Below are positions 1-64,000 of a stretch of 64,000 nt of DNA, piece by piece. A program made the translations under genes and the position numbers. Positions within the stretch are counted from its first letter, which is position 1. Each line of letters starts with the position of its first letter. Where the stretch lies: assembly GCF_041435055.1 (NCBI RefSeq), contig NZ_CP108002.1:1488001-1552000 (forward strand), given 5' to 3'. This DNA is from Streptomyces sp. NBC_00341. Lineage in GTDB: Bacteria > Actinomycetota > Actinomycetes > Streptomycetales > Streptomycetaceae. Under the pieces are notes generated by a model. It was given only the letters and a program-made list of their open reading frames with translations. It searched no databases and was not told the origin of the DNA.

Positions 1-125
1 TCGATCTGGCTGAGGAACGGTACGGACAGGCCACTGCGCGTCGCGACCGCGGCCAGCGTGAGCCCCAGCGACCTGCGCTGCCGTCGGACCGCCGCGCCCA
101 CCCGGAGTGTTTCCTTGTCGTCCAT
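1..125 (-). CDS. XRE-family transcriptional regulator, 5' end only
   Basis: The window edge cuts this gene, so only the first 41 codons are seen, from the ATG at 125-123 reading leftwards. A GGGAGGGAG ribosome site lies a few bases upstream of that start. The visible residues begin MDDKETLRVGAAVRRQRRS and continue into LTLAAVATRSGLS, a typical Cro/CI (XRE) helix-turn-helix at about residues 22-41. Regulators with the HTH at the extreme N-terminus often carry a C-terminal cupin sensor domain; that part lies outside the window, so neither effector nor target can be named. Confidence 0.8.
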   Translation of the reverse strand, partial: MDDKETLRVGAAVRRQRRSLGLTLAAVATRSGLSVPFLSQI

Positions 126-225
126 GTCCGGCTCCCTCCCGACTCCCCATCCTTCCGGCTGCCAGCACCTTACGCACATGGTTACGCGAGGACGGCCGGT
201 AATGAGACGTCCGGACAGCCCGAAA

Positions 226-258
226 GGGGTGGTCACCGCCACTGGCGGTGACCACCCC
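226..258. terminator. Hairpin terminator after the betaine permease gene
   Basis: A perfect 15-bp inverted repeat (226-240 and 244-258, arms starting GGGGTGGTCACC) with a 3-base loop lies 36 bases beyond the stop codon of the leftward permease gene. It stands between that gene and the XRE gene, so it should end the transporter transcript. Confidence 0.8.
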
Positions 259-293
259 TTCCTGTGCCGCGCCCCTGGTGGGGCACGACAGGG

Positions 294-2933
294 TTACTGC
301 TGCGGAGCCATCTTGTCCGCGATGCCCGGATTCTTGTCCATCCAGGCCTTCACGGCTTCTTCCTCGTGTCCCGTACCGCGCTTCTGGATCTCGTTCTCCA
401 GGCCGCCGAGCTGGTCCTCGCTCAGCTTGAAGTTCTTGAACCACTTGGTGAGCTGCGGGTAGTTCTTCGGGAAGTCCTTGGAGGCGATGGTGTGCAACCG
501 GTCGCCCTCACCGAAGGCCTTCTTCGGGTCCTGGAGCTTGGTCATCTTGTACTCGTTGTAGGCCCAGTGCGGGGTCCACAGGAGTACGGCGATGGGCTCC
601 TTCTTGGCGTACGCGCGCTTCAGCTCGGCGAGCATGCCGGGCGTCGAGGAGTCGACGACCTCGTACTCCTTGTCCAGGCCGTACTTCGGCAGCACGTTCT
701 TCTTGAGGTTCTCCATCGTGGCCGTGCCCGGCTCGATGCCGATGATCCGGCCCTTGAACTCCGAGCTCTTGCCCTTGAGGTCGGCCAGGGTCTTGACGTC
801 CTTGACGTAGCTGGGCACCGCGACCTCGATCGAGGTGGGGCCGTACCACGAGCCGACGTCCGTCAGCTTGGAGCCGTACTTGTCCCAGTAGTTCTTCTGG
901 GTGTACGGAAGCCAGCCGTCGAACTGCACGTCGAGCTGGCCGCGGGACATCGCGGTGTACATCGGGCCGACCTCGAACTGCTTGAGGTTGATCTTGTAAC
1001 CGCGGTCCTCCAGGACGGCCTTCCACAGGTACGTGGCGGCGATGTCCTCCTCCCACGGGAACCAGGCCATCTCGACGGCGCGCTCGCGCTCGTCCTTGCC
1101 GTTGGCGCCCTTGGAGGTCTTGGCCTTGGCGACCGGAGCCGCCTTGTCGGCAAAGCCCGGGTTGGCCTTGAGCCAGGTGCGGACGGCCTCCTGCTCCTTG
1201 CCGGATCCGCTCTTCTGGATCTGCGCCTCAAGACTGGTGAGCTGGTCCTCGGTCATCTTGAAGTTCTTCAGCCACTTGCCGACCTCGGGGTTCTCGTCGG
1301 AGAAGCCCTTGCGGCTCAGCGTGTGGATGCCGTCGCCCTTGCCCCAGAGGTTCTTGGTGTCCTTGAGCTTGGTCAGGTCGTACTGGTTGTACGCCCAGTG
1401 CGGCGACCAGAGCGGAACCACGATGGGCTCCTTCTTGGCGTACGCGCGCTTCAGCTCGGCCAGCATGGACGGCGTGGAGCCGTCGACGACCTTGTACTCC
1501 TTGTCCAGGCCGTAGCCCGGCAGGATCTTGTCCTTGAGCAGGCCCGTCTCACCGGCGCTCGGCTCGATGCCCACGACGCGGCCCTTGAACTTGGAGCCCT
1601 TGCCCTTGAGGTCGTCCAGGGTCTTGACGTCCTTGACGTACGAGGGGACGGCCAGTTCCAGAGTGGTGGGTCCGAACCAGGAGCCCATGTCGTCCAGGCG
1701 GTCCTTGTACTTCTTCCAGTACGCGGCGTGGGTGACCGGCAGCCAGGAGTCGGTCTCGAAGTCGATCTGGCCGTTGGCCATACCGGTGTACAGCGCGCCT
1801 GCCTCGTACTGCTTGGCGTCGACCTTGAAGCCGCGCTGCTCCAGCAGCTCCTTCCAGAGGAAGGTGGAGGCGATGCCCTCGTCCCACGGGATGTAACCCA
1901 TGCTGACCGTCTTGCCGGCGCCGATGTTCTTCGGGTCGGACTTCGCGGTGTTGTCCGAGTCCGAGGAGCCGCCGAACAGGCTCATGCTTCCGGCGACGAG
2001 CGCCAGGACAACGATGCCGGCCACGGCGACGACGGGCTGCGGGCGGTAGTTCCACACCTTCAGTCCGCCGGCCACGGCCTGCGCCTTGGCGAGCGCGCGG
2101 CGGGCCAGCGGGGAGACCTCGCGGCCCAGGGCGCTGGTCATCCGGTCCAGGTACATCGCCAGGATGACGATGGAGATACCGGCCTCGAAGCCGAGGCCGA
2201 CGTCGACGTTGCCGATGGCGCGGTAGACGGAGCCACCGAGGCCGCCGCCGCCGACCATGCCGGCGATGACCACCATGGACAGGCCCAGCATGATGACCTG
2301 GTTGATGCCCGCCATGATCGTGGGCAGCGCGAGCGGCAGCTGCACCCGCAGCAGGGTGTTGCGCGAGGTGGTGCCGAAGGCCTCTGCCGCCTCGACGAGC
2401 TCGGCGTCGACCTGGCGGATGCCGAGCTCGGTCATCCGGACGCCCGGGGGCAGCGCGAAGATGATGGTGGCGATGATGCCGGGGACGACACCGACGCCGA
2501 AGAAGATGACGCCGGGGATCAGGTAGACCATGGCGGGCATGGTCTGCATGAAGTCGAGGACCGGCCGGGTCACCGCGCTCACGGTCTTGGAGCGGGACGC
2601 CCAGATGCCGAGCGGAACGGCCAGCACCAGCGTCACGATGGTCGCGACGAGTACCAGGGTGAGCGTGTCCATCGCTTCGTCCCACAACTCGACCGAGTCG
2701 ATGAGGGCGAAGCCTACGAACGCGAGCACACCGGCGAGCAGACCGCGCAGCCACCAGGCGATGACGGCGACGATGCCCGCGAAGAGCAGGGGTGCGGGGG
2801 CGGAGAGCACGGCGGCTATGCCGTCGAACATGCCGCTGACTATGGAGCTGATGGCGTCGAAGAGCCAGGCCAGATGGGTCTGGAGCCAGTCGACGGCGGA
2901 GTCGACCCAGTCGCCGAGGTGGAGCCTAAACAC
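294..2933 (-). CDS. Glycine betaine/proline ABC transporter permease fused to two substrate-binding domains
   Basis: This 879-residue protein joins the membrane channel and the receptor of an OpuA/ProU-type importer for compatible solutes. Residues 1-290 are a ProW-like permease with the ABC contact loop EAAEAFGTTSRNTLL near 181-195. A further membrane anchor lies at about 300-320. Two OpuAC-type binding domains follow in tandem, at about 341-597 and 619-875. Each keeps the tryptophans expected to cage a quaternary amine: PWDEG, SWLPV, GSWFG and PHWAY in the first; PWEED, GWLPY, GSWYG and PHWAY in the second. Most OpuA-like fusions have one such domain, so the duplication is unusual. The GTG start at 2933 overlaps the end of the ATPase gene by 8 bases, so the two are translationally coupled. 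The likely role is osmoprotection; the exact substrate is inferred. Confidence 0.92.
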   Translation of the reverse strand: MFRLHLGDWVDSAVDWLQTHLAWLFDAISSIVSGMFDGIAAVLSAPAPLLFAGIVAVIAWWLRGLLAGVLAFVGFALIDSVELWDEAMDTLTLVLVATIVTLVLAVPLGIWASRSKTVSAVTRPVLDFMQTMPAMVYLIPGVIFFGVGVVPGIIATIIFALPPGVRMTELGIRQVDAELVEAAEAFGTTSRNTLLRVQLPLALPTIMAGINQVIMLGLSMVVIAGMVGGGGLGGSVYRAIGNVDVGLGFEAGISIVILAMYLDRMTSALGREVSPLARRALAKAQAVAGGLKVWNYRPQPVVAVAGIVVLALVAGSMSLFGGSSDSDNTAKSDPKNIGAGKTVSMGYIPWDEGIASTFLWKELLEQRGFKVDAKQYEAGALYTGMANGQIDFETDSWLPVTHAAYWKKYKDRLDDMGSWFGPTTLELAVPSYVKDVKTLDDLKGKGSKFKGRVVGIEPSAGETGLLKDKILPGYGLDKEYKVVDGSTPSMLAELKRAYAKKEPIVVPLWSPHWAYNQYDLTKLKDTKNLWGKGDGIHTLSRKGFSDENPEVGKWLKNFKMTEDQLTSLEAQIQKSGSGKEQEAVRTWLKANPGFADKAAPVAKAKTSKGANGKDERERAVEMAWFPWEEDIAATYLWKAVLEDRGYKINLKQFEVGPMYTAMSRGQLDVQFDGWLPYTQKNYWDKYGSKLTDVGSWYGPTSIEVAVPSYVKDVKTLADLKGKSSEFKGRIIGIEPGTATMENLKKNVLPKYGLDKEYEVVDSSTPGMLAELKRAYAKKEPIAVLLWTPHWAYNEYKMTKLQDPKKAFGEGDRLHTIASKDFPKNYPQLTKWFKNFKLSEDQLGGLENEIQKRGTGHEEEAVKAWMDKNPGIADKMAPQQ

Positions 2934-4050
2934 TGGCCACCTTCTTCAGCGAGGCCGCGGCGTCCTGGGGAGCCTCGGCGGGGGTCATCGGCTCACCGAG
3001 CACGGCGAGCAGCCGTGACCTGGGCACGACGCCCACGAGCTTGCCCTTGTCGTCGGTCACCGCGACCGCGACACCGCTCTGCGAACAGGGCGTGAACAGC
3101 TCGATGATCGGGGTGTCCTCCGTGACGGTGGCCGGGGCCTCCCGCAGGACGTCCTCGGGGGTGCGCAGTTCCTTGCCCGCGTCGGTCTTGGTACCGATCG
3201 CGGTGTCCGGCTCCGCCATGATCGCGCCCGCGGTCAGCACCCGGGAGCGGTCCACGTCCTGGGTGAAGGAGGCGACGTAGTCGTTGGCCGGGGTGACGAG
3301 GATGTCCTCGGCGGTGCCGAGCTGGACTATCTCCCCGTCGCGCATCACGGCGATACGGTCACCGAGGCGCATGGCCTCGTTGAGGTCGTGGGTGATGAAG
3401 ACGATGGTCTTCTTCAGCCGCTTCTGCAGTTCCAGGAGCTGGTCCTGCATATCGCGGCGGATCAGCGGGTCGAGTGCGCTGAAGGACTCGTCCATGAGGA
3501 GCAGGTCGGCGTCGGTGGCCAGCGCGCGGGCCAGACCGACACGCTGCTGCATACCGCCGGACAGCTCGTCGGGCCAGGAGTTCTCCCAGCCCGCCAGGCC
3601 GGTCATCTCCAGGGCCTCGGTGGCACGCCGGTTGCGCTCGTCACGCGAGACGCCCTGTACCTCCAGGCCGTAGCCGGCGTTCTCCAGCACGCTGCGGTGG
3701 GGGAAGAGGGCGAAGTGCTGGAACACCATGCTGATCTTCGTGGACCGGACGTGGCGGAGTTCGGCGGGAGTCAGGGCGGTCAGGTCCTGGTCGTCGAACA
3801 GCACCTTCCCCGCGGTGGGCTCCAGCAGCCCGTTGAGCATCCGCAGCAAAGTGGACTTGCCGGACCCGGACAGACCCATCACCACGAAGATCTGTCCCGG
3901 TTCCACGGTGAACGATGCGTCGATCACCGCTGCGGTCGTTCCCTCGGCGCGCAGCTCGTCGCGGCTGGAGCCGCCTTCGAGTTTCTGCACGGCTTGATCG
4001 GGTCGTCTGCCGAAGACCTTGTACAAGTGTTCGGCTTGCAGCCTTGACAC
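2926..4050 (-). CDS. Glycine betaine/proline ABC transporter ATPase with CBS-like tail
   Basis: This is the ATPase partner of the fused permease. It has Walker A (GLSGSGKST), the signature LSGGMQQRV, Walker B (LLLMDESFSALDP) and an H-loop ITHDL. The spacing and the LYKVFGRRP N-terminus match the ProV/OpuAA family. The C-terminal 120 residues form a CBS-like region (ATVTEDTPIIELF, VAVTDDKGKLVGVV), the part that senses ionic strength in OpuA-type transporters. I chose the GTG at 4050 (374 residues) because GAGG stands 5 bases before it; a GTG two codons upstream is the alternative. It is the first gene of a two-gene operon, transcribed leftwards from the 4051-4294 gap that also holds the start of the divergent exonuclease gene. 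Confidence 0.92.
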   Translation of the reverse strand: MSRLQAEHLYKVFGRRPDQAVQKLEGGSSRDELRAEGTTAAVIDASFTVEPGQIFVVMGLSGSGKSTLLRMLNGLLEPTAGKVLFDDQDLTALTPAELRHVRSTKISMVFQHFALFPHRSVLENAGYGLEVQGVSRDERNRRATEALEMTGLAGWENSWPDELSGGMQQRVGLARALATDADLLLMDESFSALDPLIRRDMQDQLLELQKRLKKTIVFITHDLNEAMRLGDRIAVMRDGEIVQLGTAEDILVTPANDYVASFTQDVDRSRVLTAGAIMAEPDTAIGTKTDAGKELRTPEDVLREAPATVTEDTPIIELFTPCSQSGVAVAVTDDKGKLVGVVPRSRLLAVLGEPMTPAEAPQDAAASLKKVASV

Positions 4051-4294
4051 ATACACCTCACGCGTTGAACCGGAAACGGTCTGCCACCCCCTCCGGCAGA
4101 CCGTGGAGCGCGCGGATTCGGTCCGCATGGCACGTGCACTAGTTGAAAATGCGACGTAGTCCGCTCCAATGCCGCGCCTGCCCCCGCTTACACAACCCAA
4201 ACACGAGAGTGACCCAGCTCACACAGAAGTGGCCCGGGATCGGGAACCGCGTCCTCTGCGGCCACTGTCGGTGGGGTGCGGCATCATCAGGGGG

Positions 4295-5218
4295 GTGACG
4301 CGACGCCTGATGCTCCTCGACACCGCTTCCCTCTACTACCGCGCCTACTTCGGAGTCCCCGACTCGGTGCGCGCACCGGACGGCACCCCGGTGAACGCCG
4401 TGCGCGGACTGCTCGATTTCATCGGCCGGCTCGTGCAGGACCACCGGCCGGACGAGCTGGTCGCCTGCTGGGACGCGGACTGGCGGCCACAGTGGCGGGT
4501 CGACCTCATCCCCTCGTACAAGGCGCACCGCGTCGCGGTGGAGACCGGCACGGGCCTGCCCGACGAGGAGGAGACGCCCGACACGCTGGCCCCGCAGGTG
4601 CCGGTCATCGAGGACGTGCTCGACGCCCTGGGGATCGCCCGGGTCGGCGCCGCGGGGTACGAGGCGGACGATGTGATCGGCACCCTGACCGGCCTGGCGA
4701 CCGGTCCGGTGGACATCGTCACGGGCGACCGGGACCTCTACCAGCTGGTGGACGACGCCCGCGGGGTGCGGGTGCTCTACCCGCTGAAGGGCGTCGGCTC
4801 ACTCCAGGTGACGGACGAGACCTGGCTGCGCGAGAGGTACGGGGTGGACGGCTCCGGCTACGTGGACCTGGCGCTGCTGCGCGGCGACCCGAGCGACGGG
4901 CTGCCCGGCGTGCCCGGCATCGGCGAGAAGACGGCGGCCAAGCTGCTGGACGCCTTCGGCGACCTCGCCGGAATCATGGCGGCGGTCGACGACCCGGCCG
5001 CGAAGCTGACGCCCTCGCAGCGCAAACGGCTCGACGAGGCCCGCGACTACCTGGCCGTCGCGCCGACGGTGGTACGGGTCGCCGGTGATGTGCCGCTTCC
5101 GGAATTCGACCCCGCGCTGCCCGCGGAGCCGCTCGACCCGGCGGCCCTCGAAGCCCTCGCGGAGCAGTGGGGGCTGGGCGGCGCCCTGCAACGGCTGCTC
5201 TTCTCGCTCCGGAACTGA
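4295..5218 (+). CDS. 5'-3' exonuclease (PolI N-domain/FEN family)
   Basis: The 307-residue product is a stand-alone version of the 5'-nuclease domain of DNA polymerase I. The active-site acidic residues occur in MLLDTASLYYRAYF, in ACWDADWRPQWR, in the cluster AAGYEADDVIGT and in VTGDRDLYQLVDD. A helix-hairpin-helix follows (GVPGIGEKTAAKLL, near residues 205-220). It should act as a flap or structure-specific nuclease in DNA repair and replication. The GTG at 4295 is preceded directly by AGGGGG; an in-frame ATG at 4310 would put that ribosome site at a longer distance and is possible. It is a monocistronic gene divergent from the betaine transporter. Confidence 0.88.
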   Translation: MTRRLMLLDTASLYYRAYFGVPDSVRAPDGTPVNAVRGLLDFIGRLVQDHRPDELVACWDADWRPQWRVDLIPSYKAHRVAVETGTGLPDEEETPDTLAPQVPVIEDVLDALGIARVGAAGYEADDVIGTLTGLATGPVDIVTGDRDLYQLVDDARGVRVLYPLKGVGSLQVTDETWLRERYGVDGSGYVDLALLRGDPSDGLPGVPGIGEKTAAKLLDAFGDLAGIMAAVDDPAAKLTPSQRKRLDEARDYLAVAPTVVRVAGDVPLPEFDPALPAEPLDPAALEALAEQWGLGGALQRLLFSLRN

Positions 5219-5222
5219 GGTG

Positions 5223-5246
5223 TTAGGTTAAGTTAGGTAACCCTAA
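5223..5246 (+). promoter_or_regulatory. Iron box (DmdR/DtxR-type operator)
   Basis: The sequence has TTAGGTTAAGTTAGGTAA followed by CCCTAA, i.e. overlapping TTAGGTTA half sites with a TTAGG..CCTAA dyad. This resembles the iron boxes bound by DtxR-family repressors (DmdR1 in Streptomyces). It lies about 40 bases before the start of a siderophore-interacting protein gene, exactly where an iron-dependent repressor would block transcription. A second partial half (ACCTAAC) follows at 5264-5270. Confidence 0.75.
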
Positions 5247-5283
5247 ATCGATGGTCCGGGTAGACCTAACAGGGAGAATTTCT

Positions 5284-6123
5284 GTGGCAGAACGACCGGC
5301 GCGGCAGGCCCCCACGGCGCAGGGTGCGCAGGTCCTGCGCACCGAGCAGATCACTCCGCACATGATCCGGGTGGTGCTCGGCGGCGACGGTCTCGCGGAC
5401 TTCGCGCTCTCCGGTTACAGCGATCACTACGTCAAGCTCTGCTTCGCCCCCGAGGGCGCCGACTACGCGCACCCCTTCGACATGGCCCGCATCCGCGAGG
5501 AGTTCCCGCGCGAGCTGTGGCCCACCACCCGTACGTACACGGTGCGCTCCTGGGACCCGGCCGCCCGGGAACTGGCCATCGACTTCGTGGTGCACGGCGA
5601 CGAGGGACTGGCGGGCCCGTGGGCGGCCCACGCCAAGGCCGGTGACCAGGTGACGTTCCTGGGGCCCGGCGGCGGCTACGGCCCGGACGCCTCGGCCGGC
5701 TGGCACCTCCTGGTGGGCGACGAGAGCGCGCTGCCGGCGATCGCCGCGGCGCTGGAGCAGATGCCCGCGGACGCGGTGGTGCGCGCCTTCATCGAGGTCG
5801 CGGACGCCGCGGAGGAACAGAAGATCACCACGCCGGACGGCGCGGAGGTGACCTGGCTGCACCGGGGCGACCGCCCGGTCGGTGAGGCGCTCACCGCCGC
5901 CGTGAAGTCCCTGGAGTTCCCGGCGGGCGAGGTGCAGGCGTTCGTCCACGGCGAGGCCGGCTTCGTCAAGGACATCCGCCGCCACCTGCGGCTGGACCGA
6001 GGCATCCCGCTGCCCCAGCTGTCGATCTCCGGCTACTGGCGCCTCGGCCAGAACGACGACGCCTGGCGCTCGGTCAAGCGCGAGTGGAACGCACAGGTGG
6101 AGCGCGAGGAGAGCGCCGTCTAG
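5284..6123 (+). CDS. Siderophore-interacting protein (FAD/NADPH ferric-siderophore reductase)
   Basis: The 279-residue protein belongs to the ViuB/SIP flavoreductases, which use NAD(P)H to reduce and release iron from imported siderophores in the cytosol. The FAD-binding region includes RTYTVRSWDP and the family-typical DFVVHGDEGLAGPWA; the C-terminal half carries the SIP domain with WHLLVGDESALPAI and the closing SGYWRLGQNDD. The GTG at 5284 was chosen because AGGGAG lies 8 bases upstream; an ATG at 5251 would sit inside the operator region. The iron box just upstream indicates derepression under iron starvation. It is a single gene ended by a strong hairpin. Confidence 0.9.
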   Translation: MAERPARQAPTAQGAQVLRTEQITPHMIRVVLGGDGLADFALSGYSDHYVKLCFAPEGADYAHPFDMARIREEFPRELWPTTRTYTVRSWDPAARELAIDFVVHGDEGLAGPWAAHAKAGDQVTFLGPGGGYGPDASAGWHLLVGDESALPAIAAALEQMPADAVVRAFIEVADAAEEQKITTPDGAEVTWLHRGDRPVGEALTAAVKSLEFPAGEVQAFVHGEAGFVKDIRRHLRLDRGIPLPQLSISGYWRLGQNDDAWRSVKREWNAQVEREESAV

Positions 6124-6141
6124 GCGGCGTCCGCGTAACGC

Positions 6142-6183
6142 GCATGGCTGTGCCCCGGTCCGTGGACCGGGGCACAGCCATGC
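6142..6183. terminator. Bidirectional hairpin terminator
   Basis: Two perfect 20-bp arms (6142-6161 and 6164-6183, core GGCTGTGCCCCGGTCC) face each other between two convergent genes, the siderophore-interacting protein and the ABC permease. The symmetry suits termination from both sides. Confidence 0.85.
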
Positions 6184-6204
6184 GTGCGGGAGAGATCCGG
6201 CCGG

Positions 6205-6984
6205 TCAGACCGACTTCTGGTACAAGCGGAAGGTCCGGGTCGACAGCCACACGGCGACCGCGGCCAGCACCAGCAGCGCTCCCCCGCGGCTGAGCACCAG
6301 CCACCGGTCCGGGTCCGCGCTCAGCGCCGAGCGGCCCGCCACCATCGCCCAGTTGACCGGGTTGAAGTCGGCGATGTGGCGCATCCACGACGGCATCTGG
6401 CTCGGGGCCATGAAGGACGAGGACAGGAAGGTCAGCGGCAGCAGCAGGAACGTGTTGATGCCGATGATCGACTCCCGTTGGCGCACCAGCATGCCCAGGG
6501 CGTTGGAGAGCGCGCCGAAGACCGTGCCGAGCAGGATCGAGGCGACGACCAGGACCAGCAGTCCGCCCGCCCCGCCCGGGTAGTCGGCGCCCGCCGCCCG
6601 GCCGAGCAGCACGATGACCACGGACTGCGCGGCTGTACTGATGCCGTTCTGCACGACGTTGGCGTTCATCAGGGCGTTGCGGCTGACCGGTGTCGTCAGG
6701 AAGCGGTTGAGCGTGCCGCGCTCGATCTCCTCCAGGGTGCCCATGCCGGCCCACATGCTCGACCCCAGGGCGCTCATCACGACGATGCCGGGGATCAGGT
6801 AGTCCAGGTACGACGTGGTGCCGAACCCGCCCAGCTCGACGACCTTCTTGAAGAGGTTGCCGAACAGGAACAGCCAGATCACCGGCTGGATCAGCGAGAT
6901 CACCAGGAAGACCGGCTGCCGCAGGATCGCCATCAGCTGGCGCCGGGTCATGTACCAGGTCTGGGAGAGGGTCTGACCGCTCAT
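6205..6984 (-). CDS. ABC-2 type exporter permease (DrrB-like)
   Basis: This 259-residue membrane protein has about six hydrophobic segments and the ABC-2 family features: an amphipathic start (TWYMTRRQLMAILRQP), the segment SLIQPVIWLFLFG, and the GTLNRFLTTPVSR motif between helices. It pairs with the ATPase encoded immediately upstream; the two frames overlap by ATGA, so expression is coupled. A GGGAGG ribosome site precedes the ATG at 6984. Family members export drugs or lipids, such as the daunorubicin exporter DrrAB; the cargo here cannot be told from sequence. Confidence 0.88.
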   Translation of the reverse strand: MSGQTLSQTWYMTRRQLMAILRQPVFLVISLIQPVIWLFLFGNLFKKVVELGGFGTTSYLDYLIPGIVVMSALGSSMWAGMGTLEEIERGTLNRFLTTPVSRNALMNANVVQNGISTAAQSVVIVLLGRAAGADYPGGAGGLLVLVVASILLGTVFGALSNALGMLVRQRESIIGINTFLLLPLTFLSSSFMAPSQMPSWMRHIADFNPVNWAMVAGRSALSADPDRWLVLSRGGALLVLAAVAVWLSTRTFRLYQKSV

Positions 6985-7994
6985 CGGGTACCTCCCGCGG
7001 CGACCGGGGCGTGGGCTCCGTGTGAATCGGGGGACTCCGCCTCGGCGAAGCGGCGCCCGGCGTAGCGCAGATAGACGTCGTCCAGGGAGGGGCGGGCGAC
7101 GGTGGCAGAGGCGACGGCCGAACCGGCCCGCTCCAGGGCGCCGAGCAGCAACGGCACGGCCGCTGCTCCGTCCTCGGCGCGGACGCTGACCCGGCGCCCC
7201 TCGACCAGTGCCTCGTACACGCCGGGCAGGCCGGCGAGTGCGGCGCCGACGGCGTCGCGGTCCGCCTCGGCGCGCAGCTCCAGGTGGACGGCGTCGCCGC
7301 GCAGTTCGCCCTTGAGTTCGTCGGGGGTGCCCTCGACGACGATCCGGCCGCGGTCGACGATCGCGACGCGTTCCGCGAGCCGGTCCGCCTCCTCCAGGTA
7401 GTGCGTGGTGAGCACGATGGTCAGGCCCTCCTCGCCGGCCAGCCGGGAGATCTCCTCCCACATCGCCGTGCGGGCCTCGGGGTCGAGGCCGGTCGTCGGC
7501 TCGTCGAGGAAGAGCACCTCGGGACGGTGGACCAGGCCGAGTGCCACATCCAGGCGGCGCTGCATCCCGCCCGAGTACCCCTTGACCTGGCGGCTCGCGG
7601 CGTCCGCGAGGCCGAAGCGGTCCAGCAGTTCGTCGGCCCGCCGCTGGACGGCGGCGCCCCGCATCCCGTACAGCCGGCCCTGGAGCAGCAGGTTCTCGCG
7701 GCCGGTGGCGACCGGGTCGGCGCCGGACTTCTGGGCGACCACGCCGATGGCCCGGCGGACCCGGTCGGGGTGGCGCAGGACGTCGTGCCCGGCGACCGAC
7801 GCGTGGCCGGAGTCGGGGCGGGCGAGTGTGGTGAGGATCTTGACGGTGGTGGACTTCCCCGCGCCGTTGGGCCCGAGGAGCCCGAAGACGGTGCCGGCCG
7901 GGACGGTGAGGTCCATGCCGTTCAGCGCGGTGACGTCACCCGGGTAGGTCTTGATCAGCTGTCGCGCCGCTACGGCAGGCGCACGGGTGCTCAT
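6981..7994 (-). CDS. ABC exporter ATPase (DrrA-like)
   Basis: The 337-residue ATPase shows Walker A (GLLGPNGAGKST), the signature YSGGMQRRLD, Walker B (VLFLDEPTTGLDP) and the H-loop TTHYLEEADRL. After the nucleotide domain it has the C-terminal extension common in DrrA-type exporters (about residues 240-320, ending SLDDVYLRYAGR). It precedes the permease gene with an ATGA overlap. A PadR-family regulator gene sits 220 bases upstream on the same strand, so the three probably form a drug-responsive exporter operon. Confidence 0.9.
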   Translation of the reverse strand: MSTRAPAVAARQLIKTYPGDVTALNGMDLTVPAGTVFGLLGPNGAGKSTTVKILTTLARPDSGHASVAGHDVLRHPDRVRRAIGVVAQKSGADPVATGRENLLLQGRLYGMRGAAVQRRADELLDRFGLADAASRQVKGYSGGMQRRLDVALGLVHRPEVLFLDEPTTGLDPEARTAMWEEISRLAGEEGLTIVLTTHYLEEADRLAERVAIVDRGRIVVEGTPDELKGELRGDAVHLELRAEADRDAVGAALAGLPGVYEALVEGRRVSVRAEDGAAAVPLLLGALERAGSAVASATVARPSLDDVYLRYAGRRFAEAESPDSHGAHAPVAAGGTR

Positions 7995-8215
7995 GACAGA
8001 GCTCTCCTGTGGTCGGCGGGGCACCCGGTTCTCCGGGTGCCCGGTACGCCGGTCCGTTCCGCGTGAGGAGTGCCGGGCTATCCTGGGTGTGCCGCACCTC
8101 GATGGCCTGGCCCGCTTCACGGCTTGTCCGGTCCGGGGTTCGAGACCCTGGTGGGCGCTGCTCCAACAGCGCCTGCCGGGGTCTTTTCTTCTCTGTGCTG
8201 CCCGTCCTCCTCCCG

Positions 8216-8926
8216 TCACACCTCGCGCGCGGGATCGAGGACGATGTCCTGCTGGTCCATGTCCTGCCAGTCCTGGGGCACCTCGCCCGTCTCGTGGAAC
8301 GACTTCCATTCCTCGATGCCGCTGATGGTGGCGTCACCGAGTTCCCTGCGGAAATTCCTGATCCATTCGAGCTGTGCCTCGATCATGTGGACCTGGTACT
8401 CGGTCTCCACGACGAAGATCCGGGGAAGGGCGCCGCCCAACTGGCCGAGCACCCCCCGGAGCGCCGCCGCCTGCACGGCCAGGGCCTGCTCCCTGTCGGC
8501 CAGCAGCTCGGTCACCTCGTCCGGCGGCAGGACGGGAAGCAGCGACAGGGCGGTGTCGAAGGCGGGGAACTCCGCGGCCGGGACCGCGATGAGATCGGAC
8601 AGCCAGTCCAGCATCTCGATCCGCCCGGACTCCGTGATGCCGTAGAGCGTGCGCTCGGGGCGGTTGCCCTCCCGCTGTACGCCCGCGACCTCCACGTAAC
8701 CGTGCTTCTCCAGGTTCTGGACCACGGTGTAGAGCGAGCCGAAATTGATCTTGACGCTGTGCTGCTTGCCCCGACGGCGCAGGGTCTGGGCGATCTCGTA
8801 CGGGTGCATCGACCGCTCGGCGAGCAGCACCATCACCGTGAGTGCCAGAGGATTACTGAGCTTGCGCCGCTTTGGCCACCGCCCCCACCACCCTTCGCTC
8901 GCCACCGAATACTCGTCAACGCACAT
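8216..8926 (-). CDS. PadR-family transcriptional regulator
   Basis: A winged-helix DNA-binding region (LALTVMVLLAERSMHPYEI, then NFGSLYTVVQNLEKHGYVE) is followed by a long helical C-terminal half, as in PadR repressors of multidrug exporters. The gene lies upstream of and in line with the DrrAB-like exporter, which it likely represses until a ligand binds. The start is uncertain: the ATG at 8926 gives 236 residues and lies right on an operator-like repeat; in-frame GTG codons at 8920 and 8905 are alternatives, and none has a clear ribosome site. An unusual basic, Trp-rich lead (GWWGRWPKRRK) precedes the conserved domain. Confidence 0.88.
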   Translation of the reverse strand: MCVDEYSVASEGWWGRWPKRRKLSNPLALTVMVLLAERSMHPYEIAQTLRRRGKQHSVKINFGSLYTVVQNLEKHGYVEVAGVQREGNRPERTLYGITESGRIEMLDWLSDLIAVPAAEFPAFDTALSLLPVLPPDEVTELLADREQALAVQAAALRGVLGQLGGALPRIFVVETEYQVHMIEAQLEWIRNFRRELGDATISGIEEWKSFHETGEVPQDWQDMDQQDIVLDPAREV

Positions 8927-8967
8927 ATCGCGAGTTCTCAGAACCCGTCAACCGCGATGTATCGCGA
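8925..8967. promoter_or_regulatory. Candidate PadR operator
   Basis: The region holds a perfect dyad CGCGAT-GT-ATCGCG (8953-8966) and an extra TATCGCGA half at 8926-8933 overlapping the regulator's start codon. It lies in the 170-base gap between padR and the sigma factor gene. PadR repressors commonly bind A/T-flanked dyads next to their own promoter, so autoregulation is the simplest reading; the assignment is inferred. Confidence 0.5.
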
Positions 8968-9025
8968 AATCCACAGGGTGCGGAGGCGGGGCGTGGAAGT
9001 ATTCGCACACTTTCCCGTCCGCCGA

Positions 9026-9054
9026 CCAATCCGCACCGCCATCGGCTCCGAATC
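9026..9054 (+). promoter_or_regulatory. ECF (SigK-type) promoter of the sigma factor gene
   Basis: The sequence CCAATCC at 9026-9032 and CCGAATC at 9048-9054 are separated by exactly 15 bases. The same pair with the same spacing occurs upstream of the lipid operon and of the oxidoreductase gene. The -10 part equals the CCGAATC reported for mycobacterial SigK promoters, and the -35 resembles its CCATCC. This implies that the sigma factor transcribes its own gene. Confidence 0.75.
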
Positions 9055-9093
9055 ACCAGTGGAGACCGATGACCGTCCCGGGAGGAAGCCCGC

Positions 9094-9678
9094 GTGAAAG
9101 AAGCCGTGCACATCAGCGGACTGGCCTCGGCCGGACCCGACCTCCAGGAACTCCTGGGGATGGTGGCCAGAGGTGATCAGGACGCTTTCGCCCAGGTGTA
9201 CGAAGCTGTCTGCGGCCCGGTGCTCGGGCTGGTGAGAAGTGTCCTGCGCGATCCCGCCCAGTCGGAGGAGGTCGCACAGGAGGTGCTGGTGGAGGTGTGG
9301 CGCACCGCGCCCCGCTTTCAGGCGGCCCGCGGCAGCGCCATGAACTGGGTGCTGACGCTGGCCCATCACCGCGCCGTGGACCGGGTGCGCTCGGTGGAGG
9401 CGACGACGGCACGTGAGCACAAGGCGGCGCTGCTCGACCGCACCCCCGCCTTCGACGACGTCACCGAACAGGTCGAGAGCCGGCTGGAGCGGGAGCAGGT
9501 CCGCCGCTGTATGCGGACGCTCTCGGAACTGCAACGGGAATCCGTCACACTGGCGTACTACCGCGGACTGACCTATCGCGAGGTGGGCGAGCTGCTGGCG
9601 GTACCGCTCGGAACGATCAAGACTCGACTGCGCGACGGGCTGATCCGGCTGCGCGACTGCCTCGGGGTGAGCGCATGA
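9094..9678 (+). CDS. sigK: ECF RNA polymerase sigma factor, SigK type
   Basis: The 194-residue protein has only sigma regions 2 and 4, as ECF factors do. Region 2 (about 30-95) includes DAFAQVYEAVCGPVLGLV, SEEVAQEVLVEVWR and NWVLTLAHHRAVDRVR; region 4 (about 135-188) includes LSELQRESVTLAYYRGL and the HTH TYREVGELLAVPLGTIKTRL. The sequence type and the adjacent RskA-like gene place it with mycobacterial SigK. The GTG start at 9094 has GGGAGG 8 bases upstream. Its stop overlaps the next start as ATGA, so sigma and anti-sigma are made together. The name is assigned by domain type and synteny. Confidence 0.88.
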   Translation: MKEAVHISGLASAGPDLQELLGMVARGDQDAFAQVYEAVCGPVLGLVRSVLRDPAQSEEVAQEVLVEVWRTAPRFQAARGSAMNWVLTLAHHRAVDRVRSVEATTAREHKAALLDRTPAFDDVTEQVESRLEREQVRRCMRTLSELQRESVTLAYYRGLTYREVGELLAVPLGTIKTRLRDGLIRLRDCLGVSA

Positions 9679-10451
9679 GCAACGCCGGACTTCACACACT
9701 GACCGGGGCCTACGCCCTGCACGCGCTCCCGGAGACCGAGCGCCGGGAGTTCGAACGCCACCTGGGCGACTGCGAGGCCTGCTCCGTGGAGGTGCGGGAG
9801 CTGTCGGAGACCGCCACCCGGCTCGGCCTCGCCGTATCGGCCACGCCCTCGCGGGATCTGCGCGAGCGGGTGCTGCGGGAGATCACGACCGTACGCCAGG
9901 AGCCGCCGTCCAGCGGTCACCGCGCCCGCTCCGGCGGTACGGCGGGGCGGAACAGCGCGGCCAGGGCCGGGCGGTGGTCGAAGTTCGCGCTGGCCGCGTG
10001 CCTGGCGGCGGCGGCCGGATTCGGCGGCGTCGCCGTCTGGCAGAACCAGGAGGCGCAGGACGCCCGGTCCGAAGCCCGTGCCGGCGAGCAGCGGAGCGCC
10101 CAGGTGGCCGAGGTCATCTCGGCGCCCGACGCCCGTACGGATTCGGCCACGCTGAGCGACGGCGCGAAGGGCACCGTGGTGGTCTCCAAGAGCCAGAACC
10201 GGGCCGTGTTCCTGGCCTCGGGGCTGGCGGAGGCTCCCGGCGGCAAGGTCTACCAGCTGTGGTTCGAGGACAGCGGCACGATGCGCTCGGCAGGGCTGAT
10301 GCAGGCGACCGGCCCCTCCTCGACGACGTACGCGACCCTGCTCGACGGGCCGGTGGACGGCGCGACCGGGATGGGCGTCACCGTCGAGCCGGCGGGCGGC
10401 TCCGAACAGCCGACCTCCACACCGCTGGCACTGATGAAGCTGCCGGCCTGA
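9675..10451 (+). CDS. rskA: Membrane anti-sigma factor, RskA type
   Basis: This 258-residue protein has a cytoplasmic N-terminal anti-sigma domain with the zinc-type motif HLGDCEACSVEV (about residues 29-40), one membrane helix (KFALAACLAAAAGFGGVAVW, about 102-121), and an extracytoplasmic domain of the anti-sigma-K kind (TVVVSKSQNRAVFLASGL, KVYQLWFEDSG). It should hold the sigma factor inactive at the membrane until a signal triggers release, in the mycobacterial case by proteolysis. The 4-base overlap with the sigma gene gives coupled synthesis. A 19-bp hairpin follows directly. Confidence 0.88.
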   Translation: MSNAGLHTLTGAYALHALPETERREFERHLGDCEACSVEVRELSETATRLGLAVSATPSRDLRERVLREITTVRQEPPSSGHRARSGGTAGRNSAARAGRWSKFALAACLAAAAGFGGVAVWQNQEAQDARSEARAGEQRSAQVAEVISAPDARTDSATLSDGAKGTVVVSKSQNRAVFLASGLAEAPGGKVYQLWFEDSGTMRSAGLMQATGPSSTTYATLLDGPVDGATGMGVTVEPAGGSEQPTSTPLALMKLPA

Positions 10452-10458
10452 GACGGTG

Positions 10459-10501
10459 GCCCGGATCCGGCCGGAACAGAGCGTTCCGGCCGGATCCGGG
10501 C
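10459..10501. terminator. Hairpin terminator after the sigma/anti-sigma operon
   Basis: Perfect 19-bp arms at 10459-10477 and 10483-10501 (core CCGGATCCGGCCGGAAC) lie 8 bases after the anti-sigma stop. The following 209 bases up to the convergent DUF1295 gene show no convincing gene. Confidence 0.85.
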
Positions 10502-10710
10502 CGCATGAGCCGGGCCACTACGGGAACATGTCGTGAGCGGGACCGCCGGCCGCCACGCGGCGCGGGTCCCGCCCCCGGACGCGGTGGTCTCCGTACTCGC
10601 CCAGGGCAGGGTCGTCCCGGCGGGCCGGGGCCACTTCGCGGTGCTCACCCCGTACCTCCGCCGTTGGGAGGCGATGGAGGTACGGGGCCCACTGCACCGC
10701 GCCACGATCC

Positions 10711-11517
10711 CTAGGGCCTCCGTGGCGGCCGGGGGAAGAATCCGCTCGTCCTGGCGGTGTACTCGGCGAACCCGGGGCGCTCGGCCATATGCCGCTCCAG
10801 CAGGGCCTTTCCGCTGCCGCCGATGAGCAGGAAGCTCATCAGCACGGGCGCCACGACGGTGGCCGCGGCCGCCGCCGGTGCCTCGCAGACCATCAGGAAC
10901 AGGCCCCACCACACGCAGAAGTCACCGAAGTAGTTCGGATGCCGGGTCCAGGACCACAGCCCCCGGTCCATGATCCGCCCGCGGTTGGCCGGATCCGCCT
11001 TGAACCGGGCCAGCTGGTGGTCCCCCACCGCCTCGAAGCCGAGCCCGACCGCCCAGAGCGCGGTCCCCGCCCACACCAGGACCCCGGCCGGCCCCCGCAC
11101 GTACCCGGCCGCCTGCACCGGCAGCGAGATGAGCCAGACCAGCGCCCCCTGAAGCAGGTACACCTTCCGCAGGGCGTACAGCGCGGGGCTGCCCGGTGCT
11201 CTGGCAAGCATCGCCTCGTAGCGCGGGTCCTCCCCGTGCCCCCTCCCCCGGCGGGCGATGTGCCAGGCCAGCCGCAGCCCCCAGACCGCCGTCGCCACCG
11301 TGACCAGCAGCCGCCGGGTACCGTCCCCGCCGCCGCCCGCCGACATGGCGTACGAGACCAGCGCGACGGCGGTGAAGCCCAGGCCCCACGCGATGTCCAC
11401 GACGCGGTGCACGCCCTTGCGCAGCGCGACGGCGAAGGTGGCGAGCATGACGGCGAGGGCGGCGCCCGCGGCGGGCGCGAGGCCCTGTGCGAACGCCGCC
11501 CATCCGAAGCCGTTCAT
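10711..11517 (-). CDS. DUF1295 membrane enzyme (steroid 5-alpha-reductase/ICMT-like)
   Basis: A 268-residue integral membrane protein with about six hydrophobic segments. The C-terminal motif RGLWSWTRHPNYFGDFCVWWG is the hallmark of DUF1295 and the related isoprenylcysteine methyltransferase and 5-alpha-reductase fold, which act on lipid substrates with NADPH or SAM. It is the last gene of the five-gene leftward operon and overlaps the preceding gene by ATGA. In Mycobacterium tuberculosis the matching gene is Rv0446c, next to sigK. Its precise reaction is not known. Confidence 0.85.
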   Translation of the reverse strand: MNGFGWAAFAQGLAPAAGAALAVMLATFAVALRKGVHRVVDIAWGLGFTAVALVSYAMSAGGGGDGTRRLLVTVATAVWGLRLAWHIARRGRGHGEDPRYEAMLARAPGSPALYALRKVYLLQGALVWLISLPVQAAGYVRGPAGVLVWAGTALWAVGLGFEAVGDHQLARFKADPANRGRIMDRGLWSWTRHPNYFGDFCVWWGLFLMVCEAPAAAAATVVAPVLMSFLLIGGSGKALLERHMAERPGFAEYTARTSGFFPRPPRRP

Positions 11518-12881
11518 CCGGTGGCCCCGGCCGTCATGCCGTCGCGGGCGGGCGGTACCGCCGCCGGATCGGCGTACCAGCCCCGCCGGGTGGCGGGCAT
11601 CCCGGCGGTGCCGGTCTCCTCCGGCCGTACGGAGAGGATCTGGTCGACGCCCATCCGCCGTTCCTCGAAGACGAGGGCGCCACCGGCCAGGTAGAGCCGC
11701 CACACCCGTACGGTCTCCTCGCCGACCAGGTCGACGAACTCCTGCTGCTTCAGCTCCAGGGTCTCCCGCCACGCGTCGATGGTCCGTACGTAGTGCTCAC
11801 GCAGCCCCTCGACGTCACGTACTTCGAGTCCGGCGCCCTCCAGCAGCGCGACTGTCTCACCGAGCGGGCGCATGTGCATGTCGGGTGCGATGTACGACTC
11901 GATGAACGCGCCGCCGCCCGGGGCGTCGCGGCCCCGGGACATCTGCTGGACCAGCACCCGGCCGTGCGGGCGGACCATGGCGTGCAGCGTCGCGGTGAAG
12001 GCGGGGTACTCGGCGTCACCGACGTGTTCGCCCATCTCGATGGTGGACACCGCGTCGTATCCGCCCTCGTGGCCCGGGGTTCGGCCGATGTCCCGGTAGT
12101 CGCAGCAGCGGACCTCCACCAGGTGCTCCAGGCCCCGTGCCGCCACCTGCGCGCGGACGTGGGCGGCCTGCTCCCGGGCGAGGGTGACGGCGGTGACGCG
12201 GACGCCGTGCCGCTGGGCGGCGTACAGGGTCAGCGATCCCCAGCCGCAGCCGATGTCGAGCAGCCGCGCCCCGGGGCGCAGGTCCAGCTTCCGGCAGATG
12301 AGTTCGAGCTTGTCGTGCTGGGCGTCGACGGCCGCGTAGCCGGGTGCGTCACTGGTCCAGTAACCGCAGGAGTAGGCCATCGTCTCGTCGAGGAGCAGGG
12401 CGTAGAAGTCGTTGGAGAGGTCGTAGTGGTGGCTGATCGCCGCCCGGTCTCGGGACTTGCTGTGCAGGGCGCCGTGGAGTCCCGCGCGGGCGGCGGGGAC
12501 CGGCGGCCGGGGGCCCACCGCGCCCAGGCGCAGTGCGGTGCCGGCGGCCCGGAGCCGGTCCCCGACACCGGGCCGCGGCGCGCGCAGTCCGCGCTCGCGT
12601 ACCGCGTGGCGGATCGCCCGCAGGGCCTCGGCCAGGTCGCCCTCGACCTCGACGTCACCGGTGATGTACGCCTCGGCGAGGCCCAGTTCGCCCGGTGCCC
12701 AGAGCAGCCGGCGCAGCGCCCGCCGGGACCGGACGTGGACCAGGGGGCCGTCGGCGGCGCCGGTCTCGCTGCCGTCCCACATCCGCACCCTGACCGGGAG
12801 GGGTCCGCCGAGCAGCTGTTCGACGAGGGGTTCGAGGCGCTGGGCGGCGCCGGTCGTCTGCTGGTTGCCGGTAAGAGTCAT
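11514..12881 (-). CDS. Cyclopropane-fatty-acid-synthase-like methyltransferase (second copy)
   Basis: The 455-residue protein has an N-terminal lipid-binding region and a SAM methyltransferase domain with HHYDLSNDFYALLLDETMAYS and the SAM loop LLDIGCGWGSLTLYAA. It keeps EMGEHVG but replaces the IHKYIFPGG segment of ordinary cyclopropane synthases with IESYIAPDM, which alters the area around a catalytic histidine and bicarbonate pocket. It may therefore make methyl-branched rather than cyclopropane acids; mycobacterial UfaA1 (Rv0447c) holds the equivalent position. The start ATG (12881) shares one base with the stop of the upstream paralogue, with AGGAAA as ribosome site. Confidence 0.87.
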   Translation of the reverse strand: MTLTGNQQTTGAAQRLEPLVEQLLGGPLPVRVRMWDGSETGAADGPLVHVRSRRALRRLLWAPGELGLAEAYITGDVEVEGDLAEALRAIRHAVRERGLRAPRPGVGDRLRAAGTALRLGAVGPRPPVPAARAGLHGALHSKSRDRAAISHHYDLSNDFYALLLDETMAYSCGYWTSDAPGYAAVDAQHDKLELICRKLDLRPGARLLDIGCGWGSLTLYAAQRHGVRVTAVTLAREQAAHVRAQVAARGLEHLVEVRCCDYRDIGRTPGHEGGYDAVSTIEMGEHVGDAEYPAFTATLHAMVRPHGRVLVQQMSRGRDAPGGGAFIESYIAPDMHMRPLGETVALLEGAGLEVRDVEGLREHYVRTIDAWRETLELKQQEFVDLVGEETVRVWRLYLAGGALVFEERRMGVDQILSVRPEETGTAGMPATRRGWYADPAAVPPARDGMTAGATG

Positions 12882-14206
12882 CACGCCGTTTCCTGACGGG
12901 TCAGCAGCAGTTGCCGCACATGGAGGTAGCCGGAGCGGAATCCCGCCTCGGAGTAGGCCAGATAGAAGGTCCACATGCGGCGGAAGACCGCGTCGAAGCC
13001 GAGTGCGTCGACTTCCGCCGTCCGTTCGGTGAACCGTTCGCGCCACAGCCGCAGCGTCTCGGCGTAGTGGGTGCCGAAGTCGTCGCACCGGTCGATGCGC
13101 AGGCCGGTGTGTTCGGCCGTGACCTCCGCCATGGCCTCGACGGACGGCAGGAGTCCGCCGGGGAAGATGTACTTGTGGATCCAGGTGAAGGTGGTCCGGG
13201 AGGCGCGCATCCGGTCGTCCGGCATGGTGATGGCCTGGAGGGCGATGCGGCCGCCGGGGGCCAGCCGCTCCTCCAGCGTCCGGAAGTAGACCGGCCAGTA
13301 CTCCGCGCCGACCGCCTCGATCATCTCGACGCTGACCACCGCGTCGTAACTCCCCTCGACGCTGCGGTAGTCGCAGAGCCTGACCTCGGCCCGGTCCGCG
13401 TACCCGGCCTCGCTGATCCTGCGGCGGGCCAGGTCCCGCTGTTCGGCGGAGAGGGTGACGGAGAGGACGCGAGCCCCTCGGGCGGCGGCCCTGATCGCCA
13501 GTTCTCCCCAGCCGGTGCCGATTTCGAGGAGTTCGGTGCCGGGTCCGACCCCGGCCAGGTCGAGCAGCCGGTCGATCTTGCGGTGCTGTGCGGCGGGCAG
13601 CGCCTCGGCGTCCGCGGGGAAGCTGCGGAAGACGGCGGACGAGTAGCTGAGGGTCTCGTCGAGGAAGAGCGCGAAGAGTTCGTTGGACAGGTCGTAGTGG
13701 TGGCTGATGTTGTCCCGGGCGCCTTCCGGGGTGCCGAGCTGTTCGGCGGGCCGGCGTCCTGCCCAGAGTCCGCGCAGCTTCTGGAGGGGCTGCGGGATCA
13801 GGGTGGCGACGTGCCCGGCGAGGACCGTGAGGACGCCCACCGGGTCGGGCGAGTCCCATTCGCCCGCCATGTACGACTCCCCGAAGCCGATCAGGCCGTT
13901 CACGCCGATCCTGCGGAAGAAGGCGTCGGGGTCGCGGATGTCCATCAGGGGGCCGCCGAGGCCGATGTCCTCCTGTCCGGCGAGCCGGGCGCGCAGCGGG
14001 AGCCGGGCCAGTGCGTGGCGTACGAGCCGGCGCGCGACGGCGGTCCGCAGCCGGGACGCGTGCGGCGGCCGGGCGATGTCCGGCCAGCGCTCGGGGTCGG
14101 CGTCCGGGACGTGCGCCGGGGACGGGGCGGGGAATACCGATGACGGGGCGGCCGCCGGGGGCGAGGTGGCCGGGGACGACGGGGAGTGGGACGTGGACAC
14201 GCTCAC
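12881..14206 (-). CDS. Cyclopropane-fatty-acid-phospholipid synthase (first copy)
   Basis: The 441-residue enzyme methylates the double bond of membrane phospholipid acyl chains using SAM. After a Pro/Ser-rich lead of about 45 residues comes the family core: NISHHYDLSNELFALFLDETLSYSSA, the SAM loop LLEIGTGWGELAIRA, the catalytic stretch SVEMIEAVG and the family-typical WIHKYIFPGG. It therefore looks like the conventional member of the pair. The GTG start at 14206 overlaps the DUF1365 stop by GTGA and is preceded by GGAAGGA. It works on the same lipids as its operon partners. Confidence 0.88.
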   Translation of the reverse strand: MSVSTSHSPSSPATSPPAAAPSSVFPAPSPAHVPDADPERWPDIARPPHASRLRTAVARRLVRHALARLPLRARLAGQEDIGLGGPLMDIRDPDAFFRRIGVNGLIGFGESYMAGEWDSPDPVGVLTVLAGHVATLIPQPLQKLRGLWAGRRPAEQLGTPEGARDNISHHYDLSNELFALFLDETLSYSSAVFRSFPADAEALPAAQHRKIDRLLDLAGVGPGTELLEIGTGWGELAIRAAARGARVLSVTLSAEQRDLARRRISEAGYADRAEVRLCDYRSVEGSYDAVVSVEMIEAVGAEYWPVYFRTLEERLAPGGRIALQAITMPDDRMRASRTTFTWIHKYIFPGGLLPSVEAMAEVTAEHTGLRIDRCDDFGTHYAETLRLWRERFTERTAEVDALGFDAVFRRMWTFYLAYSEAGFRSGYLHVRQLLLTRQETA

Positions 14207-14925
14207 TGCATTCCTTCCTGAACGGTGTGGCGGGGACGGGGCCGCACGGGCAGTCCGCGCAGCAGGAGGCGGATTCCGTGCAGCCGGATGGCGATCGAGA
14301 CGACCGCCGTGGACCAGGGGTGGCGCAGCGCCAGGCGGAGCAGTACGCGCGGGGTCACCGGGCGTCGCACTCCGCGCACGGTGGCGGTGAAGGGCCGCAT
14401 GCCGGACCGTTCCAGATGCACCGCCAGTTCGAGCCGGGGTCCGGGCTCCGGGAGCCGCATCCGGTAGGCGCCGTCGACGCCGAAGAACGGCGAGACGTAG
14501 AACTCCTTCTCGGTGGAGGCCCGTCCGGCGGTGTCGGGGCGCAGCAAGTAGCAGTGCCGTTCGCCGTAGGTGTTGTGCACCTCCGCGACCGTGCAGAGCG
14601 GGGTGCCGTCGGCGCGGCGGCACCAGTAGACGGTCAGCGGGTTGAAGACGTGGCCGAACACCCGGGCCTGGGTGAGCATCCGCACCGTTCCGTCGGCGAG
14701 GTCGACGCCGTTCGCGGCCAGGAAGCGGCTCAGACCGGCCCGGATGGTGGGGGCCGTGCCGCCGAAGTGGTCGCGCGGGTCGAAGCGGGCCAGGACGCGC
14801 AGGGCCGCGGGCAGCGGCGGCGGTCCGTCCGGGTCGATCAGCCACAGGTAGGTGCGGTGCCGGAAGGCGTACGTGACGGGCGCGGACCGTACGTGGGCGA
14901 TGGTGCACGGGTAGAGGGCGTTCAC
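14203..14925 (-). CDS. DUF1365 protein
   Basis: The 240-residue product fits the DUF1365 family: LYPCTIAHVRSAPVTYAFRHRTYLWLID at the N-terminus, then FNPLTVYWC and AEVHNTYGERHCYLL. The family is nearly always encoded beside a cyclopropane-synthase-like enzyme and an amine-oxidase-like flavoprotein, as here, and is thought to act in fatty-acyl modification; no reaction is proven. Its GTG start overlaps the upstream flavoprotein stop by GTGA. The M. tuberculosis counterpart by position is Rv0448c. Confidence 0.85.
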   Translation of the reverse strand: MNALYPCTIAHVRSAPVTYAFRHRTYLWLIDPDGPPPLPAALRVLARFDPRDHFGGTAPTIRAGLSRFLAANGVDLADGTVRMLTQARVFGHVFNPLTVYWCRRADGTPLCTVAEVHNTYGERHCYLLRPDTAGRASTEKEFYVSPFFGVDGAYRMRLPEPGPRLELAVHLERSGMRPFTATVRGVRRPVTPRVLLRLALRHPWSTAVVSIAIRLHGIRLLLRGLPVRPRPRHTVQEGMQ

Positions 14926-16196
14926 CAGTCCACCCCCAGGCTCCTGGCCGCGTCCGCCCCCGAGCGGCAGCCGTCCTCGTGGAATCCCCAGCCGTGGTAC
15001 GCCCCCGCGTAGGCGGTGCGCGGTCCTGACAGGGCGGGCAGCCTGCCCTGCGCCGCGACCGACTCCGGGGTGTAGACGGGGTGTTCGTACACCATGCGGG
15101 CGCGGACCAGTCCGGGGGCGACGCGGTCCGCGCCGTTCAGCGTGACGACGAAGGTCTCCGGGGCGTCGAGCCGCTGGAGCCGGTTCATGTCGTAGCTGAC
15201 GGTGACATGGTCGGGGCTCGCGGTGCAGGACGGCATCAGGTAGTTCCAGGAGGCGCGGGCCCCTGGGGCACTCGGCAGCAGCCGGGTGTCGGTGTGCAGG
15301 AGGGTGGGGTTGCGGGAGTAGCGGAACGCGCCGAGGGTGTCGCGCTCCTCGTCCGTGGGGTCTGCGAGCAGGCGCAGCGCCTGGTCGGGGTGGGTGGCGA
15401 CGACGACGGAGTCGAACTGCTCCGTGGTGTCGTCGGCGGTGGTGATCTCCACGCCGTCGGGGTGCCGGCGCACCGAACGGACCGGGGTCGAGGTGCGGAC
15501 GGCTCCGAGCTCCTTGGTGACCCGTTCCACGTAGGCGCCCGATCCGCCGGTGACGGTCCGCCACACCGGGGAGCCGCTGACCGAGAGCAGCCCGTGGTGG
15601 TCGAGGAAGCGGAAGAGGTAGCGGGCCGGGTAACGCATCGCCGTCACCGGGTCGCAGGACCAGACCGCGGAGACGAGCGGGGTCAGGAAGTGGGCCGTGA
15701 AGTAAGGCGAGAAGCGGCCCCGGGCGGCGAACTCGCCCAGCGTCATGGTGTCCGCGCCGGGTCCGCCGTCCGCCAGCAGGCGCCGGGCGGACCGGTGGAA
15801 GCGGGGCACCGCCGCCAGCATCCGCAGGTAGGCCGGATTGCGGACCGCCCCCGGCCGGGCGATGAGGCCCGCCGCGCCGCGGGCGCCCGCGTACTGAAGT
15901 GCGCAGCCCTCGCACCGCACGGACATGCTCATCTCCGACTCCTGCGTGGCGACGCCGAGTTCCGCGAAGAGCCGCAGGAGGTGCGGGTAGGTGCGCCGGT
16001 TGTGCACGATGAACCCGGAGTCCACCCGGTGGACGCGGCCGTCCGACGCGGGCAGTTCGTGGGTGTGCGCGTGGCCGCCCACCCGGCTGTCCGCCTCGAA
16101 CAGCGTCACGTCGTGGGCCGTCCGCAGGATGTGGGCGGCCGTCAGTCCGGCCACCCCGCTGCCCACCACGGCTGTCCGTCGCCGCATCCCTGTCAT
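14922..16196 (-). CDS. FAD-dependent amine-oxidase-like oxidoreductase
   Basis: The 424-residue flavoprotein opens with a dinucleotide-binding fold (RRTAVVGSGVAGLTAAHIL, residues 5-23) followed by TLFEADSRVGGHAHTH, the GG doublet motif of amine-oxidase/desaturase flavoenzymes. The C-terminus (YAGAYHGWGFHEDGC) is family-typical. It heads the five-gene lipid operon and likely oxidises or reduces the acyl chain together with the methyltransferases; the mycobacterial match is Rv0449c. GGGAG supports the ATG at 16196; an ATG nine codons upstream (16223) with GAAGGA is equally possible. Confidence 0.86.
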   Translation of the reverse strand: MTGMRRRTAVVGSGVAGLTAAHILRTAHDVTLFEADSRVGGHAHTHELPASDGRVHRVDSGFIVHNRRTYPHLLRLFAELGVATQESEMSMSVRCEGCALQYAGARGAAGLIARPGAVRNPAYLRMLAAVPRFHRSARRLLADGGPGADTMTLGEFAARGRFSPYFTAHFLTPLVSAVWSCDPVTAMRYPARYLFRFLDHHGLLSVSGSPVWRTVTGGSGAYVERVTKELGAVRTSTPVRSVRRHPDGVEITTADDTTEQFDSVVVATHPDQALRLLADPTDEERDTLGAFRYSRNPTLLHTDTRLLPSAPGARASWNYLMPSCTASPDHVTVSYDMNRLQRLDAPETFVVTLNGADRVAPGLVRARMVYEHPVYTPESVAAQGRLPALSGPRTAYAGAYHGWGFHEDGCRSGADAARSLGVDW

Positions 16197-16270
16197 ACCG
16201 CTCCCTTCGAGCACCGGCGCCATCACCCGTCCTTCTGTTTCCGGGGCAGCGGCGGATGCCTCTCGCGTGT

Positions 16271-16299
16271 GATTCGTTGCAGGTCGCACCGTGGATTGG
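16271..16299 (-). promoter_or_regulatory. ECF (SigK-type) promoter of the lipid operon
   Basis: On the minus strand the sequence reads CCAATCC (16299-16293), 15 bases, then ACGAATC (16277-16271). Only the first base of the -10 differs from the two other sites in this locus. The expected transcript start is about 40-70 bases before the FAD oxidoreductase start codon. Confidence 0.7.
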
Positions 16300-16332
16300 C
16301 GGTGATCCGCTCTCATCCATTCGGGTGAGGGA

Positions 16333-16361
16333 CCAATCCGCCGGGCGACCGGCTCCGAATC
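16333..16361 (+). promoter_or_regulatory. ECF (SigK-type) promoter of the molybdopterin oxidoreductase
   Basis: GACCAATCC ending at 16339 and GGCTCCGAATC ending at 16361 repeat the sigma-gene promoter almost base for base, with the same 15-base spacer between CCAATCC and CCGAATC. The -10 ends only 6 bases before the GTG start codon, so transcription should begin at or beside the start codon. Confidence 0.75.
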
Positions 16362-16367
16362 CCCGGT

Positions 16368-17996
16368 GTGAGCGAAGATCAGAACGATGCGCAGGACGGG
16401 GCCCATGGGTCCCGGCGATCCCGCTGGGCGCGAGCCGCTCTCGCCGCGCTCAGCGGTCTGATCGCCGGGTTCAGCGCCCTGGCCGTCGCCGAGTTGGCAG
16501 CGGCGGCGGTCCGTCCGGAGGCGGGTCCGGTCACGGCGGTGGGCGGTGCGGTCATCGACCGCACTCCCCCGGCGCTGAAGGACTTCGCCGTCCGGCACTT
16601 CGGCACCAACGACAAGCTGGTCCTGGAACTGGGGATCCTGGTTCTGCTGGCCGGATTCGCCGTGGTGGTCGGAGTGCTGGCGCTGCGGCACCGGCTCATC
16701 GGCTCGGCCGCGGTCCTGGTCTTCGGTGTGGTCGGGGCAGTCGCGGCGGTGGGCCGGCCGGAGGGGCAGCCGGCCGACGCGCTGCCCTCTGTGGTGGGTG
16801 CCGTACTGGCCGCAGGAGTGCTGTATCTCCTGGTCGGACGGCTCGCCCTGGTTCCCGGTCCCTCCCCCGCGGCTGGCGGGAGGGGCGGGGGGCCGGCGCC
16901 TCGCACCTTCGACCGGCGGGGCTTCGTCATCGCGGCGAGCGCCGCGGCGGCGGCCTCCGCGGGCGCCGGGGTGCTGGGCCGTCGGCTCACCTCCGCCGTC
17001 CAGGCCGGGGCGACCGCCTCACGTCACGACCTGGTGCTGCCCGTACCCGCCTCCGCGGCGCCGGCGGTACCGGCCGGCGCCGATCTGCGGATCCGGGGGC
17101 TGGGCTCGTTCATCACGCCGAACAAGGACTTCTACCGGGTGGACACGGCCCTGGTCGTCCCGCGCATCGACGCGAACGACTGGAAGCTGAGGATCCACGG
17201 CAAGGGCGTGAAGCGCCCGGTGGAGCTCACCTTCAAGGACCTGCTGCGCCGCGAGATCATCGAGCGCGACATCACCATGACGTGTGTGTCCAACGAGGTC
17301 GGCGGACCGTATGTCGGCAACGCCCGCTGGATCGGGGTGCGGCTGGCCGATCTGCTGCGCGAGGCGGGGGTGAAGCCGCCGTCCCGCGGCGGACCCGCCG
17401 ACCAGATCATCACGCGCTCGGTGGACGGCATGACCATCGGCACCCCGGTCGAGACGGTGATGGACGGCCGCGACGCGATCCTCGCCCTCGGCATGAACGG
17501 TGAGCCGCTGCCCTTCGAGCACGGCTTCCCGGTCCGGATGGTCGTTCCCGGCCTGTACGGATATGTGTCGGCGTGCAAGTGGATGAAGGACATCGAGCTC
17601 ACCACCTTCGCCGACTACGACGCCTACTGGGTCAAGCGGACCTGGTCCCAGCAGGCCCCCATCAAGACCGAGTCCCGGATCGACACCCCCCGCCCGTTCG
17701 CCTCACCGAAGCCCGGCACGATCCCGGTCGCCGGGGTCGCCTGGGCCCAGCACCGCGGGATCTCGCGGGTCGAGGTCCGGGTGGACGGCGGACCGTGGCA
17801 CACCGCGCGGCTGGCCGCGGAGGACAGCCGGGACACCTGGCGCCAGTGGGTGTGGGAGTGGCCGGCCACCTCCGGCAACCACACCCTCGAGGTCCGCGCG
17901 ACGGACCGTACCGGCGTCACCCAGACCGACAAGCGGGTCGGCACGGTGCCCAACGGGGCGACCGGCTGGCACTCGGTGGTGGTCGACGTGTCCTGA
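16368..17996 (+). CDS. Membrane-anchored sulfite-oxidase-family molybdopterin oxidoreductase
   Basis: The 542-residue protein has four or five membrane segments in its first 190 residues, then a linker starting near RTFDRRGFV, and a molybdopterin domain (about 225-420). The Moco-binding cysteine lies in ITMTCVSNEVGG; GLYGYVSACKWMKDIEL is also typical. The C-terminal 110 residues form the Mo-cofactor dimerisation domain (VEVRVDGGPWHTARL). It likely reduces or oxidises oxo groups outside the membrane. An SigK-type promoter ends 6 bases before the GTG start, suggesting a leaderless message and control by the neighbouring sigma factor. The substrate is unknown. Confidence 0.88.
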   Translation: MSEDQNDAQDGAHGSRRSRWARAALAALSGLIAGFSALAVAELAAAAVRPEAGPVTAVGGAVIDRTPPALKDFAVRHFGTNDKLVLELGILVLLAGFAVVVGVLALRHRLIGSAAVLVFGVVGAVAAVGRPEGQPADALPSVVGAVLAAGVLYLLVGRLALVPGPSPAAGGRGGGPAPRTFDRRGFVIAASAAAAASAGAGVLGRRLTSAVQAGATASRHDLVLPVPASAAPAVPAGADLRIRGLGSFITPNKDFYRVDTALVVPRIDANDWKLRIHGKGVKRPVELTFKDLLRREIIERDITMTCVSNEVGGPYVGNARWIGVRLADLLREAGVKPPSRGGPADQIITRSVDGMTIGTPVETVMDGRDAILALGMNGEPLPFEHGFPVRMVVPGLYGYVSACKWMKDIELTTFADYDAYWVKRTWSQQAPIKTESRIDTPRPFASPKPGTIPVAGVAWAQHRGISRVEVRVDGGPWHTARLAAEDSRDTWRQWVWEWPATSGNHTLEVRATDRTGVTQTDKRVGTVPNGATGWHSVVVDVS

Positions 17997-18116
17997 CCGG
18001 ACACCCCCCCGCCACATCGCCCGGCTTCCGTGCGGAGCACGGCCACGGGCTCGCACACTCCCCCTTGCTCACTTCACGTAATCACCCCGTTACCCTTACC
18101 GACCCAGGAGAACATC

Positions 18117-18761
18117 ATGAACACCCTCCACATCCGCCGCGCCGCCCTCGCCGTGTCCGCGGCAGTGGTGCTCCCGCTCGCCCTCACCGCCTGTTCCAGC
18201 GACTCCAAGGACAGCGCCTCCGGCTCCACCGCCAGCTCCGCGAAGGCATCGGCCTCCGCCTCCGCCGGCGACTCGATGAACATGGACAAGCCCTTCGGAC
18301 CGGGCTGCGCGTCCGTGCCGAAGAGCGGCTCGGGCTCCTTCGACGGCATGGCGAAGGACCCGGTCGCCACGGCCGCCTCGAACAACCCGGCGCTCTCCAC
18401 CCTCGTCACCGCCGTGAAGAAGGCCGGGCTGGTCGACACCCTGAACAACGCCCAGAACATCACGGTGTTCGCCCCGACCAATGACGCCTTCGCCAAGATC
18501 CCGAAGGCCGACCTGGACAAGCTGCTGGCCGACAAGGCCGAGCTGACCAAGGTGCTCACGTACCACGTGGTGGGCGAGAAGCTGGCGCCGAAGCAGCTGG
18601 ACAAGGGCTCCTTCGAGACCCTGGAGAAGGGCAAGCTGATGACGTCGGGTTCGAACATGGAGTACACCGTGAACGACTCCTCGAAGGTCGTCTGCGGCAA
18701 TGTCCCGACCGCCAACGCGACGGTCTACATCGTCGACTCCGTCCTGATGCCCCCGAAGTAG
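18117..18761 (+). CDS. Fasciclin-domain lipoprotein (MPT83/MPT70-like)
   Basis: A 214-residue secreted lipoprotein: signal peptide with lipobox LTAC (Cys about residue 25), a Ser/Ala-rich linker, and one fasciclin (FAS1) domain at about 75-214 with NITVFAPTNDAFAKIP, LTYHVVGEKL and the closing VYIVDSVLMPP. FAS1 domains mediate adhesion or protein contacts at the cell surface. In mycobacteria the FAS1 proteins MPT83 and MPT70 are SigK targets. Here the gene follows the oxidoreductase by 120 bases on the same strand without its own matching promoter, so read-through is likely. CAGGAG precedes the ATG. Confidence 0.9.
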   Translation: MNTLHIRRAALAVSAAVVLPLALTACSSDSKDSASGSTASSAKASASASAGDSMNMDKPFGPGCASVPKSGSGSFDGMAKDPVATAASNNPALSTLVTAVKKAGLVDTLNNAQNITVFAPTNDAFAKIPKADLDKLLADKAELTKVLTYHVVGEKLAPKQLDKGSFETLEKGKLMTSGSNMEYTVNDSSKVVCGNVPTANATVYIVDSVLMPPK

Positions 18762-18773
18762 CCTCACTGCTGA

Positions 18774-18813
18774 ACGACGCGCGCCCCCGGTGGATGCCGG
18801 GGGCGCGCGTCGT
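18774..18813. terminator. Hairpin terminator after the fasciclin gene
   Basis: Perfect 17-bp arms (18774-18790 and 18797-18813; core GCGCGCCCCCGG) with a 6-base loop start 12 bases after the fasciclin stop codon and close the sigma-factor locus. Confidence 0.88.
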
Positions 18814-18940
18814 CGCGATTCCCGACGAAATTCAGCTGCCTGGAAACTACACATAAGGCACAAATAAGAGCAGAATGGCATAGCAGGCCGCTCATCGCAC
18901 AAGGCGCTACTGGCCTGCGGGAGCGAAGGAGACGAACCTC

Positions 18941-19384
18941 ATGTCAAACGTCTCGCACGCCGGCCATGACCTGGCCGGACACCCCGACGCCTCCGAAATG
19001 CGCGATCGTTACGCCCGGGTGATGGGTGGTCGCGATGTGGCGCTCGTGGACGGACCGGTGTTCCTGGTCGGCCTGTACTGCGCCATCTCGCCCTGGGTGC
19101 TGCACTTCACGACAAGCCAGACAACCCTGGTGAACCACAACCTGATCATGGGTATCGCGATCGCCGTGCTGGGTCTCGGGTTCACCGTGATGCCGCAGAG
19201 GATGTATGGCCTGAGCTGGGCCATCTGCGCCATGGGCGCCTGGATGATCGTCTCGCCCTGGGTGGTGGGCAGCAGCCCGGACATGGGCGTCGTACTCAAC
19301 AACGTCATCATCGGCGGGTTGACGGTCCTGCTCGGGCTGGTCTGCGCGGGGGCGTCGCTGAGGAGCAGCCGGGACCGGTCGTAG
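18941..19384 (+). CDS. SPW-repeat membrane protein
   Basis: The 147-residue protein has four hydrophobic segments arranged as two repeats, each with the family motif Ser-Pro-Trp (ISPWVLHF near residue 50 and VSPWVVGS near 107). It matches the SPW-repeat family of small bacterial membrane proteins of unknown function. An AGGAG site precedes the ATG at 18941. The region just upstream (18840-18880) is unusually A-rich for this genome and probably holds the promoter. It is monocistronic. Confidence 0.82.
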   Translation: MSNVSHAGHDLAGHPDASEMRDRYARVMGGRDVALVDGPVFLVGLYCAISPWVLHFTTSQTTLVNHNLIMGIAIAVLGLGFTVMPQRMYGLSWAICAMGAWMIVSPWVVGSSPDMGVVLNNVIIGGLTVLLGLVCAGASLRSSRDRS

Positions 19385-19605
19385 AACGCGCCCCTGGGCT
19401 CTGACGGCCTGCACCGCGGATCGTCCACGGTGCGGGCGTCGGCGTGCCCGGAGCAGGACGCGCGGGCACCCCCCTCTCCCGCCGGTCTTCGCGACGACCG
19501 CAACTATTCATGCCCCTCACGGGTCTTGTGGGTTGACGGCAGCTACCTGTGGCCCCTCGGGCAGCCGGTAGCGGCATTCGGGAAGTACTGGACGGGAGTG
19601 GGCAC

Positions 19606-21051
19606 ATGGCGCGGCATCTGATGGCGTGTACGGCTCTGGCGACAGCTGTGGCGGCGGGGGCTCTGGTGGCACCAGCCGCCTTCGCCGCACCGGTTCACGG
19701 GGCGGCGGCGTCGTCGAAGACCCCGCGGAAGGCGGCCGCACCCGCACCGGGCGACGTGGACGGCGACGGCTTCGGCGACCTCGCCGCGGGCTCTCCGGAG
19801 GGCACCATCAAGGGTTACGCGAAGGCGGGTTACGTCTCCCTCGTCTACGGCACGGACCAGGGCGTACGGGTCACCCGGCACAAGGGCATCACCCAGGACA
19901 CGGCCGGAATCCCCGGCGAACCAGAGGCAGGTGACCGGTTCGGTTCCTCGGTGGCCATGGGCGACGTGGACGGCGACGGGTACACCGACCTGGTGATCGG
20001 ATCCGGCGGCGAGGCCATCGGGACGGTGGCGGGCGCGGGCGCCGTCACCGTCGTCTTCGGCGCCAAGGGCGGACTGGGCAGCGACGCCATCGCGTTCCAC
20101 AACCCGAAGCCCTCCTCGCGTGAGGCCTTCGGCGACAACCTGACGGTCGGGGACTTCGACCACGACGGCCGGGACGACATCGCGGTCGCCACCGACACGA
20201 AGGTGAACGTCGTACGCGGCGCGAGCAACCTGCGGGACGTCGCCAAGCCGGCGATGACCGCGTACGCCCCGCCGGGCGGCGGCGCCGGAATGGGGCCGAT
20301 CTCCTCGGGCGACATCAACGGCGACGGCTACACGGACCTGGTCACACAGGCCAACTTCGACGACGGGGCCGACGAGGGGACCTTGGGTGTGCTGCCGGGC
20401 TCGGCGCAGGGCCTCAAGACGCAGCCGATCGGCCGGGTCGGGCTGCCCTTCAACGGCTACAGCGTCGTGACCGGTGACATCACGGGCGACGGCCGGGACG
20501 ACGTGGTCGTGGACACCAACTATTCCGACGGCCCCGACGAGTTCCTGCTGCGCATGTTCCCGGGCACCGCCGCCGGGCTGGGCGCGGGGGTGCCCTACGG
20601 CGGCGCGGTGGAACCGGGCAGCGTGGGCGTCCTCGCGGACACCGATGGCGACGGGCATGCCGACCTGGTGACCACCGTGATCGATGAGCCGGACTCCGAC
20701 GGCATCCAGAACGCGGGCGCCCTGACCGTCGTACCGGGGGCGACGACCGGGCTGGACGCGGCCCGCGCCCGGAAGCTGACCCTGGACTCGCCGGGGGTGA
20801 TGGGCGTGATGGAGGGCAACGACCAGTTCGGCTGGTCCGTGACGGCCGGGGACTTCGACGCGGACGGGCGCGCGGACCTGGCGGTCGGCGCGCCGGGGAA
20901 GTACCTGGCGACGGGCGCGATAAGCGTCATCCCCGGTTCGAAGACGGGACCGACCGGGACGGGCTCGATCCTCTTCACCCCGGAGTCGCTGGGCCACCCG
21001 ACCGCGAAGGCCCGATTCGGCTCAGCCGTCAGCGCGCGGACCGCGCGCTGA
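19606..21051 (+). CDS. Secreted FG-GAP/VCBS repeat protein
   Basis: The 481-residue protein starts with a signal peptide (ACTALATAVAAGALVAPAAFA, cut near residue 28). About seven integrin-alpha-like repeats follow, each with a calcium-binding loop of the D-x-D-G-D-G kind, for example GDVDGDGFGDL, GDINGDGYTDL and GDFDADGRADL. Such proteins fold as a beta-propeller outside the cell; no enzymatic motif is seen. GGGAG stands before the ATG at 19606. The preceding 220 bases hold no gene. A strong hairpin follows the stop. Confidence 0.85.
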   Translation: MARHLMACTALATAVAAGALVAPAAFAAPVHGAAASSKTPRKAAAPAPGDVDGDGFGDLAAGSPEGTIKGYAKAGYVSLVYGTDQGVRVTRHKGITQDTAGIPGEPEAGDRFGSSVAMGDVDGDGYTDLVIGSGGEAIGTVAGAGAVTVVFGAKGGLGSDAIAFHNPKPSSREAFGDNLTVGDFDHDGRDDIAVATDTKVNVVRGASNLRDVAKPAMTAYAPPGGGAGMGPISSGDINGDGYTDLVTQANFDDGADEGTLGVLPGSAQGLKTQPIGRVGLPFNGYSVVTGDITGDGRDDVVVDTNYSDGPDEFLLRMFPGTAAGLGAGVPYGGAVEPGSVGVLADTDGDGHADLVTTVIDEPDSDGIQNAGALTVVPGATTGLDAARARKLTLDSPGVMGVMEGNDQFGWSVTAGDFDADGRADLAVGAPGKYLATGAISVIPGSKTGPTGTGSILFTPESLGHPTAKARFGSAVSARTAR

Positions 21052-21073
21052 GGACCACCGGCTGACGACGATA

Positions 21074-21116
21074 CGTATGGGTGCGGGGAGGGCATCGCCC
21101 TCCCCGCACCCATACG
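21074..21116. terminator. Bidirectional hairpin terminator
   Basis: Perfect 20-bp arms (21074-21093 and 21097-21116; core GGGTGCGGGGAGGGC) with a 3-base loop separate the rightward FG-GAP gene from the leftward helicase gene. Confidence 0.88.
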
Positions 21117-21118
21117 GC

Positions 21119-23953
21119 TCACCCCACGGAGCTGTAGGCCACCACTCCCCGCAGCACCTCGTCGACGGCCTTCCGTGCGTTGCGTCCCACCGAACTGCCC
21201 TCGCGCGGCGCCGCGGCGGCCACCTGCCCCAGCACATCGATCACCTGCTTGCACCAGCGCACGAAGTCGCCCGCGGGCATCTCCGCCTCGCGCAGCACCT
21301 CGTCCAGCGTCCGGCCGGACGCCCACATGTACACCGCCCAGGCGAAGCCGAGATCGGGTTCGCGCTGTCCGACCCCCTCCGCCTGGTTGATCTTGAAGTC
21401 CTCCTCCAGGGCATCGAGCCGCCCCCAGATCCGGACCATCTCGCCCATCGCCGTCTTCGCCGGACCGGACGGCAGCTTGGGCGCCACCGCGTCGTCGGAC
21501 TGCCGGGCCTCGTACACCAGCGCCGAGACGCACGCGGCGAGTTCGGCGGGGTTGAGCCCCTCCCACACACCTGCGCGCAGACACTCGCTCGCCAGCAGGT
21601 CCAGCTCGCCGTAGAGGCGGGCGAGCCGCTTGCCGTGCTCGGTGACCTCGCTGCCGCGCAGGTAGTCGAGCTCGGTGAGCAGCGCGACGATCCGGTCGAA
21701 GGTGCGGGCGATCGTGTTGGTGCGCCCCTCGATGCGGCGCTCCAGCTGCTGGGTGTCCCGCTGCAGCCGGTGGTAGCGCTCGGCCCACCGCGCGTGGTCC
21801 TCGCGCTCGTCGCAGCCGTGGCAGGGGTGCGCGCGCAGCTCGGCCCGGTAGCGGGCGATCTCGCGGTCGTCGGCGGCGCCGGAGCGCTCCTTGCGGTGCC
21901 GCTCCGGCACGATGTGCCCGGCCTTGGTGCGCAGCGCGGAGGCCAGATCGCGGCGCGACTGCGGTGAGCGCGCGTTGAACGACTTGGGGACGCGCATCCG
22001 CTCCAGCGCCTCCACCGGCACCGGGAAGTCGATCGAGGCCAGCCGCTTGACCTGCCGTTCGGCCGTCAGCACCAGGGGGCGCGGCCCGTCGTGGTACTCC
22101 ATGCCCCGGTGTCCGTGCCCGTTGGTCCGCCCTGCGGGCAGTCCGGGGTCCAGGACGAGTGCCAGTCCGGCGAACTTCCCGGTCGGCACATGGATGACAT
22201 CGCCGGGCTTGAGCTTCTCCAGGGAGGCCGCCGCCGCGGCCCGCCGCTGCGACGCGCCGTGCTTGGCGAGCTCGGTCTCCCGGTCCTTGAGGTCGCGGCG
22301 GAGCCGCGCGTACTCCTCGAAGTCACCGAGGTGGCAGGTCATTCCCTCCTTGTAGCCCTCCAGGCCCTCCTCGTTCTTCTGGACCTGGCGGGAGATCCCG
22401 ACCACCGAGCGGTCCGCCTGGAACTGTGCGAACGAGGTCTCCAGCAGTTCGCGCGAGCGGTGCCTGCCGAACTGCTGCACCAGATTGACGGCCATGTTGT
22501 ACGACGGCCGGAAGCTGGAGCGCAGCGGATACGTGCGCGTACCCGCGAGTCCGGCGAGCGCTCCGGGGTCCATGCCGCGCTGCCAGAGCACCACCGCATG
22601 ACCCTCGACGTCGATCCCGCGCCGCCCGGCCCGGCCGGTCAGCTGGGTGTACTCGCCGGGGGTGATGTCGGCGTGCTGCTCGCCGTTCCACTTGACGAGC
22701 TTCTCCAGGACCACGGAGCGTGCGGGCATGTTGATGCCGAGGGCCAGCGTCTCGGTCGCGAAGACCGCCTTGACGAGCCCGCGCACGAAGAGCTCCTCGA
22801 CGACCTCCTTGAAGGTCGGCAGCATCCCCGCATGGTGCGCGGCGATGCCCCGCTCCAGGCCTTCGAGCCATTCGTAGTAACCGAGGACGTGGAGGTCCTC
22901 GGTGGGGATGGACGCCGTGCGTGCCTCGACGATCTCCCGTACGAGCCGGCGCTTGTCCTCGTTGTTGAGCCGGAGCCCGGCCTGCAGGCACTGCTGCACG
23001 GAGGCCTCGCAGCCGGCCCTGCTGAAGATGAACGTGATGGCGGGAAGCAGCCCCTCGGCGTCCAGCCGGTCGATGACCTCGGGCCTCGACGGGGTCCAGA
23101 TCCGGCTGCGCTGGCGCCGCTCGCGCTCGCGGTCCGCCTCGCGCACCATCTTTCCGCGCCGGCGCTCGCGCGGGTTGTATCCGCGCTGGTTCTCCATCCG
23201 GGCGAGCCGGACGAGGTCGGGGTTGACCTCACGGCGGCCGACGCCACGGCCGCCGTGGTCGCTCTCCTCCTCGAAGAGGTCGTACATCCGGCGTCCGGCC
23301 AGCACGTGCTGCCAGAGCGGTACGGGACGGTGCTCGGAGACGATCACGGCGGTGTCGCCGCGGACGGTGTCCAGCCAGTCACCGAACTCCTCGGCGTTGG
23401 ACACGGTCGCCGACAGTGACACCAGCGTCACGGATTCGGGGAGGTGGATGATCACTTCCTCCCACACCGCGCCCCGGAAGCGGTCGGAGAGGTAGTGCAC
23501 CTCGTCCATCACCACATAGCCGAGCCCGTTCAGCGCCTGGGAGCCCGCGTACAGCATGTTCCGCAGGACCTCGGTGGTCATGACGACCACCGGGGCGTCG
23601 GCGTTGACGCTGTTGTCGCCGGTGAGCAGGCCCACCTTGTCCGCGCCGTAGCGCTTGACGAGGTCGGCGAACTTCTGGTTGGAGAGGGCCTTGATCGGTG
23701 TGGTGTAGAAGCACTTACGGCCCTGCTCCAGGGCGAGGTGCACGGCGAACTCGCCGACGATCGTCTTGCCCGAGCCGGTCGGCGCCGCGACGAGGACGCC
23801 CTTGCCGGCCTCCAGCGCCGTACAGGCCTCGATCTGATAGGGGTCCAGATCGAATTCGTACATCTCGCGGAACGGCCCGAGCGCGGTCGCCTGCTCGGCG
23901 GCTCGGATCCGGGAAGCCTGGTAGCGCTCAGCTGGTGAGAGGTCCTCTGTCAT
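21119..23953 (-). CDS. helY: Ski2/Mtr4-like DEAD/DEAH RNA helicase (HelY)
   Basis: A 944-residue superfamily 2 helicase. Motif I is APTGSGKT, motif II DEVH (VVMDEVHYLSDRFRG), motif III SAT, and motif VI lies in LTGRAGRRGID. The long C-terminal part corresponds to the helical-bundle and DSHCT region of Ski2-like helicases (CHGCDEREDHARWAERYH and the ending WCKQVIDVLGQVA). It likely unwinds structured RNA. The start is the ATG at 23953; a GTG four codons upstream is possible. In mycobacteria helY also follows tatA-tatC and pafBC, which supports the identity. Confidence 0.88.
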   Translation of the reverse strand: MTEDLSPAERYQASRIRAAEQATALGPFREMYEFDLDPYQIEACTALEAGKGVLVAAPTGSGKTIVGEFAVHLALEQGRKCFYTTPIKALSNQKFADLVKRYGADKVGLLTGDNSVNADAPVVVMTTEVLRNMLYAGSQALNGLGYVVMDEVHYLSDRFRGAVWEEVIIHLPESVTLVSLSATVSNAEEFGDWLDTVRGDTAVIVSEHRPVPLWQHVLAGRRMYDLFEEESDHGGRGVGRREVNPDLVRLARMENQRGYNPRERRRGKMVREADRERERRQRSRIWTPSRPEVIDRLDAEGLLPAITFIFSRAGCEASVQQCLQAGLRLNNEDKRRLVREIVEARTASIPTEDLHVLGYYEWLEGLERGIAAHHAGMLPTFKEVVEELFVRGLVKAVFATETLALGINMPARSVVLEKLVKWNGEQHADITPGEYTQLTGRAGRRGIDVEGHAVVLWQRGMDPGALAGLAGTRTYPLRSSFRPSYNMAVNLVQQFGRHRSRELLETSFAQFQADRSVVGISRQVQKNEEGLEGYKEGMTCHLGDFEEYARLRRDLKDRETELAKHGASQRRAAAAASLEKLKPGDVIHVPTGKFAGLALVLDPGLPAGRTNGHGHRGMEYHDGPRPLVLTAERQVKRLASIDFPVPVEALERMRVPKSFNARSPQSRRDLASALRTKAGHIVPERHRKERSGAADDREIARYRAELRAHPCHGCDEREDHARWAERYHRLQRDTQQLERRIEGRTNTIARTFDRIVALLTELDYLRGSEVTEHGKRLARLYGELDLLASECLRAGVWEGLNPAELAACVSALVYEARQSDDAVAPKLPSGPAKTAMGEMVRIWGRLDALEEDFKINQAEGVGQREPDLGFAWAVYMWASGRTLDEVLREAEMPAGDFVRWCKQVIDVLGQVAAAAPREGSSVGRNARKAVDEVLRGVVAYSSVG

Positions 23954-23997
23954 CTTGTCCACGAGCCTACCCGCCGGGTCCGACAGTGACGCGATCT

Positions 23998-24906
23998 TTA
24001 ATTCACCGTGGCAGAACCCGCCCCGAGCACTCCGACGGCGCCCCTTACGCAGGTCGCGGTCAGCGGTAGCGCCCCGAGCGGTTCGCCGTCCGCGTACGCG
24101 GTGACGCCGACCGCTTCGAGCGCGATCGAGGAGACCCGGTGCACGGTGACGACCGGGTGGCCGAGATGGGTGCCCTTGTAGACCTTGGGGAACACCTTGA
24201 GCAGGGTGGTGCGGCTGCACTCGCCCACCACGGTCACGTCGAACAGCCCGTCGTCCATGACGGCGTCCGCGCAGATCCGCATGCCGCCGCCGTACGTCGA
24301 TCCGTTGCCGACGGCTATGAGGGTCGCCGCGACCTCCTGGACCGGGCCGCCGTCGAGGCTCATCCGGTAGGCGATGGGCCGGAACGCGGCGAGCTCGGCG
24401 AGGATCGCCAGGTCGTACTTGAACCGGCCGCCGACCCAGCGCATCCGGTTCCCCCGGTCGTTGACCCGGGAGTCGAAGCCGGAGGCGAGCACGGACCCGA
24501 ACCACCGGTCCCCGGCCCGGCCGAGGTCGATCTCGCGGACGAGGCTTCCCTTGAGCGCCTGTGCGGCCAGCCGGCCGGCCGCGGCCGGATCCCGTATCGG
24601 CAGGCCGAGCGCGCGGGCGAAGTCGTTGCCGGTGCCGACGGCCACGACGCCGAGCGGCGTCCGGGTGCCGGCCACGGCCTGCAGGGCGAGCGACATCATC
24701 CCGTCCCCGCCGACGGCCACGAGCGCGCCGGTCCCCCCGGCCACGGCGTCCCGGGCCCGCCGCAGCGCGTCTTCGGCGTCCTCACCGAGGACCGTACGGA
24801 CGGAGAACCCGGCGTCCCGCAACGCGGAAGCGGCCGGCTGCGCGGCGTGCGCGCCCCGGCCGCGTCCCGCGGTGGGATTGACGAAGAGAGTGATCTCGCT
24901 GGTCAC
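23998..24906 (-). CDS. Diacylglycerol/lipid kinase family protein (DagK/YegS-like)
   Basis: The 302-residue protein has the lipid-kinase catalytic fold: LFVNPTAGRGRG at the N-terminus, the glycine-rich GGDGM loop in VAVGGDGMMSLAL, and VGTGNDFARALG. It should phosphorylate diacylglycerol or a related lipid at the inner face of the membrane. The GTG start is at 24906, 18 bases from the end of tatC upstream, so it belongs to the leftward operon with tat and helY. Its substrate within the lipid kinases cannot be settled by sequence. Confidence 0.88.
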   Translation of the reverse strand: MTSEITLFVNPTAGRGRGAHAAQPAASALRDAGFSVRTVLGEDAEDALRRARDAVAGGTGALVAVGGDGMMSLALQAVAGTRTPLGVVAVGTGNDFARALGLPIRDPAAAGRLAAQALKGSLVREIDLGRAGDRWFGSVLASGFDSRVNDRGNRMRWVGGRFKYDLAILAELAAFRPIAYRMSLDGGPVQEVAATLIAVGNGSTYGGGMRICADAVMDDGLFDVTVVGECSRTTLLKVFPKVYKGTHLGHPVVTVHRVSSIALEAVGVTAYADGEPLGALPLTATCVRGAVGVLGAGSATVN

Positions 24907-24924
24907 CCGGGGGACCCTACAAGG

Positions 24925-25890
24925 TCAGGTGATGTCGTCGTAACCGTTCGACCGGGGCGATCGTCCGCCGTCCCGTTCCCCGTCGGCCTGTTCGGGCAAG
25001 GAGGGCCGCGACGCCGAGACATTCTCCATGTCACCGATGTCCTCGGGGGTGAGGTCCAGATCCGACGCCTCGTCGTCGTCCAGCTCGGCGTCGGGGTTGT
25101 TCCGCCGCCTGCGCCGGTCGTTGACCAGGCAGATACCGAGTGCCAGGAAGTAGAGCAGCACGATCGGAGCCGCCAGCGTGATCATCGTCAGCGGGTCACC
25201 CGTGGGCGTGGCGACCGCGGCGAAGATCGTGATGCCCATGACCATGCCGCGCCACCAGCCCGCGAGCCGCTTGGCCGTGAGCACCCCAGTGAAGTTCAGC
25301 AGGACGAGCAGGAGCGGGAGCTCGAAGGCGAGACCGAAGACGACCACCATGCGCGTGACGATGTTGAGGTAGTCGTCGACGGGCAGCAGGTTCGTCGTGT
25401 TGTCCGGGGTGAATTCGAGCAGGACCGCGGCCGTCTGCGGCATCAGCTTGTAGGCGAGCGCGGCGCCCACCAGGAACAGCGGCACACCCGCGCCGACGAA
25501 GCTCAGCGCGTACTTCTTCTCGTTCTTGTGCAGACCCGGTGCGAGGAACGCCCAGAGCTGGTAGAGCCAGACGGGAGTGGAGAGCACCACGCCCGCCATG
25601 AGGGAGACCTTGAGCGCGATGGAGAACGGAGCGACCAGACCGTTCACCGTCATCTCGGCGCACGGGTGACCGTTCTCCTGGACCTTCCTGCCGTCGGTGC
25701 AGCCGACCGACTTCAGGATGGGGCGGATCAGGAAGTCGATCAGGTCCTTGTAGAAAAAGGCCGTGACCGAGGTGATGACGATGACCGCCAGGACCGCGAT
25801 CAGCAGTCGGTTACGCAACTCACGCAGGTGATCAGCGAGAGGCATCCGCCCCTCGCCGTCCTTCTCCTGCTTGCGGGCAGACTTGAGCAA
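24925..25890 (-). CDS. tatC: Sec-independent protein translocase TatC
   Basis: TatC is the six-helix receptor of the twin-arginine export path. The conserved HLRELRNRLLIA lies at the N-terminus, and FAPGL-like WAFLAPGLHKNEKKY and FGLAFELPLL follow in the usual places. The C-terminus carries a long acidic cytosolic tail (ELDDDEASDLDL) common in actinomycetes. The start codon is TTG at 25890 with GGGAAG upstream. The gene follows tatA by 47 bases; tatB is not in this locus, as is usual for Streptomyces. Confidence 0.93.
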   Translation of the reverse strand: MLKSARKQEKDGEGRMPLADHLRELRNRLLIAVLAVIVITSVTAFFYKDLIDFLIRPILKSVGCTDGRKVQENGHPCAEMTVNGLVAPFSIALKVSLMAGVVLSTPVWLYQLWAFLAPGLHKNEKKYALSFVGAGVPLFLVGAALAYKLMPQTAAVLLEFTPDNTTNLLPVDDYLNIVTRMVVVFGLAFELPLLLVLLNFTGVLTAKRLAGWWRGMVMGITIFAAVATPTGDPLTMITLAAPIVLLYFLALGICLVNDRRRRRNNPDAELDDDEASDLDLTPEDIGDMENVSASRPSLPEQADGERDGGRSPRSNGYDDIT

Positions 25891-25937
25891 CCCACTTCCC
25901 TCGTCTCGTGCGGCAGCTGCGGGGAATTCGGCAGCTG

Positions 25938-26228
25938 TCAGCTCTGGGTGGTGGGCTTCGCTTCACTCACGGGGCGGGAGCTCGTCACATCGCCGGGGGA
26001 GGCCTGAATGGTGCGCGCGGCGGCGGGCTGCTGGGCCGCCTGGTCCGCGGCGGCCGCGTCCGTCGGGGTCGCCGGCTCGTCGTCCTTCTTCATGGCCTTG
26101 GCCTCGCTCTTGAGGATGCGGGCCGACTTGCCGAGCGAACGGGCCATGTCGGGAAGCTTCTTGGCACCGAACAACAGGAGAACGACAGCAATGATCAGAA
26201 CGATCTCTAGAGGCTTCAGATTGCCCAT
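25938..26228 (-). CDS. tatA: Sec-independent protein translocase TatA
   Basis: The 96-residue protein has a single N-terminal membrane helix ([19 protein letters not shown]), the amphipathic helix [18 protein letters not shown] and a flexible Ala/Pro/Gln-rich tail. It forms the pore element of the Tat system with the TatC encoded next. GAAGGA precedes the ATG at 26228. The 247-base gap upstream (26229-26475) has no gene and probably holds its promoter. Confidence 0.93.
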
Positions 26229-26475
26229 GATGTGCTTCCTTCTCGCTGAGACGGCTGGAGGTGGGCTCGCTGCCCTTGGGTCGGACTGCCCTTGGACCGG
26301 ACACTCGTCCGACCTATTCGCTGGGAGCGATCGTAACCCGCAGGAGTAAACGCGAGGCAATGCCCGTGCATACTTTGGATAGCGGCCAGCACCTCCCTGC
26401 CCAGGCCGCCACCAGCAGCGTACCCCCCGCAACTGAGAAACAGGAGGCCGCGCCCGTCCGGATCGAACAGGCCGC

Positions 26476-26673
26476 CTACCTCAGGGTTTCACCCGTGGCC
26501 GCGAGATCGGTGGCCGCGTGCTCCAGATCCTCCGCGGCCCGGTTGATCCGCTCCGTGGTACGCGTCACCTGGTGACCGAGGCGCTGGGCCTCGATGAACA
26601 CCCGGATGGCCAGCACGCCCAGGACGGCGATGCCGAGGAATCCCAGGGCGATGGCGAGCATGGGCCAGAACAT
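26476..26673 (-). CDS. Small membrane protein with coiled-coil tail
   Basis: A 65-residue protein with one N-terminal membrane segment ([22 protein letters not shown]) and a heptad-like helix after it ([26 protein letters not shown]). The ATG at 26673 is chosen because GAGG lies 8 bases upstream; a TTG at 26709 has no ribosome site. It resembles small DUF948-type proteins but I cannot name a family with confidence. Its conserved position between pafC and tatA suggests a membrane-linked role. Confidence 0.65.
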
Positions 26674-26755
26674 CCGCAGAGCCTCGATGTTTCTCGTGTC
26701 CGGGTCCAAAGGACCGATGTGATCTGTCTGAGGGGAGCCCGCCGCCGCCCGGCTT

Positions 26756-27034
26756 CTACCGGCCGGTGTGCAGGCGCAGTGTCCGTACGCCGCCGTCGGT
26801 GAGCAGCTCCACTATCCGCTCCCCCGCCGTCCTGCGGACGGCGGAGTCGCACTCGGGGCAGGTGAAGGAGTAGAACGTCGTCCGGCTGGTGGCACCGATC
26901 GCGAGCCGGATGGCGCCCGCCGTCAGCTCGAACCGTGCGCGGCAGTCCGGGCAGGCGGCCCTGAACCGTACGGACTCGGGAACGACGACGGTCGCAACGG
27001 ATGAAACATCCGACACCACGGACAGGTTGCTCAT
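26756..27034 (-). CDS. Small zinc-ribbon protein
   Basis: The 92-residue product has two CxxC pairs (AACPDCRARFEL and FTCPECDSAVRR) about 30 residues apart, which should hold one zinc ion in a ribbon fold. No other domain is visible. GGAGGAG lies just before the ATG at 27034, and the gene starts 18 bases after pafC ends, so it shares the pafBC transcript. Function unknown. Confidence 0.75.
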   Translation of the reverse strand: MSNLSVVSDVSSVATVVVPESVRFRAACPDCRARFELTAGAIRLAIGATSRTTFYSFTCPECDSAVRRTAGERIVELLTDGGVRTLRLHTGR

Positions 27035-27052
27035 ATCTCCTCCGCCGGCCCC

Positions 27053-28009
27053 TCAGGCCGGGCCGTCGTAGGCGGTGAGTGCCGCCCGCGCCGCCCGCCG
27101 CGCGCTCTGCGCCAGCTCCGGCGGTGAGACGATGCGCCCCTCCCGGCCGAGCCGGAGCGCCAGGCGGCGCAGCGAGGCCGGATCAGGCGTCCGCAGGGTG
27201 ATCCGCATGCCGCCGTCGGGCAGCTCGTGGGCGCTGTCGTGCGGGTAGTACTCCGCGACCCAGCGCCCGCCGGGGCCCACCTCCACCACGACCTCCGGAT
27301 CCTCTGCGGCGGGCTGGACCAGCCCCTCCGACAGGTCCCGCAGTTCCAGCTCGGGCGGTGCGGCAGGCTCGTCGAGCAGCCGGATCTCGGCGACCCGGTC
27401 GAGGCGGAAGGTGCGCCGGTCCTCGGAGGAGCGGCACCAGGCCTCCATATAGGTGTGCCCGACGGCGAACAGCCGGATCGGGTCCACCTCGCGCTCGGTG
27501 AGCTCGTCGCGGGCGGGCGAGTAGTAGCGCAGCCAGAGCCGGCGCCGCTCGGAGATCGCCCGGTCCACATCCGCGAAGACGCCACCCTCGGACTCGAAGG
27601 TGACCGAGAGCCGGGAGCTGGCCGCCCCCACCTCACCGGCCGCGGCCTCCAGCTTGGCGGTGGCGCGCAGCAGCGCCTGCCGGTCGCTCTCCCGCAGTCC
27701 GGGCAGCGTCGCGACGGCGCGGGCGGCGACCAGCAGGGCCGTCGCCTCGTCGGCGGCGAGCCGCAGCGGCTCCGCGACGTCGTCCGGGTTGTGCCACCAG
27801 ATCCGGTCGCCGTCGGTGTCGATGTCCAGCAGATCGCCGCCGCGGAAGCTCGTCCCGCACATGGGCAGGACGTCGAGGTCCGAGATGAGCTCGTCCTCGG
27901 TGATCCCGAAGGCCCGTGCGACGTCCTGGACGTGGGCGCCGGGGCGCTCCCGCAGATACGTCACCAGCGAGAGCATCCGGCGGGTCTGGTCGATGGCGTT
28001 CGTGGCCAT
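27053..28009 (-). CDS. pafC: WYL-domain regulator PafC
   Basis: The 318-residue protein has an N-terminal winged-helix (RRMLSLVTYLRERPGAHVQDVARAFGITEDEL), a WYL domain (around RRRLWLRYYSPARDELTEREVDPIRLFAVGH) and a C-terminal WCX region. In mycobacteria PafB and PafC act as a heterodimer that switches on DNA-damage genes independently of LexA. It lies 15 bases after pafB on the same strand, as in other actinobacteria. Confidence 0.9.
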   Translation of the reverse strand: MATNAIDQTRRMLSLVTYLRERPGAHVQDVARAFGITEDELISDLDVLPMCGTSFRGGDLLDIDTDGDRIWWHNPDDVAEPLRLAADEATALLVAARAVATLPGLRESDRQALLRATAKLEAAAGEVGAASSRLSVTFESEGGVFADVDRAISERRRLWLRYYSPARDELTEREVDPIRLFAVGHTYMEAWCRSSEDRRTFRLDRVAEIRLLDEPAAPPELELRDLSEGLVQPAAEDPEVVVEVGPGGRWVAEYYPHDSAHELPDGGMRITLRTPDPASLRRLALRLGREGRIVSPPELAQSARRAARAALTAYDGPA

Positions 28010-28024
28010 GAGTACGGGTCCCCC

Positions 28025-28978
28025 TCAGTCCTTGGCCACGGCGCGCAGCCGGTCCACCACATCGGCCCGCAGATCCGCGGGTTGCCGCACGACCACGTCC
28101 GGACCGAACTCGACGAGCCAGGCGTCCAGACCGTGTCCGTACGGGATCTCCAACTCCTCCCACCCGTCTCCGAGTTCCCGGACCGATATGGCCCGTGCCC
28201 GAAGCGGGTAGCCGGAGCCGGTCCGCAGCCTGATCAGCGCGGTACGGGTCGCCGTCTCCCCCGCCCAGCTCTCGACGGTCTCGCGGACGGTGACGACGTC
28301 GGGCACCTCGGCGGTGAACGCGCCGGCCCGGGAGCGCACCTTGCCGGCGATCCGGGAGAGCCGGAACACCCGCTCGGCGCCCCTGCCGCGGTCCCAGCCG
28401 GCCAGATACCAGTGCCCGCGCCAGCACTCCAGCGTCCAGGGCTCGACCTGGCGCTGCTCGGGGCGGGCGGCGTTGGCCTTGCGGTAGTCGAAGGTCACGG
28501 GGCGGCGGTCCCGGCAGGCCAGCATCAGGGGTTCGAACGCGGCCTCGTGCACCGGGATACGGGGTTCGAGGGCGCTGTGCACCTCGTACGCGTCCTCGGC
28601 CTCCGGCATGCCCGCGGCGCGCAGCTTCTGCAGGGCGCCGCTGGCCGCACCGGCCAGCCGGGCCTGCTGCCAGACCTTGGCGGCCAGCCCCAGTGCGGCG
28701 GCCTCCTCGGCGTCCAGCGTGATCGGGGGCAGCCGGTTGCTGTCGCGACGGGCGAGGTAGCCGGTGTCGCCGTCCAGGTTCTCCACGGTCTCGATGACCA
28801 GACCGAGCTCGCGCAGATCGTCCTTGTCGCGCTCGAACATCCGGTTGAAGGCGTCGTCGGAGCCCGCTTCCAGGTAGGCCTCGATGGAACCGCGCAGTTC
28901 GCGCTTGCTGAGCGGGCGCCGGGTCCCCAGCAGACACAGTGCCAGGTTCATCAGCCGCTCGGCCTTGGCAATCGCCAT
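28025..28978 (-). CDS. pafB: WYL-domain regulator PafB
   Basis: The 317-residue partner of PafC: the N-terminal MAIAKAERLMNLALCLLGTRRPLSK and the segment MFERDKDDLRELG are diagnostic of PafB. A WYL-type core (TFDYRKANAARPEQRQVEPWTLE) and C-terminal WCX domain follow. It is the first gene of the pafBC block; it is separated here from pafA by two FKBP genes and a 5.7-kb island, whereas in mycobacteria it follows pafA directly. Confidence 0.9.
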   Translation of the reverse strand: MAIAKAERLMNLALCLLGTRRPLSKRELRGSIEAYLEAGSDDAFNRMFERDKDDLRELGLVIETVENLDGDTGYLARRDSNRLPPITLDAEEAAALGLAAKVWQQARLAGAASGALQKLRAAGMPEAEDAYEVHSALEPRIPVHEAAFEPLMLACRDRRPVTFDYRKANAARPEQRQVEPWTLECWRGHWYLAGWDRGRGAERVFRLSRIAGKVRSRAGAFTAEVPDVVTVRETVESWAGETATRTALIRLRTGSGYPLRARAISVRELGDGWEELEIPYGHGLDAWLVEFGPDVVVRQPADLRADVVDRLRAVAKD

Positions 28979-29091
28979 CGACGCCCTTTCTGTTTTGCTC
29001 TACGACCCTCGACCGTACCGCTCCGGGGGCTCCGGAAGAAAGCGAGGGCCCGCGCCTTGCGGCACGGGCCCTCGCGACACACGGGTGCGGA

Positions 29092-29463
29092 TCAGACGGC
29101 GACCAGGTCGCAGACGAAGATCAGCGTCTCGCCCGGGGCGATCTTGCCGCCGGCGCCGCGGTCACCGTACGCGAGGTGCGCGGGGATGGTCAGCTGGCGA
29201 CGGCCGCCGACCTTCATGCCCTGCACGCCCTGGTCCCAGCCCTTGATGACCTGACCGCCGCCGAGCCGGAACTGGAGCGGAGAGCCGTGGTTCCAGGAGG
29301 CGTCGAACTCCTCACCGGTGGAGAAGGACACGCCCACGTAGTGGACGGAGACGGTCTGGCCGGCCTCGGCCACCGGGCCGTCGCCTTCCCAGATGTCCTT
29401 GATCTCCAGGTCGGCCGGCGGCTCGCCACCCGGGAAGTCGACCTCGGGCTTCTCGATGCTCAC
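29092..29463 (-). CDS. FKBP-type peptidyl-prolyl isomerase
   Basis: The 123-residue protein is one complete FKBP domain with the active-site residues in VSVHYVGVSFSTGEEFDASW, GGGQVIKGWDQGVQGMKVGGRRQLTIPAHLAYGDRG and LIFVCDLV. No signal peptide is present, so it acts in the cytosol to speed proline isomerisation during folding. The GTG start at 29463 has GAGGAG 8 bases upstream. It follows the secreted FKBP gene by 44 bases. Confidence 0.92.
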   Translation of the reverse strand: MSIEKPEVDFPGGEPPADLEIKDIWEGDGPVAEAGQTVSVHYVGVSFSTGEEFDASWNHGSPLQFRLGGGQVIKGWDQGVQGMKVGGRRQLTIPAHLAYGDRGAGGKIAPGETLIFVCDLVAV

Positions 29464-29507
29464 TGACTTTGCTCCTCTAAATGATGAACTGGGCAACCGG
29501 GACAGTC

Positions 29508-30467
29508 TTACATCTTCGCCAGGATGTCCACGGCGAAGACCAGCGTCGAGTTCGCCGGGATGGACTGCTGCGCCTTGCTGCCGAAGGCCTGGTCCGGCGG
29601 GACGACGAGCAGCACGCGGCTGCCGATCTTCTTCCCGATCAGGCCGTTCTTGAGCCCCTTGAGGGTCACCTGGGCCAGCGGGAAGGTCTGCGTCTTGCCC
29701 GTCGCGTAGGTGCTGTCGAACGTCTTTCCGTCCTTCCACAGCAGCCCCACGTAGTTCACGACGACGCTGTCGGTCCCCTTGACGACCTCGCCCTTGGACT
29801 CCAGGACGTAGTTGGAGACCAGCTTCTTGGGCGGGGTGGACTTGCTGGGGATCTTGACGCTCGGCGCCTTGCCGTCCGTGTCGGTGCCCACCTTCGGCAG
29901 GTCGACGTTGTCCTGGGCGACCTCGCTGCCCTTCGGGGACTTCGGTACCGGCTTTCCACTCACCACGTCGACGACGAAGACGAGTGTGGCGTTGGGCTTG
30001 ATGTCCTGGCCCTGGCCGTTCGCGCCGTAACCGAGATCCGGCGGGATGACCAACTCGACCCTGCTGCCGACCTTCTGGCCGACGAGGCCCTTGTCCCAGC
30101 CCTGGATGACCATGCCGGCGCCGAGCGTCAGGTCGAACGGCTGCTTGCGGTCGTAACTGTTGTCGAACGGCTTGGTGGAGTCCCAGGCCTGCCCGAGGTA
30201 GTTGACCTGGATCGCGTCACCGTTCTTGAGCTTCGCGCCGTCGCCCTCACTGACAACGTTGGTCTTGAGCTCCTTGGGCGGTGTTCCCGAGCCCTTGGCC
30301 AGGGTGGGCTTCTCGCCGAACTTCGCGCCCGCGGTGATGGCGGGGAATCCGCTCTTGGAGGGGGCGGACGCGGAGGCGGAAGCGGAGTCGGAGCCCTTGT
30401 CGTCGCTACCGCAGGCGGCTGACAGCAGCAGCAGGGGGACGACTAGAAGGCCGGCAAGTCGGCGCAC
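29508..30467 (-). CDS. Lipoprotein with two FKBP domains
   Basis: A 319-residue exported isomerase: signal peptide with lipobox LSAAC (Cys near residue 18), a Ser/Ala linker, then two FKBP domains at about 60-165 and 205-319. The first keeps the motif set (VIQGWDKGLVGQKVGSRVELVIPPDLGYG); the second is more divergent (LKGLKNGLIGKKIGSRVLLVVPPDQAFG). It should help fold exported proteins at the membrane. GTG 30467 is chosen because TGAGG lies 6 bases before it; an ATG at 30494 has no ribosome site. In related genomes this gene follows pafA directly. Confidence 0.9.
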   Translation of the reverse strand: MRRLAGLLVVPLLLLSAACGSDDKGSDSASASASAPSKSGFPAITAGAKFGEKPTLAKGSGTPPKELKTNVVSEGDGAKLKNGDAIQVNYLGQAWDSTKPFDNSYDRKQPFDLTLGAGMVIQGWDKGLVGQKVGSRVELVIPPDLGYGANGQGQDIKPNATLVFVVDVVSGKPVPKSPKGSEVAQDNVDLPKVGTDTDGKAPSVKIPSKSTPPKKLVSNYVLESKGEVVKGTDSVVVNYVGLLWKDGKTFDSTYATGKTQTFPLAQVTLKGLKNGLIGKKIGSRVLLVVPPDQAFGSKAQQSIPANSTLVFAVDILAKM

Positions 30468-30530
30468 TGGTTCCTCAGATCTCAGACGACACATGTGTAG
30501 GGGGGTCCCGGACACTCTAGGGCGTGCGCA

Positions 30531-30559
30531 GGGCACCGTACGAGGAACGTACGGTGCCC
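30531..30559. terminator. Hairpin between the pafA fragment and the FKBP genes
   Basis: Perfect 12-bp arms (GGGCACCGTACG at 30531-30542 and its complement at 30548-30559) lie 37 bases beyond the stop of the truncated pafA copy. This is probably the original pafA terminator of this chromosome; the intact pafA now has a different hairpin. Confidence 0.75.
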
Positions 30560-30591
30560 GAGTCGCACGAGGGCCGAGGCGCGTCCTGCGT

Positions 30592-30608
30592 CGGCTCACA
30601 TACCCGCG
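30592..30608. repeat. Left copy of a 17-bp direct repeat at the pafA 3' end
   Basis: CGGCTCACATACCCGCG, which covers the pafA stop codon, is identical here and at 36274-36290. Downstream of the stop the flanking sequences differ completely, so this marks the exact outer edge of the duplicated pafA segment. Confidence 0.85.
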
Positions 30609-30985
30609 GTCAGCTTCTCCTCTCGGTCGTCCACGGAATGGAACGGGTCCTTGCACAGGACCGTGCGCTGCGCCTGGTCGCTGAGCTTGAGCCGGACCCA
30701 GTCGACAGTGAAGTCCCATCGCTGCCCTTGGGCGCGGTGGATGAGATGGCCACGCAGCCGCGCCCTGGTCGTCCTCGGGGGCACCGACTTGCCCTCGAAG
30801 ATCTTCAGGTCGTGGCAGATGCGGGCGATCTGTCCCTTAGGCTCCAGGAGGTAGTGGAGCCCGCGCCGCCGGTGGATGTCGCGGTAGGGGAGGTCTATCT
30901 GAGCGCCCCTCGGATTCGACATGGTCATGTTTCGCTTCGCCCGGTACCGCTCGATGAGCTGGTACTTCATGCCCCAGTCGATCTC
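30596..30985 (-). pseudogene. Truncated, diverged second copy of the pafA 3' end
   Basis: The frame encodes about 129 residues that align without gaps to the last 129 residues of the intact PafA at 36278-37639 (for example [36 protein letters not shown]). I count about 22 differences, several at positions that are invariant in other PafA proteins, while the intact copy keeps the usual residues. Homology ends abruptly at about 30985 in the coding direction and no start codon with a ribosome site is present. It is therefore a dead fragment, left either by displacement of the original 3' end or by partial duplication. Confidence 0.88.
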
Positions 30986-31213
30986 GATGGAGACCGGCCC
31001 GTCGAGCGCCCGCGAACCCGCATCGCCAGCGCGCAGAGCCCCTAACCAGCATCTTCGCACCCTGCGGCTGACCCTACCGCTCGTGAAATCGTTAGCCTCG
31101 CGCTTTCACGAGGGCTGTCCAAGAGTTCATCAGGAACTCGAAAAGTTCCCTTGACCTGCAACGATAGGACTTGCTGAGGGTTCTGGTGGCTGGAAGAAAA
31201 GAGCACTTTCCAG

Positions 31214-31665
31214 GTGAGAGAGCCTCTCTCGTCGTACCCGCGTGTCCGTGTCCAGGGAGACGGTCGGCAGGTGGTCTCGCAGGCCGGTGCGGTCCTGCTA
31301 CTACAGACAGTCCGCAAGACGGGCTTGACCAGGCGGTATCCGCAGCCCTGGCGCCTTGGCGGAAGCCGCAGGCCGTCTCCGACTCCGGGAAGATCCTGCT
31401 GGACGTGGCGCTGGCGGTCGCGGTGGCTGCCTGGCCGATGTCGGGACGCTGCGGGCCCCGTCGGCCATCGTCACTTCGGCGTCACACCGTCTGGCTCGCA
31501 GCCTCACGACGATCGACCTGCTGGCCTGGGCCCGCGTCCTGCTGCTGGACGGCGAACTGGCCGCCGCCTGGGCTTACGAATATCGGCGACCTGGCCCTGG
31601 AGACCCGAACCGACCAGCACCTTCCTTCGCCTCGCCGCGTTACCCCGTCCCGCCAGCTGACCGGC
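31214..31665 (+). pseudogene. Degenerate IS1380-family transposase
   Basis: Fragments of an IS1380-type transposase occur in order but in changing frames: YPRVRVQGDGRQVVSQAGAV then LLLQTVRKTGL, next DQAVSAALAPWRKPQAVS and GKILLDVALAVAVA, next CLADVGTLRAP, then a large gap to LTTIDLLAWARVLLLDGELA, and finally ISATWPWRP and FLRLAALPRPA from the C-terminus. The catalytic middle is missing. A possible left terminus (CCTGCAACGATAGGACTTGC, 31156-31175) lies just upstream; no matching right end was found. The element is certainly inactive. Family naming is by remembered motif and not searched. Confidence 0.65.
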
Positions 31666-32082
31666 GAACCCCGGCCCGCCACGACCCGAAGGACCTTGGA
31701 GAACCCGACCCCTGCGCCGGGACTCCGCCATGACCGAGCACCGAGATCCCGTCGACCACCCGCAATGGCCCCTCAGCGACGCCTCATCACCTCAACCGAA
31801 ACGGCGAGGTAGGGCCCCGAATTAGATCGGGTGGCCAGTCATCCATGCAGATAAACCAACCCAGACACCCCTGAACCTCCCATTCCAAACAGTTCCGCTG
31901 TCGAGGGATCCAGATGGGGGGAGACACACCGGTCACTCACCAGACAACGCCAGACTGCAGAACCCAACCGGATTAAACGAACCTGCCTCATGAGATAGTT
32001 GCGTATCCTCCTTATACTCTGATTGGATAACTGTCGCGAGCCACGACCCCCGAGACCACAAACACTCCTAGGAGGAGTAGAT
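31666..32082. other. Intergenic stretch without a supported gene
   Basis: Between the IS1380 relic and the secreted protein gene I see no credible coding frame. GC content falls noticeably from about 31810 on. An A/T-rich patch (CTCCTTATACTCTGATTGG at 32009-32027) probably holds the promoter of the downstream gene. Confidence 0.5.
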
Positions 32083-32544
32083 ATGTCCAGATCTACAATC
32101 GCACGAAACATTGCCAGAGCAGCCGTGACGACAACTGCCGCCATCGGCGTCACCCTCGCGACTGTCAGCATCGCATCGGCGGCGGACAAGGACGGCACCC
32201 TCAACGACGGGGAGTTCGGCCTCTACTACAACTCCAACCAAAAGGGGTGCGTATTTGACCACAACCAGCCCGGCGTCGCGATCGCCGATGGAGACTTGAG
32301 CCAGGACTATTATAAATCGTCCAGCATCTACGTCAGCTGCGCAGGCCAGGGGCAGAGCGTCAACAATAACGCCGCCGCGTACTGGAATCGCACTCACGGG
32401 ACTATTTGGGTCTATACCGGAGTGAGGGGTGGCGGCCTCGAAGGATCACTTCCCGCAGGATACGCAGGAAACGCCTCTCTAAATTACAAGAATGCCATTA
32501 CTTCGTTCGCAGATTCTACATACCGGGCCATCTGGAAGGGTTAA
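32083..32544 (+). CDS. Small secreted protein, I36-type protease-inhibitor-like
   Basis: The 153-residue product has a clear signal peptide (VTTTAAIGVTLATVSIASAA, cut near residue 34). The mature part starts DGTLNDGEFGLYYNSNQKG and contains NNAAAYWNRTHGTIWVY and GNASLNYKNAITSF, which resemble the crystallin-like fold of Streptomyces metalloproteinase inhibitors (peptidase inhibitor family I36), although the usual Cys of GEFCLYYN is Gly here. GGAGGAG precedes the ATG at 32083. Codons are much less GC-biased than in the core genes, indicating acquisition by transfer. The inhibitor role is a guess. Confidence 0.65.
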   Translation: MSRSTIARNIARAAVTTTAAIGVTLATVSIASAADKDGTLNDGEFGLYYNSNQKGCVFDHNQPGVAIADGDLSQDYYKSSSIYVSCAGQGQSVNNNAAAYWNRTHGTIWVYTGVRGGGLEGSLPAGYAGNASLNYKNAITSFADSTYRAIWKG

Positions 32545-32632
32545 TCTCCCCCGTGTACTCAGGGCCGCCATTCTGTCCGAGTTTTCGGATCAGAATGGCG
32601 GTTCCGCTTTCTGCTCTATTACAGGAATCCGC

Positions 32633-33577
32633 ATGCGCTCTTATTGGTATTATTTTACGCGGTCAACTTCTGTCGCGTGTATGTCTGCCCTCCTCATGAG
32701 TTGTTCGACCCACGGCCCGGTGAATGACGAAACGGATCATCACCCAGTGACGGCCCCTAAGATTACAACAACAGAGGGTTTGGAGTTCCCCCTTGACGAA
32801 TACCAAGCGTCAGAACAGGAGCAAGAGAAATTTGACAGGGCCCAGGCGATTCTGACGGATCAATGCATGGAGCGATTTGGATTCGAGTATGCTCCCCCCG
32901 AAAAAACTTCCACCTCCACGGATCACGGGCATGCGGGGGTTTTTGGAATTCTCGACATGGAGATCGCCGCTCGACACGGATATGGACGCAAGGTCGAGAC
33001 GGACCCTCAAGCCGAGGGCGCGTCACCGCGTAGTGAAACTGAGCGTGTCGCCCTGACCGGAGCGAACGATTTGACTCTCGAAGATCTGCCGATGAGCCAA
33101 GAGGAAGCCGAAAAGCAAGGTGGCAGCGAGCAAAAAATCAACGGTCGGCGGGTACCTGTCGGGGGCTGCACCAGAGAATCGTTTCTAAAGCTCTACGCTC
33201 GCACACCAGACAGTGTTGATCTCCTGTACGTCTTCAGCCTCCAGAGAGATGCCGAGTCTGCAGCCCTGAATGACTCCCGGATCAAGAATGTCAACAAGCT
33301 TTGGTCTGCATGCATGAAGAAGCAAGGATTCACCGCAAGTGATCCGATGAAGGCGGCCACGCAACTGGGATTCGATAAGGATCCATCCTCCCCTCGCGCC
33401 ATAAACGCCGCAAAGAAAGACGTCAAGTGTAAGCAAAAGGTAAATTTGGCGGGTGTCTATTTTGATGTTCAATCCATCTATCAGAATAGAACAATTCACA
33501 CCAATATCAAGACACTCGATCTCGCTAAACGTCAGCTTAAAGAGAGGATCAAGCTCGCCGAATCGCTCACCCGTTAA
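32633..33577 (+). CDS. Putative lipoprotein of unknown function
   Basis: A 314-residue protein with a short hydrophobic lead and lipobox LLMSC (Cys near residue 24). The mature part has a conserved-looking CMERFGFEY motif, a second Cys in GGCTRESF and a third in LWSACMKKQGF, and is rich in charged residues. It follows the small secreted protein by 88 bases on the same strand, and both share low GC, so they look like one imported module. I recognise no enzymatic motif. The ATG at 32633 has only a weak ribosome site (AGGA). Confidence 0.6.
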   Translation: MRSYWYYFTRSTSVACMSALLMSCSTHGPVNDETDHHPVTAPKITTTEGLEFPLDEYQASEQEQEKFDRAQAILTDQCMERFGFEYAPPEKTSTSTDHGHAGVFGILDMEIAARHGYGRKVETDPQAEGASPRSETERVALTGANDLTLEDLPMSQEEAEKQGGSEQKINGRRVPVGGCTRESFLKLYARTPDSVDLLYVFSLQRDAESAALNDSRIKNVNKLWSACMKKQGFTASDPMKAATQLGFDKDPSSPRAINAAKKDVKCKQKVNLAGVYFDVQSIYQNRTIHTNIKTLDLAKRQLKERIKLAESLTR

Positions 33578-33733
33578 CGGTTCACGGAAGCTCGACCAAG
33601 TCGAGATCGCCACAGAAATTCTCAAGCGGATCGAATCTTGAATCAATTTCTGTCAAACCTGCCGTCAAGCCGCCCCCACACTTCCGCCTCCCCTTACCGG
33701 AGCACTTGATCGCATCCTATCCCTCTACACAGC

Positions 33734-33925
33734 TTGACCACCCGCGAGAAGGAGGCCTTTTCACTCCTATCCAATGCACCCATCTTTGATGATCTCACCG
33801 AATCCCTCAACGTCACCAAACGGACAGTAAAATTCCATGTTTACGGCATGCGTGAACGACTCGGAGGGATCGCTTATACGCAACTCTGCATTGTTTCGTA
33901 CTTGCACGCCACTAACAACGGCTAA
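33734..33925 (+). pseudogene. Remnant LuxR-type helix-turn-helix
   Basis: The 63-codon frame LTTREKEAFSLLSNAPIFDD, then LTESLNVTKRTVKFHVYGMRERLG, reproduces a LuxR/NarL DNA-binding domain and nothing else. An in-frame stop lies about 12 codons upstream, so no receiver or sensor part remains. Its stop codon lies inside the left terminal repeat of the adjacent IS5-type element, suggesting that the insertion cut the gene. Probably a relic, though a tiny HTH-only protein from a TTG start cannot be excluded. Confidence 0.6.
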
Positions 33926-34801
33926 CACAATGAGTTGATCTGTCGGCGGGTGATCAGGCAGCAGGCGAGCTTGAGGAAGGCTTCGTGGATGTCGGCTCGG
34001 CGTTCCCAGCGGATGCGGAGGCGTTTGAAGCCATGGAGCCAGGCGAAGGTGCGTTCCACGACCCAGCGGTAGGTGCCCAGTCCAGTGCCGTGGAGGGTGC
34101 CGCGGCGGGCGATGGCCGGCACGATCCGGTGTTGGCGGACCTCGTCGCGGTAGATTTCGTGGTCGTATCCGCGGTCGGCGAAGAGGGAGTCGGGCTTGCG
34201 TCGTGGGTGACCGACCCCGCCTCTGACCGGCGGGATGGCGTCGATTAGAGGCAGTAACTGGGTGACGTCGTTGCGGTTGCCGCCGGTGAGGATCACGGCG
34301 AGCGGAGTGCCATGGCCGTCCGGATCAGGTGGTGTTTCGATCCGGATCGGGCACAATCGACCGGTCTCGGTCCCGTATGGCCCCCCTTTTACGGCTCGCA
34401 CGTGGCTGGAATCGACGACGGCCCGCGACCAGTCGAGGCGGGCAGCCGCGTTCAGCTCGGCCAGAGCACTTCGTGCAAGCGCTGCCAGACGCCGGCCTCG
34501 TTCCAGTCCCGCAGCCGTCGCCAGCACGTCATGCCCGACCCGAATCCCAACTCCTTCGGCAGGAACTCCCATTGAATGTCCGTGTGGAGCACGAAGAGGT
34601 TGCCGCACAGCACCCCTCCCGGTCGGGCAGTAGCTTCCGGCCCGGGTGCCGGAACCGACGCTCCTTGCGCGGCAGGAGCGGCTCGATCCGCTCCCACAAG
34701 TCATCCGACACGATCCACGGCGAAGTCCCCCATGCACCGCCAACGCCCAAATCATGATGCGGACACGGCCACCAAGGCCCAGCCACCTCATTGTGTTAGC
34801 C
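33920..34801 (-). mobile_element. IS5-family insertion sequence (IS427-type), inactive
   Basis: The element is bounded by perfect 15-bp inverted repeats, GGCTAACACAATGAG at 33920-33934 and its complement at 34787-34801 (16 bp if one more base on each side is counted). It is about 880 bp long and filled by a leftward DDE transposase in three frames. No clear target duplication is visible. A second, imperfect terminus-like sequence (AATAACACAATGACG, about 34815-34829) lies just outside the right end. Confidence 0.85.
33922..34786 (-). pseudogene. IS5-type transposase with frameshifts
   Basis: Reading leftwards, WIVSDDLWERIEPLLPRKER stands in one frame, GVLCGNLFVLHTDIQWEFLP and GMTCWRRLRDWNEAGVWQRL in a second, and the catalytic part (WSRAVVDSSHVRAVKGG, VILTGGNRNDVTQLLPL, LFADRGYDHEIYRDEV, YRWVVERTFAWLHGFKRLRIRW) in a third. 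Elements of this group normally use one programmed frameshift between the N- and C-terminal halves; the additional shift near RKLLPDRE should inactivate it. The C-terminal DDE motifs are intact. Confidence 0.8.
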
Positions 34802-34880
34802 GCTGTAACAACGAATAACACAATGACGCGCAGAGGTCCGTCCCTAGAGGTATCCCGGCCCACCGCTGTTGACGAACCGG

Positions 34881-35326
34881 TCAGGCCTGCTCTAGCAACT
34901 CCGGAAACTGCTGCAGGTCATCGGCCACGCGGTCGAGCTCAGGCTCGTCCAGCGATGCTGTTCGCGTCCGGTAGATCGCCCCGCCAGGGCCAGCGATGTG
35001 GGACTGGCCTCCTACGTTCGACCCAATGGCCAGACCGCAGGACTTCTGGTCCACGCCCATATCGACAGCTCAATACTCCTTGAGCTGCAGAAAAACATCC
35101 CCTGCAGGGGCGACGAAGTAGCCGTTGCCGACGTCCGCCCAAGTGACGTCACCAATGCTGTCGTAGAAAGTAACCAGGTCAGCAGGGGCGACACTCACTG
35201 GGACAAGCATGCGAGCGGTGGCCTGATCGTCGTGGCCGGCCGGACCACATTGGTCCCTGGTGCGAATCCGTGCTCGTGCTCGAACTCGTTGGTCATTGCC
35301 TTCAGGTCCTCAGATACCGTGCTCAT
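34881..35326 (-). pseudogene. Broken SMI1/KNR4 (SUKH-like) family gene
   Basis: From the ATG at 35326 the frame reads MSTVSEDLKAMTNEFEHEHG and VVRPATTIRPPL, then needs a -1 shift near 35200 to continue as SVAPADLVTFYDSIGDVTWA, DVGNGYFVAPAGDVFLQLKEY, an in-frame stop, and VDQKSCGLAIGSNVGGQSHI, AIYRTRTASLDEPELDRVAD up to the stop at 34881. The pattern LVTFYDSIG, DVGNGYF and AIGSNVGG followed by an acidic C-terminus matches SMI1/KNR4-like proteins, many of which are immunity proteins of toxin systems. Two lesions make it a pseudogene. Assignment is by motif memory. Confidence 0.6.
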
Positions 35327-35429
35327 CTACAAAGCCAACCAGGCGTACGAAAGCGAACGGTCACTCATGAGCGTGGATCATGAAATGCGCCGCAGCCATC
35401 TACGGGATGACCGACAATCTTGCTGGTGA

Positions 35430-35555
35430 AGGTTGGAGCACTGCCCTGAACAGTCGGTGGGTGATGAGGCAGCAGGCGAGTTTGAGGTTGGCTTCGTGGA
35501 TGTCTGCTCGTCGTTCCCAGCGGATGCGGAGGCGTTTGAAGCCGTGGAGTCAGGC
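35430..35555 (-). pseudogene. C-terminal fragment of a second IS5-type transposase
   Basis: About 110 bases (LHGFKRLRIRWERRADIHEA followed by NLKLACCLITHR on the minus strand) match the C-terminus of the neighbouring IS5-type transposase at 33935-34050 with several substitutions. Only this tail remains, so it is an independent, older relic. Confidence 0.7.
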
Positions 35556-35661
35556 GGTTGGGTCGGCCGCGCAGTGAGGTGCTTGCCGTGGCAGGTCCTG
35601 TTCCGCGCGGCCTCCCGCCGAACCGAACATGAAGGATTCCTGTCATCCGGCTCTCCGGTGA

Positions 35662-36247
35662 CTACTGCGTGAGTGGTCTGGTCGGCCCTTCCGAATGGAT
35701 ACGGTCGTGGCAGGTATCGCAGGCCACAACCGCTTTGCGGCGCCGGTGGAGCGTGGCGCGCGCCCAGTCGGAAGACTGCAATCCGGCATCTGCGAGAGCG
35801 CGGATGTGGTGCACTTGCACGTTGCCCTCGCTTCCCCAGATCTCGCACGTATCCGCCAGGAGTCTCGCGATGAGTTCATTCTGCGGATAGTCCACCCGGA
35901 TCGGTTTACGATCGGCGAGTTCGGCCGCTCACTGCCGTCGGTCCGCCGCACCGTGCCACCAGGGACTTCGTGTCCTTCCGTTCGATTCAGCCCTCGAACA
36001 GACGCGGGATCCATTGGAGGTATCGATTCCGACCTTGTGCTTGGCGGCCATCTTCGGTACTGACGAACGGTGCCTTGCGGCAAGGGCCTTGGTCATGGAT
36101 GTCTCCATGACCCGTTGCAGCCGGAAGAAATCTCCGGCGAGCAGGTAGTGCTGGGCCATGCCCCGGCAAACGGTCCCGAAACGTCGCCACGATCGCATGA
36201 TCGCCGCTGTTGATCAAGGCCATGAGAGGTGCCCCCAGGACCGGCAA
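35662..36247 (-). pseudogene. C-terminal remnant of a group II intron maturase/reverse transcriptase
   Basis: On the minus strand the order is SGDHAIVATF, a frameshift, then GMAQHYLLAGDFFRLQRVME and TSMTKALAARHRSSVPKMAAKH (maturase domain X), then after an in-frame stop ELADRKPIRVDYPQNELIAR, LLADTCEIWGSEGNVQVHHIR and RRRKAVVACDTCHDRIHSEG. The last part is the HNH DNA-endonuclease domain (HH plus CxxC) typical of intron-encoded proteins, with the first CxxC changed to CEIW. The reverse-transcriptase domain is absent. The fragment ends almost at the pafA terminator. Confidence 0.75.
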
Positions 36248-36258
36248 GTCCTGGGGGC
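36231..36258. terminator. Hairpin terminator after intact pafA
   Basis: Perfect 11-bp arms (GCCCCCAGGAC at 36231-36241, complement at 36248-36258) begin 20 bases beyond the pafA stop. It differs in sequence from the hairpin next to the truncated pafA copy, suggesting that the 3' end of the intact gene came from another source. Confidence 0.75.
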
Positions 36259-36273
36259 CGTGGTGCGTGCCAC

Positions 36274-36290
36274 CGGCTCACATACCCGCG
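36274..36290. repeat. Right copy of the 17-bp direct repeat at the pafA 3' end
   Basis: Identical to 30592-30608 (CGGCTCACATACCCGCG), in the same orientation, 5.68 kb away. With the neighbouring diverged 390-base homology it forms the right border of the island. Confidence 0.85.
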
Positions 36291-37639
36291 ATCAGCTTCT
36301 CCACTCGGTCGTCCACGGAACGGAACGGGTCCTTGCACAACACCGTGCGCTGCGCCTGGTCGTTGAGCTTGAGGTGGACCCAGTCGACGGTGAAGTCCCG
36401 GCGCTGCTCCTGGGCCCGCCGGATGAAGTCGCCGCGCAGCCGGGCCCTGGTGGTCTGCGGGGGCACCGACTTGCCCTCGAAGATCTTCAGGTCGTTGCAG
36501 ATGCGGGCGGCCTGCCCCTTGCGCTCCAGCAGGTAGTACAGACCTCGGCGGCGATGGATGTCGTGGTAGGCGAGGTCTATCTGGGCGACCCGCGGATTCG
36601 ACATGGTCATGTTGTGCTTGCCCCGGTACCGCTCGATGAGCTTGTACTTCATGACCCAGTCGATCTCGGTATCGATCCGGTCGAGGTCCTCGGCCTCGAT
36701 CGCGTCCAGCGTGCGGCCCCACAGTTCGAGGACCTTCTCGACGTTGCCCGTGCGGATGCCTCGGCGGTCGACGAAGTCCACGGCCTTCTCGTAGTACTCG
36801 CGCTGCACCTCGATGGCGGATGCCTCGCGGCCGCTGGCCAGGCGCACCTTGCGCTGTCCCGTGATGTCGTGGCTGACCTCCCGGATCGCCCGGATCGGGT
36901 TCTCCAGCGTCAGATCCCGCATCACCGTGCCCGCCTCGATCATGCGGAGCACCAGATCGGTGGCGCCGACCTTGAGCAGCATGGTCGTCTCGGACATGTT
37001 GGAGTCACCGACGATGACGTGGAGGCGGCGGTACCGCTCCGCGTCCGCGTGCGGTTCGTCCCGGGTGTTGATGATCGGACGGGAGCGTGTCGTCGCGGAG
37101 CTGACGCCCTCCCAGATGTGCTCGGCACGCTGGCTGACGCAGTAGACGGCGCCCCGCGGGGTCTGCAGCACCTTGCCGGCGCCGCAGATCAGCTGCCTCG
37201 TGACGAGGAAGGGAATGAGGATGTCCGCGAGCCGGGAGAATTCTCCGTGCCGGGCCACGAGGTAGTTCTCATGGCATCCGTAGGAGTTTCCGGCCGAATC
37301 GGTGTTGTTCTTGAAGAGATAGACGTCGCCCGCGATTCCCTCCTCGTGCAGACGGCGTTCGGCGTCGACAAGCAGGCCTTCGAGAATGCGCTCGCCGGCC
37401 TTGTCGTGAGTGACCAGCTCGGTCAGGTTGTCGCATTCGGGGGTTGCATATTCCGGATGCGATCCCACGTCGAGGTAGAGGCGGGCGCCGTTCCGCAGAA
37501 AGACATTGCTGCTGCGGCCCCATGACACAACACGGCGGAAGAGGTAGCGCGCCACTTCATCAGGAGACAGTCGGCGCTGTCCCCTGAACGTGCACGTGAC
37601 GCCGTACTCGTTCTCCAGCCCGAAAATGCGGCGGTCCAT
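36278..37639 (-). CDS. pafA: Pup-protein ligase PafA
   Basis: The 453-residue ligase attaches Pup, through its C-terminal glutamate, to lysines of target proteins using ATP. The fold is related to glutamine synthetase and Dop; ATP/Mg contacts lie in [32 protein letters not shown] and [20 protein letters not shown]. Length and C-terminus ([11 protein letters not shown]) are normal, so the gene is intact despite the island beside it. The last 130 codons are duplicated in degenerate form at 30596-30985. It lies leftward of prcA, with an MFS exporter gene and its LacI regulator between them. Confidence 0.95.
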
Positions 37640-37648
37640 GACTGAACA

Positions 37649-38908
37649 TTACGCCTGATGGCCCGAGCTGAAACCGGGTTCGACGGCACCGTTTCGATCA
37701 TTTTCCGATCCTCGCACCGCGACAGCACTACGCCCGGGAGCTGCGAGGACCCTTCCGGTGGCCAGCAGAACCAGCAGCGCCGCCACTCCACCGGCCCCCG
37801 CCACCGCGAAGCTCCACGCCGTCCCGCCCAGTTCCACGGCCGGTCCCGCCACCGCCGTCCCGGCCGCCGCGCCCACCCCGAAGGTCGTCACCAGCCACGA
37901 AAAGGCCTCCGTCACCGTGCCCCTCGGAGCGTGCCGGTCGACGACGATGAACGAGCAGGCGATCGCGGGCGCCAGGAACACTCCCGCGACCCCGGCCAGC
38001 ACGGTCATCGCCACCACACCAGGGGTCAGCGTCAGCGGCAGGTAGCCCAGCGCGAGCAGCGCCACGATCACCCGCAGCCGGCGCTCGGGCGGCCCCGACC
38101 ACTGCCGCGCCCCGTAGGCCGCGCCGCCGATCAGCGCGCCGAGCCCCAGGGCGGCCATCAGCCAGCCGTAGACGGACTCCTGGCCCTGGTCGTCGGCATA
38201 GGCGACGCCCGCCACCGTGATGGAGCCCAGCGCCAGACCGACGAAGAAGAACGAGCCGAGCAGCGCCAGCAGCCCCGGCGAACGGAGCGCACCGAGCCAG
38301 TGCGCCTCGCGCGGCGCGGAGCGCCAGGTCCTGGACGGCTCGGACAGGACGACGGACAGCGCCCCCAGGACCCCTATCGCGTTGATCACGAGGAGTGCGG
38401 CTGCGGGCGACCAGAGGGAGACCAGCAGGGTCACCAGCAGCGGCCCCACCGTGAACATGACCTCCTGCGCGACCGCGTCCATGGCGTACGCCCGGTGCAC
38501 CCGGTCCTCACTGCCGAGGACGCTCGGCCACAGGGCGCGCAGACCGCCCTCCAGGGGAGGTGTGGCCACGCCTGCGAGTGCCACGGCCCCGTAGGCGAGC
38601 GGCAGCGACCCGAAGCCCACCAGGGTGAGCAGGGCCATCCCGATGGCGGACAGGACGGCGGCGGGCAGTTGGACGCGCGGCTGGCCGTACAGATCCACGG
38701 CGCGGCCCAGCAGCGGCTGTCCGACCGCCGTGCCCAGCCCGTACACCGCGGCGAGCGCGCCCGCGAGCGCGTAGCTGCCGCCCTCCGCACGGGTGAACAG
38801 GACGATCGCGATGGGGGCGGTGCCGTTCGGCAGCCGCCCCACGAGGGTGCCGGTCAGCAGCCGGGCGGCATGCCGCGCCCGGAGGATGTCCAGATATCCC
38901 GCGGCCAT
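37649..38908 (-). CDS. MFS transporter
   Basis: A 419-residue protein with twelve hydrophobic segments and the major facilitator loop VYGLGTAVGQPLLGRAVDLYG between helices 2 and 3. It resembles drug or metabolite exporters of the Bcr/YdhP kind. It is divergent from a LacI-family gene with an operator-like dyad between them, which suggests sugar- or metabolite-controlled expression. It ends 9 bases before pafA on the same strand. Confidence 0.85.
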   Translation of the reverse strand: MAAGYLDILRARHAARLLTGTLVGRLPNGTAPIAIVLFTRAEGGSYALAGALAAVYGLGTAVGQPLLGRAVDLYGQPRVQLPAAVLSAIGMALLTLVGFGSLPLAYGAVALAGVATPPLEGGLRALWPSVLGSEDRVHRAYAMDAVAQEVMFTVGPLLVTLLVSLWSPAAALLVINAIGVLGALSVVLSEPSRTWRSAPREAHWLGALRSPGLLALLGSFFFVGLALGSITVAGVAYADDQGQESVYGWLMAALGLGALIGGAAYGARQWSGPPERRLRVIVALLALGYLPLTLTPGVVAMTVLAGVAGVFLAPAIACSFIVVDRHAPRGTVTEAFSWLVTTFGVGAAAGTAVAGPAVELGGTAWSFAVAGAGGVAALLVLLATGRVLAAPGRSAVAVRGSENDRNGAVEPGFSSGHQA

Positions 38909-38952
38909 GTCCCGCCCCTCTCCCCGGGACGCCTTCCGGCCACCCTAGGTGT

Positions 38953-38979
38953 TACGTATAACTTCCTGGATCATACGTA
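38953..38979. promoter_or_regulatory. Candidate LacI-type operator
   Basis: An inverted repeat TACGTAT-N13-ATACGTA lies in the 132-base gap between the divergent MFS and LacI-family genes. It is A/T-rich in a GC-rich setting, and placed to control both promoters. LacI proteins usually bind shorter centred dyads, so the half-site spacing is only suggestive. Confidence 0.45.
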
Positions 38980-39040
38980 CCATGTGACCAGCCCGCAGGT
39001 CCACCTCACGGCGCCTGCCCCGACCGGCCCGGAGGCCCGA

Positions 39041-40078
39041 GTGACCAGCCCAGCACAACCCGCCCCCTCCCGGCCCACCAGCCGTGACGTGGCACGGGCC
39101 GTCGGCGTCTCGCAGGCCACCGTCTCCCTGGTCCTCGGCGGCAAATGGCGCGGCCGGGTCTCCTCCGCCACCGCGGAGCGCGTGCGGGAGGCCGCCCACG
39201 AGCTCGGGTACCGGCCGAATCTCGCCGCCCGGAATCTGCGCCTGGGCCGCACCAGGACCGCCCTGCTCGTCGTCCCGGCCCTCACCAACGAGTTCTTCGC
39301 CCGGGTGTACACCGGGGCCGCCGCCGTCGCCGCCGAGCACGGCTTCGGCGTCGTCCTCTACCCCTCGCCCGACGGCACCGGCCCGGCCCGGGACCCCTTC
39401 GCCTCGGCCCGCGCCGCGCTCGACGGGGTCATCGCCTCATCGATGGCCGCCGACGCGCTGGGCGCCCTGCACGGGGCCGACCTGCCCCTGGTCATGCTCG
39501 ACAGCGACCCCTCGGCCCCGGGTCCGGCGGCCCGCGTCAACCTCGACGTCGCCGACGGGATGCGTCAGGTGACGGAGCATCTGCTCGCCCTCGGCCACCG
39601 CCGCTTCGTCCATCTCGCCTCCGCCGTCGACACCTGGACGTTCGCGGTCCGCGCCGAAGCCGTCCGGGACACCCTGCGCGGCGTGCCCGGCACCGACGTA
39701 CGCACCGTGCCGGCGGCGCTGGACGTACGGGCCGGCCACGCGGCCGCGGAACACGCACTGGCCCTTCCCGGCCCCCGGCCCACCGCCATCGTCTGCGACG
39801 ACGACATCCTGGCCGCGGGCGCCTGCAAGGCGGCACGCCGGCTCGGACTGCGGGTACCGGACGACCTCTCCGTGACAGGCTTCGACGATCTGGCCCTGGC
39901 CACGGCCGTGGAGCCCGAACTCACCACGGTGCGGCTGCCCGCAGAACAGGTCGGTGAGCGCGGTATGAGCGCCCTGCTGGCCGTTCTGGACGGCCGCACG
40001 GCCGAGACCGGCAGCCTGCCGGTGCACCTGGTCGTCCGCGGCTCGTCCGCTCCCCCGCGCCCGGACCGGCCCGCATGA
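39041..40078 (+). CDS. LacI-family transcriptional regulator
   Basis: The 345-residue protein starts with the LacI HTH and hinge (TSRDVARAVGVSQATVSLVL, YRPNLAARNLRLGRT), followed by a periplasmic-binding-protein-like sensor domain (residues 70-340) with ALLVVPALTNEFFARVYTGA and VTGFDDLALATAVEPELTTV. GGAGG stands 5 bases before the GTG at 39041. It most likely represses the divergent MFS gene; the inducer is unknown. It sits, with the MFS gene, between prcA and pafA. Confidence 0.88.
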   Translation: MTSPAQPAPSRPTSRDVARAVGVSQATVSLVLGGKWRGRVSSATAERVREAAHELGYRPNLAARNLRLGRTRTALLVVPALTNEFFARVYTGAAAVAAEHGFGVVLYPSPDGTGPARDPFASARAALDGVIASSMAADALGALHGADLPLVMLDSDPSAPGPAARVNLDVADGMRQVTEHLLALGHRRFVHLASAVDTWTFAVRAEAVRDTLRGVPGTDVRTVPAALDVRAGHAAAEHALALPGPRPTAIVCDDDILAAGACKAARRLGLRVPDDLSVTGFDDLALATAVEPELTTVRLPAEQVGERGMSALLAVLDGRTAETGSLPVHLVVRGSSAPPRPDRPA

Positions 40079-40134
40079 CAGAGCCCCGGCCCGCCGGGGA
40101 GGCGGACCGGGGCAGAGCCCTACGGCGGAACGGA

Positions 40135-41037
40135 CTACTCCACGTCCCCACCGGAATCGGTGGAGCCGGAGCCGGTCGAACCGGCCTCGGTCGAACCGGA
40201 ATCCGCGGAATCGCCGGAGTCGGTAACGGCCTTCTTGCCGCTCGACTTGCCACTCGACTTGCCGGTGGCCGTCGCCGTGGTGCTGTCGTCGCCGTCCTCC
40301 GTGTCCGAGGGGGCGTCCGTCGGCGTCGAGCCGGCGCCGTCGGCCTCCAGCAGCCGCGCCAGCTGCCGGCCGACGATCCGCTTGAACTTGCGCTGCTGCG
40401 GCCTCGTACGGTCCAGGACCGCGACCTCAAGCCGGTCTGCGGGGATCTCCCGCTCACTGCCGTTGGGATCGCGGGACAGCGCCTGCACCGCCAGCTTCAG
40501 CGCCTCGGCCAGTGACATCCCGTCACGGTGCCGCTGGTCCAGGAAGGTGCTGATCTGCTCCGCGTTGCCACCGACGGCGACCGAGCCGTGCTCGTCCACG
40601 ATCGAGCCGTCGTGCGGCAGCCGGTAGATCTGGTCACCGTCCGCCGCCGCGCCCACCTCGGCGACGACCAGCTCCACCTCGTACGGCTTCTCGGCCGCAC
40701 TGGAGAAGATGGTGCCGAGCGTCTGCGCGTAGACATTCGCCAGTCCACGGGCCGTCACATCGTCACGGTCATAGGTGTATCCGCGCAGATCCGCATAGCG
40801 CACGCCGCCGATGCGGAGATTCTCGTACTCGTTGTACTTACCGGCGGCGGCGAAACCGATCCGGTCATAGATCTCGCTGAACTTGTGCAGCGCGCGGGAC
40901 GGGTTCTCGCCGACGAACACAATGCCGTCGGTGTACTGCAGCACAACCAGGCTGCGACCACGGGCGATGCCCTTCCGGGCGTATTCCGCCCGGTCGGCCA
41001 TGGCCTGCTGAGGTGAGACATAGAACGGCGTCGACAC
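40135..41037 (-). CDS. prcA: 20S proteasome alpha subunit PrcA
   Basis: The alpha subunit forms the outer rings of the 20S core and gates substrate entry. The N-terminus [28 protein letters not shown] and [30 protein letters not shown] are typical. After the fold, at about residue 235, comes an unusually long Ser/Thr/Gly/Asp-rich tail with short repeats ([28 protein letters not shown]). The GTG start at 41037 lies 58 bases after prcB, with which it is co-transcribed. Confidence 0.95.
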
Positions 41038-41095
41038 CGGCTATCCGTCCCTTTCTGTCAGTGACAAGAGCATCGAAGGAGCCTGGGCACGGGGG

Positions 41096-41941
41096 TCAGA
41101 GCAGCTCGGCGCGCGGGCCGTCGGGCTGTTCCATCCTTCGTTCCAGAACCGAGCGGGCGATGTCGGCGGATTCCGTCTCGGCCAGTTTCCGGAAACCCTC
41201 GTCGGTGATGACGGTGATGATCGGATAGATACGCCGGGCGACGTCGGGCCCACCGGTCGCCGAGTCGTCGTCCGCCGCGTCGTACAGCGCCTGCACGACC
41301 AGGGTGAGTGTCTGCTCCTGCGTCAGGTCCTCGCGGTAGAGCTTCTTCATCGAGGTGCGGGCGAAGATCGACCCGGAGCCCGTGGAGGCGTAGCCCTGCT
41401 CCTCGGAGCGGCCTCCGGTGACGTCGTACGAGAAGATCCGGCCCCGCTCGCGGTCGACGTCGTAGCCGGCGAAGAGCGGCACCACGGCGAGCCCCTGCAT
41501 GGCCATCGCCAGATTGCTCCGGATCATCGTGGAGAGCCGGTTCGCCTTGCCCTCCAGGGAGAGCTGGGCACCCTCGACCTTCTCGAAGTGCTCCAGCTCC
41601 AACTGGAAGAGCTTGACCATCTCCACGGCCAGCCCCGCCGTACCGGCGATACCCACCGCCGAGTACTCGTCGGCCGGGAACACCTTCTGGATGTCGCGCT
41701 GCGCGATCATGCTGCCCATGGTCGCCCGCCGGTCACCGGCCAGCACCACGCCGCCGGGGAACGAAGCCGCAACGATGGTCGTCCCGTGCGGGGCCTCGAT
41801 GGCCCCCTTCATGGGCGGCAGCTGCCGGTTACCCGGCAGCATCGCGGGCGACTGGTCGGTCAGGAAGTCCATGAAGGATGACGATCCCGGCGTCAGGAAG
41901 GCAGCTGGTAGACGCCCGGTGCTACGAGTGTTGGCTTCCAC
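41096..41941 (-). CDS. prcB: 20S proteasome beta subunit PrcB
   Basis: The 281-residue precursor has a 53-residue propeptide; the catalytic N-terminal threonine of the mature form is Thr54 in [10 protein letters not shown]. The NTN-hydrolase fold continues with [17 protein letters not shown] and [19 protein letters not shown]. The GTG start at 41941 has GGAGGG 7 bases upstream, and this start and its ribosome site lie inside the 3' end of the endonuclease VII-like frame. Confidence 0.95.
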
Positions 41942-42141
41942 GCGTTTCCCTCCAGGTAAGCGATGGCCCTGCGCAAGGTGTCAGGATCATCCCCCAACTT
42001 GCCGATGGCCGAATTGCAGTTGAAGCACAGTACGCCTCGGACCCTACCCGTCTCGTGGCAGTGATCCACATGTACGGCGGGAGCAGCTGAACCGATGCGC
42101 CTGCCACCCGCCACGGGATGCCCTGCTGTCCGCAGAGGCAC
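41893..42141 (-). pseudogene. N-terminally shortened endonuclease VII-like HNH protein
   Basis: The frame encodes the C-terminal half of a recombination endonuclease VII-type HNH domain: VHVDHCHETGRVRGVLCFNCNSAIGKLGDD and an ending [10 protein letters not shown]. The first zinc CxxC and the N-terminal part expected in this family are missing, because pup ends only 64 bases upstream and no ribosome site precedes the possible GTG at 42141. Other Streptomyces carry a complete small endonuclease gene at this place as I recall. The last 49 bases overlap the start of prcB, which may explain why this part was kept. Confidence 0.6.
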
Positions 42142-42204
42142 CCCGTGGTGGGGAACGTGGCTACGTGATCAGCTCTTCGAGCGGTTCACGTCGGGCACCG
42201 CGTC

Positions 42205-42423
42205 CTACTCGCCACCCTTTTGAACAAATGATCGAACGAAGTCCTCGGCATTGGCCTCGAGGACGTCATCGATCTCGTCGAGGACGTCGTCGACGTCGTC
42301 GCTCAGCTTCTCCTGTCGCTCCTGGAGGTCGTCGGAAGCCTGCGCGTCCTGTGCCTGCTCCTCGGTCCCCTCGGTGGAGCGCGTCGCCTTCTGCTGTCCG
42401 CCACCGGTGTCCTTGGTCGCCAT
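42205..42423 (-). CDS. pup: Prokaryotic ubiquitin-like protein Pup
   Basis: The 72-residue disordered tag begins MATKDTGGGQQKATRS and ends SFVQKGGE, with the conserved C-terminal Gly-Gly-Glu. Ending in Glu, it can be ligated by PafA without prior deamidation by Dop. The helical segment LQERQEKLSDDVDDVLDEID binds the coiled coils of the proteasomal ATPase. The ATG at 42423 follows GGGGTGAG; the length equals other Streptomyces Pup proteins. Confidence 0.97.
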   Translation of the reverse strand: MATKDTGGGQQKATRSTEGTEEQAQDAQASDDLQERQEKLSDDVDDVLDEIDDVLEANAEDFVRSFVQKGGE

Positions 42424-42543
42424 ATAGCTCACCCCGCTCGGTTCGAAGCACTTGATCAGACCCTACCTACGGGGTCCGACATTGGCCCGGTACTTGTCTC
42501 AACGTCCGGAGGTCATCGGAATGATTCCCAGCCGACGGCCCTT

Positions 42544-44055
42544 TCAGCCGCCCGCGAGCACCCGGACCAGCTCTTCCGCGGTACGACAGCGGTCCAGGAG
42601 GTCCTTGACGTGCTCACGGGTGCCCCGGAGCGGTTCCATTGTGGGTACCCGCTGCAGGGAGTCATGGCCCGGAAGATCGAAGATGACCGAATCCCAGGAG
42701 GCCGCCGCGACGTCGTCCGCGTACTGCTCCAGGCAGCGGCCGCGGAAATACGCCCTGGTGTCCTCCGGTGGCGCCGTACGGGCCTGCTCGACCTCGTTCT
42801 CGTCCAGCAGGCGGTTCATCCTGCCGCGGGCCGCCAGACGGTTGTACAGGCCCTTGTCGGGCCGTACGTCGGCGTACTGGAGGTCCACCAGGTGCAGGCG
42901 GGGCGCGTCCCAGTCGAGGCTGTCCCGGCGGCGGTAGCCTTCCATGAGCTCCCGCTTGGCGATCCAGTCCAGCTCGCGGGACAGGCTCATCGGATCGTTC
43001 TCCAGCCGGTTGAGCGTGTCCTCCCAGCGGATCAGGATGTCCTTGGTCTGCTCGTCGGCGTCCGCCCCGTACCGCTCCTCGACGTATTTGCGGCCGAGCT
43101 CGAAGTACTCCATCTGGAGCTGTACAGCGGTGAGTGTCCGTCCGCTGCGCAGAGTGACCAGCTGCTGGAGATCCGGGTCGTGGGACACCTGGTGCAGCGT
43201 GCGCACCGGCTGGTCGACGGCCAGGTCGACGTTGATGAAGCCGTCCTCGATCATGGAGAGGACCAGCGAGGTGGTGCCCAGCTTGAGATAGGTGGAGATC
43301 TCCGAGAGATTCGCGTCGCCGATGATCACATGCAGTCGGCGGTACTTCTCGGCGTCCGAGTGGGGTTCGTCGCGGGTGTTGATGATCGGCCGCTTGAGTG
43401 TGGTCTCCAGGCCGACCTCGACCTCGAAGTAGTCGGCGCGCTGGCTGATCTGGAAGCCGTGCTCGTGGCCGTCCTGGCCGATTCCGACCCGTCCGGCTCC
43501 GGTGACGACCTGGCGCGAGACGAAGAACGGGGTCAGGTGGCGCACGATGTCCGAGAACGGGGTCTCCCGCTTCATCAGGTAGTTCTCGTGCGTGCCGTAC
43601 GAGGCGCCCTTGTTGTCGGTGTTGTTCTTGTAGAGGTGGATCGGCAGGGCGCCGGGCAGCTGGGCCGCGCGTTCGGCGGCCTCGGCCATGATGCGCTCGC
43701 CGGCCTTGTCCCAGAGGACCGCGTCCCTGGGGTTGGTGATCTCCGGGGAGCTGTACTCGGGGTGTGCGTGGTCGACGTAGAGCCGTGCCCCGTTGGTGAG
43801 GATGACATTGGCCAGGCCGATGTCCTCGTCCGTGAGCTGACTGGAGTCGGCGGTCTCGCGGGCGAGGTCGAAGCCTCGCGCGTCTCGCAGCGGGTTCTCC
43901 TCCTCGAAGTCCCAGCGGGCGCGGCGCGCCCGGTGCATCGCCGCCGCGTAGGCGTTGACGATCTGGGACGAGGTGAGCATGGCATTGGCGTTGGGATGGC
44001 CGGGCACGGAGATCCCGTACTCGGTCTCGATGCCCATTACTCGCCGTACGGTCAT
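42544..44055 (-). CDS. dop: Depupylase Dop
   Basis: The 503-residue enzyme removes Pup from substrates and, in organisms with Pup-Gln, deamidates it. It resembles PafA but carries the Dop-specific features [21 protein letters not shown], a Dop loop region around residues 40-80, [14 protein letters not shown] and [22 protein letters not shown]. It lies 120 bases upstream of pup on the same strand. The 240 bases between its start (44055) and the end of arc hold no gene apart from a terminator. Confidence 0.94.
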
Positions 44056-44249
44056 GCGGCCCTCCTTGCCCGGCGGCGCTCCCTTCCGGGAGCGGCGCTC
44101 AAGTACCGCTGCTTGTCCGGTGCGTGCGCGGTTCTGCCTGTACCCGCACTGCGCGACCGGGCGGTATGCATGAGCCTAGAGCGCCTCTGTGCTGGTGGGG
44201 AGATCAATTACGTCATTGCTGCGGTGTCGTCGCAGCTGTCCGGAAAGCA

Positions 44250-44287
44250 ACCGGCTGCGGATGCCCGGCCGGGCATCCGCAGCCGGT
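44250..44287. terminator. Hairpin terminator after arc
   Basis: A 38-base perfect palindrome (arms 44250-44268 and 44269-44287; core CCGGCTGCGGATGCCCGG) lies directly after the stop of arc. It separates arc from dop, so dop-pup-prcBA is probably transcribed from its own promoter. Confidence 0.85.
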
Positions 44288-44294
44288 CTGCGTT

Positions 44295-46061
44295 CTACAG
44301 GTACTGCCCGGTGTTCGCCACCGTGTCGATGGACCGCCCGGTGTCCGCGCCCTGCTTTCCGGTGACGAGTGTGCGGATGAAGACGATCCGCTCACCCTTC
44401 TTGCCGGAGATCCTGGCCCAGTCGTCCGGGTTGGTGGTGTTCGGCAGGTCCTCGTTCTCCTTGAACTCGTCCACACATGCCTGGAGGAGATGGGAGACGC
44501 GAAGGCCCTTCTGGCCCTGGTCGAGGAAGGCCTTGATGGCCATCTTCTTGGCCCGGTCGACGATGTTCTGGATCATCGCGCCGGAGTTGAAGTCCTTGAA
44601 GTACAGGACCTCCTTGTCGCCGTTGGCGTACGTCACCTCGAGGAAGCGGTTCTCCTCCGACTCGGTGTACATCCGCTCGACGACCGACTGGATCATGGCG
44701 TGCGCGGCGGCTTCCTTGGAGCCGGTGTGCTCGGCGAGGTCGTCGGCGTGCAGGGGCAGCGAGGGTGTGAGGTACTTCGCGAAGATGTCCTTCGCGGCCT
44801 CCGCGTCCGGACGCTCGATCTTGATCTTCACATCGAGGCGGCCGGGCCGCAGGATCGCGGGGTCGATCATGTCCTCGCGGTTGGAGGCGCCGATCACGAT
44901 GACGTTCTCCAGGCCCTCGACGCCGTCGATCTCGGCGAGCAGCTGGGGGACGATGGTGTTCTCCACGTCCGAGCTGACGCCGGATCCCCGGGTACGGAAG
45001 AGCGACTCCATCTCGTCGAAGAAGACGATGACGGGGGTGCCCTCACTCGCCTTCTCGCGGGCACGCTGGAAGACCAGGCGGATGTGGCGCTCGGTCTCAC
45101 CGACGTACTTGTTGAGGAGTTCGGGGCCCTTGATGTTGAGGAAGTAGCTCTTGCCGGCGGGCTGGCCGGTGACTTCGGCGACCTTCTTCGCGAGGGAGTT
45201 GGCGACGGCCTTGGCGATGAGCGTCTTGCCGCAGCCGGGCGGGCCGTAGAGCAGGATGCCCTTCGGTGGCCGCAGTTCGTGCTCCTTGAAGAGGTCCGGG
45301 TGCAGATAGGGGAGCTCGACCGCGTCGCGGATGAGCTCGATCTGGTCGCCCAGGCCGCCGATCTTGTTGTAGTCGATGTCCGGGACTTCTTCGAGGACGA
45401 GTTCTTCGACCTCGCTCTTGGGAACGACTTCGTAGACGTAGCCGGACCTGGGTTCGAGCAGCAGGGCGTCGCCGGGCCGGATGGTGATGTCCAGCAACGG
45501 CTCGGCGAGCCGCACCACCCGTTCCTCGTCGGTGTGCCCGACCACCAGGGCTCGTTCGCCGTCCTCAAGGATCTCCTTGAGGGTGACGATGTCCCCGGCC
45601 CGCTCGAATTCCATGGCGTCGACCACGTTGAGCGCTTCGTTGAGCATGACTTCCTGGCCGCGCCGGAGGTCTTCGAGCTCAACGCTGGGACTGACGTTCA
45701 CCCGGAGCTTGCGGCCCCCGGTGAAGATGTCGCAGGTGCCGTCCTCGTTGGCCTGCAGGAACACACCGAAGCCGGCCGGTGGCTGTGCCAGCCGGTCGAC
45801 CTCTTCCTTGAGGGCCACGATCTGGTCGCGGGCCTCGCGCAGTGTGCTGGCGAGCCGCTCGTTCTGAGCGGACACGCCTGCGAGGTTGGTCTGGAACTCG
45901 ACGATCCGCTCTTCGAGAATCCTCGTATGACGCGGAGAGTCGGCGAGCTTACGTCGCAGGACGGCGATTTCCTGCTCAAGATAGGCGACCTGGCCGGCTG
46001 GGTCATCGGACCCCCGCCCGGGCCGGATGCCGCGGTTGGTGTCGTCGTCGTGGGCTGCCAC
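44295..46061 (-). CDS. arc: Proteasomal AAA ATPase ARC (Mpa)
   Basis: The 588-residue ATPase unfolds pupylated proteins and feeds them into the 20S core. Order of parts: N-terminal coiled coil ([19 protein letters not shown], about 20-75), tandem OB folds, AAA domain with Walker A GPPGCGKT (near 272-279) and Walker B in IVFFDEME, and the C-terminal GQYL that docks into the proteasome alpha ring. I chose the GTG at 46061, with GGAGG upstream; a TTG six codons earlier is possible. Confidence 0.95.
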
Positions 46062-46302
46062 GGTCCTCACCTCCTCCAAGGGGAGCTGGACGCTTCCTGA
46101 CCCTACCTGGGTGGGTGATGATTGAAACCCCTAGATCACAAAGACTGTGAGGCGTGTCCGATCTTCACCCTTGCGCTCTCCCTCGTGTCAGGGGAATACC
46201 CACCCTTCAACATCGGAAAGCGGCCGGTTGTATCGTCGAAGTGTTCAACACCCGTCAGGGCTGGCTTTTTTTGGTTCGGATACGCAGGAAACGGCAGGCG
46301 AA

Positions 46303-46614
46303 ATGACCGCGCAGCAGGACGCTCCCACCGGTGGCGACACGCAGGACCTGGAGGTCTGGATCGATCAGGACCTCTGCACGGGGGACGGCATCTGTGTGCA
46401 GTACGCGCCCGAGGTCTTCGAGCTGGACATCGACGGACTCGCCTATGTGAAGAGCGACGCGGACGAGCTGTTGCAGGACAAGGGGGCGACCACCCCGGTG
46501 CCGTTGCCGCTTCTCCAGGACGTGGTCGATTCGGCCAAGGAGTGTCCCGGCGACTGTATTCATGTACGACGCGTTTCGGACAGGGTCGAGGTCTTCGGTC
46601 CCGAGGCCGCCTGA
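46303..46614 (+). CDS. Ferredoxin (single cluster type)
   Basis: The 103-residue protein has VWIDQDLCTGDGICVQYAPEVFEL and later AKECPGDCIHV. The cysteine pattern C-x5-C ... C-x3-C is that of short ferredoxins with one [3Fe-4S] or [4Fe-4S] cluster, which often serve cytochromes P450 or oxidoreductases. An insert of about 15 residues separates the halves. GGCAGG precedes the ATG at 46303. It is divergent from arc, with a 240-base gap between; no redox partner gene is adjacent. Confidence 0.82.
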   Translation: MTAQQDAPTGGDTQDLEVWIDQDLCTGDGICVQYAPEVFELDIDGLAYVKSDADELLQDKGATTPVPLPLLQDVVDSAKECPGDCIHVRRVSDRVEVFGPEAA

Positions 46615-46656
46615 ACCGTCGGCCGTAGCGGCCGGCGGCTGCGGGAGGGGCGACCG

Positions 46657-47265
46657 TCAGGCGTTGCCGCCGGCCGAGCCGTCGGAGTCGTCGGAGTCGT
46701 CGGACAGGCTGTTGCGCACGAAGGCCCCGTTCTGCCACTGCCAGGTGACCTTCTCCTGCTTGTCGGGGCAGCAGGACGGGACCGAGGACGAGGAGTAGCC
46801 GAGGAGCGTCGCGGAGACGATGCCCTCACGCACGGTGAAGTCACCGACGCTCATCTTCTGGGCGGGGTCGACCAGGGTCGCGACGATCCTGGGTGCGGCC
46901 CCGCTCTCCTGTGTGAGGACGTAGACGCCACTGGGCGGTGTGCCCAGTCCGGCCGCGCAGTGGACCACCGCGACGGTTTCCGGGCGGCCGTCGCCGTCGA
47001 GGTCTCCGGGGGCCTCCTTGGCGACCGTGTTGCCGGTGTCGCCGCACTTCAGGGGGAACGCCGCGCGGGCGGGGTCGGGCGGGGCCACGGGGGCCGTGCC
47101 GTGCTGCACCGCGGTGCGGTGGGGCGTGGTGGAGGCAGAGGCGGCCGTGTCGGGCTGGAGCAGGCCGGCTGCCGCGACGACGGCGGCCATGGCAGCCGCG
47201 GTGGCGAGCCAGTGCAGCGTCGTGCTGTCGGTGTGCGCGAGGTCCGGGAGCGCGGAGGTCTGCAC
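46657..47265 (-). CDS. Secreted or membrane-anchored protein of unknown function
   Basis: The 202-residue product has an N-terminal hydrophobic segment (LATAAAMAAVVAAAGLL, about residues 19-35) and a mature part with GDLDGDGRPETVAVVHC, which looks like a single calcium-binding FG-GAP-type loop. It has several cysteines (LKCGDTG, VVHCAAG, PSCCPDKQ) and an acidic Ser/Asp repeat tail (SDDSDDSDGS). The GTG at 47265 with AGGAGA is chosen over an upstream ATG at 47358. It is convergent with the ferredoxin gene. Confidence 0.65.
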   Translation of the reverse strand: MQTSALPDLAHTDSTTLHWLATAAAMAAVVAAAGLLQPDTAASASTTPHRTAVQHGTAPVAPPDPARAAFPLKCGDTGNTVAKEAPGDLDGDGRPETVAVVHCAAGLGTPPSGVYVLTQESGAAPRIVATLVDPAQKMSVGDFTVREGIVSATLLGYSSSSVPSCCPDKQEKVTWQWQNGAFVRNSLSDDSDDSDGSAGGNA

Positions 47266-47444
47266 GCGGGATGTCTCCTGTGGTTCCTTTGGTGCGGAAT
47301 GCCTGAGAGGCAGTGCCGTCGGCAGGGTGTCGGCGGCCGGGTGGCGAGTGGCCAGCATCGTGCCACACCTCACACATCAGCGGAACGGTGGGGTCCCGGG
47401 GATTGCCCGCCCGCGGTGCGCCGGTACCGGACACAACGAAGAGG

Positions 47445-47490
47445 CGCCGCCGCCGAGTTCCCGGGTCTGCCCGGGAACTCGGCGGCGGCG
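47445..47490. terminator. Hairpin terminator after the tRNA methyltransferase gene
   Basis: Perfect 21-bp arms (47445-47465 and 47470-47490; core GAGTTCCCGGG) with loop TCTG lie 16 bases beyond the trmI stop. Confidence 0.87.
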
Positions 47491-47506
47491 CGAACGCGTT
47501 GCCGGG

Positions 47507-48412
47507 TCAGCCGGCGGCGGTGCCGCTCTGGCTGCCGGGTCCGCTGTAGTCGTCGCCGTAGGCGCCCTTGGAGGGGCGGCGGCGGCGCGGCGGGGCCTGG
47601 ACCCCGTCGGCCAGCCGGCGGGCGGTGACGAGGAAGCCGGTGTGGCCGATCATCCGGTGGTCCGGGCGGACGGCGAGGCCCTCGACATGCCAGTTGCGGA
47701 TCATCGATTCCCAGGGCTGCGGTTCCGCGAAGCAGCCGATCTCACGGATGGACTCGACCGTGCGGGAGAGCTGGGTGGTGGTCGCCACGTACGCGCAGAG
47801 GATGCCGCCCGGGACGAGCGCCTTGGAGACGGCGTCCAGGCACTCCCAGGGCGCGAGCATGTCCAGGACGACGCGGTCGACGTCGGTCTCCGTCAGGTTG
47901 TCCTGGAGGTCTCCGACGGTGAGCTGCCAGGCGGGGTGCGGGCTGCCGAAGTAGCGCTCGACGTTCTGCTGGGCGATCTCGGCGAAGTCCTCGCGGCGCT
48001 CGTAGGAGTGCAGCATGCCCTGCTCACCGATGGCGCGGAGCAGGAAGGTGGAGAGGGCGCCGGATCCCACGCCGGCCTCCACGACGCGGGCGCCGGGGAA
48101 GATGTCGCCGAAGGCCAGGATCTGCCCCGCGTCCTTGGGGTAGACCACGGCGGCGCCGCGGGGCATGGACAGGACGTAGTCGGGGAGCAGGGGGCGCAGC
48201 GCGAGGTAGACGACGTTCCCCGTGGTGCGGACAACACTGCCTTCGGGAGCACCGATCAGCTCGTCGTGCGAGAAAGAACCCTTGTGGGTGTGGAAGTTCT
48301 TTCCGGCTTCGAGCGTGAAGGTGTAGTGGCGTCCCTTGGGATCGGTGAGCTGGACCTGGTCCCCGACCTTGAAGGGCCCACGTCGGCGGGCGGCACCGGT
48401 CGGTTCAGACAT
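47507..48412 (-). CDS. trmI: tRNA (adenine-58-N1)-methyltransferase TrmI
   Basis: The 301-residue enzyme makes m1A58 in the T-loop of tRNAs. It has the small N-terminal beta domain (FKVGDQVQLTDPKGRHYTFTL) and a Rossmann methyltransferase core with SAM motif VVEAGVGSGALSTFLLRAIG and LDMLAPWECLD. The C-terminus is basic and Gly-rich. In actinobacteria this gene commonly lies near the proteasomal ATPase arc/mpa, as here. Confidence 0.92.
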   Translation of the reverse strand: MSEPTGAARRRGPFKVGDQVQLTDPKGRHYTFTLEAGKNFHTHKGSFSHDELIGAPEGSVVRTTGNVVYLALRPLLPDYVLSMPRGAAVVYPKDAGQILAFGDIFPGARVVEAGVGSGALSTFLLRAIGEQGMLHSYERREDFAEIAQQNVERYFGSPHPAWQLTVGDLQDNLTETDVDRVVLDMLAPWECLDAVSKALVPGGILCAYVATTTQLSRTVESIREIGCFAEPQPWESMIRNWHVEGLAVRPDHRMIGHTGFLVTARRLADGVQAPPRRRRPSKGAYGDDYSGPGSQSGTAAG

Positions 48413-48472
48413 GTGACCAGCGTACCGGTGTTTCCGTGGGCTCCGACCGCGTGTCCGGGTGCGGGCGCGGGG

Positions 48473-49759
48473 TCAGGCGGCGGGTCGGGCCATGGCGGCG
48501 ACGAATGCGCGTTCGACGTCGGCCGTGGACAGCACGCCGTAGATCTCACCGGTGTCCTCGACGACGAGGTACTCGGTGGCGGGGCTGGCCTTGAGCCGGT
48601 CCAGGAGGGCTTCGCCGGCGAGTTCGGCGGAGACCTTCATGCCGTCGGTGAGGTCCTGGGCCAGGCCGCTGACGGCGACCCAGGGGCGGCGGTGTTCGGG
48701 GACGGCGACGATGGCGGCCTCCCGGACGACGGCCTTGGGATCGCCGCTTCCGTCGACGACGACGAGGGCGCGGGCGCCCGCCTCGTTGGCGCGCCGCAGC
48801 GCCTCGGAGAGCGGGGTGGCGGCCTCGACCGGTACCGCGCGCCTGGTGAGGGCGCGGGCGCGCAGGTCGGGCAGGTGCTCGCGGAGCCGGGCCATGCGCA
48901 GGCTGTTGCCCGCTCCGGTCCAGATGATGGCGGCGAGGACCGCGGCGAGCAAGGCGTCGATGACGGTGTCCATGCCGCTGAGGCTGTCGGTGTCGTTGCC
49001 GAAGGACCCGGTGCGGGTGAGGAGGGGGAGGCCGATGAGGGTGCTGACGGCGAGGGCGCGGCCGACCCAGGCGGCGGCGACGGTGCCGCTCATCGGGCGG
49101 CCGGTGATCTTCCAGACGACGGCGCGGAGCATCCGGCCGCCGTCGAGCGGGAGGCCGGGCAGCAGGTTGAAGACGGCGACGATGAGGTTGGAGATCATCA
49201 GTCCGCCAAGGAGCACTCCGGGGACGGTGCCGCGTTCGACGAAGTTCAGCGGGATGTAGAAAAGACCGGCCAGGACGAGGGAGAGCAGCGGGCCGACGAA
49301 GGCGAGGACGAATTCGCGGCCGGGGGTCTCGGTTTCCTTCTCGATCTCGGAGACGCCGCCGAAGAACTGGAGCTGGATGCGGCGTACCGGCAGTTTGTAA
49401 CGCAGTGCGACCACGGTGTGCGCGAGTTCGTGGACGAGCACGGAGGCGTAGAAGGCGATGGCGAAGAAGAGCGCGACGAGGTAGCGCGCCGCGCCGAGGC
49501 CGGGCAGCACCCGGTCGAGCTGGCCGCCGAAGACCCAGGTGATCAGGGCCGCGACGAGGAACCAGCTCGGTGCGACGTAGACGGGTACTCCGAAGGGGCG
49601 GCCCATCAGGATGCCGCCTCCGGGCTCTTCGCGGCGCGGCGGTTTGCCCTTGCCGGGGCCGGCGGCGGGGTCCGATCCCCCTTCGCCGGGCTGCGGCCGC
49701 CCGCTGTTGCCGCTCTCGTCCACGAGGTCCCTTCGGTCGGTGCCGTCCGGCACGATCAT
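48473..49759 (-). CDS. Site-2 protease family zinc metalloprotease with CBS domains (Rip3-like)
   Basis: A 428-residue membrane protease: zinc ligands in VLVHELAHTVVALRY (HExxH, near residue 110) and the third ligand in NLLPGLPLDGGRMLRA, embedded in about six membrane helices. The C-terminal 130 residues form a CBS pair (ATPLSEALRRANEAGARALVVV and YLVVEDTGEIYGVLSTADV), giving possible adenosine-nucleotide control. Family members cut membrane proteins, including anti-sigma factors. The start (ATG 49759) lacks a good ribosome site. The gene lies just upstream of trmI. Confidence 0.9.
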   Translation of the reverse strand: MIVPDGTDRRDLVDESGNSGRPQPGEGGSDPAAGPGKGKPPRREEPGGGILMGRPFGVPVYVAPSWFLVAALITWVFGGQLDRVLPGLGAARYLVALFFAIAFYASVLVHELAHTVVALRYKLPVRRIQLQFFGGVSEIEKETETPGREFVLAFVGPLLSLVLAGLFYIPLNFVERGTVPGVLLGGLMISNLIVAVFNLLPGLPLDGGRMLRAVVWKITGRPMSGTVAAAWVGRALAVSTLIGLPLLTRTGSFGNDTDSLSGMDTVIDALLAAVLAAIIWTGAGNSLRMARLREHLPDLRARALTRRAVPVEAATPLSEALRRANEAGARALVVVDGSGDPKAVVREAAIVAVPEHRRPWVAVSGLAQDLTDGMKVSAELAGEALLDRLKASPATEYLVVEDTGEIYGVLSTADVERAFVAAMARPAA

Positions 49760-49828
49760 GCAGTGTTCGGGGGTCTGTGGTCGATGGTATGCCGGTTGTT
49801 GTCAGTGGCGGGTCGTAGGGTCTTCGTC

Positions 49829-50740
49829 ATGACCTCAGTGCCGCGGCCGCCTCAGCCGCCCTCGTCCCTTTCGCCGTCGCGGGCGAGCGACTTCATGCAG
49901 TGTCCCCTGCTGTACCGCTTCCGGGTCATCGACAAGCTGCCGCAGAAGCCCAGTGAGGCGGCTACCCGGGGCACGCTGGTCCATGCGGTGCTGGAGCGGC
50001 TGTTCGACAATCCGGCGACGGAGCGGACGGCCGGCCGGGCCACGGCGCTGATCCCCGGCCAGTGGGACCGGCTGCTGGAGTCGAAGCCTGAGCTGTCGGA
50101 GCTGTTCGCGGAGGATCCGCGGGGTGAGCGGCTGTCGCGGTGGCTGTCGGAGGCGGAGCGGCTCGTGGAGCGCTGGTTCTCGCTGGAGGATCCGACGCGG
50201 CTGGAGCCGGCCGAGCGGGAGCTCTTCGTCGAGACGGAGCTGGACTCCGGGCTGCGGCTGCGCGGGGTGATCGACCGGATCGACGTGACACCGGCCGGTG
50301 ATGTCCGGATCGTCGACTACAAGACGGGGAAGGCGCCGCGTCCGGAGTACGCGGAGGGTGCCCTCTTCCAGATGAAGTTCTACGCGCTGGTCATCTGGCG
50401 GCTGAAGGGTGTGGTGCCGCGCCGCCTGCAGCTGGTGTACCTCGGCAGTGGGGACGTGCTGACGTACGACCCGGTGGTGGCGGATCTGGAGCGGGTGGAG
50501 CGCAAGCTGCTGGCCCTCTGGGAGGCGATCTCGCTGGCCACGGAGACCGGTGAGTGGCGGCCGCGGCCGACGAAGCTGTGCGGCTGGTGCGACCACCAGG
50601 CGCTCTGTCCCGAATTCGGTGGTACTCCCCCGGTCTATCCGCTGTCGGTACGCCCGGCGGAGCCCGATCAGGACGTCCAGGGCAGAATGGACCCGGTCCG
50701 CGCTGAGGCCGGCCGGCCTGTGGCCCTCGAAGGACCTTAA
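49829..50740 (+). CDS. RecB-like PD-(D/E)XK nuclease with Fe-S cysteines
   Basis: The 303-residue protein is a RecB-family nuclease: RGTLVHAVLERLF near residue 50, GVIDRIDVTPAGDVRIVDYKTGKAP (the D..ExK catalytic core near 150-170), and QMKFYALVIW. Cysteines in FMQCPLLYRF near the N-terminus and in LCGWCDHQALCPEF near residue 255 have the layout of the 4Fe-4S staple of AddB/Cas4-type nucleases. It likely acts in DNA repair. Its stop lies 9 bases before the response regulator gene, so the two are co-transcribed. Confidence 0.87.
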   Translation: MTSVPRPPQPPSSLSPSRASDFMQCPLLYRFRVIDKLPQKPSEAATRGTLVHAVLERLFDNPATERTAGRATALIPGQWDRLLESKPELSELFAEDPRGERLSRWLSEAERLVERWFSLEDPTRLEPAERELFVETELDSGLRLRGVIDRIDVTPAGDVRIVDYKTGKAPRPEYAEGALFQMKFYALVIWRLKGVVPRRLQLVYLGSGDVLTYDPVVADLERVERKLLALWEAISLATETGEWRPRPTKLCGWCDHQALCPEFGGTPPVYPLSVRPAEPDQDVQGRMDPVRAEAGRPVALEGP

Positions 50741-50749
50741 GGAGACTCC

Positions 50750-51421
50750 GTGGCGATCCGCGTCCTACTGGTTGATGACCAACCCCTGCTGCGCACCGGC
50801 TTCCGGATGATTCTGGAGGCTGAGGGTGATCTCGCGGTGGTGGGTGAGGCCGGTGACGGTCTCCAGGCTATCGACCAGGTGCGGGCGCTGCAGCCCGATG
50901 TGGTGCTGATGGACATCCGGATGCCGCGGATGGACGGTGTGGAGGCGACGCGCCAGATCAGCGGCCCCGGCAAGGACGGTCCGGCGAAGGTGCTGGTGCT
51001 CACGACGTTCGATCTCGACGAGTACGTGGTGGAGGCGCTGCGCGCGGGTGCCAGTGGTTTCCTGCTGAAGGACGCCCCGGCCAATGAGCTGGTGCAGGCG
51101 ATCCGGGTGGTCGCGGGCGGCGAGGCGATGCTCGCCCCGAGTATCACGCGCCGGCTGCTGGACAAGTACGCGGACCATCTGCCGTCCGGCGAGGAGCCGG
51201 TTCCGGACACCCTCAACACGTTGACGGACCGCGAGGTGGAGGTCCTGAAGCTGGTGGCGCGCGGCCTGTCCAATGCCGAGATCGCCGCCGACCTCTTCGT
51301 CAGTGAGACGACGGTCAAGACGCATGTGGGCCATGTGCTGACGAAGCTGGGACTGCGTGACCGGGTGCAGGCGGCGGTGTACGCCTACGAGAGCGGGCTG
51401 GTGCGTCCCGGCGCCCAGTGA
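50750..51421 (+). CDS. Orphan NarL/LuxR-type response regulator
   Basis: The 223-residue regulator has an N-terminal receiver domain with phosphoacceptor Asp55 (VVLMDIRMPRMDG), the acidic pair in LLVDDQP and Lys in FLLKDAP, and a C-terminal LuxR HTH (LTDREVEVLKLVARGLSNAE, TVKTHVGHVLTKLGLRDR). No histidine kinase gene is near, so it is an orphan or is served by a distant kinase. The GTG at 50750 follows AAGGAG, which overlaps the stop of the nuclease gene. Confidence 0.9.
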   Translation: MAIRVLLVDDQPLLRTGFRMILEAEGDLAVVGEAGDGLQAIDQVRALQPDVVLMDIRMPRMDGVEATRQISGPGKDGPAKVLVLTTFDLDEYVVEALRAGASGFLLKDAPANELVQAIRVVAGGEAMLAPSITRRLLDKYADHLPSGEEPVPDTLNTLTDREVEVLKLVARGLSNAEIAADLFVSETTVKTHVGHVLTKLGLRDRVQAAVYAYESGLVRPGAQ

Positions 51422-51469
51422 CCCCGCCGGACGACCGCCGGGGGTTGGATCCGGGGCACGGTCCGGGGC

Positions 51470-53071
51470 TCAGTCGGTGCCGCGGCCCAGTTCCCAGAGC
51501 TGGAGGTCGGCGGAGGAGTTGACCGCCCACTCCACGCCGGTGAGGCCGTCGAGGGAGGCGACGTACTGCTTCCCCTGCCAGACGGGGAGGACCGGGACGT
51601 CCTCCGCGACGATGTCCTGGAGCTGCTTGAAGGTCTTGGCGGCGACGCTGCGGTCGGCCTCGCGGCGGGACTGCGGGATGAGCGTCTTCCGGGCGAGAGC
51701 CGACTTGTAGGGCGAGTTGAGGAAGTTGTTCCTGTCGAGGAACGGCGCCGTGTAGTTGTCCGGGTCCGGGAAGTCGGGGAACCAGCCCATGCCGTAGACG
51801 GCGTACTCGCCGCGCAGTTCGGCCGGGCGGTACTTCTCCCAGGGGGTGCCCTCGACGGTCACGTCGAACAGGCCCGTGCCGTTGAGCTGCTCGCGCAGGG
51901 TCCTGAACTCGGCCGCGGTGGCGTCGCCGTAGTGGTCGGTCGTGTAGTGCAGGGTGAACTTCACCGGGGTGCGGATCCCGGCATCGCGCAGGATCGCGGC
52001 GGCCTTGGCCGTGCTGGGCTCGCCGTACTTGTTGAAGAACGAGTTGGTGTGTCCGGCGATGCTGGACGGGATCAGCGAGTACAGCGGTTCGGCCGTGGTG
52101 CCGTACACCTCGCTCGCGATCTGGCCCCGGTCGATGACCTGGGCCATGGCCTGGCGGACCGCTTTGTTCTTCACGGCGGGGTTTTCGGTGTCGAATCCGA
52201 GGTAGCTGATGGCGAGGCCGGGCATCTCGGTCAGCTTGATGCCGTCCCGGGGGTGCTCCAGCATCTTCTGCGACTGCTCGGGCGACATGGTGCGGGTCAT
52301 CATGTCGATCTTCTTGTCGTCGAGCGCCCTGCCCATGGCGGTGGCGTCGGGGAAGAGATCGAGTTCCACCTTGTCGTTCAGCACCTTGAGATCCCCCTTG
52401 TAATGGGGATTCTTCGTGAAGACGACTTTCACAACCTGATCGTTCTTCACTTCCGGCTTCATCGTGTACGGTCCCGAGCCGTCCACCTGGAATCCGTCGC
52501 GCGGGGAGCCCGCCGGGTATTTGGCGGGCTGGATTATTCCGGCGGGCGGGGTGGCGAGCTTGTAGGGGAAGGTCGCGTCCGAGGTCCGGAGATGGAATAT
52601 GACCTCGCGCTCGCCCTTGGTCTCGACGGTGTCGATGTTGTCGAGGAGCGCGACGGGTCCATTGGTGGACTTGATGCGGATGACGCGGTCGATGGAGTAC
52701 TTGACGTCCTCCGCGGTGACCGCGCTGCCGTCGGCGAATTCGAGGCCGCTGCGCAGCTTGCAGCGGTAGCTCTCGTTCTCCGTGTCGGTGAAGGTGCAGC
52801 TCTCGGCGGCCTCCGGTACCGGCTCGCCGCCGCCGCGCGGGACGTGCATCAGGGTCTGCACGGTCTGCCGCAGCACGTTCCAGACGCCGGCCTCGTAGCC
52901 GATGGCGGGGTCGAGCGGTGCGGGGGCGTCCTTCGAGCCGACGAACCGGTCCGTGGTGCCGACAACGATGGCGCCGCTGCCATCGCTCCCACCGTCCGAC
53001 GCGCCGCAGGCGGCGAGTACGGGCGCGAGCAGGCCGACCACGGCCGGCAGCACCAGTGTCTTGCGGTTCAT
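51470..53071 (-). CDS. ABC transporter substrate-binding lipoprotein (peptide/SBP_bac_5 family)
   Basis: The 533-residue lipoprotein has lipobox LAAC (Cys near 22) and the layout of oligopeptide-binding proteins: TTDRFVGSKDAPAPLDPAIG, LRSGLEFADGSAVTAEDVKYS, and later MGWFPDFPDPDNYTAPFL and PVLPVWQGKQYV. It should capture peptides or related solutes outside the cell. No permease or ATPase gene lies next to it, so it either serves a transporter elsewhere or acts as a sensor. ATG 53071 has a GGGAGAA site upstream. Confidence 0.88.
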   Translation of the reverse strand: MNRKTLVLPAVVGLLAPVLAACGASDGGSDGSGAIVVGTTDRFVGSKDAPAPLDPAIGYEAGVWNVLRQTVQTLMHVPRGGGEPVPEAAESCTFTDTENESYRCKLRSGLEFADGSAVTAEDVKYSIDRVIRIKSTNGPVALLDNIDTVETKGEREVIFHLRTSDATFPYKLATPPAGIIQPAKYPAGSPRDGFQVDGSGPYTMKPEVKNDQVVKVVFTKNPHYKGDLKVLNDKVELDLFPDATAMGRALDDKKIDMMTRTMSPEQSQKMLEHPRDGIKLTEMPGLAISYLGFDTENPAVKNKAVRQAMAQVIDRGQIASEVYGTTAEPLYSLIPSSIAGHTNSFFNKYGEPSTAKAAAILRDAGIRTPVKFTLHYTTDHYGDATAAEFRTLREQLNGTGLFDVTVEGTPWEKYRPAELRGEYAVYGMGWFPDFPDPDNYTAPFLDRNNFLNSPYKSALARKTLIPQSRREADRSVAAKTFKQLQDIVAEDVPVLPVWQGKQYVASLDGLTGVEWAVNSSADLQLWELGRGTD

Positions 53072-53446
53072 CGTGGACGTTCTCCCTCATCCGGTCATGG
53101 AGAAAACGACATTAGTAGGCGTCATCGGCAATGCCGGACCGGAGCCGTCCGATACGTAATCAGGTGGTCACGGGCATGCGGGGAGCACAGTTTCCCGGAT
53201 GCCGGAATGATTCGTACAGGGATTCATGAACCAGGACACTTGGGTACGCCAAAACGGACAGCCAGGTGAATCTCCCGAACACATTACCGGCCATTCGGGT
53301 GACGAAGGTCACTTCAATGGAAACAGGGTGAGCGGTTCCAGGTATTGACATGCACTCGACTTGCTTACACGTGAGTGCGACAGGAACTGCACGTCCCGTA
53401 CCGAGAGATTCTCCATTCATTCACAGAAATACTCTCGGTGTACGGC
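53072..53446. other. Intergenic region upstream of the peptide-binding protein gene
   Basis: No gene is supported in these 375 bases. GC content is lower than average. The plus strand has a TTGACA box at 53345-53350 and an inverted repeat GCACTC-N15-GAGTGC (53352-53378), but no gene follows on that strand; the repeat may instead bind a regulator of the leftward gene. Confidence 0.4.
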
Positions 53447-54148
53447 TCAACGCATTCCCGTGACCAGGCCCCTGAGAAATGCGAGGTCGACTTCTTCGAG
53501 GGAACTCACGACGACCCGGCCGGGGGCGGGGGCGATCGGTGACACCGACGGCACGGCGACCACCCGGCACCCGGCGGCCTCCGCCGCGGCCACCCCGGTC
53601 GCGGTGTCCTCGATGACCGCGCAGAGCCGGGGATCGGCCCCGAAGCCGCGCGCGGCGGTGAGATACGGCTCCGGGTGCGGCTTCGTCCGGGTGACCTCGT
53701 CGCCCGCGACGGTCAGCCCGAAGTGATGGTGGCCCACCGAGTCCAGCACCCGGTCGATGATCCGCCGGTGCGAGGCCGAGACCAGGGCGGTGGGGATCCG
53801 GTGCCGGCCCAGCTCGGCCAGCAGCCGGGCCGCTCCGGGCATCAGCGGCGCACCGAGGCCGATGCGCTTCTCGAAACGGTCGTTGAGCAGCACGGTCAGC
53901 TCGGGAAGTGTGATGTCGGCGCCCGTGGACTCGATCAGGTATCCGGCGCTGCGGGTCATCGGGCCGCCGACGACCACCTCACGCCACGCCTCGTCCAGGG
54001 TGTGCCCGAGGTCGGCGAAGACCTCCTTCTCGACGTCCCACCAGAAGCCCTCGGTGTCGACCAGGGTGCCGTCCATGTCGAGAAGCACGGCCTGCAGGGC
54101 CGCACCCTCGGCCGTACGGGTCAAGGACGCGGGAATCGTACTGGTCAT
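53447..54148 (-). CDS. HAD-family phosphatase (beta-phosphoglucomutase-like)
   Basis: The 233-residue hydrolase carries HAD motif I LLDMDGTLVDTE (nucleophile Asp24, acid Asp26), motif II in ALVSASHR, motif III Lys in TRTKPHPEPYL and motif IV CAVIEDTATGV. The helical cap between motifs I and II marks the subclass of sugar-phosphate phosphatases. The substrate is not evident. The ATG at 54148 has AAAGGTG upstream; a GTG three codons earlier is possible. It lies 120 bases downstream of metH on the same strand. Confidence 0.88.
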   Translation of the reverse strand: MTSTIPASLTRTAEGAALQAVLLDMDGTLVDTEGFWWDVEKEVFADLGHTLDEAWREVVVGGPMTRSAGYLIESTGADITLPELTVLLNDRFEKRIGLGAPLMPGAARLLAELGRHRIPTALVSASHRRIIDRVLDSVGHHHFGLTVAGDEVTRTKPHPEPYLTAARGFGADPRLCAVIEDTATGVAAAEAAGCRVVAVPSVSPIAPAPGRVVVSSLEEVDLAFLRGLVTGMR

Positions 54149-54268
54149 CCGGCACACCTTTCATGAGGGGCGAGAAGGCCGGCCACCGTTCCCCTGAGGG
54201 ACGGTGACCGGCCTGCACTGGACCGACCAGTGTACGACTCGTCCGGCTACCACGCGTTGAACGGAGCC

Positions 54269-57200
54269 CTACCGCGCGTTGAAGTACTTCGCCTCCGGGT
54301 GGTGGATGACGATCGCGTCGGTGGACTGCTCCGGGTGCAGCTGGAACTCCTCGGAGAGGTGCACGCCGATCCGCTCGGGCTGGAGCAGGTCCGCGATCTT
54401 CGCCCGGTCCTCCAGGTCGGGGCAGGCGCCGTAGCCGAGGGAGAAGCGCGCGCCCCGGTACTTCAGCGCGAACATGTCCTCGACGTCGGCCGGGTCCTCC
54501 CCGGCGAAGCCCAGCTCCGAGCGGACCCGGGCGTGCCAGTACTCGGCGAGCGCCTCGGCCAGCTGGACGGAGAGCCCGTGCAGTTCCAGGTAGTCGCGGT
54601 AGGCGTTGGCCTCGAAGAGCTTGGCGGTCTCGCCGCCGATCCGCGATCCGACGGTGACGACCTGGAGGCCGATCACGTCCGTCTCGCCGGACTCCTCCGG
54701 GCGGAAGAAGTCGGCGAGGCAGAGGCGGCGGCCGCGGCGCTGGCGCGGGAAGGTGAAACGGGTGCGCTCCGAGCCGTCCTCGTGGAGCAGGATCAGGTCG
54801 TCGCCCTTGGAGACGCAGGGGAAGTAGCCGTAGACGACGGCGGCCTCCAGCAGGTTCTCGGTGTGCAGCTTGTCGAGCCAGCCGCGCAGGTGCGGGCGGC
54901 CCTCGGTCTCGACCAGTTCCTCGTACGTCGGTCCGTCACCGGCGCGGGCCTGCTTGAGGCCCCACTGCCCCTTGAAGAGGGCGCCCTCGTCGAGCCAGGA
55001 GGCGTACTCCTTGAGCTGGATGCCCTTGATGACCCGGGTGCCCCAGAACGGCGGGGTGGGCACCGGGTTGTCGACGGACACGTCGGAGCGGACACCCTCC
55101 TCCGGCTCCTCGACCTCCAGCACCGCGGTCTCCCGCTTGGGCACGCGCCGCTGCTTGAGTTCGGGGAGGGTGGCGCCGGGGACGCCGCGCTTGACCCCGA
55201 TGAGGGCGTCCATCAGGCGCAGCCCCTCGAAGGCGTCGCGGGCGTAGCGGACCTCGCCCTCGTAGATCTCGTGCAGATCCTGCTCGACGTAGGCGCGGGT
55301 GAGGGCCGCGCCGCCGAGGATGACGGGGTACTCGGCGGCCAGCTTGCGCTGGTTGAGCTCCTGGAGGTTCTCCTTCATGATCACGGTGGACTTGACCAGG
55401 AGACCGGACATGCCGATGACGTCGGCGCGATTCTCCTCTGCGGCTTCCAGGATCGCGGAGACGGGCTGCTTGATGCCGATGTTGACGACGTTGTAGCCGT
55501 TGTTGGACAGGATGATGTCGACGAGATTCTTGCCGATGTCGTGGACGTCGCCGCGGACGGTGGCCAGCACGATGGTGCCCTTGCCCTCGGCGTCCGACTT
55601 CTCCATGTGCGGTTCCAGGTGGGCCACCGCGCTCTTCATGACCTCGGCGGACTGGAGCACGAACGGCAGCTGCATCTGCCCGGAGCCGAACAGCTCACCG
55701 ACGACCTTCATGCCCTCCAGCAGGGTGTCGTTGACGATGTCGAGAGCGGGACGGGTCTGCAGGGCCTCGTCGAGGTCGGTCTCCAGGCCCTTCTTCTCGC
55801 CGTCGATGATCCGGCGCTGGAGACGCTCGTCCAGCGGCAGGGCGAGGAGTTCCTCGGCCTTGCCCGCCTTCATCGACTTCATGTTGACGCCCTCGAAGAG
55901 CTCCATGAGCTTCTGCAGCGGGTCGTAGCCCTCGGCGCGGCGGTCGTAGATCAGGTCGTGAGCTGCCTTGAACTGCTCCTCGTCCAGCCGGGCGATCGGC
56001 AGGATCTTCGACGCGTGCACGATCGCGGAATCGAGTCCGGCCTTCACGCACTCGTCGAGGAAGACCGAGTTCAGGACGACGCGGGCGGCCGGGTTGAGAC
56101 CGAAGGAGATGTTGGACAGGCCCAGCGTCGTCTGCACGTCGGGGTGGCGCTTCTTGAGCTCACGGATCGCCCCGATCGTCGCGATGCCGTCGCCCCGCGA
56201 CTCCTCCTGCCCGGTGCAGATGGTGAAGGTGAGGCAGTCGATGAGGATGTCCGACTCCTGGATGCCCCAGTTGCCGGTCAGATCCGCGATGAGCCGCTCC
56301 GCGATGGCGACCTTGTGCTCGACGGTACGGGCCTGGCCCTCCTCGTCGATGGTCAGCGCGATCAGCGCGGCGCCGTGCTCGGCGGCCAGCTGCGTGACCT
56401 TCACGAACCGCGACTCGGGCCCGTCACCGTCCTCGTAGTTCACCGAGTTCAGCACCGCACGGCCGCCGAGCTTCTCCAGACCGGCCCGCAGCACCGGCAG
56501 CTCCGTGGAGTCCAGCACGATCGGCAGGGTGGAGGCGGTCGCGAACCGGCCGGCCAGCTCCTCCATGTCCGCGACCCCGTCGCGGCCGACGTAGTCGACG
56601 CAGAGGTCGAGCATGTGCGCGCCCTCGCGGATCTGGTCGCGGGCCATCTCCACGCAGTCGTCCCAGCGGGCCTCCAGCATCGCCTCGCGGAACTTCTTCG
56701 ACCCGTTGGCATTCGTCCGCTCACCGATCGCCAGGTACGAGGTGTCCTGCCGGAACGGCACCGTCTGGTAGAGCGAGGCGGCGCCGGGCTCGGGGCGCGG
56801 GTCGCGGACGGCGGGGGTGAGGTCACGGGCCCGGTCGACGACCTGGCGCAGGTGCTCCGGCGTCGTACCGCAGCACCCGCCGATCAGGGACAGACCGTAG
56901 TCGGTCACGAAGGCTTCCTGCGCGTCCGCCAGACCCTCGGGGCCGAGCGGGAAGTGCGCGCCGTCCTTGGTCAGCACGGGCAGGCCCGCGTTCGGCATGC
57001 ACATCAGCGGGGTACGCGAGTGCCGGGCCAGATAGCGCAGGTGCTCGCTCATCTCGGCCGGGCCCGTCGAGCAGTTCAGGCCGATCAGGTCGATACCCAG
57101 CGGCTCCAGAGCCGTCAGGGCGGCGCCGATCTCCGAGCCGAGCAGCATGACGCCGGTCGTCTCGAAGGCGAGCGAGCAGATCAGCGGCACGTCGACGCCC

Positions 57201-57781
57201 AGGGCGTCCATCGCCCGGCGCGCGCCGATCAGGCTGGACTTGGTCTGCAGCAGGTCCTGCGTGGTCTCCACGATCAGGGCATCCGCGCCGCCGGCGAGCA
57301 GGCCCTCGGCGTTCTTCTGGTAGCCGTCGCGCAGCACGTCGTACGCGATGTGGCCGAGCGAGGGCAGCTTGGTGCCGGGGCCCACCGAGCCGAGGACCCA
57401 GCGCTGGCGGCCGTCCTTGGCCGCGAACTCGTCGGCGACCTCGCGGGCGATGCGGGCGCCCGACTCGGACAGTTCGTGGATGCGGTCGGCGATCTCGTAC
57501 TCGTTCGCCGCCGAGTGGTTCGCGCCGAAGGTGTTCGTCTCCACGCAGTCCACGCCGACCGCGAAGTACTCCTCGTGCACCGAACGCACGATGTCCGGCC
57601 GGGTGAGATTCAGGATCTCGTTGCAGCCTTCGAGGTTCTCGAAGTCCTCGAGCGTGGGGTCCTGGGCCTGGAGCATGGTGCCCATCGCGCCATCGGCCAC
57701 CACCACCCGGGTGGCGAGCGCTTCACGGAGTGCTGCGGATCGGGTCCTGCTGTCGGCGGAAGGGGTCGGCGACGGGGCCAT
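54269..57781 (-). CDS. metH: Cobalamin-dependent methionine synthase MetH
   Basis: The 1170-residue enzyme moves a methyl group from methyltetrahydrofolate to homocysteine through cobalamin. Modules in order: homocysteine domain with zinc cysteines in GLNCSTGP and GGCCGTTPEH, folate-binding domain (YLAIGERTNANGSKKFREA), B12 cap and B12-binding domain with the cobalt-ligand motif RGDVHDIGKN (His near 747), and the reactivation domain binding SAM (ending YFNAR). All modules are present and the length is normal. AGGGAG precedes the ATG at 57781. I see no cobalamin riboswitch in the 240-base gap upstream. Confidence 0.95.
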   Translation of the reverse strand: MAPSPTPSADSRTRSAALREALATRVVVADGAMGTMLQAQDPTLEDFENLEGCNEILNLTRPDIVRSVHEEYFAVGVDCVETNTFGANHSAANEYEIADRIHELSESGARIAREVADEFAAKDGRQRWVLGSVGPGTKLPSLGHIAYDVLRDGYQKNAEGLLAGGADALIVETTQDLLQTKSSLIGARRAMDALGVDVPLICSLAFETTGVMLLGSEIGAALTALEPLGIDLIGLNCSTGPAEMSEHLRYLARHSRTPLMCMPNAGLPVLTKDGAHFPLGPEGLADAQEAFVTDYGLSLIGGCCGTTPEHLRQVVDRARDLTPAVRDPRPEPGAASLYQTVPFRQDTSYLAIGERTNANGSKKFREAMLEARWDDCVEMARDQIREGAHMLDLCVDYVGRDGVADMEELAGRFATASTLPIVLDSTELPVLRAGLEKLGGRAVLNSVNYEDGDGPESRFVKVTQLAAEHGAALIALTIDEEGQARTVEHKVAIAERLIADLTGNWGIQESDILIDCLTFTICTGQEESRGDGIATIGAIRELKKRHPDVQTTLGLSNISFGLNPAARVVLNSVFLDECVKAGLDSAIVHASKILPIARLDEEQFKAAHDLIYDRRAEGYDPLQKLMELFEGVNMKSMKAGKAEELLALPLDERLQRRIIDGEKKGLETDLDEALQTRPALDIVNDTLLEGMKVVGELFGSGQMQLPFVLQSAEVMKSAVAHLEPHMEKSDAEGKGTIVLATVRGDVHDIGKNLVDIILSNNGYNVVNIGIKQPVSAILEAAEENRADVIGMSGLLVKSTVIMKENLQELNQRKLAAEYPVILGGAALTRAYVEQDLHEIYEGEVRYARDAFEGLRLMDALIGVKRGVPGATLPELKQRRVPKRETAVLEVEEPEEGVRSDVSVDNPVPTPPFWGTRVIKGIQLKEYASWLDEGALFKGQWGLKQARAGDGPTYEELVETEGRPHLRGWLDKLHTENLLEAAVVYGYFPCVSKGDDLILLHEDGSERTRFTFPRQRRGRRLCLADFFRPEESGETDVIGLQVVTVGSRIGGETAKLFEANAYRDYLELHGLSVQLAEALAEYWHARVRSELGFAGEDPADVEDMFALKYRGARFSLGYGACPDLEDRAKIADLLQPERIGVHLSEEFQLHPEQSTDAIVIHHPEAKYFNAR

Positions 57782-57981
57782 GGATGTACTCCCTGGGATG
57801 CGACGGCTGTCGGCTTTGCGGCTTCGGCGGAAGGCGCACCTGGCCAGCCTAGCCGGGCGGCGTCCTGAGCCGTCACTCTGTCCCACGAATCGGACGGCAT
57901 GCTGTTCCGGGGGCTGTCCGGACCGGCGGGGTGCCGCAGACTTCTCCTGCGATCGAGCACGGGTCGGCATCGACCGATAGT

Positions 57982-57998
57982 GTTCAGCATTGTCGAAC
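57982..57998. promoter_or_regulatory. Candidate GylR operator at gylR
   Basis: GTTCAGCATTGTCGAAC forms an imperfect 8+8 dyad 23 bases before the gylR start. Its 12-base core GCATTGTCGAAC recurs exactly at 58889-58900 upstream of glpF. GylR of S. coelicolor is known to repress its own gene and the gyl operon, so these repeated sites are good candidates. Confidence 0.6.
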
Positions 57999-58020
57999 CA
58001 CAGTGGAGGAGTACGGCGCG

Positions 58021-58785
58021 ATGGCCAAGAACATCCAGTCGCTGGAGCGGGCGGCCGCGATGCTGCGACTGCTGGCGGGCGGCGAGCGGCGACTGGGACT
58101 CTCCGACATCGCCTCCTCGCTGGGCCTGGCCAAGGGCACCGCCCACGGCATCCTGCGCACGCTCCAGCACGAGGGCTTCGTCGAACAGGACGACACCTCC
58201 GGCCGCTACCAGCTCGGCGCCGAGCTGCTGCGCCTGGGCAACAGCTATCTGGACGTCCACGAGCTGCGGTCCCGCGCGCTGGTCTGGACGGACGACCTGG
58301 CCCGGTCCAGCGGTGAAAGCACCCATCTGGGCGTACTGCACCAGCGTGGCGTCCTCATCGTCCACCACGTCTTCCGGCCCGACGACAGCCGGCAGGTCCT
58401 GGAGGTCGGGGCCATGCAGCCGCTGCACTCCACGGCCCTGGGCAAGGTGCTGGCCGCCTACGACCCGGTGGCGCACACGGAGGCCATGGAGGCCGAACGG
58501 CAGTCGTTCACGCCCCGCACCGTCACCGATCCGCAGGAGTTCGAGTCGATGCTCGACCTGATCCGCGCGCGCGGCTGGGCGGCCGACATGGAGGAGACGT
58601 GGGAGGGCGTGGCCGCGGTGGCCGCCCCCATCCACGACCGGCGCCGGATGCCGGTCGGCGCCGTGGCCGTGACCGGTGCGGTGGAGCGGGTCTGCGTGGA
58701 CGGCGGACTCAGGCCCGACCTGGTCGCCGCGGTACGCGACTGCGCCCGCGCGGTCTCCCGGGATCTGGGCGCCAGGCGCTTCTGA
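58021..58785 (+). CDS. gylR: Glycerol operon repressor GylR (IclR family)
   Basis: The 254-residue regulator has the IclR winged helix (SLERAAAMLRLLAGGERRLG, LSDIASSLGLAKGTAHGILR) and the C-terminal effector domain (GAMQPLHSTALGKVLAAYDP, PVGAVAVTG). In S. coelicolor the orthologue represses glycerol use genes until glycerol-3-phosphate is present. GGAGGAG precedes the ATG at 58021. It stands directly upstream of glpF-glpK-glpD, with shared operator-like repeats in front of both. Confidence 0.93.
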   Translation: MAKNIQSLERAAAMLRLLAGGERRLGLSDIASSLGLAKGTAHGILRTLQHEGFVEQDDTSGRYQLGAELLRLGNSYLDVHELRSRALVWTDDLARSSGESTHLGVLHQRGVLIVHHVFRPDDSRQVLEVGAMQPLHSTALGKVLAAYDPVAHTEAMEAERQSFTPRTVTDPQEFESMLDLIRARGWAADMEETWEGVAAVAAPIHDRRRMPVGAVAVTGAVERVCVDGGLRPDLVAAVRDCARAVSRDLGARRF

Positions 58786-58883
58786 GCTCCGTAAGGAATC
58801 ATCGGATATGGGTCCCACGATCGAGTTGTAGGCCACAGACCCCTTGACGCCCCATTCACCTGAGAGAAACACTGCCGTGCACC

Positions 58884-58900
58884 GGTCGGCATTGTCGAAC
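58884..58900. promoter_or_regulatory. Candidate GylR operator at the glp operon
   Basis: GGTCGGCATTGTCGAAC repeats the core of the site found before gylR and lies about 125 bases before glpF. It is placed to control the promoter of the glpF-glpK-glpD operon. Confidence 0.6.
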
Positions 58901-59024
58901 GTCTAACGGAAACAAGCGTTAGGGTGTGACAGTGCCAAGGGCCGGTAACGCCCTCACATGAGGGCGCGGACCACCGGAGGGACCCGGGGTTCGGCTTCCT
59001 GGACGAAGGACAAAGGAGTCGCGG

Positions 59025-59816
59025 GTGTCCAGCTCCGACATCTTCATCGGCGAGACCATCGGTACCGCCGTACTCATTCTGCTCGGCGCCGGTGTCTGTG
59101 CCGCCGTCACCCTCAAGCACTCGAAGGCACAGAACGCCGGCTGGCTGGCGGTCACGTTCGGGTGGGGCTTCGCGGTCCTGACCGGCGCGTATATCGCGGG
59201 CGGCGTTTCCGGCGCCCACCTCAACCCGGCGGTCACCATCGGTCTGGCGATCGAGGGCGGCACCAAGTGGAGCGACGTACCGCTCTACCTGGCGTCCCAG
59301 CTCCTCGGCGCGATGATCGGCGCGGTGCTGGTCTGGCTGACGTACTACGGGCAGTTCCGGGCGCATCTGACGGATCCGGAGATCCTGAAGGCGCACCTGG
59401 GCGAAGAGGGCATGGTGGACCAGGCTTCTGCCCCCAAGGCCGGACCGGTTCTCGGCATTTTCTCGACCGGTCCTGAGATCCGCAACGCCGTGCAGAACGT
59501 CGTCACCGAGATCATCGCGACGGTCGTCCTGGTGCTGGCGATCCTGACCCAGGGCCTCAACGACAACGGCAACGGCCTCGGCGCGCTCGGCGCGCTGATC
59601 ACCGCCCTGGTCGTCGTCGCCATCGGCCTCTCGCTCGGCGGGCCGACGGGTTACGCGATCAACCCGGTCCGCGACCTCGGTCCGCGCATCGTGCACGCGC
59701 TGCTTCCGCTGCCGAACAAGGGCGGTTCCGACTGGGGCTACGCATGGATCCCGGTCGTCGGCCCCCTCGTCGGCGGCGCACTCGCGGGCGGGCTCTACAA
59801 CCTCGCCTTCGCGTGA
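59025..59816 (+). CDS. glpF: Glycerol facilitator GlpF (MIP/aquaglyceroporin)
   Basis: The 263-residue channel has six membrane helices and the two pore motifs, NPA in [11 protein letters not shown] and a variant NPV in [13 protein letters not shown], where the Asp after Arg (RD) marks glycerol channels. It lets glycerol diffuse into the cell. The GTG start at 59025 follows AAAGGAG. It is the first gene of the glp operon; glpK begins 56 bases after its end. Confidence 0.93.
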
Positions 59817-59872
59817 GACACCGGGCCCAGAGCCGTAACCCCAAGACCCTCACAGACCTCCGGGAGCACACC

Positions 59873-61414
59873 GTGACCGACGCACCTACCACCGGCACCC
59901 ACGGAACCGGGCCGTTCATCGCGGCCATCGACCAGGGCACCACCTCCAGCCGCTGCATCGTCTTCGACAAGGACGGCCGGATCGTCTCGGTCGACCAGAA
60001 GGAGCACGAGCAGATCTTCCCGAAGCCGGGCTGGGTCGAGCACAACGCGACCGAGATCTGGGAGAACGTGCAGGAGGTAGTGGCGAGCGCCATCGTCAAG
60101 GCGGGCATCACCGCCGCCGACGTGAAGGCGATCGGCATCACCAACCAGCGCGAGACCACCCTGATGTGGGACAAGAACACCGGCGAGCCCGTCCACAACG
60201 CCCTCGTCTGGCAGGACACCCGCACCGACGCGCTCTGCAAGGAACTCGGCCGCAACGTGGGCCAGGACCGCTTCCGCCGTGAGACGGGCCTGCCGCTCGC
60301 CTCGTACTTCGCCGGGCCCAAGGTCCGCTGGCTGCTCGACAACGTCGAGGGGCTGCGCGAGCGGGCCGAGCGCGGCGACATCCTCTTCGGCACCATGGAC
60401 TCCTGGGTCATCTGGAACCTGACCGGCGGCACCGAGGGCGGTGTGCACGTCACCGACGTCACCAACGCCTCGCGCACCCTCCTGATGAACCTGCACCGCA
60501 TGGAGTGGGACGACAAGATCCTCTCGTCCATCGGCATCCCGGCCGCGGTGCTGCCCGAGATCCGGTCCTCCGCCGAGGTCTACGGCCACGCCAAGGGCGG
60601 CGTGCTCGACGGTGTGCCGGTCGCCTCCGCGCTCGGTGACCAGCAGGCCGCGCTGTTCGGCCAGACGTGTTTCGCCGAGGGCGAGGCGAAGTCCACGTAC
60701 GGCACCGGCACCTTCATGCTGCTGAACACCGGCGAGACGCCCGTCAACTCCTACAACGGGCTGCTGACCACGGTCGGCTACCAGATCGGCGACCAGAAGC
60801 CGGTCTACGCCCTGGAGGGGTCGATCGCCGTCACCGGTTCGCTGGTGCAGTGGATGCGCGACCAGATGGGCCTGATCCAGTCCGCGGCCGAGATCGAGAC
60901 CCTGGCCCTGTCGGTCGAGGACAACGGCGGCGCGTACTTCGTGCCCGCCTTCTCCGGACTGTTCGCCCCGTACTGGCGCCCCGACGCCCGCGGCGTCATC
61001 GCCGGTCTCACCCGCTACGTCACCAAGGCGCATATCGCCCGTGCCGTACTGGAGGCCACCGCCTGGCAGACCCGCGAGATCAGCGACGCCATGACCAAGG
61101 ACTCCGGCGTCGAGCTGACCGCGCTCAAGGTCGACGGCGGCATGACCTCCAACAACCTGCTGATGCAGACCCTCGCCGACTTCCTGGACGCACCCGTGGT
61201 GCGGCCCATGGTCGCCGAGACCACCTGCCTCGGCGCCGCCTACGCCGCCGGCCTCGCCGTCGGCTTCTGGCCGGACACCGACGCGCTGCGCGCCAACTGG
61301 CGCCGGGCCGCCGAGTGGACCCCCCGCATGGACGCGGACACCCGCGACCGCGAGTACAAGAGCTGGCTCAAGGCCGTACAGCGGACCATGGACTGGCTCG
61401 AAGACGAGGAGTAG
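59873..61414 (+). CDS. glpK: Glycerol kinase GlpK
   Basis: The 513-residue kinase phosphorylates glycerol with ATP, trapping it in the cell. It shows the FGGY fold with [48 protein letters not shown] and [15 protein letters not shown]. The GTG at 59873 has GGGAG 6 bases upstream. It lies between glpF and glpD, whose start is 6 bases after its stop. Confidence 0.95.
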
Positions 61415-61420
61415 AGATAC

Positions 61421-63034
61421 ATGACCACCCTGCAGAGCGTCCCCGCCCTCGGGACGCATCCGGCCTCCGGCTCCCTTCCGAGCCGCGCCGAGACCCGGGA
61501 GCAGCTTTCCAAGGCGACGTACGACCTCCTGGTGATCGGCGGCGGCATCCTGGGCATCTCCACCGCCTGGCACGCCGCGCAGTCCGGACTGCGGGTGGCT
61601 CTGGTGGACGCCGGTGACTTCGCCGGCGCCACCTCCTCCGCCTCCTCCAAGCTGCTCCACGGCGGTCTGCGCTACCTGCAGACCGGCGCGGTGAAGCTGG
61701 TCGCGGAGAACCACTTCGAGCGGCGTGCGGTGTCCCGTCAGGTGGCCCCGCACCTCGCCAACCCGCTCACCTTCTACCTGCCGGTCTACAAGGGCGGGCC
61801 GCACGGCGCCGCCAAGCTCGGCGCGGGCGTGTTCGCGTACTCGGCGCTCTCCGCCTTCGGTGACGGCGTCGGCCACGTGATCAGCCCGGCGAAGGCGCAG
61901 CGCGATGTTCCGGAGCTGCGGACCGACAACCTGAAGGCCGTCGCGGTCTACGGCGACGACCAGATGAACGACGCGCGGATGGCGCTGATGACGGTCCGCG
62001 CGGCCGTCGAGGCGGGCGCCGCCGTGCTGAACCACGCTGCCGTCACCGGGCTCCGCTTCACCAGGGGCCGGGTGACCGGTGCCGATCTGCGGGACGCCGT
62101 GGACGGTACGGAGTTCGGGATCAACGCCCGTCTGGTGCTGAACGCCACCGGGCCGTGGGTCGACCACCTGCGCAAGATGGAGAACCCGGACGCGGCGCCT
62201 TCCATACGCCTGTCCAAGGGCGCGCACCTGGTGCTCAGGCGGACCCGCCCCTGGAAGGCCGCGCTCGCCACCCCGATCGACAAGTACCGCATCACGTTCG
62301 CCCTGCCGTGGGAGGACATGCTGCTGCTCGGCACGACGGACGAGGAGTACGAGGGCGATCCGGCGGATGTCGCGGTCACCGAGAAGGACACCGCGCAGAT
62401 CCTGGACGAGGCGGCGTTCTCGGTCCGGGACCAGCAGCTGTCGCGGGATCTGATCACTTACTCCTTCGCTGGTCTGCGGGTGCTGCCGGGCGGTCCCGGC
62501 GGTACGGCCAAGGCCAAGCGCGAGACCGTCGTGACGGAGGGCCGCGGCGGGATGCTGTCGGTCGCGGGCGGCAAGTGGACGACGTTCCGCCACATCGGCC
62601 GGACGGTGATGAACAAGCTGGCCGCGCTCCCCGGGCACCCGCTGGCCGAGGACATGGAGCCGATGGCCCGGCTGCCGAAGAAGCTCCCGCTGCCGGGGAT
62701 CGCCAACCCGAACGCGGTCGCGCACCGGCTGCTGGCCGACGGCGGCGTGCCGGGACCGCGGATGTCCGCCGACACGGCACGGCACCTGGCCACGCACTAC
62801 GGTTCGCTGTCCTTCGACATCGCCCGGCTGGCCAACGAGGACCCGGTGCTCGCCGAGCGCATCCACCCGGACGCGCCGGAGATCTGGGCGCAGGTCGCCT
62901 ACGCGCGCGACCACGAGTGGGCCGAGACGGCGGACGACGTGCTGCGGCGCCGCACGACGCTGACCATCCGGGGACTGGCCACGGACGAGATCCGGGCCGG
63001 CGTCGAGTCCGTGCTCGGCGACCGCAGGAGCTGA
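61421..63034 (+). CDS. glpD: Glycerol-3-phosphate dehydrogenase GlpD
   Basis: The 537-residue flavoenzyme oxidises glycerol-3-phosphate to dihydroxyacetone phosphate at the membrane, feeding glycolysis and the quinone pool. The FAD site is YDLLVIGGGILGISTAWHAA; other family motifs are SSKLLHGGLRYLQTG and SVAGGKWTTFRHIGR. It ends the glp operon, followed by a strong terminator. Confidence 0.95.
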   Translation: MTTLQSVPALGTHPASGSLPSRAETREQLSKATYDLLVIGGGILGISTAWHAAQSGLRVALVDAGDFAGATSSASSKLLHGGLRYLQTGAVKLVAENHFERRAVSRQVAPHLANPLTFYLPVYKGGPHGAAKLGAGVFAYSALSAFGDGVGHVISPAKAQRDVPELRTDNLKAVAVYGDDQMNDARMALMTVRAAVEAGAAVLNHAAVTGLRFTRGRVTGADLRDAVDGTEFGINARLVLNATGPWVDHLRKMENPDAAPSIRLSKGAHLVLRRTRPWKAALATPIDKYRITFALPWEDMLLLGTTDEEYEGDPADVAVTEKDTAQILDEAAFSVRDQQLSRDLITYSFAGLRVLPGGPGGTAKAKRETVVTEGRGGMLSVAGGKWTTFRHIGRTVMNKLAALPGHPLAEDMEPMARLPKKLPLPGIANPNAVAHRLLADGGVPGPRMSADTARHLATHYGSLSFDIARLANEDPVLAERIHPDAPEIWAQVAYARDHEWAETADDVLRRRTTLTIRGLATDEIRAGVESVLGDRRS

Positions 63035-63039
63035 CCGGC

Positions 63040-63081
63040 CGGGAGGGGGCGGCGTCCATCCGTGGACGCCGCCCCCTCCCG
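63040..63081. terminator. Hairpin terminator of the glp operon
   Basis: Perfect 19-bp arms (63040-63058 and 63063-63081; core GGGAGGGGGCGGCGTCC) begin 6 bases after the glpD stop. Confidence 0.9.
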
Positions 63082-63199
63082 TATGCGTAAGGACGTATGT
63101 GTACGGACCCGGGTGAATCTCCGCGCCTCGGCGGTCATCGTCGCAGAGGTTGCCCCGAAGGGACTGTGGGCCGCCGTCGGGGACGCATAATGGAGCGAT

Positions 63200-63210
63200 A
63201 CATCGGATGT
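63200..63210. promoter_or_regulatory. Candidate GntR-type operator
   Basis: A perfect 11-bp palindrome ACATC-G-GATGT lies between the likely -10 element (CATAAT, 63186-63191) and the ribosome site of the FadR-type gene. Position and form suit autorepression. Confidence 0.5.
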
Positions 63211-63223
63211 CTGGAGGTCGCCC

Positions 63224-63895
63224 ATGGCTGTCACTGACGAGGCCATCGAGAAGATCAAGGGAATGATCGTCTCGGGTGCGCTACGGCCCGGCGATCGTCT
63301 CCCCAAGGAGAGCGAACTCGCCGCGGAGCTCGGCCTGTCCCGCAACTCACTGCGGGAGGCGGTGCGCGCTCTGTCGCTCATCCGCATTCTCGACGTGCGC
63401 CAGGGCGACGGCACGTACGTCACCAGTCTGGATCCGCAGCTGCTGCTGGAGGCGCTGAGCTTCGTGGTGGACTTCCACCGCGACGACACGGTGCTGGAGT
63501 TCCTGGCGGTCCGCCGGATCCTGGAGCCGGCCGCGACCGCGATGGCGGCGAGCCGGATCACCGAGGAGCAACTGGACCTGCTGAGCTCCCAGCTGGACGC
63601 CCTGGGCAGCCACCCCTCTGTCGAGGAGCTGGTGGCCTGCGATCTGGAGTTCCACCGCGGGATCGTCCAGTCGTCCGGCAACTCGGTGCTCTGCTCACTG
63701 CTCGACGGGCTCTCGGGGCCGACGACCCGGGCCCGGGTCTGGCGCGGTCTGACCCAGGAGGACGCGGTGAGCCGCACGCTGCATGAGCACCGGGCGATCG
63801 TCTCGGCGCTGCGGGACCGCGACGCGGAGGCCGCGCGGGCGTGGGCGACGGTGCATGTGGCCAGCGTGGAGCAGTGGCTGCGGTCGACGCTGTAG
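63224..63895 (+). CDS. GntR-family (FadR/FCD subfamily) regulator
   Basis: The 223-residue protein has the GntR winged helix (GALRPGDRLPKESELAAELG, LSRNSLREAVRALSLIRILD, QGDGTYVTSLDP) and an all-helical FCD domain with putative metal-binding histidines in CDLEFHRGIVQSSGN, LHEHRAIVSAL and ATVHVASVEQWL. FCD regulators often respond to small carboxylic acids. Its gene follows the glp operon but has its own promoter region. TGGAGG precedes the ATG at 63224. Confidence 0.9.
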   Translation: MAVTDEAIEKIKGMIVSGALRPGDRLPKESELAAELGLSRNSLREAVRALSLIRILDVRQGDGTYVTSLDPQLLLEALSFVVDFHRDDTVLEFLAVRRILEPAATAMAASRITEEQLDLLSSQLDALGSHPSVEELVACDLEFHRGIVQSSGNSVLCSLLDGLSGPTTRARVWRGLTQEDAVSRTLHEHRAIVSALRDRDAEAARAWATVHVASVEQWLRSTL

Positions 63896-63942
63896 TCGGG
63901 GTGCGGGGTGAACCGGGGCTCCGCCCCGCACCCCGCACCTCA

Positions 63943-63981
63943 AACGCCGGCGGAGCTGAAAAGATCAGCCCCGCCGGCGTT
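63943..63981. terminator. Composite hairpin terminator after the GntR gene
   Basis: Outer arms AACGCCGGCGG (63943-63953) and its complement (63971-63981) enclose a second stem GCTGA/TCAGC. This hairpin form, with AACGCCGG arms, recurs after many Streptomyces genes. A separate GGGGCTCCGCCCC stem lies just before, at 63915-63927. Confidence 0.8.
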
Positions 63982-64000
63982 CTTCGAACGTATAACGCTC

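Follow-up and report, generated by a model that had tools for sequence, protein, structure and literature searches.

Predicted BldM boxes accompany the SigK-type output promoters of a Streptomyces sigK locus

We analysed a window of 64,000 nucleotides from Streptomyces sp. NBC_00341 (contig NZ_CP108002.1, positions 1,488,001 to 1,552,000), in which a sigK-rskA pair, a lipid operon and a unit of a molybdopterin oxidoreductase (Moco) gene and a FAS1 gene lie together (Table 1). The sigK product scores 286.4 bits against the NCBIfam SigK model PRK09646 (cut-off 226), and the product of the adjacent rskA gene contains the Pfam domains RskA_C (107.8 bits, cut-off 29.4) and RskA_N (33.0 bits, cut-off 27), supporting a SigK-type sigma/anti-sigma pair, in line with the SigK-type regulon proposed in a previous sequence-only reading of this DNA. 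The SigK of known SigK-RskA (ECF19) systems is kept inactive by bound RskA and senses redox through two cysteines. Judged by gene families, the lipid operon resembles the furan-fatty-acid genes of alphaproteobacteria, in which UfaO contains DUF1365 (PMC7380195). The families of UfaM, UfaD and UfaO are represented here by Pfam, a likeness at the level of families.

Table 1. Genes and predicted regulatory sites of the sigK locus (positions within the window)
Feature	Position	Strand	Remarks
SigK-type promoter of sigK-rskA	9026-9054	+	CCAATCC-N15-CCGAATC; without BldM box
sigK, ECF sigma factor, 194 aa	9094-9678	+	NCBIfam SigK PRK09646
rskA, membrane anti-sigma factor	9675-10451	+	Pfam RskA_C, RskA_N; overlaps sigK
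DUF1295 protein, last gene of lipid operon	10711-11520	-	Pfam PF06966; start codon chosen manually
Cfa2, CMAS-family methyltransferase	11514-12881	-	Pfam PF02353
Cfa1, CMAS-family methyltransferase, UfaM-like by family	12881-14206	-	Pfam PF02353
DUF1365 protein, UfaO-like by family	14203-14934	-	Pfam PF07103
FAD amine-oxidase-type protein, UfaD-like by position	14922-16196	-	Pfam PF01593
SigK-type promoter of lipid operon	16271-16299	-	CCAATCC-N15-ACGAATC
Predicted BldM box TCATCCATTCGGGTGA	16313-16328		palindrome; 12/14 positions of published consensus
SigK-type promoter of Moco-FAS1 unit	16333-16361	+	CCAATCC-N15-CCGAATC
Molybdopterin oxidoreductase, sulfite-oxidase domain, predicted leaderless GTG start	16368-17996	+	Pfam PF00174
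FAS1 (fasciclin) lipoprotein	18120-18761	+	Pfam PF02469; lipoprotein call from signal sequence, by eye
SPW-repeat membrane protein	18941-19384	+	Pfam PF03779

The Moco product matches PF00174 with 146.8 bits and stays below the NCBIfam cut-offs for SorA (121.8/600), SoxC (115.3/420), SorT (86.3/570) and MsrP (42.4/207). In 25 of 27 named relatives its GTG codon begins 7 nt past the -10 box; a leaderless transcript with its start 6-8 nt beyond that box, as the sequence-only reading requires, would fit this spacing. The FAS1 gene starts 123 bp past the end of the Moco gene without a promoter motif of its own and is probably co-transcribed with it. MPT83-type FAS1 lipoprotein genes are found both here, after the Moco gene, and at a second place with its own promoter site (see below). 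Among 30 FAS1 loci with short flanks, unsorted by Moco neighbour, the motif was absent inside the flanks in 22, as would be expected wherever FAS1 sits behind the Moco gene. The SPW-repeat gene is a frequent neighbour, present in part of the loci, and its membership of the unit is unsure.

The sequence-only reading had assigned one promoter motif to exactly three transcription units and considered this unlikely by chance. All three sites lie at the positions and on the strands that it gave (Table 1), and 100 shuffles of the window produced 0 matches. A scan of the whole genome (9.06 Mb), as that reading had proposed, found CCAATCC-N14..16-MCGAATC exactly three times, every one at the sigK locus, and the reversed pattern 0 times. 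The independent-base estimate is 0.22 matches (P(3 or more) = 0.0016, the clustering at one locus not yet counted), upholding the view that the motif is not a chance occurrence. CCGAATC may correspond to the -10 element of mycobacterial SigK promoters, as that reading held. The restriction to three units holds for exact matches but not for the looser form CCAATCC-N15..17-CGAA, which has 9 matches in the genome against about 8 expected from base composition. A single loose match therefore says little, and we rejected such matches as a regulon list, setting aside C1:3735051, C1:5388315, C1:8447329 and C1:8489795, together with C1:4008565, a promoter match from a separate scan. Two of the loose matches have additional backing. 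The one at C1:8427728 lies upstream of the second, unlinked FAS1 lipoprotein gene, where a BldM box is also found. The other, at C1:8488034, lies 37 nt upstream of a gene whose secreted product belongs to no Pfam family and which has a sortase gene behind it; a motif occupies the equivalent place in 6 of 12 loci, this one included. The SigK regulon probably extends outside the sigK locus.

In Streptomyces, 49 of 61 loci have the motif before the corresponding genes, and 40 of the 61 have it at the equivalent position before sigK; for other genera in the class the count is 27 of 60 loci. The relatives counted are not mutually independent. This recurrence across Streptomyces and other Actinomycetes, at sigK as well as at FAD/lipid, Moco and FAS1 genes, bears out the autoregulatory promoter and the locus-wide regulon proposed earlier. 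The -10 element was typed in 41 loci as CGAAT (29), CGGAT (11) or mixed (1). Because the change from CGAAT to CGGAT follows the kinship of the genomes, we do not claim covariation with SigK residues as its mechanism.

The 33-bp spacer between the divergent lipid and Moco promoters contains a palindrome that the sequence-only reading had overlooked, 4 bp from the Moco -35 and 13 bp from the lipid-operon -35. It matches the footprinted BldM homodimer consensus of PMC4125116 at 12 of 14 positions, and in the comparison of promoters boxes were called at 10 or more of its 14 positions within 90 bp. Such a box is present at 41 of 52 Streptomyces target promoters and missing at this threshold from the other 11. 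In 36 of the 52 it stands exactly 4 bp (22 promoters) or 14 bp (14 promoters) upstream of the -35, offsets one helical turn apart. None of 41 Streptomyces sigK promoters has a box at either offset; 10 of the 41 have a site of at least 10/14 by chance, one of them at offset 15. A second set, partly overlapping the first, gave boxes at 18 of 27 Moco, 21 of 23 FAS1, 32 of 55 FAD and 4 of 41 sigK promoters; in the named relatives, 23 of the 55 FAD promoters have no box, and the offset differs for 10 of the 32 FAD boxes. A composite of a box half and the promoter matched 21 times in 150 genomes (17 before Moco, 2 before FAS1 and 1 before FAD genes, and 1 with FAS1 616 bp further on) and 0 times in reversed controls. 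Moco genes relocated in other genomes retain both the SigK motif and the BldM box. In divergent pairs, the spacing between box and promoter shifts by whole helical turns among relatives; the phasing tree covered 34 of 40 pairs, the other 6 having been excluded because their spacers were long or their boxes weak. A heterodimer box as a general rule was rejected, being exact in just 6 of 34 loci.

This genome has about 24 palindrome sites with at most three mismatches, and the genes beside 15 other copies point to no single regulator. A PadR gene at 8216-8926 was noted as a possible local owner of the palindrome. We found no match to six 14-mer variants of the palindrome in literature text, searches of the main text of PMC4125116 met no gene of the sigK locus, and a limited literature search found no link between BldM and SigK. 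On such searches a composite BldM-SigK promoter seems new to the literature, SigK regulons themselves being already known.

The motif, the gene families, their conservation, the box and its spacing are direct observations. Since the targets have BldM boxes and sigK does not, SigK alone may not co-activate the targets. The earlier claim that the sigma factor switches these genes on together is partly supported but is incomplete for the lipid, Moco and FAS1 promoters of Streptomyces, which add the BldM box. We consider it likely from these sequence features that the locus encodes an autoregulated SigK-RskA regulon in which the developmental regulator BldM also tunes the output promoters. It is unlikely, in our estimation, that SigK alone drives all units as in a plain mycobacteria-like regulon, with the palindrome serving another dimeric regulator or being of minor importance. 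The exact offsets from the -35, which are confined to one species group and to targets as opposed to sigK, argue against it, as do the agreement with a footprinted consensus and the box that accompanies Moco and FAS1 genes to unlinked sites. Nevertheless, mpt70 is driven by SigK alone in mycobacterial reporters (PMC7509140), targets with the SigK motif in other genera have a BldM box in only 2 of 17 cases, and the palindrome belongs to a sequence class that is not rare in this genome.

BldM could also be a repressor or a timing brake on SigK promoters instead of a co-activator, as a box ending 4 bp upstream of the -35 could block the polymerase. In PMC4125116, 6 direct targets are up in the bldM mutant but 131 are down, so that BldM is mostly an activator; together with the whole-turn spacing shifts, which suit a contact that must face the polymerase, this makes a repressor quite improbable. 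Least probable of all, to the point of being nearly negligible, is that the motif is owned by a different sigma factor, for example the paralogue of SigK that other Streptomyces have, with about 65% identity. At the paralogue loci this motif also occurs, upstream of a DUF4331 gene and of an orphan gene of the zf-HC2 anti-sigma-like kind, and the motif alone therefore cannot name one sigma factor; yet the genome of the window has a single SigK match at E<=1e-40, and the motif precedes sigK itself.

In the BldM-tuned SigK regulon that we favour, membrane-bound RskA would retain SigK until an envelope or redox signal releases it. We infer that freed SigK would then bind the CCAATCC-N15-MCGAAT promoters of sigK-rskA, the ufa-like lipid operon and the Moco-FAS1 unit, and would act on the unlinked second FAS1 gene as well. 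The output promoters of Streptomyces would have gained a BldM site that sigK's own promoter did not, and the intergenic region of the lipid and Moco genes would have a single dimer site flanked by two divergent SigK promoters, both at a helix-phased distance from it. BldM, present during aerial growth, would bind there and assist rather than repress SigK-RNA polymerase, and lipid and surface remodelling would therefore need both a signal (SigK) and a stage (BldM). The products may be fatty acids of the furan or methyl-branched type, redox chemistry outside the cytoplasm and a surface FAS1 protein. More tentatively, and as somewhat less likely than not, we suggest that Streptomyces wired an old SigK envelope-stress regulon into development through one BldM dimer site, fixed in its helical face and lying between SigK promoters or just upstream of them. 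SigK-polymerase and BldM would form an AND gate, and two divergent ECF promoters would share a single dimer of BldM (or of BldM-WhiI). In hyphae entering air and light, the output would be a membrane whose furan fatty acids quench oxidants, together with a Moco enzyme outside the cytoplasm and a surface protein of the FAS1 type; one lineage would retime this output by swapping the homodimer for a heterodimer box.

In the usual picture, an ECF sigma factor acts on its promoters unaided. If the BldM-tuned regulon is real, a conserved, turn-phased activator box that ECF outputs have and the sigma gene lacks would offer a clear natural example of a stress signal combined with a developmental stage, tying an envelope-protection programme to development through a regulator of aerial growth. 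The SigK regulon, which is known chiefly from mycobacterial antigens and has an obscure signal, would gain a model in laboratory bacteria that are harmless. Its action would be predicted to lie in aerial hyphae and perhaps to serve the protection of the envelope against oxidants, and the roles of the FAS1 lipoproteins, DUF1365 and the Moco enzyme would become testable.

The mycobacterial sigK locus contains UfaA1 and proteins of unknown function, with the FAS1 proteins MPB83 and MPB70 as targets (PMC10540498), and mycobacterial SigK is autoregulated via the Rv0449c promoter (PMC7509140). The locus in the window is alike in SigK and RskA, in lipid-type genes near sigK, in predicted FAS1 targets and in probable autoregulation. 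It differs in that its lipid operon runs opposite to sigK from a separate promoter, a Moco enzyme is among the main predicted targets and the target promoters carry predicted BldM boxes. In Rhodobacter sphaeroides, RpoE-ChrR likewise places a CMAS-type methylase, an oxidoreductase and a DUF1365 protein under anti-sigma control, and loss of ChrR leads to more furan fatty acid (PMC7380195). The gene kinds in common are alike at the level of families; the sigma and anti-sigma factors of the window come from other families. With sulfite dehydrogenases and MsrP, the Moco product has the molybdopterin oxidoreductase domain in common, but it is far below every specific NCBIfam cut-off. The BldM Group I and Group II promoters of PMC4125116 have the box TCACcCgnncGgGTGA in common with the promoters here, and one clade of the loci has the BldM-WhiI form TGnnCCGnnCGGGTGA, but the boxes here are locked 4 or 14 bp from a SigK-type -35.

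The sequence-only reading had proposed that one motif, CCAATCC-N15-MCGAATC, placed before three transcription units defines a SigK-type regulon. All three sites were found at their proposed places, and a genome-wide scan allowing 14-16 bases between the boxes returned these three exact matches and no others in the 9,063,152-base genome, where base composition predicts 0.22; the reversed pattern gave 0 matches in the same genome. A looser form of the motif matched 9 times in this genome versus about 8 expected, so one loose match alone weighs little. The sigma gene scored above the NCBIfam SigK cut-off, and the gene overlapping and downstream of it encodes both RskA domains. The minus-strand lipid operon runs in the order FAD gene (amine-oxidase type), DUF1365, CMAS, CMAS and DUF1295, and the opposite side of the locus encodes a molybdopterin oxidoreductase-domain protein (Moco), a FAS1 lipoprotein and an SPW protein. 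The specific enzyme models that the Moco protein matches all score under their cut-offs. PadR-family regulator and ABC-transporter genes lie divergent to sigK. A palindrome inside the spacer of the divergent promoters had been overlooked.

Coordinates of the features discussed (C1, window's genome; L-numbers, compared loci)
Feature	Sequence	Position	Strand
SigK-type promoter of sigK	window	9026-9054	+
SigK-type promoter of the lipid operon	window	16271-16299	-
SigK-type promoter of Moco (-10 box end at 16361)	window	16333-16361	+
Spacer palindrome, putative BldM box	window	16313-16328	
Moco GTG codon	window	from 16368	
PadR-family regulator and ABC-transporter genes	window	6205-8926	
SigK-type site before secreted-protein gene (L007, L304)	C1	8488034	
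SigK-type site before unlinked FAS1 lipoprotein gene	C1	8427728	
Lipid operon shrunk to DUF1295	L096	8216-9019	

SigK-type genes occurred in 122 of 150 Streptomyces genomes (E<=1e-40, paralogues counted in), and across the class SigK was matched in 126 of 246 genomes, from 48 of 103 genera (E<=1e-45). Our Streptomyces sample comprised the stretches around 60 of those genes, 48 at >=70% identity and 12 at 59-66%. Together with the window, 49 of the 61 loci carried the motif upstream of one or more regulon genes, at 41 sigK, 23 Moco, 16 FAD and 13 FAS1 promoters, with 15 sites lacking a recognised gene. The corresponding figure for other genera was 27 of 60 stretches (16 sigK, 8 Moco, 8 FAS1 and 1 FAD promoter; 8 further sites had no assignment). 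The -10 element was CGGAT instead of CGAAT in 11 of the 41 Streptomyces loci typed (L043, L046, L048-L053, L057, L058 and L074), mostly at every promoter of a locus; these loci differ at SigK residues such as 76, 81 and 83, a difference confounded by kinship. One compared locus, L096, retains only DUF1295 of the lipid operon, immediately after a SigK-type promoter. Elsewhere in the window's genome, a SigK-type site precedes a gene for a secreted protein that lacks a Pfam family, with a sortase gene after it. Of 12 loci encoding this protein family, 6, the present one counted, had a motif at the equivalent place.

Two divergent SigK -35 boxes with a 15-45 bp spacer were matched in 66 of 392 Streptomyces genomes, and with a 46-76 bp spacer in 18 of 392, several of which resemble chance. 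In 66 places examined among the 74 listed for the 15-45 bp pattern, the spacer measured 34 bp in 42, 44 in 10, 33 in 8, 45 in 3, 35 in 2 and 24 in 1. Independently of any consensus, we also scored how far 18-mers upstream of the -35 box are self-complementary. Moco promoters peaked 3 bp from the -35 (5.3 of 9 pairs, against 2 to 3 at most other offsets), FAD promoters at 13 bp (4.2) and FAS1 promoters weakly at 13 and 3 (3.3 and 3.2); among the same 18-mers, sigK promoters had no comparable peak (maximum 3.4, at offset 38). From its sequence, the palindrome is a putative BldM box. PMC4125116 gives TCACcCgnncGgGTGA as the BldM homodimer box, with footprints at two promoters, and TGnnCCGnnCGGGTGA as the box of the BldM-WhiI heterodimer.

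Using this printed consensus and none of our own derivation (threshold >=10/14; background 0.001 per position), we found a box <=90 bp from the -35 in 41 of the 52 target promoters of Streptomyces (those of FAD, Moco and FAS1 genes), at an offset from the -35 of 4 bp in 22, 14 in 14 and 0, 5, 13 or 15 in 5. Only 10 of 41 sigK promoters had such a site, none at offset 4 or 14 and one at 15 (Fisher's test for offsets 4 and 14, targets vs sigK, 1.6e-13, relatives not being independent). In other genera, 2 of 17 target promoters and none of 16 sigK promoters had it. A second set of 80 named Streptomycetaceae loci, with strains partly shared with the first, agreed: boxes occurred at 18 of 27 Moco promoters, every one at offset 4 or 5, at 21 of 23 FAS1 promoters (20 at 4, 5, 14 or 15), more loosely at 32 of 55 FAD promoters (22 at 4 or 13-16, 10 elsewhere), and scattered at 4 of 41 sigK promoters; exactly offset 4 or 14 was seen in 47 of 105 targets vs 0 of 41 sigK promoters. 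In contrast, at the loci of a SigK-like paralogue of about 65% identity in other Streptomyces (L100-L113, L118, L123, L125-L127), the same motif precedes a DUF4331 gene and an anti-sigma-like orphan of the zf-HC2 type (one gene of each confirmed by Pfam), and 15 promoters of this paralogous regulon had the motif but no >=10/14 box at offset 4 or 14.

The unlinked FAS1 lipoprotein gene of the window's genome has the motif and an 11/14 box at offset 4. The composite CGNGTGA-N3-ACCAATCC-N16-CG gave 21 matches in 20 of 150 genomes and none in reversed controls: 17 before Moco, 2 before FAS1, 1 before FAD and 1 (genome G087) 616 bp upstream of FAS1. Four composite-bearing Moco genes are located outside the sigK locus (genomes G115, G056, G005 and G100; loci L203, L204, L214 and L215), with box, promoter and GTG distance all kept. 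Box and SigK-type promoter travel as a pair.

For helical phasing we took 40 loci with distinct FAD proteins and a readable divergent pair, dropping 6 with long spacers or boxes <9/14. In the remaining 34, the distance from the box to the Moco/FAS1 side was 4, 14 or 15 bp, and that to the FAD side 4, 13-16 or 36-38 bp. That the box shifts by about 10 bp at a time suggests that it is constrained to a face of the helix, although changes were few: at least 2 turn-class changes on the Moco/FAS1 side and at least 5 on the FAD side of an FAD protein tree with 17 of 31 inner branches weak. The exact heterodimer form occurred in 6 of the 34 loci, including S. anulatus, S. globisporus and S. rubiginosohelvolus, which would predict later, WhiI-dependent expression there. 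Of the 27 Moco promoters in the named set, 25 have GTGA starting 7 nt past the -10 box end, and this fixed distance fits a leaderless Moco transcript beginning at its start codon.

Most probably, SigK released from RskA would read its own promoter and the outputs. Only at the outputs would BldM touch polymerase, bound some 41-56 bp upstream of where transcription presumably starts, or one turn further. Stress would then drive the sigma loop, whereas the outputs would respond to both stress and stage. We infer from its record that BldM acts as an activator here. No report of a BldM-SigK composite promoter was met in a limited literature search, a weak test of absence from print, and passages of PMC8914203, which treats BldM, do not tie it to SigK.

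Both the SigK regulon and its conserved site were known before. In mycobacteria the regulon takes in the sigK locus, which includes UfaA1, as well as the MPB83/MPB70 locus (PMC10540498). A cassette of mpt83, sigK and rskA that bears a SigK site has also been described, and it occurs in Yersinia too (PMC7509140). In Rhodobacter sphaeroides, UfaM, UfaD and UfaO, the last with DUF1365, make a furan fatty acid that builds up when the anti-sigma factor ChrR is lost (PMC7380195), and abstracts link the RpoE-ChrR pair with singlet oxygen. Together with the light induction of M. kansasii FAS1 antigen genes (PMC9861118) and the drop of RskA under UV in a soil actinobacterium (PMC8965627), this furan-fatty-acid system points circumstantially to an oxidant theme of the regulon.
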